DNA from: Candidatus Polarisedimenticola svalbardensis
Lineage (GTDB): Bacteria; Acidobacteriota; Polarisedimenticolia; Polarisedimenticolales; Polarisedimenticolaceae
Length of the DNA stretch: 35,739 nucleotides
Direction of reading: 5' to 3'
Assembly: GCA_014764515.1 (NCBI GenBank)
Contig: JACXWD010000032.1
Location: 1-35,739, forward strand
Shown here: positions 1 to 35,739 of the stretch, piece after piece
Numbering within the stretch: the stretch's first letter is position 1
Layout of the letters: every line of letters begins with the position of its first letter
The notes under the pieces: generated by a model
Seen by the model: the letters and a program-made list of their open reading frames with translations, nothing else
What the model was told of the DNA's origin: nothing
Databases searched by the model: none
Position numbers and translations under genes: made by a program

Positions 1-522
1 GATCATTTCCCCCACTACCCTGGACAAACCAGGGACGAACGGCCGGTGCAGGCTCTTCAACATTTCTCCGGAGGCATTTCCGACCAGATCAAAGCCATTC
101 GCAACTACAATGAGAATGAAACAGTTCATCAGCGTTGTGGCCGCCGCCCCCTGCAGGTGCATGATTTTGGGGATAACCGGGCTGATGGCAAGACCTATGC
201 CGACCAGGGTGCCCGCCAGGAGTCCGACGACGATGCGGCTTGTTCCGATCACCGCTCCCAGCCGCTTGTAATCGCGAGCGCCGTACGCCGCGCCTGTGCG
301 CTGGACGACAACCCCCATGAAGCCGAATTCGGAGACGATCATCTGGGCAAGGGCTGCTCCCGTTGCAAGCCATGCCCCGTAGAGCTCAAGATCGACATAC
401 TTGAGATAAACCGGCACCAAAAGCAGGTTGCGAACGATCGTCAGAGCCAGCGCTCCGTAATTGAAGATCAGGTTCCAGACCGTTGCTTTCCTTCGGCTCG
501 GCTTCTTGTGTTCGTGGTCCAA
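1..522 (-). CDS. Polysaccharide (Wzx/MATE-like) flippase, N-terminal part
   Basis: Partial gene that runs off the left edge of the window; 174 codons are visible. The product starts with a short basic cytoplasmic stretch (HEHKKPSRRK) followed by alternating hydrophobic segments, including FNYGALALTIVRNLLLVPVY and a segment around residues 90-115 (VVGLLAGTLVGIGLAISPVI). The pattern of an early VP-x-YL motif followed by LYGAWLATGA is typical of polysaccharide-lipid flippases of the Wzx/MATE superfamily, which move undecaprenyl-linked oligosaccharides across the inner membrane. The start is a TTG with a GAGG ribosome-binding site about 7 bases upstream, and this site overlaps the stop of the deaminase gene before it, so the two are probably cotranscribed. 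The C-terminal part is missing only because the window ends. A drug-type MATE exporter cannot be excluded from this fragment. Confidence 0.72.
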   Translation of the reverse strand, partial: MDHEHKKPSRRKATVWNLIFNYGALALTIVRNLLLVPVYLKYVDLELYGAWLATGAALAQMIVSEFGFMGVVVQRTGAAYGARDYKRLGAVIGTSRIVVGLLAGTLVGIGLAISPVIPKIMHLQGAAATTLMNCFILIVVANGFDLVGNASGEMLKSLHRPFVPGLSRVVGEMI

Positions 523-531
523 GACAGCGCC

Positions 532-972
532 TCAGCCGATCTCGCCGACGGTGGCGATGACCTTCAACTCTACGGCGATCGGCGTAGGCAGCGAGCCGAC
601 CTCGATGGTGGTGCGGGTCGGCTGATTTTCGCTGAAATGCTCTGCGTACAGTGCGTTGAACGTGACAAAGTCCTCTTTCATGTTAGTCAGGAAGACCTGG
701 ACGTCCACGATGCGGTCCCAGCCCGAACCGGAGTCTTCGAGGACGGTGCGGACGTTCTCGAACACCGCCAGGGTCTGGAGGGTGATGTCGTAACTCCGGA
801 TGACACCGTCACCATCCAGTTCAACGCCGGGGATGGAAGAACTCCCACGCACCCTGGGGCCGATGCCCGAAAGGAACAGCAGGTTTCCTACCCGGCGGGC
901 ATGGGGGAACGCGCCGACCGGTTCGGGGGCCCGGTGGCTGACGATACGCCCGTCATTTTCGTTTCCCGACAT
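532..972 (-). CDS. amnD: RidA-family 2-aminomuconate deaminase
   Basis: A 146-residue protein of the YjgF/YER057c/UK114 (RidA) family. The conserved C-terminal block PTRTTIEVGSLP followed by AVELKVIATV contains the family's substrate-binding arginine and glutamate. The insertion around residues 39-62 (RVRGSSSIPGVELDGDG) and the context of kynurenine genes point to the 2-aminomuconate deaminase branch (AmnD/NbaF), which hydrolyses 2-aminomuconate to 4-oxalocrotonate and ammonia. An in-frame TTG at 990 would add six residues, but a GGAGGA site six bases before the ATG at 972 decides for the ATG. It lies 14 bases after the formamidase gene, so it is the last catabolic gene of the operon. A generic enamine/imine deaminase remains possible, because RidA paralogues are hard to separate by sequence alone. 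Confidence 0.82.
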   Translation of the reverse strand: MSGNENDGRIVSHRAPEPVGAFPHARRVGNLLFLSGIGPRVRGSSSIPGVELDGDGVIRSYDITLQTLAVFENVRTVLEDSGSGWDRIVDVQVFLTNMKEDFVTFNALYAEHFSENQPTRTTIEVGSLPTPIAVELKVIATVGEIG

Positions 973-986
973 TCCTGTCCTCCGTT

Positions 987-1619
987 TCAACCGCCGGCGG
1001 CGGGTAAGGCCCGAAGAATCGCCCGGACCGGACTGGCATCGAACCCTGCCAGGGCCAACGGCAACGCTATCAGCTCATACTCCCCTTCCGGCACATGGCT
1101 GAGGACGAGACCTTCCAGAATCGCCATTCCGCAGGCTGCGCACGACGCATGGGACTCGAGTTTTTTGGATCGAAACGGATCGATGCTGGGGGTGTCGATG
1201 CCGACCAGGCCCACACCCTGGCGTTGGAATGTCGTAATCAGCTCCGGTGACAGCGCAGCAAAATCCTCGTTGAACCGATTCGGATCCGGATACGTGCCGG
1301 TACAGATCAGCACACGGTTGCTTATCGGCCCATCAGGCACATGGTCCGGAGTGACCCGCTCTCCACGGTCGATGTCGACGCGCACAACACGGCAGCGCCC
1401 AAGGTAGCGCTCGATGTCCACCGTATCAATGCCGCCGGCATCCCGGTCGTAGTGGTTCGGGCCGTCGGCATGCGCTCCCAGGTGAACCGTGGAATGGAGG
1501 GTGGACAGCGTCAGGTGACCGCCTGACTTCATGTCCATCAGGACCTCCCGGCTCATCGGCGTGTCGCCGGGCCAGACCGCAATATTTTCCGTGACCTGCG
1601 GTGAGATATCGTAGAGCAT
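987..1619 (-). CDS. kynB: Kynurenine formamidase (arylformamidase)
   Basis: This cyclase-family metalloenzyme hydrolyses N-formylkynurenine to kynurenine and formate, the second step of tryptophan breakdown. The product has 210 residues, the normal length for bacterial KynB. The metal-binding motif HxGxHxDxPxH is seen as HLGAHADGPNH at residues 46-56. Further family blocks are GIDTPSIDP (140-148) and the SHASCAACGMAILEGLVL region (156-173), which carries a conserved histidine and glutamate. The reading frame stays open upstream to 1763, but the protein aligns to the family from MLYDISPQ. The ATG at 1619 shares its first base with the last base of the dioxygenase stop codon (TGATG), a sign of translational coupling. 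Confidence 0.93.
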   Translation of the reverse strand: MLYDISPQVTENIAVWPGDTPMSREVLMDMKSGGHLTLSTLHSTVHLGAHADGPNHYDRDAGGIDTVDIERYLGRCRVVRVDIDRGERVTPDHVPDGPISNRVLICTGTYPDPNRFNEDFAALSPELITTFQRQGVGLVGIDTPSIDPFRSKKLESHASCAACGMAILEGLVLSHVPEGEYELIALPLALAGFDASPVRAILRALPAAGG

Positions 1620-2401
1620 CACAGCCGGTGCCGGATCGCCCAGAGGTCGGGAAAGATCGAGAGGAACAGAGACCGCTTCAGGAAGTCCACACCCAGGGAC
1701 CCGCCGGACCCTTTCTTGTTGCCGATGGCCCGTTCTACCAGTTTGACGTGGCGGTATCGCCATTCTTGCAGCCCCTCATCGAAATCGGTCATCAGTTCGA
1801 AAAGGATCTGCAACTCACCTCGGCTCTTGTACAGCCTGAGGATCTCGTCCTGCATCGATTCATCCGCCACGTTGGGCTGCTCGGCATCTTTCTTTCTGAG
1901 GGCATCGGGAACGTCAACTCCGTGTTGGGCGAGGAAGTTGTAGAAGTGGTCCACCAGAGAAGGTTCACGGAGCTTCCTCTCCAGCCGCAGGCGCCCCTCT
2001 CCTCCCTCGGCATGGTACTTCAACATGTCGGGCCGCTTGTAGCCGAGAACGTATTCGAATTCCCGGAACTGAACCGACTGAAAACCGGAAGAACTTTCCA
2101 GCCGGTCCCGGAACGAGCTGAACGAGAGCGGCGTCATCGTCTCCAGGATGTCCAGTTGCCCGACCAGCGTCTTCATGATGGTGCATAGCCGCTTTAACGT
2201 GGCGATCGCCCCGAATGTGTCTCCCCGGTCGAAATCCCCGGCGACCTTGCCCAGTTCATGGAGCATCTGCTTGAACCAGAGTTCATAGACCTGGTGGATG
2301 GTGATGAACAGCAGCTCATCATGCTGTTCCGGCTCCGACTTCGGAACCTGCAGTTTCAGGAGGTCGTCCACCTTGAGATAGGAAGCGTAAGTCAGGGCCA
2401 T
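1619..2401 (-). CDS. kynA: Tryptophan 2,3-dioxygenase
   Basis: This haem enzyme opens the indole ring of L-tryptophan to give N-formylkynurenine, the first and committed step of the kynurenine pathway. The 260-residue product has the signature FITIHQVYELWFKQ at residues 32-45 with the distal histidine (H36), the substrate-carboxylate arginine in QFREFEY (R113), and the proximal haem ligand in WRYRHVKLVERAIG (H218), followed by the substrate loop GNKKGSGGS. The length is slightly below the 270-280 typical of proteobacterial enzymes. The start is an ATG with GGAGGAG five bases upstream, 16 bases after the monooxygenase stop, so the two genes lie in one operon. Confidence 0.96.
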   Translation of the reverse strand: MALTYASYLKVDDLLKLQVPKSEPEQHDELLFITIHQVYELWFKQMLHELGKVAGDFDRGDTFGAIATLKRLCTIMKTLVGQLDILETMTPLSFSSFRDRLESSSGFQSVQFREFEYVLGYKRPDMLKYHAEGGEGRLRLERKLREPSLVDHFYNFLAQHGVDVPDALRKKDAEQPNVADESMQDEILRLYKSRGELQILFELMTDFDEGLQEWRYRHVKLVERAIGNKKGSGGSLGVDFLKRSLFLSIFPDLWAIRHRL

Positions 2402-2417
2402 GAGACTCCTCCGGATA

Positions 2418-3728
2418 TCACAACAGAACGGCCAGAACGGACAGTGCGGCCACGATGCCGATGCAACCGACGACCCACCCCAGGGCGCGATTCTGTCGCT
2501 CCGCCTTCCGTACGGCGTCGCCGTACGGTATGCGGGTGAACGAAATCATGGTGTAAAGCGGCAGGTATGCGGCTGGAAACAACAGCTCCAGAAGATGATC
2601 GAATTTCTTGCGCATCAGAAAGCGTCGCGACATGACGTGCTCGCTCATGACCTGAAAGTTCTCGATGGCCAGGTCGGCCAGAACATCCACATGGCTCTTG
2701 CGCTGGAGATGGTAAGACCTGAACGCCGCCGCCATGTCGTTCGGGTGCTCTAAAACGGCGTCCATCAAAACGGTACAGTCTTCGAAGGCAGCGTTGGCGC
2801 CCTGGCCGTAGAACGGAACGACGGCGTGGCACGCGTCTCCCAACAACAGCACCTTGCCCTCATGGTGCCATGGATCGCAGCGCACCGTGACCAGGGAGCC
2901 GGTAGGGTTGTCGTTGAAATCCTGCACCAGGTCCGGCATGAGGGGCACGGTGTCCGGGAACTGCTCCAGGAAGAAACCGGTTACGTCGCCTGTATCCAGG
3001 CCGGGGTATTCTTCCGGCGGCCAGAACAGGGTGACGGTAAAGGATTTATCCAGGTTCGGCAGGGCGATCAGCATGAACCCGCCTCGGGGCCAGATATGCA
3101 GGACGTCCGGGTCGATACGATACCCGCCGTCCCCGGCCGCGGGGATCGTCAGCTCCTTGTAGCTCTGTCGCAGGTAGGACTGGGAGTAATCGAACCCTGC
3201 CCGCCGTTGCAGGCTCCGCCGGACTGCTGAAAAGGCGCCATCGGCGCCGACGACAACGTCCCCTTCCGCATCCCGGGTTTGGCCCGACGGCCCACGGAGC
3301 GTTATCGCCGGACGGTCCGGGTCACACCCTGTGCAGGCCTGGTCGAAATGGAAGGTGACATTTGGGAACTCATCGGCCCGACGGATCAATTCCAGGTTCA
3401 AGCCGCCTCGGGACACCGATTTGATGGTGTGGTCCTTTCCCGTGCCGTAGGGCTGGAATACGGTGCCACCCTGGCGGTCATGCATCAGCCGGCCACGCAT
3501 CGGCACCGCCATGTCCAGGATCCGGCGTTCGAGACCGATCTGAGCCAGAGCGTGGAACCCGCGAGTGGAGATCGCCAGGTTGATCGACTTGCCTTCAGCC
3601 AGGCCGGTGTTCCGAGGGTCGCTGCGGCGTTCAAACACCTCCACATCGTGGCCGGCCATGCCCAGTCGTGCCGCCAGGAGGGCTCCGCCAAGCCCTGCTC
3701 CGGCGATCAGGATCTTTTCACCGCTCAC
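2418..3728 (-). CDS. kmo: Kynurenine 3-monooxygenase, FAD-dependent
   Basis: This flavin monooxygenase hydroxylates L-kynurenine to 3-hydroxykynurenine with NADPH and oxygen. The 436-residue protein has the N-terminal Rossmann FAD motif GAGLGG (10-15), the mid-protein DG motif (VVGADGAFSAVR, about 158-169) and the FAD-ribityl motif GDACHAVVPFYGQG (about 297-310), all typical of group A aromatic hydroxylases. KMO-specific blocks include RGFHALAQIGL and the region RQSYKELTIP. The last 22 residues (GWVVGCIGIVAALSVLAVLL) form a strongly hydrophobic segment that could anchor the enzyme in the membrane. The start is a GTG that overlaps the kynureninase stop by four bases (GTGA). Confidence 0.95.
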   Translation of the reverse strand: MSGEKILIAGAGLGGALLAARLGMAGHDVEVFERRSDPRNTGLAEGKSINLAISTRGFHALAQIGLERRILDMAVPMRGRLMHDRQGGTVFQPYGTGKDHTIKSVSRGGLNLELIRRADEFPNVTFHFDQACTGCDPDRPAITLRGPSGQTRDAEGDVVVGADGAFSAVRRSLQRRAGFDYSQSYLRQSYKELTIPAAGDGGYRIDPDVLHIWPRGGFMLIALPNLDKSFTVTLFWPPEEYPGLDTGDVTGFFLEQFPDTVPLMPDLVQDFNDNPTGSLVTVRCDPWHHEGKVLLLGDACHAVVPFYGQGANAAFEDCTVLMDAVLEHPNDMAAAFRSYHLQRKSHVDVLADLAIENFQVMSEHVMSRRFLMRKKFDHLLELLFPAAYLPLYTMISFTRIPYGDAVRKAERQNRALGWVVGCIGIVAALSVLAVLL

Positions 3729-5014
3729 CGGACCACCCCCATACCCTCGCCCAGGCAGCGGCAGAGTTCGAGAACATCCTGGAAGGAGTTGTACAGCGGC
3801 ACCGGCGCAGCGCGGATGACATCCGGCCGGCGGTAGTCAACCACGAAATCCTTGTCCAGCAGGAAGCGGAACACCTTTTCGGATTCCTGCCCGATCCGGA
3901 TCGACAGCTGTGCCCCTCTGCGGTCCGGATCCGCCGGGGTCAGCACTTCCAGCCCAGGACAGTCCAGGAGTTCGATCTGCTCCTCAAAGAACCGGGTCAA
4001 CCGGATCGACTTCGACCGCAGTGCTTCCATCCCGCCGGCCTCCTGGAACAGGCCCAGGGATGCCCGCAGGGGGGCCAGGGCCAGAACGGGTGGGTTGCTG
4101 AGCTGCCATCCGTCGGCTCCGTCCGCCGGCTGGAAGTCGGGGATCAGGTGCATCCGGAACCGGCTTTCCGGATCGTTGCCCCACCAGCCGGCCAGGCGGG
4201 GAAGATCGGAGCGGCGCTCGTGACGCTGGTGGACGAAACAGCCGGCTACCGCCCCCGGTCCGGCATTGAGGTACTTGTAGGTGCACCAGACTGCAAAATC
4301 AACACCCCAGTCGTGCAGCCGCAGCGGGACGTTCCCTGCGGCATGGGCCAGGTCGAACCCTACGGTGCAGCCCTGCTTTCGCGCTGCTGAGGTGATCCTC
4401 CCGATGTCGAACAGTTCACCGGTGTAGTACTGCACTCCGGGAAGCATCACCAGGGCGATCTCACTCCCCCTCTCTTCAAGAAGCTGCTCAAGGTCCGCTG
4501 TTCTCAGGCAGCTCTCCCCGTCACGGGGCCGGGCAACGATGAGATCCTTGACCGGATCCAGGCCGTGGAGCCTGAGATGAGACTTCACCGCGTAAGTGTC
4601 GGAGGGGAAGGCCGACTCTTCAACCAGGATCTTGCGTTGCGGACCGTCGGGCCTGAAGAAGCTGGTCATCATGAGATGGAGATTGGCGGTCAGGGAGTTC
4701 ATGACCACAACCTCTCCCGGCAGAGCTCCCACGATTGCAGCCATGCTCTCCCGAAACACCTCATGGTACGAAAACCAGGGTGTCGCCCCGTGGAAATGGG
4801 CATCAACAGCCAGACGCGCCCAGTCATCCAGTTCCTGCCGCAGGAGATCGGCAACGGATCGGGGCTGCAGACCCAGGGAGTTGCCGCAAAAATACCGCTT
4901 GGCGGTTCCGCTCTTGCCTGCCGGCAGGAAGAACCGGTCCCGGAAGGGAGCGAGACTGTCTTCCCTGTCCAGTTCCACGGCCCGGGCCAGGGCCTGGTCC
5001 GAAGGCCGGCTCAC
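3725..5014 (-). CDS. kynU: Kynureninase, PLP-dependent
   Basis: This enzyme cleaves 3-hydroxykynurenine (or kynurenine) to 3-hydroxyanthranilate (or anthranilate) and alanine. It is a fold-type I aminotransferase-like protein of 429 residues. Visible are the N-terminal block RYFCGNSLGLQP, the phosphate/pyridine-binding block GFDLAHAAGN (219-228) with its aspartate, the PLP lysine in WCTYKYLNAGPG (K247), and the following AGWWGNDPESRF region. The reading frame is open to 5539, but homology begins at VSRPSDQ. The start is therefore taken as the GTG at 5014, which overlaps the decarboxylase stop by four bases (GTGA) and has GGAAGG eight bases upstream. The presence of the monooxygenase and the 3-hydroxyanthranilate dioxygenase suggests that 3-hydroxykynurenine is the main substrate. 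Confidence 0.95.
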   Translation of the reverse strand: MSRPSDQALARAVELDREDSLAPFRDRFFLPAGKSGTAKRYFCGNSLGLQPRSVADLLRQELDDWARLAVDAHFHGATPWFSYHEVFRESMAAIVGALPGEVVVMNSLTANLHLMMTSFFRPDGPQRKILVEESAFPSDTYAVKSHLRLHGLDPVKDLIVARPRDGESCLRTADLEQLLEERGSEIALVMLPGVQYYTGELFDIGRITSAARKQGCTVGFDLAHAAGNVPLRLHDWGVDFAVWCTYKYLNAGPGAVAGCFVHQRHERRSDLPRLAGWWGNDPESRFRMHLIPDFQPADGADGWQLSNPPVLALAPLRASLGLFQEAGGMEALRSKSIRLTRFFEEQIELLDCPGLEVLTPADPDRRGAQLSIRIGQESEKVFRFLLDKDFVVDYRRPDVIRAAPVPLYNSFQDVLELCRCLGEGMGVVR

Positions 5015-6039
5015 GGCAGGTACCTTCCCGGTTCGAGGCCGAGGAACTCTTCTGCGGTACCCCACAGCATCCTGCGCCGTCCTTCCTCCGACAGGTCGTC
5101 CAGGCTTTCGATCAGGGCGCCGGGAGATTCCTCTCCCAGGGGGAAGGGATAATCGGAGCCCAGGGCGATCCGTTCCGCGCCCACCAGGCCAACCAGGTGC
5201 CGCAATACATCCGCATCGTGGACAAGGGAGTCGAGATAAAACCGTCCCAGATATTCCCGGGGTCCGACCTTGTTGTCCACGGCGCAGAGGTCGGGGCGAA
5301 CATCGAACCCGTGCTGGATCCTGCCGACTGTGGCGGGGAACGACCCGCCTCCGTGGGCGAACCCGATCCTCAGGTCCGGAAGTCGCTCCAGCACGCCGCC
5401 GAAAAGGACCGAACAGATCGCCAGGGCGGTTTCCGCCGGCATCCCCACCAGCCAGGGCAGCCAGTACTTTCCCATCCTCTCGGCGCCCAGCATGTCCCAG
5501 GGGTGGACGAATACCGCCGCCCCCAGTTCGGCTGCGCACTGAAACACCACGAACAGCTCAGGGGCATCCAGGTTCCACGCGTTGACGTGGCTGCCGATCT
5601 GAACACCGGCGAACCCGAGCTCGCGAACACAACGGGTCAATTCGCGAACCGCCAGATCCGGAGCATTCATCGGGAGGGTGCCCAGTCCGACGAACCGGTC
5701 CGGGCGGGTTGCCACCGAACGGGCCAGGTCGTCGTTCAACAGACGGGCAAGATCGTCGGTATCCGCCTGCTTGGCCCAGTAGCTGAACATGACCGGCACC
5801 GTGGACAGCACCTGCACCGTGACGCCGTCACGGTCGCACTCTTCGACCCGCCGGTCAGGCGACCAGCAATTGTCGCCGATCTCCCTGAAGAAATGCTCAT
5901 CCCGCATCATCCTGGCGCAACCGGTGCGGTGATGATCCAGGTGGATGAAGCCGCCGTACCCGTATCGTTCCTTGAGGTCCGGCCACCGTTCCGGGAGGAT
6001 GTGGGTGTGGATATCGATTCTGGGTCGCTTGTCGCTCAA
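5011..6039 (-). CDS. nbaD: 2-Amino-3-carboxymuconate-6-semialdehyde decarboxylase (ACMSD)
   Basis: This amidohydrolase-superfamily decarboxylase removes CO2 from 2-amino-3-carboxymuconate semialdehyde and so diverts the pathway from spontaneous quinolinate (NAD) formation towards 2-aminomuconate. The 342-residue protein has the metal motif HxH in DIHTHILPERWP (H11, H13), a further ligand in AAVFVHPWDM (H179), H229 in GFAHGGGSFP and the catalytic aspartate D296 in ALGSDYPFP. All five positions match the ACMSD pattern. The start is a TTG that overlaps the dioxygenase stop by four bases (TTGA), with GAGG seven bases before it. It lies between the dioxygenase that makes its substrate and kynureninase, which fits the assignment. 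Confidence 0.95.
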   Translation of the reverse strand: MSDKRPRIDIHTHILPERWPDLKERYGYGGFIHLDHHRTGCARMMRDEHFFREIGDNCWSPDRRVEECDRDGVTVQVLSTVPVMFSYWAKQADTDDLARLLNDDLARSVATRPDRFVGLGTLPMNAPDLAVRELTRCVRELGFAGVQIGSHVNAWNLDAPELFVVFQCAAELGAAVFVHPWDMLGAERMGKYWLPWLVGMPAETALAICSVLFGGVLERLPDLRIGFAHGGGSFPATVGRIQHGFDVRPDLCAVDNKVGPREYLGRFYLDSLVHDADVLRHLVGLVGAERIALGSDYPFPLGEESPGALIESLDDLSEEGRRRMLWGTAEEFLGLEPGRYLP

Positions 6040-6551
6040 GAAGGGGCCTCGTGGAAATGACCACAGCCGTCACAGGTACGCTGTTTGTCGCTGGCGTAAT
6101 ATTCCTCGATAACCGGCTTCAACTGGGCTCCCAGATCCTGAAGCTGGAACGAGGCCTGGTGCAGGATCTCCCCGCAGCCGTCGCAGTACCAGCGCAGGTG
6201 ATCGATCTCTCCCGGCTTCCTCTGCCGCTCCACCACCATGCCCACGGTTCCCGCCGGCCTCTGGGGTGAGTGGGGAATCCCCGGGGGCAGCAGGAATATT
6301 TCCCCCTCACGGATGGTGACATCCCGGGGCCCACCCTGCTCCATCAGGCGCACGACCATGTCCCCTTCGATCTGGTAGAACAGCTCTTCGCCGTCCTCAA
6401 CATGGTAATCGGTGCGAAGGTTCGGGCCGCCTACCAGCATGACCATGAACTCCGTGTCCTGCCAGACCATTTTGTTGCCCACAGGAGGTTTCAGTTGATC
6501 GCGATTTTCTTCGATCCAGGCCTTGAGGTTCAGTGGCGATGGACGGGACAT
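6036..6551 (-). CDS. nbaC: 3-Hydroxyanthranilate 3,4-dioxygenase
   Basis: This non-haem Fe(II) cupin dioxygenase opens 3-hydroxyanthranilate to 2-amino-3-carboxymuconate semialdehyde. The product has 171 residues, the size of the bacterial enzyme. The iron ligands are visible as H50, E56 and H94 (YHVEDGEELFYQIEGD and PPGIPHSPQRP). The C-terminal second metal site, typical of bacterial and fungal forms, is present as two CDGCG motifs (C123/C126 and C160/C163) that form a rubredoxin-like knot. The ATG is preceded by AGGAGG with seven-base spacing. It is separated by 39 bases from the amidotransferase gene and is the first catabolic gene of the operon. Also called haaO or kynurenine-pathway HAO. 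Confidence 0.96.
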   Translation of the reverse strand: MSRPSPLNLKAWIEENRDQLKPPVGNKMVWQDTEFMVMLVGGPNLRTDYHVEDGEELFYQIEGDMVVRLMEQGGPRDVTIREGEIFLLPPGIPHSPQRPAGTVGMVVERQRKPGEIDHLRWYCDGCGEILHQASFQLQDLGAQLKPVIEEYYASDKQRTCDGCGHFHEAPS

Positions 6552-6590
6552 TGCGCAGCCTCCTGTGACGGTGAATGCAGGGGAATTAGA

Positions 6591-7211
6591 TTAATTATCA
6601 CAGGCCGCCGTGCTGCAGCAAGCACCCGGATCGATCCGGCTGATCTGCAGAAGGAAATTTTCCAGGATGTGCATGCCTGCATCGGTCAGGATCGATTCCG
6701 GGTGAAACTGCAAGCCGTCCAGTCCGGCCCGGCGGTCCCGGATAGCCATGATGACTCCGTTTTCGGTAGTGGCCGCAACCTGGAAACGATCCGGCAGGGA
6801 TGCCGGGTCTACGACCAGGGAATGGTAACGGGTCGCGACGAAGGGTGAAGGGATACCCTCAAAGAGACCGGATCCGTCGTGATACACCGGTGACGTTTTA
6901 CCGTGAACCGGTTGTTCGCCCCGGACAATGCGTCCACCCCACGCACGGGCAATCGCCTGGTGGCCGAGACAGACACCCAGGAGCGGCAGCTTGCCGGCGG
7001 CGGCGGAGATCAGGTCCAGCGTGATCCCGGCGCCGGAAGGCCGGCCGGGCCCCGGGGATATCACGATGCCGTCGTACCCGCCGCCCAGCACGGATGCCAC
7101 ATCGGTGCGGTCATTCAGACCGACATCCACAGTTGCCCCTGCCATCCTCAGGTACTGCACCAGATTCCAGGTGAATGAGTCGTGATTGTCCAGAAGGAAG
7201 ATCTTTGACAA
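6591..7211 (-). CDS. trpG: TrpG/PabA-type glutamine amidotransferase
   Basis: A class I glutamine amidotransferase of 206 residues that would supply ammonia to an anthranilate synthase (TrpE) or aminodeoxychorismate synthase (PabB) partner. The catalytic triad is complete: C81 in GVCLGHQAIA, and H170 and E172 in LQFHPESILT. The N-terminal LLDNHDSFTWNLVQYL and the oxyanion loop SPGPGRPSGAG are also typical. The C-terminal tail after residue 190 is short and cysteine-containing. The start is a TTG with a distant GAGG. It sits 3 bases after the lipoprotein gene and 39 bases before the 3-hydroxyanthranilate dioxygenase gene. No trpE or pabB partner is in the window, so TrpG and PabA cannot be told apart; many bacteria use one protein for both. 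Confidence 0.88.
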   Translation of the reverse strand: MSKIFLLDNHDSFTWNLVQYLRMAGATVDVGLNDRTDVASVLGGGYDGIVISPGPGRPSGAGITLDLISAAAGKLPLLGVCLGHQAIARAWGGRIVRGEQPVHGKTSPVYHDGSGLFEGIPSPFVATRYHSLVVDPASLPDRFQVAATTENGVIMAIRDRRAGLDGLQFHPESILTDAGMHILENFLLQISRIDPGACCSTAACDN

Positions 7212-7214
7212 CTG

Positions 7215-7844
7215 CTACCGAACCTCGAACTTGATGAATACCGGATCCTGAAGCTCCGGGGCGCTGACGAACAGTTCGAATTTGTGGCCCTTGATCCCGG
7301 TGGAGGGTGCGGGGAAATAGAGCATGTCCATGAGGTAGCCGAACTTGGGGAGGGCTACCCGGTTCAACACCACGCCGTAGCGGCTGGACGTCACCTGGCG
7401 GGTCGGGCTGAACTTGCTGGGATACCGTGTGAACGCAGCGTACTTTGTGTCGATGAGTGCGTACAGTTCGGAAACGGAAGGCTCCCGGTCCCAGTCCAGG
7501 AATTCGTACCCCTCCAGAAGTTCCTCCGGGCCGGCGCACGGGTAGCGGTTGCCCTCTTCGTCTATCAGGACGAAAGATTCCCGGCTGAGGGTCAGCTGCT
7601 TCAGCCTGCGGTTGGCGATGGCGATCTCGATCGGCATGAAATCGGAGTCGTCCCGGTATCGGGTCGGCCGTGTCCCGACGATCAGGTCCAGAAGATCACC
7701 GTCCTCGATGTAGGCGTAGGTGGACAGCTTTCGATCCAGTCCGGTGGACGGTTGGCCACGGAGATCGCCTCGTCCGGCACAGGCGGCCAGGAGCAGCAGG
7801 GTCGTGACGAGGCAGATGCGGATCCCTGTGGTTCTGATGTTCAT
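7215..7844 (-). CDS. Putative lipoprotein of unknown function
   Basis: I do not recognise a family. The 209-residue product starts with a basic n-region and a hydrophobic stretch that ends in a lipobox (LAAC, cysteine 22), so it is probably a lipid-anchored exported protein. The mature part has no obvious repeats or membrane helices. It looks like a beta-rich domain: alternating hydrophobic residues in PIEIAIANRRLKQLTLSR and in the C-terminal KFELFVSAPELQDPVFIKFE. It contains FVLIDEEGNRYP, a pattern seen in small Ig-like lipoproteins that compare an attribute with its default value. The ATG at 7844 was chosen because it sits just before the signal sequence and follows GAGGTG; the frame remains open upstream to 8066 without homology. 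It lies between aroDE (80-base gap) and the amidotransferase gene (3-base gap). Confidence 0.72.
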   Translation of the reverse strand: MNIRTTGIRICLVTTLLLLAACAGRGDLRGQPSTGLDRKLSTYAYIEDGDLLDLIVGTRPTRYRDDSDFMPIEIAIANRRLKQLTLSRESFVLIDEEGNRYPCAGPEELLEGYEFLDWDREPSVSELYALIDTKYAAFTRYPSKFSPTRQVTSSRYGVVLNRVALPKFGYLMDMLYFPAPSTGIKGHKFELFVSAPELQDPVFIKFEVR

Positions 7845-7924
7845 ACTCACCTCGCCCCTCCCGAACCGCTCCTCGAAACGTAACGGCGCCGGTTCAAGCA
7901 GATTAGTGGGGCGTCTCCCGTCAG

Positions 7925-9397
7925 TCAAGCAGGATCCCTGTCGAACCATCGTTCCAGGGCGTCCGCCATGACCTTCTCCGGGGCCTGCAACCCGGTCAGA
8001 AGGCGGAATTGCTCCACAGCCTGGGCCAGGATCAGATCCCGCCCGGACAGGACCGCCAAACCGCACTTTCCGGCCTTCAGGACCAGATCGGTCTCCCGGG
8101 CGCCATATGGGGCGTCCAGAACCAGCTCACCCGGCAGAGGGCGATGATCCGGCCACGGTTCGCCGGCGGCGCCTTCCGGCGTAGCGTTCACCAGGATGTC
8201 CATGGCGCCGGGCTCGGGCCAGTCAGGGGTGGAGGCCACACCCAGTTCCCCTGCCGCCTGCCGAACCCGGTTCCAGCTGCGTCCGATCATCGTTACCGTG
8301 TCACCGGCAGCCCGGAAAACCGCCGCAGCGGTCCGGGCCGTACCGCCGGCCCCGTGGATCAGGACCCGGCGCTTCCCGGGAGGCAGCAGCGAGTCAACCA
8401 GCCGCCGGATCGCCATGGCGTCGGTGTTGTGGCCCTTCCAGCCGTTCCCTGAGGGCACGAGGGTGTTCACCGCCCCGGCCACCCTGCCGGACCGGTCCAG
8501 TTCACAGGATAGTCCGGCTGCATCTTCCTTGAACGGCATCGTGACTCCGAAGCCTGCAGCTCCCACCGGACCTGCAGGATCGGCGAGCAGGTTCAGGTCC
8601 TGGAACCGGTCGGTCTCCATCGGCAGGTAGCGGGCATCGATCCCCAGGGACCGCAGGGCAGCGTTGTGCATGGATGGAGACGGGGATCCCTGAATGTCGC
8701 TTCCAAGAAGACCGAACAGTCTGGTCTCTTTCCCGATGGAATCGACGTCGTAGATCTCGAGCAGATCGGAAACCGGGAACTGGCCTTTCGCGGTCTCCCG
8801 GGCTCCCGGGGGGAAACCGATGGTCCAGCGGGACCCCCAGGACGGGGCAAGGATCCTGCTCAGGGCGCCCCGGCTGCCTGATGCGAAACAGATAACAGCC
8901 GGACCGCCGGGATCGATATCTTTTAGAAAACTGCGGATCGGGGACAGATCCCCTACCTGGGAGGCGTGGGGCACCAGTTTGTACAGCGCCGCCCCCAGCG
9001 AGATCATCCTTGCGAGCATCGCCTGAAGCGAGTTCGTATCGCCGCTCTCGCCGTGCCATGAAAGGATGAGGCGCTCAGGCGGGACCGGTTTCTCCGCCGC
9101 CATCGACGAGTCGATCTCAAGATCCACATAGTCGGCCCCGGCGTGCAGACCGGCCAGCAGCAGTTCCCGGCGCTCGGTCTCGGTGCCGGTGAAGGCGCCG
9201 CCGTCCTGCTTCCTCCTGGCGGTGACAATCGTTTTGCGCCGGCACGAGCTCACCACCCGGCGGAGATCATCAACCGACAGCAGGTCGGCACGTATCTCCG
9301 CCAGGGCACAGCGCCGGGGCAACATCCTGATCCGGGCTTCGGCCCCGGCCCTATCCGGTTCCAGGATCGAAGGCACCACCGTTCCATGATCCGGCAT
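7925..9397 (-). CDS. aroDE: Fused 3-dehydroquinate dehydratase (type I) / shikimate dehydrogenase
   Basis: A 490-residue bifunctional enzyme covering two consecutive steps of the shikimate pathway: 3-dehydroquinate to 3-dehydroshikimate, then NADPH-dependent reduction to shikimate. Residues 1 to about 215 form the type I dehydratase, with the catalytic histidine in LILSWHGESG (H115) and the Schiff-base lysine in ALYKLVPHA (K140). Residues from about 225 form shikimate dehydrogenase: substrate serines in GSPSPSMHN, the catalytic lysine in VTMPFKED (K290), the aspartate in GHNTDAMAI (D326), the NADP loop GAGGTART and the terminal SGRDLILAQAVEQFRLLTG. The same fusion is known in plants and some bacteria such as chlamydiae. 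The ATG follows GGAGGA by eight bases, and the gene starts 21 bases after priA. Confidence 0.93.
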   Translation of the reverse strand: MPDHGTVVPSILEPDRAGAEARIRMLPRRCALAEIRADLLSVDDLRRVVSSCRRKTIVTARRKQDGGAFTGTETERRELLLAGLHAGADYVDLEIDSSMAAEKPVPPERLILSWHGESGDTNSLQAMLARMISLGAALYKLVPHASQVGDLSPIRSFLKDIDPGGPAVICFASGSRGALSRILAPSWGSRWTIGFPPGARETAKGQFPVSDLLEIYDVDSIGKETRLFGLLGSDIQGSPSPSMHNAALRSLGIDARYLPMETDRFQDLNLLADPAGPVGAAGFGVTMPFKEDAAGLSCELDRSGRVAGAVNTLVPSGNGWKGHNTDAMAIRRLVDSLLPPGKRRVLIHGAGGTARTAAAVFRAAGDTVTMIGRSWNRVRQAAGELGVASTPDWPEPGAMDILVNATPEGAAGEPWPDHRPLPGELVLDAPYGARETDLVLKAGKCGLAVLSGRDLILAQAVEQFRLLTGLQAPEKVMADALERWFDRDPA

Positions 9398-9418
9398 CGG
9401 CCCGTTCCTCCACGAAAA

Positions 9419-11617
9419 TCAAAGCAGACTGTAGGGATCCACATCCACTGTCACGGCACGCCGCGGTACGCCGGGATCCACACGTTCCAGGGCGCGGCCG
9501 ACCGCGTCCACCATCTTCCGCCTCCCGGCACTGCGAACCAGGATCTGCTGCCTGTACTTGCCCCGCAACCGCTCGACCGGCGCCAGACCTGGACCGTTGA
9601 CGATCAGCCGGCCCTGGCCCTCCATGCGGACCGCTTCAGCCAGCTGATCGGCCCAGATCGCCGCCTTGCCCGGATTCCGGTCCGACACCAGGAGCTGGAC
9701 CATGGCGGTGAAAGGCGGGTAGCGTAACGATCGACGATACTCCACCTCACGATTGTAGAACGCCTCGTAGTCCTGCCGGATAGCCTCCAGCAGCACCGGG
9801 TGGTCCGGGTCGAACGCCTGCAGCACCACCTCTCCCGGTTTCTCCCCCCGGCCGGCACGGCCGGAGACCTGGGTCAACAGCTGGAACACCCGCTCGCCGG
9901 CACGGAAATCCGGCAAGCCGAGGCTCTGATCCGCCGACAGGATTCCTACCAGGGTGACACCGGGGAAATCGTGACCCTTGGCGATCATCTGGGTCCCGAC
10001 CATAATATCGATCCCGCCGGCGTCAAACCTGTTCAGAAGCGCCTCGTGGGCTCCCTTGCGTCGAACCGCGTCCCTGTCCATCCGTGCGATCGCCGCCTGG
10101 GGAAAACGGTGTTTGAGATCGTCTTCGATTTTCTCCGATCCCTCCCCCAGGAACTGCAGCCCGGGTTCTTCGCAATGAGGGCATCGTTCGGGGGTCCGTC
10201 GCTGCAGGTCGCAGGCATGGCAGCGCAACCGATCGTCACGACGGTGCCAGGTCAGGGTTATGGAACAGTGATCGCACTGGATCCTGTTCCCGCAGGCGGG
10301 GCAGAAAACACTGACGGCGTAACCTCGCCGGTTCCTCAGGATCAGGGTCTGTTCGCCCCGGGACAACCGCGCGGAGATCGCTTCAATGAGTGGCTCGGCC
10401 ATCGGCTGGATTTCGCCCTTCATCCGGTATTCTTCCCGCATGTCCACAACCTGGACGGCGGCCATCGGCCTGCCACCCACCCGACCACCCAGCCGCAACA
10501 GTCGGTACCTTCCGGCGCCGGCATGGCGGAACGACTCCATGGACGGTGTGGCCGATCCCAGGATCAGCACCGCCCCCGCCTCACGAGCCCGGAGCACCGC
10601 CAGATCCCGGCCGTTGTAACGTGGGGTCTCCTGTTGCTTGTAGGAGGGATCGTGCTCCTCGTCCACAACCAGCAGCCCCGGGTCACGGACCGGTGCGAAC
10701 ACAGCGGATCGGGTACCGACCACGAAACGGCAGCCTCCGTCCTTGACACGGGCCCAGGCCCGGAACCGCTCGCTCTTTGAGAGCCGGCTGTGGAGCACCT
10801 CCACCTGGGATCCGAACCTTCCCTTGAGGCGCTGCATCAGGAGGGGGGTCAATCCGATCTCGGGCACGAGATAGATCACGCCCTTCCCGGCCGCCAGGGT
10901 CTGCTCGGCGGCTCGAAGGTAAACCTCGGTTTTCCCGGAGCCGGTTGCGCCGAACAGCAGAAACGGGGACCAGTCGTCACCGGCGATCGCCGGTCCGATC
11001 TCCTCAAGCACCTTGACCTGGGCAGGCGTCGGCACCAGATCCGTCGGGGGGACGACAACGGTACCCGGAGGCTCGGCGGGGTCTGCCTGCACCGTGGTGA
11101 TTTCCACCAGGCCGGCTTTCTCCAGTGCACGGAGATGATTGCGGTCGTTTTCAGGCAGCTCGGCCACCGGGACCGGATGTCCCGATTCGGGGAGGGACTC
11201 CAGGATTCGCCGCTTGGCAACGGCTCTCTGGGGGACCTGCTCCGGCCCGGTTCCGGCCCTGCGGGCGACATAGCGCACTTTGCGCCTGTTCCCGGGGTTG
11301 GGGGGCAATGCCGCCTCGATCGCCTCCCCCCAGGAGCAGAGGTAATAGTCCGATACGAACCGGGTCAGTTTCAGGATATCCGGGCCGACGGCAGGCTCCG
11401 GATCCAGGATCTCCTTGATGTCCCGCACACGGGCGCCATCCGGAGGCGGATCCCCTGGAGACAGGACCACGGTTCCGATGACATCCCGTTTGCCCAGCGG
11501 AATCCGGACCCTGCATCCCGGAACCGGCCCGGGTTCCATGCTGTCGGGAACACGGTAGGAGAACAGGCGCCGTATCGGTATCGGCACCGCCACCGCAACG
11601 AACCGCGGGGCGGTCAT
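9419..11617 (-). CDS. priA: Primosomal protein N' (replication restart helicase PriA)
   Basis: PriA recognises stalled forks and D-loops and reloads the replisome; it is a superfamily 2 3'-to-5' helicase in the cytoplasm. The 732-residue protein has the N-terminal DNA-binding domain (about 1-110), the Walker A motif GATGSGKT (223-230), the DEEH box in LLVVDEEHDPSYKQ (319-322) and GTRSAVFAPV (about 301-310). The zinc-binding insert has four CxxC pairs (FCPAC, CDHC, CHAC, CPHC) between about residues 440 and 485. The C-terminal helicase motifs include GTQMIAKGHDFPGVTLVGI and QVSGRAGRGEKPG. The ATG overlaps the glycosylase stop by four bases (ATGA). Length and motif order are those of a complete, functional PriA. 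Confidence 0.97.
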   Translation of the reverse strand: MTAPRFVAVAVPIPIRRLFSYRVPDSMEPGPVPGCRVRIPLGKRDVIGTVVLSPGDPPPDGARVRDIKEILDPEPAVGPDILKLTRFVSDYYLCSWGEAIEAALPPNPGNRRKVRYVARRAGTGPEQVPQRAVAKRRILESLPESGHPVPVAELPENDRNHLRALEKAGLVEITTVQADPAEPPGTVVVPPTDLVPTPAQVKVLEEIGPAIAGDDWSPFLLFGATGSGKTEVYLRAAEQTLAAGKGVIYLVPEIGLTPLLMQRLKGRFGSQVEVLHSRLSKSERFRAWARVKDGGCRFVVGTRSAVFAPVRDPGLLVVDEEHDPSYKQQETPRYNGRDLAVLRAREAGAVLILGSATPSMESFRHAGAGRYRLLRLGGRVGGRPMAAVQVVDMREEYRMKGEIQPMAEPLIEAISARLSRGEQTLILRNRRGYAVSVFCPACGNRIQCDHCSITLTWHRRDDRLRCHACDLQRRTPERCPHCEEPGLQFLGEGSEKIEDDLKHRFPQAAIARMDRDAVRRKGAHEALLNRFDAGGIDIMVGTQMIAKGHDFPGVTLVGILSADQSLGLPDFRAGERVFQLLTQVSGRAGRGEKPGEVVLQAFDPDHPVLLEAIRQDYEAFYNREVEYRRSLRYPPFTAMVQLLVSDRNPGKAAIWADQLAEAVRMEGQGRLIVNGPGLAPVERLRGKYRQQILVRSAGRRKMVDAVGRALERVDPGVPRRAVTVDVDPYSLL

Positions 11618-12324
11618 TCCGTTTCGTCGATCCGTGCCCGCGCCGCTTTGAGATCACTAAATACCAGGGTGCGGTTTTCCACGGTGTAGCGCCGCAACAG
11701 GTAGGCCGGGTGGAAGGTCGGCATCAGCGGGATACCCTGAAAATCATGCCAGCGGCCTCGCAGCCGCGTGATCCCGGTCCGGGATTCCAGCAGGGTCTTG
11801 GTAGCCGGGGACCCCAGGGTGACGATCACCTTGGGAGCGATCGCCTGGATCTGGGCGTACAGGAACGGGGAACAGGTCGCGACCTCATCCGGCTGAGGGT
11901 CCCTGTTACCCGGCGGCCGGCACTTGACGATATTCGCTATATAGACATCTTTCCGTTCATAGCCGATCGCCTTGATCATCTCGGTCAACTTGCGACCGGC
12001 CCGCCCAACGAACGGCTCGCCCTGTTCGTCCTCGTCGGCCCCAGGACCTTCGCCGATGAACATCAGGTCGGCGTTTTCGTTGCCGACGCCGAATACGACG
12101 TTCTTACGATCCTGATGGAGCTTGCAGCGCGTGCAATCGCCCAGCACCTCACGGACTTCACCAAGATTGCCGGCGAGCGCCAGTCGGGATTCATCATCGT
12201 GCACGGCGCCATCCCCCTCTTCCATTCCGGCGGCGCCGGCGGGCAGCTTCAAATCACGGACGCCGATGTCGGCCAGACAGCGTACCCACTCCACCAGCTC
12301 CCCTCGAGCTACCGGTCGGCTCAC
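11614..12324 (-). CDS. Family 4 (type-4) uracil-DNA glycosylase
   Basis: This iron-sulfur uracil-DNA glycosylase removes uracil from DNA to start base excision repair. The 236-residue product has motif [21 protein letters not shown] (91-110), motif B, HPAYLLRR (205-212), and four cysteines that bind the 4Fe-4S cluster: C64 and C67 in CTRC, C135 in [10 protein letters not shown] and C151. The first 50 residues are a variable extension. The start is a GTG that overlaps the coaBC stop by four bases (GTGA), and the stop in turn overlaps priA by four bases, so these three genes are tightly coupled. It is sometimes annotated as a phage SPO1 DNA polymerase-related protein. Confidence 0.94.
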
Positions 12325-13502
12325 CGGGACCGGCCCGCCAGGACATGGTCCAGGATCCGGCCTGCGACCTCTTCCTTGGAAGCCCGGGGGACCGGGTGCA
12401 GGTTCCCTTCCCGGTCCAGGATGGTGACCTCGTTATCGACTGCCTCCATCCCGATCCCCGGCACGGAGATGTCGTTGGCCACGATGAAGTCGACATTCTT
12501 CCCGGTCAGTTTGGCCCGGGCATTGTCCAGCAGGTTGTCCGTCTCGGCCGCAAAGCCGATCAACAGTTCGGAGCCCCTTGTCTCCCCCAGCTCCTTCAGG
12601 ATGTCAGGTCCCCTGGAGAGGCGCAGATCGATCTCGGCCGAGCTCTTCTTGATTTTCCGGTCGCTCCGGGGCGGGATGTAGTCGGACACGGCGGCCGCCA
12701 TGATCACGGCGTCGGCTCCGGCTTTCGACTCGAAAACCGCCTTGCGCATTTCCGACGATGTTTCCACATCGATGCGGTCCACGCCACGGGGCGTATACAG
12801 GTCGACCGGTCCGGCGATGAGGGTCACCCGCGCACCCCGTCTGGCCGCCTCCGAGGCCAGGGCGAACCCCATCCTTCCCGACGAGCGGTTGGACAGAAAA
12901 CGCACCGGATCCAGCGGCTCACGGGTCGGTCCGGCGGTAACAACCACGTGCAGATCCTTGAGCTGACTGGACCGGCCCGCTTCGTCAAGTATCGCCTGCA
13001 CGATCCGGTCCGGGTCCGCCAGGCGTCCGACTCCCTGCTCTTCTTCCGCCAGCCAGCCGGTTTCCGGCTCTATGATCCGCGCACCCCGGCCCTTGAGGAT
13101 CGCCAGGTTTTCACGGGTAGCCGGATGATCCCACATCCGGCTGTTCATGGCAGGCGCCAGGACCACCGGTGCTGTGACGGATATGTAGAAGGTGGAGAGG
13201 AAGTCGTCGGCGATTCCCCTTGCGAATTTGGCCAGAAAATTGGCGGTGGCCGGAGCCACTGCGAAGACGTCGATCCGGCGGGTCAGGTCGATGTGCCGGA
13301 CGGCCCCGCCTTCACCCGGCGTGATCCGATCGGACAGTACGCTGTTTCGGGAAAGCGTCTGGAGCGTGAGGGGTGTGATGAACTGTGCGCCACCTCGACT
13401 GAGGATCGTCTGCACTTCCACCCCGGCCCTGTCCAGGCCGCGGATGATCTCGCAGGCCTTGTAAGCCGCGATCCCGCCGCTGATCCCCAGTGCGACAACC
13501 AT
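12321..13502 (-). CDS. coaBC: Bifunctional phosphopantothenoylcysteine decarboxylase / phosphopantothenate-cysteine ligase
   Basis: CoaBC makes 4'-phosphopantetheine from phosphopantothenate and cysteine for coenzyme A synthesis. The N-terminal flavoprotein half (about 1-175) shows GISGGIAAYKA, the catalytic histidine in VRHIDL (H70) and the PAMNSRMW motif (117-124). The C-terminal ligase half (about 185-393) starts with VVVTAGPTREPLDPVRFLSN and contains the SSGRMG nucleotide-binding block and AAAVSDY. The loop that usually carries a catalytic cysteine (ACGD-like) reads LAEEEQGVGR here, so that cysteine is replaced. The ATG follows AAGGAG by six bases. The gene lies 33 bases after rpoZ, a common bacterial arrangement (gmk-rpoZ-coaBC-priA). 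Confidence 0.95.
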   Translation of the reverse strand: MVVALGISGGIAAYKACEIIRGLDRAGVEVQTILSRGGAQFITPLTLQTLSRNSVLSDRITPGEGGAVRHIDLTRRIDVFAVAPATANFLAKFARGIADDFLSTFYISVTAPVVLAPAMNSRMWDHPATRENLAILKGRGARIIEPETGWLAEEEQGVGRLADPDRIVQAILDEAGRSSQLKDLHVVVTAGPTREPLDPVRFLSNRSSGRMGFALASEAARRGARVTLIAGPVDLYTPRGVDRIDVETSSEMRKAVFESKAGADAVIMAAAVSDYIPPRSDRKIKKSSAEIDLRLSRGPDILKELGETRGSELLIGFAAETDNLLDNARAKLTGKNVDFIVANDISVPGIGMEAVDNEVTILDREGNLHPVPRASKEEVAGRILDHVLAGRSR

Positions 13503-13535
13503 GCCCGTCTCCTTGCAATCAGGTGCTGGTCAGGA

Positions 13536-13769
13536 TCATTCCTCTTCATCAAGAGCCGGCGGCGCCTCTTCCGTTTCCTCGGCGACGACCTCGGTGGAGA
13601 CGGCCTGAACCAGACCGGTGGCGACTTCTTCCTGGGCGATGATGGTCAACTTGCGTCCTTCCGGGTTTTTCGTTCTGGGGAGAGCTCCGGTCTGGAGCTG
13701 CTCGGCCCGGGAGGAGGCTGTGGAAACGAAGGCGTATTTACTTCCGAGATTTTCAGGCAATTTATACAT
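13536..13769 (-). CDS. rpoZ: DNA-directed RNA polymerase omega subunit
   Basis: A 77-residue protein resembling the omega subunit, which helps the beta' subunit fold and assemble into RNA polymerase. The core SKYAFVSTASSRAEQLQ followed by RKLTIIAQEEVATGLV matches the family pattern (a tyrosine, then AxxRAxQL, then a conserved IAxxEIxxG segment). The C-terminus is very acidic (EETEEAPPALDEEE). An in-frame GTG at 13778 would add three residues, but the AAGGAG site touches it. The ATG at 13769, eight bases from that site, is the better start. The position between gmk and coaBC is the usual one for rpoZ and supports the call. Confidence 0.88.
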   Translation of the reverse strand: MYKLPENLGSKYAFVSTASSRAEQLQTGALPRTKNPEGRKLTIIAQEEVATGLVQAVSTEVVAEETEEAPPALDEEE

Positions 13770-13812
13770 CAGGGTCACTCCTTGATTGGATCGTTGGAAC
13801 GGACAGACGGTA

Positions 13813-14436
13813 TCACTCCGCCGGAAAGGTGGAAAGTATGTCCTCAGTTACCGGTCCCCGCCGGCTGACGCGGAGGCGCTCCGCCGAAAGGATTGTGGCC
13901 AACTGGTCTACCGCCGACTCCAGATCGTCGTTGACCACCACATAATCATAGTACTTCACCTCGTCCGCCTCACCCCGGGCCATGGCAAGGCGTGTGGCCA
14001 CCTGCTCATCCGAGTCGCTTCCACGGCTCAACAAGCGGCTTTTGAGGGTCGGAAAGCTGGGCGGGAGAACAAAAACCGAGACTGCATCGATGCCGGACGC
14101 CCGGACCTGGCGGCCGCCCTGAATGTCGATATCCAGGATCAGGTCCCGGCCCGACGCCAGCTTTAGAAGACTGACCGAGCGCCCGGTGCCGTACCGCTCC
14201 CGGAAAACGTCCGCCCATTCCAGGAACTCCCCTGAACCGATCATGGCGTCGAAACGACCCCGGTCGATAAAGTGGTAGTCCAGACCGTCTGCTTCACCTT
14301 CGCGCATCTTCCGCGTAGTGAAGGAGACCGAAAACTCCACGTCCTCCATCCTTCGGAGCAATTCGTGCACAAGGGTGGACTTGCCCGTTCCGGACGGCGC
14401 CGAGATCACCAGCAGGACTCCCTTTCGTGCCGCCAT
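13813..14436 (-). CDS. gmk: Guanylate kinase
   Basis: Guanylate kinase phosphorylates GMP to GDP with ATP in purine nucleotide metabolism. The product has about 207 residues. The P-loop is SAPSGTGKST near the N-terminus, the GMP-binding block is SFTTRKMREGEADGLDYHF, and ILDIDIQGGRQVR is the conserved Walker B-like strand. The C-terminal lid contains SRGSDSDEQVATRLAMA. Two starts are possible: a GTG at 14448 that overlaps the yicC stop by four bases but has its purine-rich site touching it, and the ATG at 14436, which gives the usual short N-terminus (MAARKGVLLVISAPSG). I prefer the ATG, though its GGAG site is about 11 bases away. Confidence 0.95.
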   Translation of the reverse strand: MAARKGVLLVISAPSGTGKSTLVHELLRRMEDVEFSVSFTTRKMREGEADGLDYHFIDRGRFDAMIGSGEFLEWADVFRERYGTGRSVSLLKLASGRDLILDIDIQGGRQVRASGIDAVSVFVLPPSFPTLKSRLLSRGSDSDEQVATRLAMARGEADEVKYYDYVVVNDDLESAVDQLATILSAERLRVSRRGPVTEDILSTFPAE

Positions 14437-14444
14437 GGCCGGTT

Positions 14445-15329
14445 TCACTCCAGGTTCTGGATCTGCTCACGAACCTTGTCTCCCTCGGTTTTAAGGGCCA
14501 GGGCTCGTGTGCTGATCTCGAGATCGGAACTTTTGCTGTTGATCGTATTCGTCTCGCGATGGATTTCCTGCATCAGGAAGTCCAGGCGTTTGCCCACAGG
14601 CTCGCCGTCCGGCTCGGAAAGCAGTCGGGCAGCCTGCCCCAGGTGGCTCCGCAGGCGGACCAGCTCTTCGGTGACATCGCTGCGATCCGCCAGCAACGCC
14701 GCTTCCTGGGCCAACCGGGCCTCGTCGATCACCAGCCCGGCGGTCATCTTGTCTATACGGGACGTGAGTTTGACCAGGGCTTCGCCGGGAACCCGGTCGG
14801 CATGCACGTCCAGTTCGCCGACCAGGCGGCTCATGCCGGACAACCTTGAGAGAATTTCCTCCGCCAGGTTGGCTCCCTCCCTGAGGCGGTCTTCAAGAAG
14901 CGCTTCCAGGGCCTCGATCATCGCTTTCAGGATTCCTGCCCGGTCCTCCGCATCAGGTTCCGCCCGGTCGCCAGGTTCTCGCAGGATCCCCGGCACTCTC
15001 AGGACCGTGGCCACATCCAGGTCACCCTGAACTCCGTGGTCTTCCCGGAGAGTCCGGGCAGCCTCGAGAAGGGTGGACAGAAGAGCGTCGTTGAGCCGAA
15101 CGTCGTTCTCGTCCTCCGGTCGGATGACGGTAACGCCCAGTTCCACCCGTCCCCGGTGCAGCCGACCACGGACTGCTTCACGGACTTCTTTTTCCAGGGA
15201 CTGGAAAGATCCGGGCAACCGAAGGCGGAGGTCGAGAAAGCGGTGGTTCACGCTCCGGGCCTCGGCCTGGAAGCGGACGCCACGGACTTCCACCGAACCC
15301 TGTCCGTAGCCGGTCATGGAGCGGATCAT
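14445..15329 (-). CDS. yicC: YicC/YloC-family endoribonuclease
   Basis: A 294-residue member of the YicC family, described in enteric bacteria as an endoribonuclease involved in RNA turnover. The N-terminus MIRSMTGYGQG, the block EARSVNHRFLDLRLRLP and the C-terminal NTINSKSSDLEIS followed by KTEGDKVREQIQNLE are diagnostic of the family. The middle is rich in predicted helices and charged residues. The ATG follows AAAGGA by six bases. It is the first gene of the yicC-gmk-rpoZ-coaBC group, a frequent neighbourhood for this family, and a promoter-like element lies about 30 bases upstream. Confidence 0.95.
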   Translation of the reverse strand: MIRSMTGYGQGSVEVRGVRFQAEARSVNHRFLDLRLRLPGSFQSLEKEVREAVRGRLHRGRVELGVTVIRPEDENDVRLNDALLSTLLEAARTLREDHGVQGDLDVATVLRVPGILREPGDRAEPDAEDRAGILKAMIEALEALLEDRLREGANLAEEILSRLSGMSRLVGELDVHADRVPGEALVKLTSRIDKMTAGLVIDEARLAQEAALLADRSDVTEELVRLRSHLGQAARLLSEPDGEPVGKRLDFLMQEIHRETNTINSKSSDLEISTRALALKTEGDKVREQIQNLE

Positions 15330-15360
15330 CCGATGTCCTTTCGGTGGAGGAAAGCGTTGG

Positions 15361-15389
15361 ATTTAAGCACACCGGAGGCGGAAGGTCAA
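15361..15389 (-). promoter_or_regulatory. Candidate sigma-70-type promoter for the yicC operon
   Basis: On the minus strand, TTGACC (15389-15384) and TTAAAT (15366-15361) are separated by 17 bases, matching 5 of 6 and 4 of 6 consensus positions. The -35 box overlaps the lpxB stop codon. Transcription would begin about 25 bases before the yicC ATG and run through gmk, rpoZ, coaBC and beyond. This is sequence matching only. Confidence 0.45.
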
Positions 15390-16549
15390 GGGTTCCAGTG
15401 GTTTAGCACCGCTTCGGCTGCCCGGGGATAGGCTCCCCGGCCCTGCAATTGATCCCGGATTCCGAGCAAAGCCGCACGTACCCCTGCGGCCCGCTCCGGA
15501 CTGTCCAACAACAGGGAAAGCTCTTCGGCGATCCGGTCCGGCCTGCACTCCCCCTGAACCAGTTCGGCCAGAACCCGATGCCCGGCAATCAGGTTCGGCA
15601 TAGCCACGTGATCGACCTGGACCAGCATTCGCCCCAGAAAATACGACAGCCGGTTCATACGGTAGACCACCACCATGGGAAGGCCGGTCATCGCCGCCTC
15701 CAGGCAGGCGGTGCCGGAGGCGACGACCCCGGCCCGGCACCCCCGGAGCAATTCCGGGAAATCACCACAGTGCACCGCCAGGTCGATTCCTGCTGCGCCA
15801 TCCATCCGGCTTGCGAGCCAGGCCGGCTCAATCCCGGGGGCACGGGACAGCAGGAACTGCAATTCCGGCCGCTTGCGGTGGAGCAGACCGGCGGTCTCGA
15901 GTAGTGGCGGCAGGATCTTCCCAACCTCGCTCTTCCGGCTGCCGGGAGCCAGGGCCACGGTGGGCCGGGCCGGATCCAGGCCGGCGTTTTCCAGAACGGA
16001 TTCCAGCACCTCTGTCCCGCCCTGTGCCGGCACCCGCTCCACCACAGGGTGACCGACAAAGGTGACCGGTACACCGGCCTCCCGGTAAAAGCGCTCTTCG
16101 AACGGAAGCAGGACCAGCATGTGGTCCACTATCTTCCGGATCTTGTGGACCCGGCGCTTGCGCCACGCCCAGACCTGGGGACTGACAAAATAGACCACAC
16201 GAACACCCCGGCTATGAGCATAGGACGCCAGCCTCAGATTGAAATCGGGAAAATCAACCGGAACCAGGATGTCCGGTTTCTCCTCATCGATGACCGCCTT
16301 CAGCCGGGTCATGGCGGCCCGGATGTCCGAAAGGTGTGCAAGGACTTCCACGATCCCGACCACCGAAACCGTTCGCGAGTCCTGAACGAGACGAACCCCG
16401 GCTGCGGACATCGCCTCTCCGCCCATGCCAAACAGTTCCGCATCCGGGGCGATCGCCTGAATGGCATTTGCCAGCCCGGCCCCCAGCAGATCACCGGACG
16501 TTTCTCCGGCGGTGATCATGATCTTCGGCGTCCTGTCAGGTCCGGGCAT
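15386..16549 (-). CDS. lpxB: Lipid-A-disaccharide synthase
   Basis: LpxB is a family 19 glycosyltransferase at the inner face of the cytoplasmic membrane. It joins UDP-2,3-diacylglucosamine and lipid X into the lipid A disaccharide. The 387-residue product has the N-terminal ITAGETSGD motif, PDILVPVDFPDFNLRLA, the conserved YFVSPQVWAWRKRR, FVGHPVVE and the C-terminal YRMNRLSYFLGRMLV followed by the PNLIAG region. The frame is open to 16594. The ATG at 16549 has GGAAGGA seven bases upstream and gives the normal family N-terminus, so it overlaps the acyltransferase gene by 14 bases. It shows that the organism makes lipid A; other lpx genes are not in the window. Confidence 0.96.
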   Translation of the reverse strand: MPGPDRTPKIMITAGETSGDLLGAGLANAIQAIAPDAELFGMGGEAMSAAGVRLVQDSRTVSVVGIVEVLAHLSDIRAAMTRLKAVIDEEKPDILVPVDFPDFNLRLASYAHSRGVRVVYFVSPQVWAWRKRRVHKIRKIVDHMLVLLPFEERFYREAGVPVTFVGHPVVERVPAQGGTEVLESVLENAGLDPARPTVALAPGSRKSEVGKILPPLLETAGLLHRKRPELQFLLSRAPGIEPAWLASRMDGAAGIDLAVHCGDFPELLRGCRAGVVASGTACLEAAMTGLPMVVVYRMNRLSYFLGRMLVQVDHVAMPNLIAGHRVLAELVQGECRPDRIAEELSLLLDSPERAAGVRAALLGIRDQLQGRGAYPRAAEAVLNHWNP

Positions 16550-17201
16550 CCACGGTTCCTTCCGGGCCGATCCCGGTTTCACGGTCGGCTGCATCGGTCA
16601 GGGCGTTCAGCGCATTCTCCAGCTTCAGGCGGTACGCTTCCATGCCTTCGTCGTCCGTATCCCTTGGGATCCGGATCGGATCACCGTAGAGGAACAGGCC
16701 CCGGGTGAACGGTCTGGGGAGCATGGTCCTGTCCCAGGAGCGGAGCCGCATGCCGGAGGCGGCCGAAAAGGTCACAGGCACAACCGGCAGCCCGGTGAAA
16801 CGGGCCGTTGCGATAACCCCCTGCTTGACCTGCCGCCGGGGCCCCTTGGGTCCATCAGGGGTAATTCCGACGTCGTACCCTTCCCGCACCTTTCGGAGCA
16901 GCGCTCTCAGGCCTGCCGTCCCGCCCCGGGTGGAAGATCCCTCGACCCGGACCAGACCGAATCGGGTCAGGATGTTCCCCAGCATCCTGGAGTCTCGATG
17001 GCTGGACGCCAGCACGACGATGCGCTGGTCGGGATAGGCGTAAGGCATGAGGACAAACCTGGAATGCCAAAAGGCCAGGATGTAGCTCCCGGAAGCCTCC
17101 CGCACCTGATCCAGAACCTGAACACCCCGGAATTCGATCCTCATGCTCCTTCGCAGGAAGCGGATGTACAGGTAGGCCAGGTACGGCACCACCTTCATCA
17201 T
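16536..17201 (-). CDS. DUF374 lysophospholipid acyltransferase-like protein
   Basis: A 221-residue protein of the LPLAT superfamily, DUF374 branch. An N-terminal hydrophobic segment ([13 protein letters not shown]) probably sits in the inner membrane. The acyltransferase motif I position reads [10 protein letters not shown], followed by [12 protein letters not shown], the acceptor-site block [16 protein letters not shown] and [17 protein letters not shown], all typical of DUF374. The overlap with lpxB suggests a role in acylating lipid A or its precursors, but that is inference from position. The frame extends to 17348. I chose the ATG at 17201 because AAGGA lies seven bases before it; an ATG at 17216 lacks such a site. 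It is transcribed divergently from the UDP-glucuronate decarboxylase gene. Confidence 0.88.
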
Positions 17202-17277
17202 GAGGAATTCCTTCATGTCTTGTACACTACCAGAACTGGTCCTGCAGGTGTATAGGGCCGGTTTGCAAGGAGCGGTG

Positions 17278-18216
17278 ATGAAGCAACGTGTTCTGGTCAC
17301 AGGCGGAGCCGGGTTCCTGGGATCCCACCTCTGCGATCGCCTTCTCAAAGAAGGCTACGCTGTCATCGCCATGGACAACCTGCTCACGGGAAGCGTGGAC
17401 AACATCGCTCACCTGGCCGGACGGGATGATTTCCGGTTCATCCACCATGACGTCACCAACTACATCTACCTCGATGGGCCACTGTACGCCGTGGCCCACT
17501 TCGCCAGCCCTGCCAGTCCGCTGGATTACCATGAACTGCCGATACAGACCTTGAAAGTCGGATCACTGGGAACCCACAAGGCCCTGGGACTGGCCAAGGT
17601 CAAAAACGCACGGATGGTTCTGGCCTCCACATCCGAAGTCTACGGCGATCCGCTGGTCCACCCCCAGAAAGAGGACTACTGGGGGAACGTCAACCCGGTC
17701 GGCCCCCGGGGAGTCTATGACGAGGCCAAGCGCTTTGCCGAGGCGCTGACCATGGCGTACAAGCGCTACCACGGTGTGGATACCAAGATCGTACGCATTT
17801 TCAACACCTTCGGCCCGAGGATGCGACTCAGAGACGGTCGCGCCATACCGAACTTCATGATCCAGGCGCTTACCGGCAAGCCCCTGACCGTCTTCGGCGA
17901 CGGTAGACAGACCCGGTCGTTCTGCTACGTGGATGACCTTGTTGAAGGGATATTCAGGCTGCTGATCTCGGACATCCACGGTCCTGTGAATATCGGCAAT
18001 CCGGAGGAGTGGACCGTGCTGCAGATGGCGGAGGCGATCCGTGATATGGCCGGCGGAACCCAGCCGATTCTCCATGAGGATCTCCCCGAAGATGATCCCA
18101 AGGTGCGGCAGCCTGACGTGACGCTGGCGAAATCTCTCCTCGGCTGGCAACCGCGCTATCCGGTCCGGGACGGACTCAAGGCAACGCTGGAGTATTTCCG
18201 CCAACGCCTCGCCTGA
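17278..18216 (+). CDS. uxs: UDP-glucuronate decarboxylase (UDP-xylose synthase), extended SDR
   Basis: The only plus-strand gene in the window. The 312-residue NAD-dependent short-chain dehydrogenase converts UDP-glucuronate to UDP-xylose (or the 4-keto intermediate). Seen are the Rossmann loop [28 protein letters not shown] (a UXS hallmark), the serine-tyrosine-lysine catalytic set in STSEVYGDP and [27 protein letters not shown] and the downstream [19 protein letters not shown]. The frame is open from 17200, but the ATG at 17278 has AAGGAG five bases upstream and aligns with the family start. Its substrate would be made by the UDP-glucose dehydrogenase encoded further right. It ends five bases before the convergent small exported protein gene. 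Confidence 0.93.
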
Positions 18217-18217
18217 C

Positions 18218-18238
18218 CGCCTTACTCCCCAGTAGGCG
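18218..18238. other. Stem-loop at a convergent gene junction
   Basis: The sequence can fold as CGCC, a bulged T, TACT, a CCCC loop, then AGTA and GGCG: eight base pairs with one bulge. It spans the five-base gap between the plus-strand decarboxylase and the minus-strand small protein and the end of the latter. It could act as a two-way terminator or 3'-end stabiliser, but neither side has a clear T-run. Confidence 0.3.
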
Positions 18239-18668
18239 CCAGCCCGGCCAGCTCCAGAATGTGGGCATAGTCGGCAGTTTCCGGATAGTGCACCGGATCG
18301 AGGCGGATGCTCTCCACCACAGCATCGTCACCAGGTCCGCTGATCGTCAGGAAGCGCTCCACAGGTCCACCCCGCTTTACATCCCGGAGATCGAAACTCT
18401 CCCAGGTTGTGGACAACTCGCCGCCGGCGGCGTCCAGCAGTTCGATCTTGACGGTCAGATCGTCCAGCCGGTTGTCCACCGGCCCTGAAAGGCGGAACTG
18501 GGCCGAGATCGCACCGTCCTCACGCTGCACGAACCCGCTCAGGTCGACGTTCCACAGTCTTCGTGTCTTCAGGACGTTCCGGGCAGGATCTTCCGCTTCA
18601 CATCCCATGCACAGGGCGATGAGGACCAGGACTGCGGCAGGCGCCCATTGTCTTCTGATTCGCTCCAC
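18222..18668 (-). CDS. Small exported (lipo)protein of the polysaccharide locus
   Basis: I do not recognise the family. The 148-residue product begins with a basic n-region, a hydrophobic segment (APAAVLVLIALCMGC) and a cysteine in a degenerate lipobox, so it is probably exported and perhaps lipid-modified. The mature part looks like a single beta-sandwich: residues in VDLSGFVQREDG, ISAQFRLSGPVDN and LTVKIELLDAAGGEL follow the pattern of Ig-like or FxLYD-type domains that occur in lipoproteins. It follows the Wzc-like gene with only 11 bases between them, so it is the last gene of the export operon. Two GTG starts are possible: 18683, which overlaps the previous stop, and 18668, which has GAGG about nine bases upstream and gives a more normal signal peptide. 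Confidence 0.68.
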   Translation of the reverse strand: MERIRRQWAPAAVLVLIALCMGCEAEDPARNVLKTRRLWNVDLSGFVQREDGAISAQFRLSGPVDNRLDDLTVKIELLDAAGGELSTTWESFDLRDVKRGGPVERFLTISGPGDDAVVESIRLDPVHYPETADYAHILELAGLAPTGE

Positions 18669-18679
18669 GGTTCCACCCC

Positions 18680-20806
18680 TCACGCCGGACCGGAGCCGGC
18701 TGCGGCCGGTTTCTTTTTCCTGCTGGTCTTGCCCGTTTCTTCGTTGAAATAGTAATAACCGGCGTAGTAATAATCCTTCTGATACGCCTTCTGGATGTCG
18801 ACATTGTTCAGGATGGCGCCGATCAGGTTGGCGCCGACACGCTTCAGGTGCTGGACGTTTTTCTGGATGACGTCCTTGTCGGTCTGGTTGTGCTGCACAA
18901 CCAGGAGGGTCATGTCGGCAAGATCCGCCAGGAGCGAAGTATCCGAGAGAGACATGGACGGCGGCGAATCGATGAGCACCCAGTCGTAATCATTACGGAC
19001 GCTGTCCAGCAAGTCCCGGAAACGTTCCCCACCGAGCAGTTCGGGCGGATTGGGCGGGATCGGCCCTGCGGTCAGAACGTCCAGGTTCTCGTAGGACGTG
19101 GGACGCACGAAAGGCTTCCAGTCGGTTACATCCCGGGGGGCCGCCAGGTAGGAGGTCAGCCCTGGCTCGCGTTCGGTCCCGAGGTGGAAATGCTGGGTCG
19201 GCCGGCGCAGATCACAGTCGAGGATCAGGACCTTTTCGCCTGGACCTGCCAGTGTTTGCCCCAGGCGGGCGATGGTGGAGGATTTGCCTTCCTGCGGCAC
19301 AGTGCTGGTAATCAGCAGCACTTTCCGTTCCCGGTTATTGCTGGAAAATATAAGACCGGTCCGCAGGGTTTGATACGCTTCCTTGATCGCCCGATTGGCG
19401 CGATCCCCTTCTTCGAAGCGCGGGATCACCGACAACGTATTGAGGTTCAGGACCTTCTCCACATCCTCGGGGCTGCGGAGCGTATGGTCCAGGTAGTCCA
19501 GGAAGAACACGACGCCGATCCCGGAGAAAAGTCCCAGCAACGCCCCCAGGATCAGGTTCATTTTCTTTTTCGGCTTGATCGGGTACAACGGCGGCGTGGC
19601 CTTGTCCAGAACGGAAACGTTGTTGGCCAGGAGGCCGGCGCTGAGGGAGACGTCCTGCAGGGTGCGGCTGATCAGATCGAAGACCTGCTTCTGGGACTCC
19701 ACATCGGTTTGGGCCATTGCGAAGGTTGACCGGGCCCGCTCCATCTCGTAGTCCGCAGCTTCCATCTTCCTGAGCTCGGAATTCAGGTACTTGCGCTGGC
19801 TGTCCTTGAGGTCATAGTTGGTCTGGATCTTGTTGTACAGCACGTACAGCTGATCCTCGATCTTGAGGTTGACCGTCTCGAGTTCCGCTTCCTTCGCCTT
19901 GTAATCCCTGTGTCCCGGCCGCAGGGTCAGCTTCTTGGCTTCCAGGTCTCTCAGCAACTGGACCCTGTTGCGGTTCTGCTCCTGGAGAACCGGGTCCTGG
20001 GCCAGTTCGGGGAGGGCCATCGGGTCGCCACCGGATGCCCGGATCTCATCCACCTTTTCCAGCAGGTCCTTGAGCCGGTTGACCTCACCGGAAACCTGAG
20101 CCAGTTCGGTGTTCAGCTCACCCATCCGCTTCCGGATAGCCTCCTGCTGGTTCTCCGGGTTGTAGATCTGCCGCTCGCCCCGGTCGTCCATCAATGTCGA
20201 TTCGGCTTCCCTCAGACTGTTGGCGAGGGGGGCCAATTGTTGCTTGATCAGCTCCACCGAAGACTCGATATTGTTCCGGGCTTTCTGGAGGTTTCTGGCG
20301 CTGTAGGCGTCAACGACGGCGTTGACCCACTTGGTTATTTCGAACCGGTCTCCACCTTCGATACTGACTTCAATCAGCCCGGTTTCCCGCCTGGGCATGA
20401 CCTGGATCCTGGAGCGGAACGCATTCACCGGATCGTCCATGCCCTGAAACCGGGGATCTGCATCCAGGGCCAGGCTGCGAAACGCCTTGCCGGCCACGTC
20501 CCGGCTGCGGATGATCTCCACCTGGGTCGCGACGTACTTTTCCTCGGCGAAGAAACCGTAGCCCGATGCCCCGAGGCCGGAGATGTCCTGTCCAGGTGTG
20601 ATCTGGCTTGAATGGGTCTGAATTTCAAGGGACGAGGCCGCCTTGTAGACCGGCGTCTGAAGGAAGGTCCAGACGCCGACCAGTGTGACCACGAGGAAAA
20701 ACACCGAGATCAGAGTCCAGCGCCCCTGCCAGATTATCTTCCAGTAATCACGAAGGTGGACATCGCGAATCAGGAGACTGGACTGGGTCTGTTCCGTATT
20801 CTGCAT
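18680..20806 (-). CDS. Wzc/GumC-like polysaccharide co-polymerase with tyrosine kinase domain
   Basis: A 708-residue inner-membrane protein that would control chain length and drive export of the polysaccharide. The N-terminal Wzz domain starts with a first membrane helix around residues 30-50 (WTLISVFFLVVTLVGVWTFL). A long coiled-coil region covers about 170-400, and a second helix lies near 416-437 (ILGALLGLFSGIGVVFFLDY). The cytoplasmic BY-kinase domain has Walker A (STVPQEGKSS, about 498), Walker A' (VLILDCDLRRP) and Walker B (DWVLIDSPP, about 607). The tail contains a tyrosine cluster (Y675, 679-681, 684-686) for autophosphorylation. The ATG follows AGAGGCAGGT. It comes 27 bases after the Wza-like gene, the usual pairing. 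Confidence 0.94.
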   Translation of the reverse strand: MQNTEQTQSSLLIRDVHLRDYWKIIWQGRWTLISVFFLVVTLVGVWTFLQTPVYKAASSLEIQTHSSQITPGQDISGLGASGYGFFAEEKYVATQVEIIRSRDVAGKAFRSLALDADPRFQGMDDPVNAFRSRIQVMPRRETGLIEVSIEGGDRFEITKWVNAVVDAYSARNLQKARNNIESSVELIKQQLAPLANSLREAESTLMDDRGERQIYNPENQQEAIRKRMGELNTELAQVSGEVNRLKDLLEKVDEIRASGGDPMALPELAQDPVLQEQNRNRVQLLRDLEAKKLTLRPGHRDYKAKEAELETVNLKIEDQLYVLYNKIQTNYDLKDSQRKYLNSELRKMEAADYEMERARSTFAMAQTDVESQKQVFDLISRTLQDVSLSAGLLANNVSVLDKATPPLYPIKPKKKMNLILGALLGLFSGIGVVFFLDYLDHTLRSPEDVEKVLNLNTLSVIPRFEEGDRANRAIKEAYQTLRTGLIFSSNNRERKVLLITSTVPQEGKSSTIARLGQTLAGPGEKVLILDCDLRRPTQHFHLGTEREPGLTSYLAAPRDVTDWKPFVRPTSYENLDVLTAGPIPPNPPELLGGERFRDLLDSVRNDYDWVLIDSPPSMSLSDTSLLADLADMTLLVVQHNQTDKDVIQKNVQHLKRVGANLIGAILNNVDIQKAYQKDYYYAGYYYFNEETGKTSRKKKPAAAGSGPA

Positions 20807-20833
20807 ACCTGCCTCTCTTCTAACACTTCAACT

Positions 20834-22000
20834 CTAGAGGAATCGTCTGGGGATGATGATCATCTGGCCTTTTTCGATCAACGGATCCGGATCCTTCTGG
20901 TCCTGGATCCTCTTGAGATTGTAGACCCGGGCAGGAAGCCCGCCTTCGCCGTCCAGGACGCGGATATGCTTGCGATCCGCCCACTCGGTCATCCCTCCGC
21001 TGATGGCGATCGCCTTCAGCAGCGTCATGCCCGGCTCCAGCAGGACCGTGCCGGATGATCGAATTTCGCCCTGGATGAAGGCGTAGTCGATCTTCTCCAC
21101 ATTAACGATACTGCCATGCCGCGGAAACACGTGTGTCCGGCCTGCCTCGAAATCCCGGCGATCCACTACCAGGGGAGGCCGGCCACCGCCGGCTTCCTCC
21201 AAACTGGCGGCCACCAGAATGCGGCTGCCGGCGAAGGAAGTCAGACCGCCTGCCTCCGCGATCACTTCCTTGAGCGTCGTGCCGCCCTGAAGAAATACGC
21301 GCTTGGGGCTCACAACCTGGCCGGTAACCAGAACCCACTGACTGTTGTAGTCCAGCACTTCAACATCGACCTGGGGATTGACCAGGAAATCGGCTTCAAG
21401 GAGGTCTGCGATTTCCCCGGCCAGCTCCTGTACGGCCCGGCCGGCGGCCTGGACCTCGCCTACCAATGGAGCACTGATCATCCCGTTGCTTCTTACCACA
21501 ACCAGAGTCTGGAGATCGGCGTGCCCTCCAACCGTGATCTGAATCCTGTCGTCCACTCCGAGATGGTACTGACGGGCCGAGGCGCCGCCTGGCCCGGCTC
21601 CCGGCTGGCTTCGCAGACGGAGGACCAGATAGCCCGGAAAGATCAATACCTGATCCAGAGTTCCGTAAGCGAGGCGGATCTCATAACGCAGCGATCCGTC
21701 CGGTTCGTGATGGAGGTTCCCGGAAACAGCCAGCCCGCGGCTTTCGGCAACGATGTCTTCCGGAACTCCCGCTCCAGGTGGGAGGCGGACCGTCAGGCCG
21801 CCTTCTTCGAGGGAAACGCCTACATTGGGAATCATCCCTTCCGGAATGGAAAAGGACAGTTCGGCCGGCCCTGCACTGCCGGCTGTGACGTCGTTCTCGC
21901 CGGCGGAACCCGGAAGGAACACCACAACGGCAAGCAGGATCATCAGCCCACGGCTAAAGCCAGCCGATCGCCAGTCCGCCGAAAATGCTCTTCGCTTCAT
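20834..22000 (-). CDS. Wza-like polysaccharide export protein with SLBB domains
   Basis: A 388-residue exported protein that would form the outer-membrane or periplasmic export channel. A signal peptide covers roughly the first 35 residues (GLMILLAVVVFLPGSAG). The next 100 residues form a beta-rich domain. The polysaccharide export domain follows (YHLGVDDRIQITVGGH to about residue 220). Two SLBB units come after it, with VTGQVVSPKRVFLQGGTTL and IQGEIRSSGTVLLEPGMTL. No clear lipobox is seen, unlike classical Wza. The start is uncertain: ATGs at 22015, 22000 and 21943 are all in frame. I chose 22000 because it gives a basic n-region, although its AGGAG site is only one base away. That choice overlaps the beta-barrel gene by 47 bases. 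Confidence 0.88.
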   Translation of the reverse strand: MKRRAFSADWRSAGFSRGLMILLAVVVFLPGSAGENDVTAGSAGPAELSFSIPEGMIPNVGVSLEEGGLTVRLPPGAGVPEDIVAESRGLAVSGNLHHEPDGSLRYEIRLAYGTLDQVLIFPGYLVLRLRSQPGAGPGGASARQYHLGVDDRIQITVGGHADLQTLVVVRSNGMISAPLVGEVQAAGRAVQELAGEIADLLEADFLVNPQVDVEVLDYNSQWVLVTGQVVSPKRVFLQGGTTLKEVIAEAGGLTSFAGSRILVAASLEEAGGGRPPLVVDRRDFEAGRTHVFPRHGSIVNVEKIDYAFIQGEIRSSGTVLLEPGMTLLKAIAISGGMTEWADRKHIRVLDGEGGLPARVYNLKRIQDQKDPDPLIEKGQMIIIPRRFL

Positions 22001-23210
22001 ACTCCTCACCCTCATAATTTGACGTCCGCCTGGAGGAACGGGCCGAAACGGTGGCGCCGATCCAGGGGGTCAACTCTATCCTGCCGAAAACCTCGACGGT
22101 CCGGCTCCGGTCGGCCCGGATCAGCCCTTCCTGGGGGTCTCCAGGGTTAACCAACGGATCACGATACGCCGAATGCCCGAAATTCGCCCGTCCGCCCAAT
22201 GTCAGCCGGGGCCGGACACCGTACTCCAAAGTCATCTCGGACGACGTATTCAAGTAATAGGTACTGTTGAAAAAGAACGAGGCCTGCGGCTTGTGCGCAG
22301 CGATTATTTGCACCAGGAGGCGCTCTCCGGATGACCTGTAGCTCGCGCTGAAGTCGCCGACCATACCGCTATAGTCGCTTCCATCCGCCATCGGAAAACG
22401 GTAATCGCCGTAGCCGACCCGGACACGGGAATTCCAGTGGCTGAAGAATTTGCCGTCCAGGCCGACAAACAGCATCCTGCTGTCTTCCTGGCGGAAGAGA
22501 TCCCCGGGTCGGCTCAGCACCCGGAAATGATCGTACCGTCGTCCCTCTACCGAAGCGATGATCCATCTGCCCGGCGCTACAGGCTCCCGGTATTCGCCGG
22601 AGTAAGACCAGCCCCGGTAGTTGAAAAATTTAGCCGTCGTGTTCGGATCGAATACCAGATCTCTGCGAACGACCTGGAATCGATAACCCCGATGACCGCT
22701 CACCGACCGCGACAGTGCCATGGTGTACTGGTTGAGATCGAATGTGTCCCCCTGAAACACCGCCTCGCCGCCTTCGTCGAACGCCTGGACACTGCGGGCC
22801 AATCCACTGGTCCGATCGAAAGCTACCTCCAGGTTGTCCGATGTTGAGAATTCGAGTTCTACCGCCGCACTGATATCGGTGACCGTGTTGTCATCCAGGT
22901 CGAGGATCTCGTAATTGTAGTAAGACTGCTCGAGTTCGATACGGAATCCACTGTTACTGACGGGCAGGAATGCACCCAGCCGAGGTGTGAGGATCGAAAC
23001 CCGGTCCGAGGCAGACCCTCCCTCAGTGAACAGCGGGTTGGAATCGTATTCGTAACCGGTCACCACACTCGGCGTCAGGATCCATGGCCCAACAGGGAGG
23101 CCTTCATCGATCGCGGCATCCACAGGCATCCACACGCTCCCCAAAAGGACGAGGCAGAAAGCTCCTGCCGGGAGCAACCTGCGAATCCGGTTGAACTTCC
23201 GGCTGTTCAT
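21954..23210 (-). CDS. Outer-membrane beta-barrel protein of the polysaccharide locus
   Basis: A 418-residue exported protein. The signal peptide (LLPAGAFCLVLLGSVWMPVDA) ends near residue 33. The mature part is made of alternating hydrophobic and polar residues in strand-length stretches separated by turns, with many aromatic residues at strand ends (for example GFRIELEQSYYNYEIL, SRVRVGYGDYRFP, MTLEYGVRPRLTLGGRANFG). This is the pattern of a transmembrane beta-barrel of about 16-18 strands. Similar proteins (the EpsL/BBP2 type) accompany Wza and Wzc in exopolysaccharide loci and may complete secretion through the outer membrane; this role is inference. The ATG overlaps the WecA-type gene's stop by four bases (ATGA). 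Confidence 0.82.
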   Translation of the reverse strand: MNSRKFNRIRRLLPAGAFCLVLLGSVWMPVDAAIDEGLPVGPWILTPSVVTGYEYDSNPLFTEGGSASDRVSILTPRLGAFLPVSNSGFRIELEQSYYNYEILDLDDNTVTDISAAVELEFSTSDNLEVAFDRTSGLARSVQAFDEGGEAVFQGDTFDLNQYTMALSRSVSGHRGYRFQVVRRDLVFDPNTTAKFFNYRGWSYSGEYREPVAPGRWIIASVEGRRYDHFRVLSRPGDLFRQEDSRMLFVGLDGKFFSHWNSRVRVGYGDYRFPMADGSDYSGMVGDFSASYRSSGERLLVQIIAAHKPQASFFFNSTYYLNTSSEMTLEYGVRPRLTLGGRANFGHSAYRDPLVNPGDPQEGLIRADRSRTVEVFGRIELTPWIGATVSARSSRRTSNYEGEEYEAKSIFGGLAIGWL

Positions 23211-24400
23211 GATGGCGTACGAGCATCCAGCCGATCATTGTCCGACTCGTCAGTACCGTCTTCCCCGTTCTGCTTCGCGCTGTGCTTGCCGACACGGAGG
23301 AATACATGGAGGAGCACCAAACCGGCCAGACAGGCCGCCAAAATGCTTACGACAGCCGCGGCCACCATCCGGCTCTTGGCGATGACCAGTGCCAGGGCGG
23401 CCAGGGCCAGGGTCAGGACAATGAGGTACAGAATGATCACCGCCGCCCGGTGGCCGTAACCGATATCCATGAGTCGATGGTGCAGGTGCCCGCGGTCCGG
23501 GAGGAACAGATGGTCCACGTTCCTGATGAAGTAGCCCAGGCCGTGACCTTCTTCCTGCCGGGCGCGGTCCAGCCGTAACAATCTGCGGGAAACCGCCAGG
23601 GAAGTGTCCAGGATCGGCAGGGCCATGACCAGCAGTGGGATCAGCACAGCAACGGCGGTTGGACCTTTCTGGGCGCCGCGGGTGGAAATCACCGCCAGTG
23701 TGAAACCCAGGAACATGCTTCCCGAATCGCCAAGAAAGATCTTCGCCGGGTTGAAGTTGAAGAACAGGAATCCGATCAGGCTGCCCACCAGCGCCACACT
23801 GGTGGCGACCACACCGGTCTGGCCCTGAAGGAAAGCGATGCAGGCCACGGTAATGGTCATGATCAATGCCACACCGGCCGCCAGGCCGTCCAGGCCGTCG
23901 ATCAGGTTCATGGCGTTGGTAATGCCGACCACCCAGAGGATGGTGACCGCCGCCGATACCCAGATCGGGAATACCAGGGTCCCTTCCTGGAACGGATGGG
24001 TGACCTCCACGATCCGGAATCCACCGGTCCATATCAAGGCCGCCGCCAGAATCTGGAATACGAATTTCACTTTAAAGGAGAGCTTCCGGATATCGTCCAC
24101 AAGTCCCAGGAAGAACATGCCGGTTGCGCAAACAGCGAGAATCGACCAGTAGACCGAAACCTGCCGAAGTTCCAGATGCGTTTCGGTGGCAGAGGCGGCA
24201 AAAACCAGGCCGGTGAGAAAGCCTCCAAAGACGGCGATACCGCCGATTCTGGGAATCGGTCTCCCGTGAACCTTGCGGTGCCCCGGGGCATCCAGGGCGC
24301 CGATCCGGGGTGCGATCCATATGGCCAGGGGTGTCAACAGCAGGCTGGCCAGGGCCGAAACCAGCAACGTGGACACGCCGAGAACGGACGGATCAGACAT
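23207..24400 (-). CDS. WecA/MraY-family undecaprenyl-phosphate sugar-1-phosphate transferase
   Basis: A 397-residue polytopic inner-membrane enzyme that starts oligosaccharide synthesis by transferring a sugar-1-phosphate (commonly GlcNAc-1-P) from UDP-sugar to undecaprenyl phosphate. The family motifs are in order: HGRPIPRIGGIAVFGGF, the aspartate pair in GLVDDIRKLS, NAMNLIDGLDGLAAG, the metal aspartate in FLGDSGSMFLGF, and the cytoplasmic loop PDRGHLHHRLMDIGYGHR, whose HLHHRL form fits the WecA rather than the MraY branch. About 11 helices can be seen. The frame is open to 24442. The ATG at 24400 has GAGG six bases upstream. It follows the largest intergenic gap of the window and may be the first gene of the export operon. 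Confidence 0.93.
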   Translation of the reverse strand: MSDPSVLGVSTLLVSALASLLLTPLAIWIAPRIGALDAPGHRKVHGRPIPRIGGIAVFGGFLTGLVFAASATETHLELRQVSVYWSILAVCATGMFFLGLVDDIRKLSFKVKFVFQILAAALIWTGGFRIVEVTHPFQEGTLVFPIWVSAAVTILWVVGITNAMNLIDGLDGLAAGVALIMTITVACIAFLQGQTGVVATSVALVGSLIGFLFFNFNPAKIFLGDSGSMFLGFTLAVISTRGAQKGPTAVAVLIPLLVMALPILDTSLAVSRRLLRLDRARQEEGHGLGYFIRNVDHLFLPDRGHLHHRLMDIGYGHRAAVIILYLIVLTLALAALALVIAKSRMVAAAVVSILAACLAGLVLLHVFLRVGKHSAKQNGEDGTDESDNDRLDARTPS

Positions 24401-24546
24401 TGAATACCTCGTCGTCACGTCGATTGGACGAGCCGGAAGCATACGGTAAGGTGACGGACTGATACACTCTAAGTCCCAATTCCTCTATGGGATATCTGAA
24501 TATACTATGATAGCAATCAACGACCCAGGACGGAAAACGTAATTGA

Positions 24547-24576
24547 ATTTTAATGGATTCCGGATATTCGGGTTAA
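24547..24576 (-). promoter_or_regulatory. Candidate promoter in the AT-rich gap before the WecA-type gene
   Basis: On the minus strand, TTAACC (24576-24571) and TAAAAT (24552-24547) are 18 bases apart (4 of 6 and 5 of 6 consensus matches). It lies in the only AT-rich intergenic stretch of the window (24401-24590), ahead of the wecA-like, barrel, Wza and Wzc genes. The leader would be about 140 bases. Tentative. Confidence 0.28.
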
Positions 24577-24590
24577 GCGTCATCGCCGGA

Positions 24591-26054
24591 TCAGGCAGGC
24601 TCCACCGAGGTCGCGACGTCGGTCATTTCTCCCAACAGCCCTATCTTTTTCGAGACGACGATCAATATGTGGAGGATGACGTAGCTCTTCACCACAACAC
24701 CGAGGGTGCTGCCGAAGCTGCCTTCGAGGTGGATCAGTCGCAGGAACAGCAGGATGTAGATCCCCTTTCGCATCGGGTCGAAGCCGGCAAGGGTGCCGAA
24801 TTTCTGGTACACGAAGCGGTAACAGCCTCCAACCAGGAACATCCCGATGACCACCGCGGGGAAGCCGAAGTTCCAGTAAAACTCGCTAATCAGGGAGGGA
24901 GCGATCCGGGTGGTCTTGTCCACATAGCTCACCAGCTGGAATGTAGTCCCGAATTCCCGGCCGATCCCGATGACCGGCTTGTCCGGCCAGAGGAACCTCG
25001 GAACCAGAAGGCCGATCGGCGCCAGGAGCAGGGTGTCGCCATGACGGTAATCCACATGATCCGGGACGTTTTTCAGCACCGCCGCCACCGAGGTGACAAT
25101 CGCCATTCGCTTGAAGAACGCACGCAGAGACTGATCCAGGAAACCGGACTCATTCCACCGGGTAGCGACATCGAAGGTGCGGTCCAGACGTCGGGCGGTG
25201 TCCAGGCGCTTGTCCTGGCTCCGGAAGGTGTTGTAGACCGGGAAAATCACGAAGATCGTGATCAACACCACGGCGAGGATCGTCTTCCAGGGTAGCTTCC
25301 GGCGCGCGTACCAGAACGCCACCGTCGGCAGGGCGACCATGATGATCGCTTTTTCCTTACTTCCCACATGGGCGTACATGATGACCAGGGCCGCCGGGAC
25401 GTACAGGGCAAACAGGACGTTTCTCCGGATCTTGTCCAGCCTCTTGGACCAGTGCATGTACCAGAGCAGGAACCAGCCGAAGAAAAAGAGAAGAGAGAGT
25501 TGCTGGCCGATGCTCAAGATCCCGGAAATTCCTCTTCCCCCGGTAACACTCCGCACCTGGGCCGCATTGGCGAGCTGCCCCATGAAGCCGACACCGCCCA
25601 CCAGAAGGTAAAACGCGATGCCTGACGGCACCAGATTGGCGAAGGCGCTGGAGCGTGCCCTGCGCCCCAGTGTCAGGTAACCGGAGACCATGGCGATATA
25701 ACCGACCAGCGCCAGCGCCAGCGCCGGTGTCAACCAGTACAAAAGGGACCGGTATTGCAACACCATGACGTTCTGCTTGAGGTACAGGGTTGAGAATCCG
25801 TAGTACAAGAAAAACAGGATGCTGATCGGGTAGATAATTTCGAAATAATCGAACCGCAGAGCTTTCTGACGCAAAAAACCGTAACTCATCGGGATCGCAA
25901 CCAGCGCCAGGGTCATTGCCATATCGAGGGCATAGGTCGTAAACGGGATGCTCAAAACAAGAAGAGCCAGCAGCAGGAAAGCGACCGCCAGCAACAGAGA
26001 TCCGCGGTTCCCGGCGCCGACGCCGGCCCCGGCAAACTGTTCCTGTTGAGGCAT
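24591..26054 (-). CDS. Wzy-like oligosaccharide repeat-unit polymerase
   Basis: A roughly 487-residue integral membrane protein with about 12 hydrophobic helices, for example LLLAVAFLLLALLVLSIPFT near the N-terminus and TILAVVLITIFVIFPVYNTF in the middle. The latter is followed by a large hydrophilic loop (about residues 270-370: RSQDKRLDTARR, RWNESGFLDQSL, HGDTLLLAPIGLLVPRFLWP). The loop block ending in LVPRFLWPDKP, then IGREFG and a late SLISEFYWNFGFPAVVIG, is typical of O-antigen or exopolysaccharide polymerases that join lipid-linked repeat units at the periplasmic face. Polymerases vary greatly, so the call rests on topology and context. Start: the ATG at 26054, or a TTG three codons earlier that has GAGAGG at better spacing. 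Confidence 0.78.
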   Translation of the reverse strand: MPQQEQFAGAGVGAGNRGSLLLAVAFLLLALLVLSIPFTTYALDMAMTLALVAIPMSYGFLRQKALRFDYFEIIYPISILFFLYYGFSTLYLKQNVMVLQYRSLLYWLTPALALALVGYIAMVSGYLTLGRRARSSAFANLVPSGIAFYLLVGGVGFMGQLANAAQVRSVTGGRGISGILSIGQQLSLLFFFGWFLLWYMHWSKRLDKIRRNVLFALYVPAALVIMYAHVGSKEKAIIMVALPTVAFWYARRKLPWKTILAVVLITIFVIFPVYNTFRSQDKRLDTARRLDRTFDVATRWNESGFLDQSLRAFFKRMAIVTSVAAVLKNVPDHVDYRHGDTLLLAPIGLLVPRFLWPDKPVIGIGREFGTTFQLVSYVDKTTRIAPSLISEFYWNFGFPAVVIGMFLVGGCYRFVYQKFGTLAGFDPMRKGIYILLFLRLIHLEGSFGSTLGVVVKSYVILHILIVVSKKIGLLGEMTDVATSVEPA

Positions 26055-26102
26055 ACCTGTCAATTCTGACCTCTCGATTGGACAAGACCCGGACGGCACA
26101 CA

Positions 26103-26131
26103 GGAATACATCGACACGGCGTCGGGGTCAA
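26103..26131 (-). promoter_or_regulatory. Weak candidate promoter before the Wzy-like gene
   Basis: On the minus strand, TTGACC (26131-26126) lies 17 bases from TATTCC (26108-26103). The -35 box is good (5 of 6) but the -10 box is poor (3 of 6). It sits in the 81-base gap after the TPR gene and could provide a secondary start for the polymerase gene. Confidence 0.22.
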
Positions 26132-26135
26132 GCGG

Positions 26136-27428
26136 CTATCTTGCTGTTTCCCGGGCGGTTATGCGGGCCGCCAGTTTTCCGGACAGCTGCAGCAACTCGG
26201 GATTATCCGGCCCCAATTCATCTCCGGCATCCCGAAGGGTGGTTCGAACTGCCGCAAGGTCGCCTGATTTCAGATAGAAATCAACCAGGTCGGACCAGAC
26301 CGCGGTGTTCTTCGGATCGATAAGGGCTGCCCATTTCAGGGATTGTTCGGCTGCCTCGGTCCGCTCAACCCGTTCCGCAGCCTTGGCGAAGGCCAGGGCG
26401 AACCGGGTGCTCCGGGGCGCCATGCGGCGGCAGCGATTCAGGTAATCGAAGGCGACTTCCCACTCCCCGCGGCTGGAGGCGATCTCCGCCCGGTTGGAGT
26501 AGACGGCGAACTGGAACGCTTCGCTCAGGGCGGCCTCTTCAAAAAAGAGCAGGGCATCATCGTAACGCTGCTGCTCCTTGAGAACCAGAGCCAGGTGGAA
26601 CGCCACCTCTGCCGCGTGGAGAGCGGTGGACGGCTCCTCCCTGGCCGACCGGAACAGGCTTTCCGCACGGACCAGGTCGCCGAGCCGGTGGTAGAGCTTG
26701 CCCAGAGAGAACAGGTGGCGCTCACGAGTGATCAGGGGAGCATCTTCCAGCGCCCCTTCCGAGGACTGTGCAAACTGCCGCAACATATCCGGATCGTCCA
26801 GGGTCTGTAAATCCGCATGCTGCCAGAAGTCGGGCTGTTGTACCGCGGTGTCGGCGAGGGCGACAGCGGCGTCTTCATCCAGTCCGTACTGGATCGAGCG
26901 GGTCACGAGCCTGTCCCGAAACGTGTAGACACCCGCTTCCTTATCAATGGCCCACCGCAGGAACCCGAAAGCGGTTCGCCCCTCCTCACCGACCCGGTCC
27001 CACGCCGGCCGGCTCAGGAGGGCCAGATCCGGTGTTTCCCCGGCGCGTCGGCGTTCTTCCAGTCGGAAATACACCTCCGACATCCCCTGCCAGGACCAGC
27101 CGGATACAGGACAGCTTGTGGCAGCGGCACGATACCCGTCAAGCGCCTGCTCCAGGAGCATGGTCTGTTCTTCATCGGAATCGGGAACCTGCTGCAACAT
27201 GTCGTACAGGCCGATGCGGACTTCCGCCTCCAGCCAGAGTGTTTCGTAACGGTTGATGCCTACGGCGGCCTTTTCGAGATGGGGCAACGCCGTGTCGTAG
27301 TACCCCTGTGCGGCGGCCGCGCTCCCAAAGGCATAGGCAACGCCGCCCATAACTCCGGTGACCGCCCGGATCCCGAACAAGGCCACCAGGACCAAACCGA
27401 TCCAGAACGGCAAACTCCGTATGTTCAT
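26136..27428 (-). CDS. Membrane-anchored TPR-repeat protein
   Basis: A 430-residue protein with one N-terminal membrane helix (LPFWIGLVLVALFGIRAVTG) and a helical remainder. TPR-like units are visible: AAAAQGYYDTALPHLEKAA near residue 40, LGKLYHRLGDLVRAESLFRSA near 240, AFHLALVLKEQQRYDDALLF near 275 and VDFYLKSGDLAAVRTTLRDA near 395. The TPR domain probably projects into the periplasm and could serve as an assembly platform for the polymerase or ligase. The exact function is unknown. The frame is open to 27635; the ATG at 27428 overlaps the ligase stop by four bases (ATGA) and has GGAG eight bases upstream. It sits between two polymerase/ligase-type genes. Confidence 0.82.
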   Translation of the reverse strand: MNIRSLPFWIGLVLVALFGIRAVTGVMGGVAYAFGSAAAAQGYYDTALPHLEKAAVGINRYETLWLEAEVRIGLYDMLQQVPDSDEEQTMLLEQALDGYRAAATSCPVSGWSWQGMSEVYFRLEERRRAGETPDLALLSRPAWDRVGEEGRTAFGFLRWAIDKEAGVYTFRDRLVTRSIQYGLDEDAAVALADTAVQQPDFWQHADLQTLDDPDMLRQFAQSSEGALEDAPLITRERHLFSLGKLYHRLGDLVRAESLFRSAREEPSTALHAAEVAFHLALVLKEQQRYDDALLFFEEAALSEAFQFAVYSNRAEIASSRGEWEVAFDYLNRCRRMAPRSTRFALAFAKAAERVERTEAAEQSLKWAALIDPKNTAVWSDLVDFYLKSGDLAAVRTTLRDAGDELGPDNPELLQLSGKLAARITARETAR

Positions 27429-28876
27429 GATACGGACTCCGAATGGCGGTGCATCGCCACTGCTGCCACGACGACGAACATCAGGGCGTTGCCGGGGATC
27501 TGATGATTGAAGTCCACCAGGGCGTGGAGGGAAAGACATACCAGGCCAACCACCATTCCGATCCTGGCCGGTGCGACGGTTCTGCCCAGTGTTCCCGCAA
27601 GCTGCATACGGAACAACCTGGAACCGTACGCCCACATCAGGGCCAGAAGGAGCAGCCCGGCCACCAGCCCTCCTTCGACGAGGACCTCCAGATAGTCATT
27701 GTGCAACTGGAGCCAGAGCCGCGTTTCTCCCGGGGGGACATAGGCTGAAAAAACCTGGCCGAATGCCCCGAAGCCGACGCCGGTCAGCGGGTAGTCCGCC
27801 ACCATGGGAAGCGCCGCTTTCCAGACAACCACACGCTCGTATTGTGCCAGGTCGCCGGCGGAAGCGGAGGAAAAGTCCTCGACGCGCTGGGCCAGTTCCG
27901 TGCCGCCCAGGCCGAAGAACGCCACTGCCGCCAGGACCACAACAACCGTGAGCGCCAGAACCCGACTTCGAAGGGACCGCAGACAAAGCAGCACCAGGAA
28001 CACCAGGCCCAGGGCGATCAGCGCCGCCGTCATTTTGCTGGCGCTGAAAAAACCGGCCACCAGGCAGAGCAGGCCTGCGCCGAGAGCGACGGGAGCCTGA
28101 GGCTCTTTGATCGCCTGGATCCCGCCCTTGCGGAACCGCCACCAGGAATAGCCCAGCAACCAGGGTACGGCCAGTTCCATGACACCGCCGAAATGATTGG
28201 GGTTCACATAGGGGCCGATGGACCTCAGCTCCCGGGCGGACTCCCGGATCCAGAGCAGTTTCCCATTGTCGTGGAACAGTTGCATGATCCCGACAAGGGC
28301 CAGCAGGGTCATATTGGCCAGCAGCACGACCTTGTAAACCGTACAGCGTTCCGCCTTCGAACTCCGGCGGCCTGCCAGCAGGAATGCCAGGAAGAGAGCT
28401 AGGAACCACAGGCTTCGCTCCAGTGTTCCTGCAGGGTAGAGAGACAGGCTCCGCCACGGATAGCCCGAAGGGGTCTCCATGGCCGGCGCAGGGGAATCCT
28501 GTGGCATCGCAGCATCGCCGGGAAGATAGGCCATGGCCCGGTCTTCAAGAGGCGGGGCCGCGTCCCGGTAGATCGCCGCCGCATGGGGACTGAGCAGATT
28601 GACCGCCACCGGCGGCAGCGGGACACACTGGAACAGACCCCATAGCCCCAGCAGGAGCGGCAAGACGAGCCACCGCCGGTCCCGGGCCGGGAGAATACCT
28701 TCCCAGCCGGATCGGGACACAGCGATGAACGCCGCCACGACGATCAGGAACGCTGCAGAGCGATACGCCCAGATTTCTACACCGCCGAACGCCCAGGGGA
28801 GAGCGCACACCGCCGCCAGCAACGGCCAGTCTTCCGCCTCCAGGCTGGAGGCCGGTCCTTCGGTCAACCAGGTCAC
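27425..28876 (-). CDS. O-antigen ligase/polymerase-family membrane protein (Wzy_C domain)
   Basis: A 483-residue polytopic membrane protein with about 11-12 helices. The central block IGPYVNPNHFGGVMELAVPW, followed by a large loop with YERVVVWKAALPMVADYPLT and GVGFGAFGQVFSAYVPPG, is the hallmark of the O-antigen ligase (Wzy_C) family. The HNDYLEVLVEGGLVAGLLLL segment carries the conserved HNxxL pattern. Members ligate O-antigen to lipid A-core, polymerise polysaccharides or transfer glycans to proteins; the sequence alone does not decide which. A periplasmic insertion near residues 100-140 is rich in proline and alanine. The GTG start overlaps the ManC-type gene's stop by four bases (GTGA). 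Confidence 0.9.
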   Translation of the reverse strand: MTWLTEGPASSLEAEDWPLLAAVCALPWAFGGVEIWAYRSAAFLIVVAAFIAVSRSGWEGILPARDRRWLVLPLLLGLWGLFQCVPLPPVAVNLLSPHAAAIYRDAAPPLEDRAMAYLPGDAAMPQDSPAPAMETPSGYPWRSLSLYPAGTLERSLWFLALFLAFLLAGRRSSKAERCTVYKVVLLANMTLLALVGIMQLFHDNGKLLWIRESARELRSIGPYVNPNHFGGVMELAVPWLLGYSWWRFRKGGIQAIKEPQAPVALGAGLLCLVAGFFSASKMTAALIALGLVFLVLLCLRSLRSRVLALTVVVVLAAVAFFGLGGTELAQRVEDFSSASAGDLAQYERVVVWKAALPMVADYPLTGVGFGAFGQVFSAYVPPGETRLWLQLHNDYLEVLVEGGLVAGLLLLALMWAYGSRLFRMQLAGTLGRTVAPARIGMVVGLVCLSLHALVDFNHQIPGNALMFVVVAAVAMHRHSESVS

Positions 28877-29901
28877 AGCAGGTCCTTCCGTTTTCGTTTT
28901 TTCAAAGTGTCCACCACCGATTTGACCTGTTCGGTTTTCTCCCGTGCGACCACAAGCAGGGCATCTCCGCTGTCCACCACCATCACGTCCGGAACACCGA
29001 CCAGCGCTACCATCTTCTCACCGGCGAACACGACGGAATTATCACTGTCCAGAAGGATCCGGTTGCGGGCGTGAGGATCCCTCACCCGCAGACGCCCGGC
29101 TGCATCCCATGAGCCCAGATCGTCCCAGCCTGCATCCAGGGCGACCACCTTGACGTCGGCGGCCTGCTCCATAACGGCGTAATCAACCGACAGCCGGGTT
29201 GCGCGCTCCCAGGCGCCCTTCTCGCCAGACAGGTGGCGTTCAACCGCACGACGGATCCTCGGCGCCGTACTCTGCAGTTCCTCAAGGAACCGGGAGGCTT
29301 TCCAGACGAACATCCCGCCGTTCCAGAGGTATCGACCGGATTTAAGAAAACGTCGCGCCCGTGCCGAATCCGGCTTCTCCACAAACTCCGCCACCGAGGC
29401 GACCCCGTCCTTTTCCGGCAGTGTAGAGCACTTGAGATACCCGAACCCTGTAGCCGGACGGTCCGGACGGATGCCGAGGCAGACCAGGGATCCCTGTTCG
29501 GCGGCGCCTGCCGCCCGCCTGACCGCGGCGGTGAACGCCGGAACATCCCGGATGACATGATCGGTGGGGAAAATTCCCACAACTGCGGTGCGGTCCCTGG
29601 CCTCTACCGCGGCACAGGCCAGGGCTATTGCCGGCGCCGTATCCCGGCCTGAAGGCTCCACCACCAGATTGTCGCGCTGCAATCCGGGGAGCAATTTTCG
29701 GACTCTCGCCTGAAGCGCCCTGGGGGCAACGACCCAGATCCTGGATTCGGGAGCCAGGCGGCGGGCCCGCTTCCATGTCGAAACCAGGAGAGGATCCTTG
29801 CCGTAGAGTGCCAGGAACTGTTTCGGGTTGTCCTGGCGACTGTGCGGCCAGAACCTGGTTCCGCTCCCTCCCGCCAGCAGCACAACATGAAAACGGTCCA
29901 T
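28873..29901 (-). CDS. manC: Mannose-1-phosphate guanylyltransferase
   Basis: A 342-residue nucleotidyltransferase that would make GDP-mannose from mannose-1-phosphate and GTP. The N-terminal signature GGSGTRFWPHSRQDNPKQFL (about 11-30) is almost identical to the ManC/ManB-type pyrophosphorylase consensus. Further blocks are VVEPSGRDTAPAIALA, FPTDHVI, the sugar-binding EFVEKPD and WNGGMFVWKA. The bifunctional ManC has an additional C-terminal phosphomannose isomerase cupin (total about 470 residues); it is absent here, so this is the short monofunctional form. The ATG follows GGAGAGACC. It shows that the polysaccharide, or another glycan, uses GDP-mannose or a sugar derived from it. Confidence 0.93.
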   Translation of the reverse strand: MDRFHVVLLAGGSGTRFWPHSRQDNPKQFLALYGKDPLLVSTWKRARRLAPESRIWVVAPRALQARVRKLLPGLQRDNLVVEPSGRDTAPAIALACAAVEARDRTAVVGIFPTDHVIRDVPAFTAAVRRAAGAAEQGSLVCLGIRPDRPATGFGYLKCSTLPEKDGVASVAEFVEKPDSARARRFLKSGRYLWNGGMFVWKASRFLEELQSTAPRIRRAVERHLSGEKGAWERATRLSVDYAVMEQAADVKVVALDAGWDDLGSWDAAGRLRVRDPHARNRILLDSDNSVVFAGEKMVALVGVPDVMVVDSGDALLVVAREKTEQVKSVVDTLKKRKRKDLL

Positions 29902-29913
29902 GGTCTCTCCGGT

Positions 29914-30861
29914 TCAGTAGGCCTCGTAAGTTGCCTGCAGCCCTTCGTTCAGGGCGACCTCAGGCAGGTACCCGATGAGCTTTTCCGCCAGGGCGATATC
30001 GGCCAGGGAGTGCCGGATGTCACCTTCCCGGGTGGCCTGGTATTCAGGCTGCGCTTCCTTGCCACCGATGGCGGCGATGCCGGCAAGCAGATCGTTCAGG
30101 CTGATCCTCTGGCCGCACGCAATGTTGACGGTCCGCCCGAAAGCCTCCGGTCCGGCGCTGCATGCCAGAAGGTTGGCCTGAACCACGTTCCGGATGAAGG
30201 TGAAGTCCCGGGTCTGGCCGCCGTCTCCAAAGATCACCGGCTTGCGCCCGGTCTGGATCGAAGTAACGAAGGCAGGGATGACCGCCGAATACTCACTGGT
30301 CGGGTCCTGCCTGGGGCCGAAGACGTTGAAATAGCGTAATGCGACGGTGGGCAACTTGTAGAGGTCCCAAAACAGCCTGCAGTAGACTTCCGCCGTGAGT
30401 TTCTGGAGGCCGTACGGCGAGATCGGCGCCGGCGGCATGGTCTCCACCTTCGGCAGCGTTTCGCTCTCCCCGTAAAGAGAGGAAGACGAAGCGAACACGA
30501 ACCGGGCCACACCGGCGTCTCGGGCCGCGATCAACAGGTTGAGCGTCCCGGATACGTTGACGCCGTTGGATCCCTCAGGGTCCAGGACCGAACGCTTGAC
30601 CGACGGCATGGCGGCCTGGTGCAGAACGAAGTCCACGCCATCCACCGCAGCGCTGCATGTATCCCTGTCGCGGATGTCTCCACGCCGGAATTCATATTCG
30701 CCGCCGCCCGCCTTCGCCCAGTCCCCGGTCTGTTCGAGGTTGCTCTCGCGGCCGGTGGAAAGATCGTCCAGGACCCGGGCATTGTGCCCTGACTTCAGGA
30801 TAGCCTCGACCAAGTTTGAACCGATGAATCCGGCTCCGCCTGTAACCAGATAGGAACTCAA
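29914..30861 (-). CDS. NAD-dependent UDP-hexose 4-epimerase-like protein (extended SDR)
   Basis: A 315-residue short-chain dehydrogenase of the epimerase/dehydratase class. Seen are the NAD loop VTGGAGFIGSNLVEA, FVLHQAAMPSVKRSV, the catalytic SSSSLYG and Y-x3-K in SPYGLQKLTAEVY, and the substrate block RYFNVFGPRQDPTSEYSAVI followed by IFGDGGQTRDFTF. The PRQDPTSEYSAVIPAF block resembles WbpP/Gne-type UDP-GlcNAc or UDP-GlcNAcA 4-epimerases more than GalE; a partner for the WbpA-type dehydrogenase is plausible. The TTG at 30861 is chosen because GGAGG lies six bases upstream and matches the family start; the frame is open to 30921. The start overlaps the UDP-glucose dehydrogenase region's last codons only marginally, with the stop at 30866 just before it. 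Confidence 0.88.
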   Translation of the reverse strand: MSSYLVTGGAGFIGSNLVEAILKSGHNARVLDDLSTGRESNLEQTGDWAKAGGGEYEFRRGDIRDRDTCSAAVDGVDFVLHQAAMPSVKRSVLDPEGSNGVNVSGTLNLLIAARDAGVARFVFASSSSLYGESETLPKVETMPPAPISPYGLQKLTAEVYCRLFWDLYKLPTVALRYFNVFGPRQDPTSEYSAVIPAFVTSIQTGRKPVIFGDGGQTRDFTFIRNVVQANLLACSAGPEAFGRTVNIACGQRISLNDLLAGIAAIGGKEAQPEYQATREGDIRHSLADIALAEKLIGYLPEVALNEGLQATYEAY

Positions 30862-30865
30862 ATCA

Positions 30866-32170
30866 TTACCTCCCAACACCGGTGTAGCGGAATCCAAGCT
30901 TCCGCATCTTCTCCGGTTCAAAGACGTTGCGAAGATCCACGATCACCGGCTCGCGGAGGCGTTCGAGGATCGTCTTCAGCTCCAGACCCCGGAACTGGTT
31001 CCATTCCGTGGCGATCACCAGCATATCAGCGCCGTTGCACGCATCGTATTCATCGCTGCAGTAGACGACTTCGCTCCGTTCAACCTGCGCCGCCCCCTCC
31101 ATTCCAACCGGATCGAAGACCCGCACCCGGGCGCCCAGTCCGTTCAGACGGTCCAGAATCTCGATGGCAGGCGATTCGCGCAGATCGTCGGTATTCGGCT
31201 TGAAAGTCAGGCCCAGAAGGGCGACTACCTTGCCGGACACTTCACCGCCGGCCGCAGCGAGGATCTTCTCGACCATCCTGTTGGGGCGCTGCTCGTTGAC
31301 CTGAATGACCGCAGAAACGATCTGCAGATCGACGCCCTTGTCCCTGGCCAGTTCAAGGATCGCCCGGGTGTCCTTCGGGAAGCAGGATCCGCCGTATCCC
31401 GGTCCGGGGTGGAGAAACTTGGAACCGATCCGCTTGTCCAGCCCCATGCCCTTGGCCACGGCATGGATGTCGGCGTCAACCTGCTCGCACAGGTCGGCCA
31501 TTTCATTGATGAATGAGATCTTGGTGGCAAGGAATGCGTTGGAAGCGTATTTGATGACCTCTGCGGTCACGACGTTGGTGACCACAATAGGCGTTTCGAT
31601 CAGGTAGAGCGGCCGGTAGAGGTCCTGGAGGATCGCCGTGGCGTGCTCGTCTTCGGTGCCGAGCACAACCCGGTTGGGCCGCATGAAATCCTCGATGGCG
31701 GAACCCTCACGAAGGAATTCCGGGTTGGAGGCAACACTGAACGGATGTTCTTCAGCCTTGTTTTCGTCGATGATCTCACGGACCATGGTGCCTGTTCCGG
31801 CCGGTACCGTGCTCTTGGTCACAACCACCTTGAACGAATTCAGGTTCGCGGCAACGGATCGGGCCACTTCCCGCACAAAGGAGAGATCCGCGCGGCCGTC
31901 GTCACCCTGGGGTGTCCCCACGGCGATAAACACTACGAGAGCCTCGCGGATGGATCGGTCCAGCTCGGTGGTGAACGAAAGACGTCCTGCAGCGACGTTT
32001 CTCTCCACCACCTGCTCCAGGCCAGGCTCGTAGATCGGCATCTGCCCCTTGAGGAGCATGTCGATCTTGGATTCGTCCTTGTCAACACACGTGACGTGGT
32101 TGCCGAACTCGGCGAAACACGCTCCGGTTACCAGTCCGACATATCCGGTCCCTACTACCGTAATGTTCAT
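30866..32170 (-). CDS. ugd: UDP-glucose 6-dehydrogenase
   Basis: A 434-residue enzyme that oxidises UDP-glucose to UDP-glucuronate with two NAD. The N-terminal Rossmann motif is VVGTGYVGLVTGACFAEFG. TKSTVPAGTG, the block SNPEFLREGSAIEDFMRPNR, the central helix KYASNAFLATKISFINEMA and the catalytic cysteine in GPGYGGSCFPKDT identify the UDP-glucose type of the UDP-glucose/GDP-mannose dehydrogenase family. The C-terminal UDP-binding domain contains LTFKPNTDDLRESPA. Its product is the substrate of the neighbouring 4-epimerase (UDP-galacturonate) and of the plus-strand decarboxylase (UDP-xylose). The ATG overlaps the epimerase stop by four bases (ATGA). Confidence 0.96.
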   Translation of the reverse strand: MNITVVGTGYVGLVTGACFAEFGNHVTCVDKDESKIDMLLKGQMPIYEPGLEQVVERNVAAGRLSFTTELDRSIREALVVFIAVGTPQGDDGRADLSFVREVARSVAANLNSFKVVVTKSTVPAGTGTMVREIIDENKAEEHPFSVASNPEFLREGSAIEDFMRPNRVVLGTEDEHATAILQDLYRPLYLIETPIVVTNVVTAEVIKYASNAFLATKISFINEMADLCEQVDADIHAVAKGMGLDKRIGSKFLHPGPGYGGSCFPKDTRAILELARDKGVDLQIVSAVIQVNEQRPNRMVEKILAAAGGEVSGKVVALLGLTFKPNTDDLRESPAIEILDRLNGLGARVRVFDPVGMEGAAQVERSEVVYCSDEYDACNGADMLVIATEWNQFRGLELKTILERLREPVIVDLRNVFEPEKMRKLGFRYTGVGR

Positions 32171-33150
32171 GTTTGAATCTCCGGCCCGGAATTCCGGGCC
32201 CGATACCAGGAGACGAAGCGGTCAAGACCTTCCTCGATACCGGTGCGTGGTTCCCAAAGCAATTCTTTTCTGGACCTTGTCGTGTCGGCCCAGGTTCTGT
32301 CCATGTCGCCGGGCTGCATCGGCTTGACCTCGATCAGCGCCTTGTGGTCCAGCCGCGTGGAAATCATTTCAATCAGACCGGCCAGTGTGATCGTCCTTGA
32401 GCCACCGAGATTCCAGACATGGTATCCGGAGAGATGGTCCATGGCGGCGATGATGCCCTCGACGATATCGTCGACATAGGTGTAGTCCCGGGCCGAACTG
32501 CCGTCTCCGAACTGCTGGATCGGCAATCCGTTTGCGATGGATCGGGTGAAGTGATGGATCGCCATCTCCGGACGTTGCCGCGGTCCGTACACCGTAAAGA
32601 ACCTGAGGCAGGCCACCTTGAGTCCGAATAAATGGTGATGGGCGTGACACAGCACTTCGCCGGCCTTCTTGGTCGCCGCATAAGGCGAAATCGGATGGTC
32701 CACCGGGTCGTCTTCGGCGAACGGGACCTTGGCGTTGTTCCCATACACCGACGAAGAAGATCCGAACAGGAACCGGGTGATGCCGTGCCTTCTGCAGGCC
32801 TCCAGCAGACAGGTCGTACCGACGAGATTGACCGAGGTGTACAGCTCCGGGTCGGCAATCGATGGCCTCACCCCGGCCCGGGCCGCAAGGTGGATCACGG
32901 TTCCGAATGATGTGCCGGACATCTCCCTGTCCAGGAGATCCCGGTCACGGATATCCCCTTCCACCAGCCGGTAGTCGGGGTTGGCCTCAGCCGTCTCCAG
33001 GTTCCGGCGTTTGAGCGCCGGATCGTAGAACGAGTCGAAGTTGTCCAGACCGACTACCGTGTGGCCTGCCGCCAGCAGCCGCTCCACCAGGGAGGAGCCG
33101 ATGAATCCGGCGGCGCCGGTGACCAGTATCGTCTCCGTACCGGTGTTCAA
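32167..33150 (-). CDS. UDP-glucuronate 4-epimerase
   Basis: A 327-residue extended SDR that would interconvert UDP-glucuronate and UDP-galacturonate. It shows VTGAAGFIGSSLVERLL, the aspartate-rich block GLDNFDSFYDPALKR, HLAARAGVRPSI, SSSSVYG, Y-x3-K in SPYAATKKAGE and the FTVYGPRQRPEMAIHHFTRSI block. The GPRxRPxMA form is characteristic of UDP-glucuronate 4-epimerases (LspL/WcvA type) and separates it from GalE. The TTG start overlaps the WbpA-type gene's stop by four bases (TTGA). It directly precedes ugd, which makes its substrate, a frequent pairing in acidic polysaccharide loci. Confidence 0.92.
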   Translation of the reverse strand: MNTGTETILVTGAAGFIGSSLVERLLAAGHTVVGLDNFDSFYDPALKRRNLETAEANPDYRLVEGDIRDRDLLDREMSGTSFGTVIHLAARAGVRPSIADPELYTSVNLVGTTCLLEACRRHGITRFLFGSSSSVYGNNAKVPFAEDDPVDHPISPYAATKKAGEVLCHAHHHLFGLKVACLRFFTVYGPRQRPEMAIHHFTRSIANGLPIQQFGDGSSARDYTYVDDIVEGIIAAMDHLSGYHVWNLGGSRTITLAGLIEMISTRLDHKALIEVKPMQPGDMDRTWADTTRSRKELLWEPRTGIEEGLDRFVSWYRARNSGPEIQT

Positions 33151-34463
33151 ATCGAGTGCACCTTCTTTCGGCCCACCTTGACGGACCGGGTCGCATTGCG
33201 GGTATCCAGAACGACACGGGAATGCTTCACAACTTCATCATAGTCGAACGAAGAATGGTCGGTGATGATGATCACCAGGTCGGATTCCTTGAAGGTGGCC
33301 GGCGTAAACGGCTTGCCGCGCTTCACCGTACCGTCTTCCATCCTCAACGTTTTGTTGTACGGGTCGTGGAACTGGACCCGTGCTCCCCGCTCGTGAAGGA
33401 TCTGAAGCACGTCAAGCGCCGGCGACTCCCGCAGATCCCCGGTGTCTCTTTTGTACGCCGCGCCCAGGATCAGTATTTTAGAGCCCTTGACGCTCTTGGT
33501 GCAGTCGTTCAGCAGCTCGGTAGCCCGCCGCACCACAAGTTCCGGCATGGCGCCGTTGATTTCAGAAGCCAGTTCGATGAACCGGGCCGAATAGTTCAGG
33601 GTCTTCAGTTTCCACGACAGGTAGTGGGGATCCAGCGGTATGCAGTGCCCGCCAATGCCCGGTCCCGGATAGAACTTCATGAACCCGAACGGCTTGGTCG
33701 CAGCGCCGTCGATCACTTCCCAGACATCCAGTTTCAACTTCTCGCACATCATCGCGATCTCGTTCACCAGCCCGATGTTCACGGCCCGGAACGTGTTCTC
33801 CAGGAGCTTGATCATCTCGGCTGTCTGGGTCGAACTGACGGTATGGACTGAGGCGATCGCCTTCTCGTAGAAAAATTTCGCAGCCCGGGTGCAGCGCGGC
33901 GTGGTGCCGCCTACGACCTTCGGCGTATTCTTGGTGTCGTAGACCTTGTTCCCGGGGTCGACCCGCTCCGGTGAGAACGCCAGGAAGAAATCCTTCCCTG
34001 CCTTGAGCCCGCCGGCTTCAAGGCGCGGCCTCATGATCTCCTCGGTGGTGCCTGGGTAGGTCGTGGATTCCAGAACAATCAGTTGGCCGGGACGCACTTC
34101 CCGGGCGATCTGGTCCACCGCCGAGACGATGTAGGAAATATCCGGGTCCCGGGTCTTCCGAAGCGGTGTGGGAACGGCAATGAATATCGCATCCTGCCGG
34201 CCGCAGCCCTTGTAATTGGACCGGGCGGAGAATCTCCCGGCTTCCACCATCTCCTTGACCATGGACGACGGCACGTCCTCGATATGGGAACGGCCCTTGT
34301 TCAGTCCGTCGACCTTTTTCTGGTCCACGTCTACGCCGACAACCTTGAACCCGGCGTGGGCGAACTCCATGGCCAGGGGCAACCCGACGTAGCCAAGGCC
34401 AATGATTCCGACCCGCGCTTTCCCGGAAGCGACCTTTTCTTTAAGTATTTCAAGCTGAGCCAT
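33147..34463 (-). CDS. WbpA/WecC-type UDP-N-acetylhexosamine 6-dehydrogenase
   Basis: A 438-residue nucleotide-sugar dehydrogenase. It carries GIIGLGYVGLPLAMEFA, IAVPTPLRKTRDPDISYI, ESTTYPGTTEEIMRP, AFSPERVDPGN, the central ENTFRAVNIGLVNEIAMMC and the catalytic cysteine in GPGIGGHCIPLDPHYLSW. SPERVDPG and GGHCIPxDPxYL are typical of enzymes that oxidise UDP-GlcNAc (WbpA) or related amino sugars, not UDP-glucose, so this is not a second Ugd. The frame is open to 34532, but the ATG at 34463 has AAGGA six bases upstream and matches the usual family length (about 436). It is the first gene of the leftward polysaccharide series. Confidence 0.92.
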   Translation of the reverse strand: MAQLEILKEKVASGKARVGIIGLGYVGLPLAMEFAHAGFKVVGVDVDQKKVDGLNKGRSHIEDVPSSMVKEMVEAGRFSARSNYKGCGRQDAIFIAVPTPLRKTRDPDISYIVSAVDQIAREVRPGQLIVLESTTYPGTTEEIMRPRLEAGGLKAGKDFFLAFSPERVDPGNKVYDTKNTPKVVGGTTPRCTRAAKFFYEKAIASVHTVSSTQTAEMIKLLENTFRAVNIGLVNEIAMMCEKLKLDVWEVIDGAATKPFGFMKFYPGPGIGGHCIPLDPHYLSWKLKTLNYSARFIELASEINGAMPELVVRRATELLNDCTKSVKGSKILILGAAYKRDTGDLRESPALDVLQILHERGARVQFHDPYNKTLRMEDGTVKRGKPFTPATFKESDLVIIITDHSSFDYDEVVKHSRVVLDTRNATRSVKVGRKKVHSI

Positions 34464-34530
34464 ACATTTTCCTTTTGCGTGCCGATCAGACATGACGGAG
34501 GGGGAGATTGTGCTTCCCCTGGAGTGGAGC

Positions 34531-34560
34531 AATATAATGCTGCGACCCTGGCTTTTTCAA
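34531..34560 (-). promoter_or_regulatory. Candidate sigma-70-type promoter for the polysaccharide precursor operon
   Basis: On the minus strand, TTGAAA (34560-34555) and TATATT (34536-34531) match consensus at 5 of 6 positions each, with an 18-base spacer. It lies in the 101-base gap between the MCE gene and the WbpA-type gene, about 68 bases before that ATG. It is the best promoter match seen in the window and probably drives the series from the dehydrogenase to the TPR gene. Confidence 0.55.
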
Positions 34561-34564
34561 CGAA

Positions 34565-35695
34565 CTACTCTTCAGACAACTTTTCCAGCTGCTCGGTGGA
34601 CAACTTGATGCCCTTTTTCTGGTAGTGGCGCATCAGCCAGCGGGCGAATTTGCTGTCGTTGGTCCCTGCCGCCACATCCTCCAGTCCGTCGTGGAGTGTA
34701 CGTTCGTTAATCAGGGCGCCCAACGTGCCCTCACCCTGGTCGATCTTGCGGGTGATCTCGGACAGGTTGTGAAGGGTCGCTCCCAGGTCGTCGGCCAGGG
34801 CGTTGGAGTATTCGGGGTCGTTGATCAGTCTGCCGAGGAGACCGTCCGGTTTTTCCAGTCGCCCTGCGATGGCCGCCAGCGATTCGGAGGCGGCACGGAG
34901 GGATTCTATGGTCTGCTCGGCGGCGCCGTTCTCCTCAAGGAGCGGCCCCAGGGCGCCGTCTCCCCGTTCCAGCTTCTCGACGAAGGCGGCCAGGGCCCCC
35001 AGGGTCCTGGAAAGGTCGTCCACCCTGCCGGCGAACTCCTGGTCCGACAGCACCCTGCCGAGGAATCCCCTGCCGGCACGCAGCTCACCGGTGATCGCTT
35101 CCAGGTTCTCCAGGGCTCCATGCAGCCGGGCCAGGCCCTCCTTGCCGAACTCGGGATTCTGGATCATCTCTCCCAGCATGCCCTCACCCTTTTCCAGGGG
35201 CTCGAGGATCTTGCTCAGGGCCACGGTGATGTCGCCCAGGTTCTCGGCGATGTACGCTCCCTGCTCGAAGAACTCGGTCTCCTGCAGAACAGGGATTTCG
35301 GCACCTGCCGCAAGGGCCGGAAGTTCCGGATCGCCGGCTGAAAGGTCGACGAACTTCTCTCCGGACAACAGCTGCAGGTATCTCAGGGCGGCGGCGGTGT
35401 CCTGTCGCACCCGGCCTGCGTATTCCTTGCGCACACCGATACCGACCTTGACACCCCGGGCTGCCGGGTCGGTAGGAACCCGGATTCCCGTAACGGAGCC
35501 GACCTGAACACCGTCCAGTTTCACCGGGGAGCCGACGATCAGCCCTTCCGCGTTGGGGAAACCGACGGTGTACGGGACTGTCTTGAACAGCAGGGACGAC
35601 TGTTCTCCAACCGTCATCACCGCCACTGCCAATATCAGGAGCGCCAGGGCTCCGATGGTGCCGACCATGAGGTCGCCGCCAGGTCGCTTAGCCAT
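34565..35695 (-). CDS. MCE/MlaD-family lipid transport protein with C-terminal repeats
   Basis: A 376-residue protein anchored by one N-terminal helix (MVGTIGALALLILAVAVMTV), followed by the MCE domain at about residues 38-117 (VPYTVGFPNAEGLIVGSPVKLDGVQVG and LLSGEKFVDLS). MlaD-type proteins form periplasmic hexamers that carry phospholipids between the inner and outer membranes with an ABC permease and ATPase. From about residue 165 the protein carries five units of 37-38 residues with a G-x-G-x-LG-x-LI core (cores start at 170, 208, 245, 283 and 321). These probably form a long helical, needle-like extension. The ATG follows GGGAGGGT and overlaps the upstream gene by eight bases. Confidence 0.92.
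   Translation of the reverse strand: MAKRPGGDLMVGTIGALALLILAVAVMTVGEQSSLLFKTVPYTVGFPNAEGLIVGSPVKLDGVQVGSVTGIRVPTDPAARGVKVGIGVRKEYAGRVRQDTAAALRYLQLLSGEKFVDLSAGDPELPALAAGAEIPVLQETEFFEQGAYIAENLGDITVALSKILEPLEKGEGMLGEMIQNPEFGKEGLARLHGALENLEAITGELRAGRGFLGRVLSDQEFAGRVDDLSRTLGALAAFVEKLERGDGALGPLLEENGAAEQTIESLRAASESLAAIAGRLEKPDGLLGRLINDPEYSNALADDLGATLHNLSEITRKIDQGEGTLGALINERTLHDGLEDVAAGTNDSKFARWLMRHYQKKGIKLSTEQLEKLSEE
34694..35203 (-). repeat. Five coding repeats of about 38 residues in the MCE protein
   Basis: The cores read GEGMLGEMI, GRGFLGRVL, GDGALGPLL, PDGLLGRLI and GEGTLGALI. They are spaced 38, 37, 38 and 38 residues apart, each followed by an amphipathic helix with an L-x2-L-x3-I-like pattern. 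The DNA is diverged, so the repeats are old and maintained at protein level. Confidence 0.8.
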
Positions 35696-35739
35696 ACCCT
35701 CCCCCTTCGAGAAACCCTTTCAGGATCGGTTCATCCGTA
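35688..35739 (-). CDS. C-terminal end of an upstream gene, probably the Mla-type ABC ATPase
   Basis: Only the last 16 codons are in the window. They read TDEPILKGFLEGGGYG before a TAA stop that lies inside the first codons of the MCE gene (eight-base overlap). The pattern aspartate, acidic residue, proline, then hydrophobic residues and F-L-x-G resembles the C-terminus of MlaF-type ATPases, which often precede MCE genes. The identity is inferred from this short tail and the context. Confidence 0.45.
   Translation of the reverse strand, partial: TDEPILKGFLEGGGYG

Follow-up and report, generated by a model that had tools for sequence, protein, structure and literature searches.

The window, that is, the whole stretch of 35,739 nucleotides that was analysed, probably carries the mlaD gene of an MlaEFD system in which a five-core MlaD tube replaces MlaC and MlaA, the number of cores being held at five and the lengths of the segments tuned. 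Within a minimal MlaEFD lipid transporter, the gene product would serve as the MCE subunit, with its N-terminal helix as inner-membrane anchor. An MCE ring of six copies would sit above MlaE and MlaF, and the six tails would extend outwards side by side. Glycine cores would interrupt the helix of each tail, so that the presumed tube would be a pile of stacked six-helix bundles, with phospholipid passing along its greasy lumen. The tube would do the work of MlaC, a soluble carrier, and of MlaA, which resides in the outer membrane; at its far end a basic C-terminal stretch might touch the outer membrane. Lineages would alter the lengths of individual segments, mostly by whole coiled-coil turns, while the core count stayed at five.

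The mlaD-like gene and its genomic context

The mlaD-like gene (open reading frame at 34565-35695; this and all features below are on the minus strand) encodes a protein of 376 aa with a single MCE domain and a long C-terminal tail. A putative N-terminal transmembrane helix (residues 7-30; 35606-35677) was hydrophobic by eye and helical, with low pLDDT, in the AlphaFold2 model. The MCE (MlaD) domain (residues 39-121; 35333-35581) matched PF02470 (E 3.3e-18; 66.1 bits against the curated Pfam cut-off of 25.1) and was modelled with more confidence than the rest. The Pfam search of the protein gave nothing besides PF02470 above cut-off, and the window gene was the only PF02470 match genome-wide. 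Scores remained below cut-off for the NCBIfam OM_asym_MlaD equivalog (50.6 bits, cut-off 135) and for the mycobacterial Mce family TIGR00996 (71 bits, cut-off 140.5; match over residues 12-282). The window protein is an elongated MlaD, a published and widespread type (PMC10665443).

The window is an entire contig (C162), with mlaD at its edge. The sole MlaE match of the genome was found close to the end of another contig (C143), where an ABC ATPase gene comes after the MlaE gene and runs up to the contig edge (ATPase confirmed by family search). The 55 terminal bases of C143 are identical to the first 55 bases of the reverse-complemented window (35685-35739), the start of mlaD included. Because C143 carries mlaE and mlaF and shares this 55-base end with the window, mlaE-mlaF-mlaD is an operon split by an assembly break, with mlaD as its last gene. 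Three named relatives were found, all in Acidobacteriota (L002, 88% identity; L003 and L004 ('Acidobacteria bacterium Mor1'), 53%), and in L002 and L004 genes for an MlaE permease (PF02405) and an ABC ATPase (ABC_tran) stand directly upstream of mlaD.

MlaC and MlaA (PF05494, PF04333) had no match in the genome, which was rated 100% complete, and E. coli and Caulobacter controls were positive; PqiC (PF03886) likewise had no match in the genome. TamB and LptD were both detected. Since LptD and TamB were found while MlaA, MlaC and PqiC were undetected, the organism would seem to be a diderm that has LPS transport and an Mla system lacking a carrier. In the short flanks covered, none of the gene clusters near mlaD could be recognised from ORF clustering alone as an outer-membrane partner. 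Downstream of mlaD lies a polysaccharide gene set (27425-34532), with two UDP-glucose/GDP-mannose dehydrogenases, two epimerases, a nucleotidyl transferase and an O-antigen ligase-like protein. Judged by representative sequence, epimerase-like ORF clusters were present in 21 of 131 fetched loci and dehydrogenase-like clusters in 13 of 131.

Repeat cores in the window protein and in relatives

The five cores of the tail start at residues 170, 208, 245, 283 and 321 (spacings 38, 37, 38 and 38), exactly the positions given by the original prediction. The motif that it had proposed, G-x-G-x-LG-x-LI, fits the core at residue 321 alone when read strictly, but all five cores match it in the relaxed form [GP]-x-G-x-LG-x-[LMV]-[IL]. 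Ahead of the first core the model placed, at low confidence, a first tail helix (residues 142-169; 35189-35272). Motif and relatives' alignment delimit unit 1 (residues 170-207; 35075-35188; core GEGMLGEMI), unit 2 (residues 208-244; 34964-35074; core GRGFLGRVL), unit 3 (residues 245-282; 34850-34963; core GDGALGPLL) and unit 4 (residues 283-320; 34736-34849; core PDGLLGRLI). The partial unit 5 (residues 321-345; 34661-34735; core GEGTLGALI) contains G321, G323, T324 and G326, which are invariant in a 12-sequence alignment. A basic C-terminal stretch (residues 346-363, NDSKFARWLMRHYQKKGI; 34607-34660), probably a helix, is conserved in alignments of close homologues.

Self-similarity of the tail (BLOSUM62; residues 141-376; lags 5-89) was highest at lags 75 and 38, with a maximum that none of 2000 shuffles equalled. 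The tail scored 0.19 at lag 38, where the shuffles averaged -0.86 (SD 0.16). The periodicity of the tail exceeds chance. The cores aligned in 12 relatives with identity to the window protein down to 23%; among their glycines, G208, G213, G321, G323 and G326 were invariant and G170, G172, G175, G210, G247 and G285 nearly so.

The unit consensus from the detected copies, GEGTLGKLLNDPELYENLDNLNATLASLNSILARID (36 model positions), is mostly hydrophobic at positions 14, 18, 21, 25, 28, 32 and 35, a 4-3 heptad pattern that comes after the glycine-rich break. The AlphaFold2 layout, at low confidence, agreed with the consensus and gave every core but the first a short helix, the first lying inside a continuous helix. 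The 'stack of short helices' that had been proposed needs some correction: in this low-confidence model a unit consists largely of a single helix of ~22-26 residues and a glycine-rich break. No strands were present in the tail in either AlphaFold2 model, at low confidence. Run on four sequences each, the full-length model reached a mean pLDDT of 50.1 and the tail-only model 43.6. Because pLDDT was low, the tertiary fold was set aside; the model is taken as speaking neither for nor against a rod, and its secondary structure alone was used.

The survey of relatives was based on 149 Acidobacteriota genomes, 129 of them with a match, and loci were taken from 117 of the 129. The 12 genomes left out had weak or fragmentary matches, genomes with several matches were sampled in part, and the sample leans towards clear relatives. 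After L001, L005, L007 (same sequence as L004), L035 and L036 were dropped, the final set comprised 134 MCE proteins, the window protein and one from Hymenobacter included. Five cores were detected in 67 proteins, four in 26, three in 3, two in 1 (Hymenobacter), one in 31 and none in 6; at least three cores were thus detected in 96 of the 134 proteins and fewer in 38. Core slots were counted by a rule of our own, in which each gap of more than 50 residues adds one skipped core and a late first core adds another; on this count five slots were obtained for 95 of the 96 multi-core proteins and four for the remaining one. Skipped cores, where inspected, were degenerate, yet in place. The repeat count in homologues that the original prediction had called for therefore came out as constant at five slots among Acidobacteriota multi-core proteins (95 of 96).

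The 31 single-core proteins were 349-517 aa long, and in 27 of them the core followed the MCE domain by 137-155 residues. They look like a separate class and not like part of a graded series. A second Acidobacteriota MlaD class was seen in L091, L095, L099, L102-L104, L107-L112 and similar proteins (mostly 424-517 aa, one core). The C-terminal part of the single-core class is long, and several members end in alternating sequence that is barrel-like by eye. L094 resembles this class and has no detected core.

The Hymenobacter locus (L096 2300-4888; plasmid CP014769.1, Bacteroidota) holds a trio of permease, ATPase and MlaD-like genes, the last encoding two HMM-detected cores 45 residues apart and a third, degenerate, recognised by eye. 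A plasmid search with the window protein gave one relative, in Bacteroidota, and a search with the Bacteroidota relative as query gave 18 other records, all actinobacterial. No plasmid relative was found with a relative of the 34-residue type as query. A plasmid search with MlaE, run to look for other phyla, gave 358 records. Two scans of viral contigs found no relatives.

Reach, far end and segment lengths of the tail

Residues 142-360 would extend ~33 nm if fully axial (1.5 Å per residue), and scaling on Mce1 would give ~9-11 nm for five or six modules; both values are arithmetic. A terminal strand of the PKKYLxI type was present in 55 of the 96 multi-core proteins and missing, by pattern, from 41, the window protein among them. 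Past the last core, 36 of these 41 proteins had W plus a hydrophobic residue (as in RWLMR), and the ends of the 41 were mostly basic by eye. In the window protein the basic stretch at residues 346-363 occupies the place of the PKKYLxI strand of other relatives, and we infer that it is the best candidate for a far-end contact. The PKKYLxI-type strand recalls the six-stranded mini-barrel that Grasekamp et al. predicted for two barrel-less sequences (PMC10665443). Thirteen proteins with PKKYLxI-type ends had the MCE domain in two separate HMM pieces per chain, as if split by an insertion (L069, L070, L073, L075, L078, L080, L082, L084-L086, L088, L089, L092).

The short end of the window protein, which has neither the terminal strand present in 55 of 96 proteins nor a barrel-like extension, and the mere ~9-11 nm given by Mce1 scaling (against ~33 nm fully axial) would suit a needle too short for the outer membrane, from which lipid is passed to a soluble or outer-membrane partner via the basic C-terminal stretch. 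Such a handover is rather unlikely, the MlaC, MlaA and PqiC families having gone undetected and the limited search near mlaD having recognised no partner.

Unit length ranged from 27 to 48 aa across the 96 multi-core proteins and was mostly 34, 38 or 41. Spacings of 34 (178 times), 38 (89), 41 (38), 37 (15), 42 (5) and 27 (3) were recorded, with 31, 39 and 48 once each and 21 longer gaps over undetected cores. A ladder climbing from 27 to 48 in 3.5-residue steps accommodated nearly all spacings to within half a residue; 42 and 39 lay off it. Since related proteins are not independent, length changes were inferred on a tree of the MCE domain, with gaps over undetected cores treated as missing. 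Fourteen of the 20 inferred changes were of 3, 4 or 7 residues (p = 0.013 against 3/7); the six off the ladder were three of 1 residue, one of 2 and two of 8. These sequence comparisons give moderate support to length changes that may often be whole helix turns.

Single segments changed without their neighbours, as in the spacing series (41,34,34,34), (34,34,41,34) and (27,34,34,34). Because single segments change length alone, antiparallel pairing of neighbouring helices is disfavoured, and the pattern would be easier to reconcile with identical subunits bundled in parallel than with antiparallel hairpins. It is accordingly improbable that the units fold back as antiparallel helical hairpins into a compact bundle or collar around the MCE ring: the glycine-rich breaks between amphipathic helices could serve as turns, but paired helices would be mismatched when neighbouring segments vary independently. 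Matches to the tail profile in the PDB were all weak, the best having an E value of 0.00043, and most were to designed coiled coils or syntaxins. Among them were the sc-apCC designs, which we take to be antiparallel coiled coils and which would speak for hairpins; these and similar coiled-coil matches look like low-complexity helical ones. Mean-field coupling, a weak test run on 228 pairs of adjacent units (effective number 158), gave no clear contacts between units, either parallel or antiparallel. Against hairpins, too, long-tailed relatives form extended needles, one of them solved (Mce1) and one modelled (Veillonella).

With side-by-side tails forming a tube as the preferred reading, the lengthening of the hexamer into the periplasm that had been proposed would fit the Mce1 and Veillonella precedents and the single-segment, often whole-turn length changes. 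An extended tube is in this way partly supported, by precedent and length pattern rather than by a structure of the window protein. In the 67 proteins where every one of the five cores was detected, core 1 and core 5 lay 129-159 residues apart. A narrower version, somewhat less likely than not, would have the five cores as fixed nodes of the MlaD needle, reach being tuned only by helical turns gained or lost inside the segments, so that each core would retain its rotational phase around the tube.

The suggestion that repeat number sets the reach was not supported within Acidobacteriota, and a ruler in which periplasm width is matched by the gain or loss of whole units in a lineage is very improbable: repeats exist and could in principle duplicate, and the two detected cores of the Hymenobacter protein (with a third by eye) leave room for counts that differ between phyla, but the slot count departs from five in a single sampled Acidobacteriota multi-core protein, which has four, 31 of the 38 remaining proteins look like a single-core class rather than a graded series, and the core 1-core 5 span differs through unit length. 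Repeat number as a ruler was rejected for the Acidobacteriota sampled, where the slot count of multi-core proteins is all but constant while unit length changes.

Comparison with known systems

E. coli MlaD (MlaFEDB) has in common with the window protein a transmembrane helix, an MCE domain and MlaE and MlaF as partners, but it is without the long tail, has a small C-terminal helical region and works with MlaA, MlaB and MlaC. At 183 aa against 376 it is about half as long, as had been predicted, and by the published description it lacks these repeats (PMC10665443). The Leptospira Mce family NF047463 (model length 250) matched the window protein in two stretches, best at the fifth core (residues 303-341), with 72.7 bits against a cut-off of 400, a likeness by family model alone.

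PqiB and LetB also belong to the MCE proteins and form tubes across the periplasm. They differ from the window protein in having several MCE domains per chain instead of one. PqiB forms a helical tunnel (PMC10665443).

The closest counterparts are two long-tailed systems. The elongated MlaD of Veillonella parvula and other diderms (Grasekamp et al. 2023, PMC10665443) also belongs to an MlaEFD system without MlaA and MlaC and also has one transmembrane helix, one MCE domain and a long helical tail (helices in the window protein being suggested by the low-confidence model and the heptads). Long MlaD make up 85% of homologues in that account and average 374 aa, against 376 aa here. Veillonella MlaD ends in a C-terminal beta-barrel, a feature of only some members of the elongated type, and fractionates with the outer membrane (PMC10665443), whereas the window protein ends in a short basic stretch.

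The Mce1 needle of Mycobacterium smegmatis (PMC9882608; PDB 8fed) likewise has an MCE domain followed by kink-separated helical repeats, eight per subunit. Six-helix bundles of these repeats pile up to give a hydrophobic needle, in which eight modules make two superhelix turns of ~75 Å. Mce1 is a heterohexamer with a portal, whereas the window protein, with five cores, presumably forms a homohexamer. The glycine cores are much clearer in the window protein than in Mce1, and one 38-residue unit need not equal one of the eight Mce1 modules. Foldseek with the AlphaFold2 model gave Mce1B as its best match (352 columns, rmsd 58 Å, no global superposition). The 12-relative profile aligned to solved Mce1B over residues 10-259, a match that begins in the MCE domain and reaches the helical part, with core-like stretches, in our reading, at GGTINDILD (~171), KQFDETLVN (~214) and AGSLADLLSD (~248). 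Because the Mce1 needle has been solved and both the profile alignment and Foldseek point to Mce1B, stacked helical repeats in an MCE tail appear to be a mechanism already known.

The five-core register was not found in print within the literature searched. In the main text of PMC10665443, none of the five passages with 'repeat' concerns sequence repeats, and the terms 'acidobacter', 'glycine', 'kink', 'heptad' and 'coiled' are absent. The register matters since long MlaD is reported there as the common form, yet its helical part is hard to model, the helical tail of Veillonella MlaD having escaped confident prediction (PMC10665443). Five cores with defined spacing are landmarks for building and testing hexamer models and for placing cross-links, and a clear register lets one ask how tube length matches envelope width. 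Set beside the Veillonella and Mce1 systems, the transport system itself is known; the fixed core count is the new detail, as a modest comparative rule.
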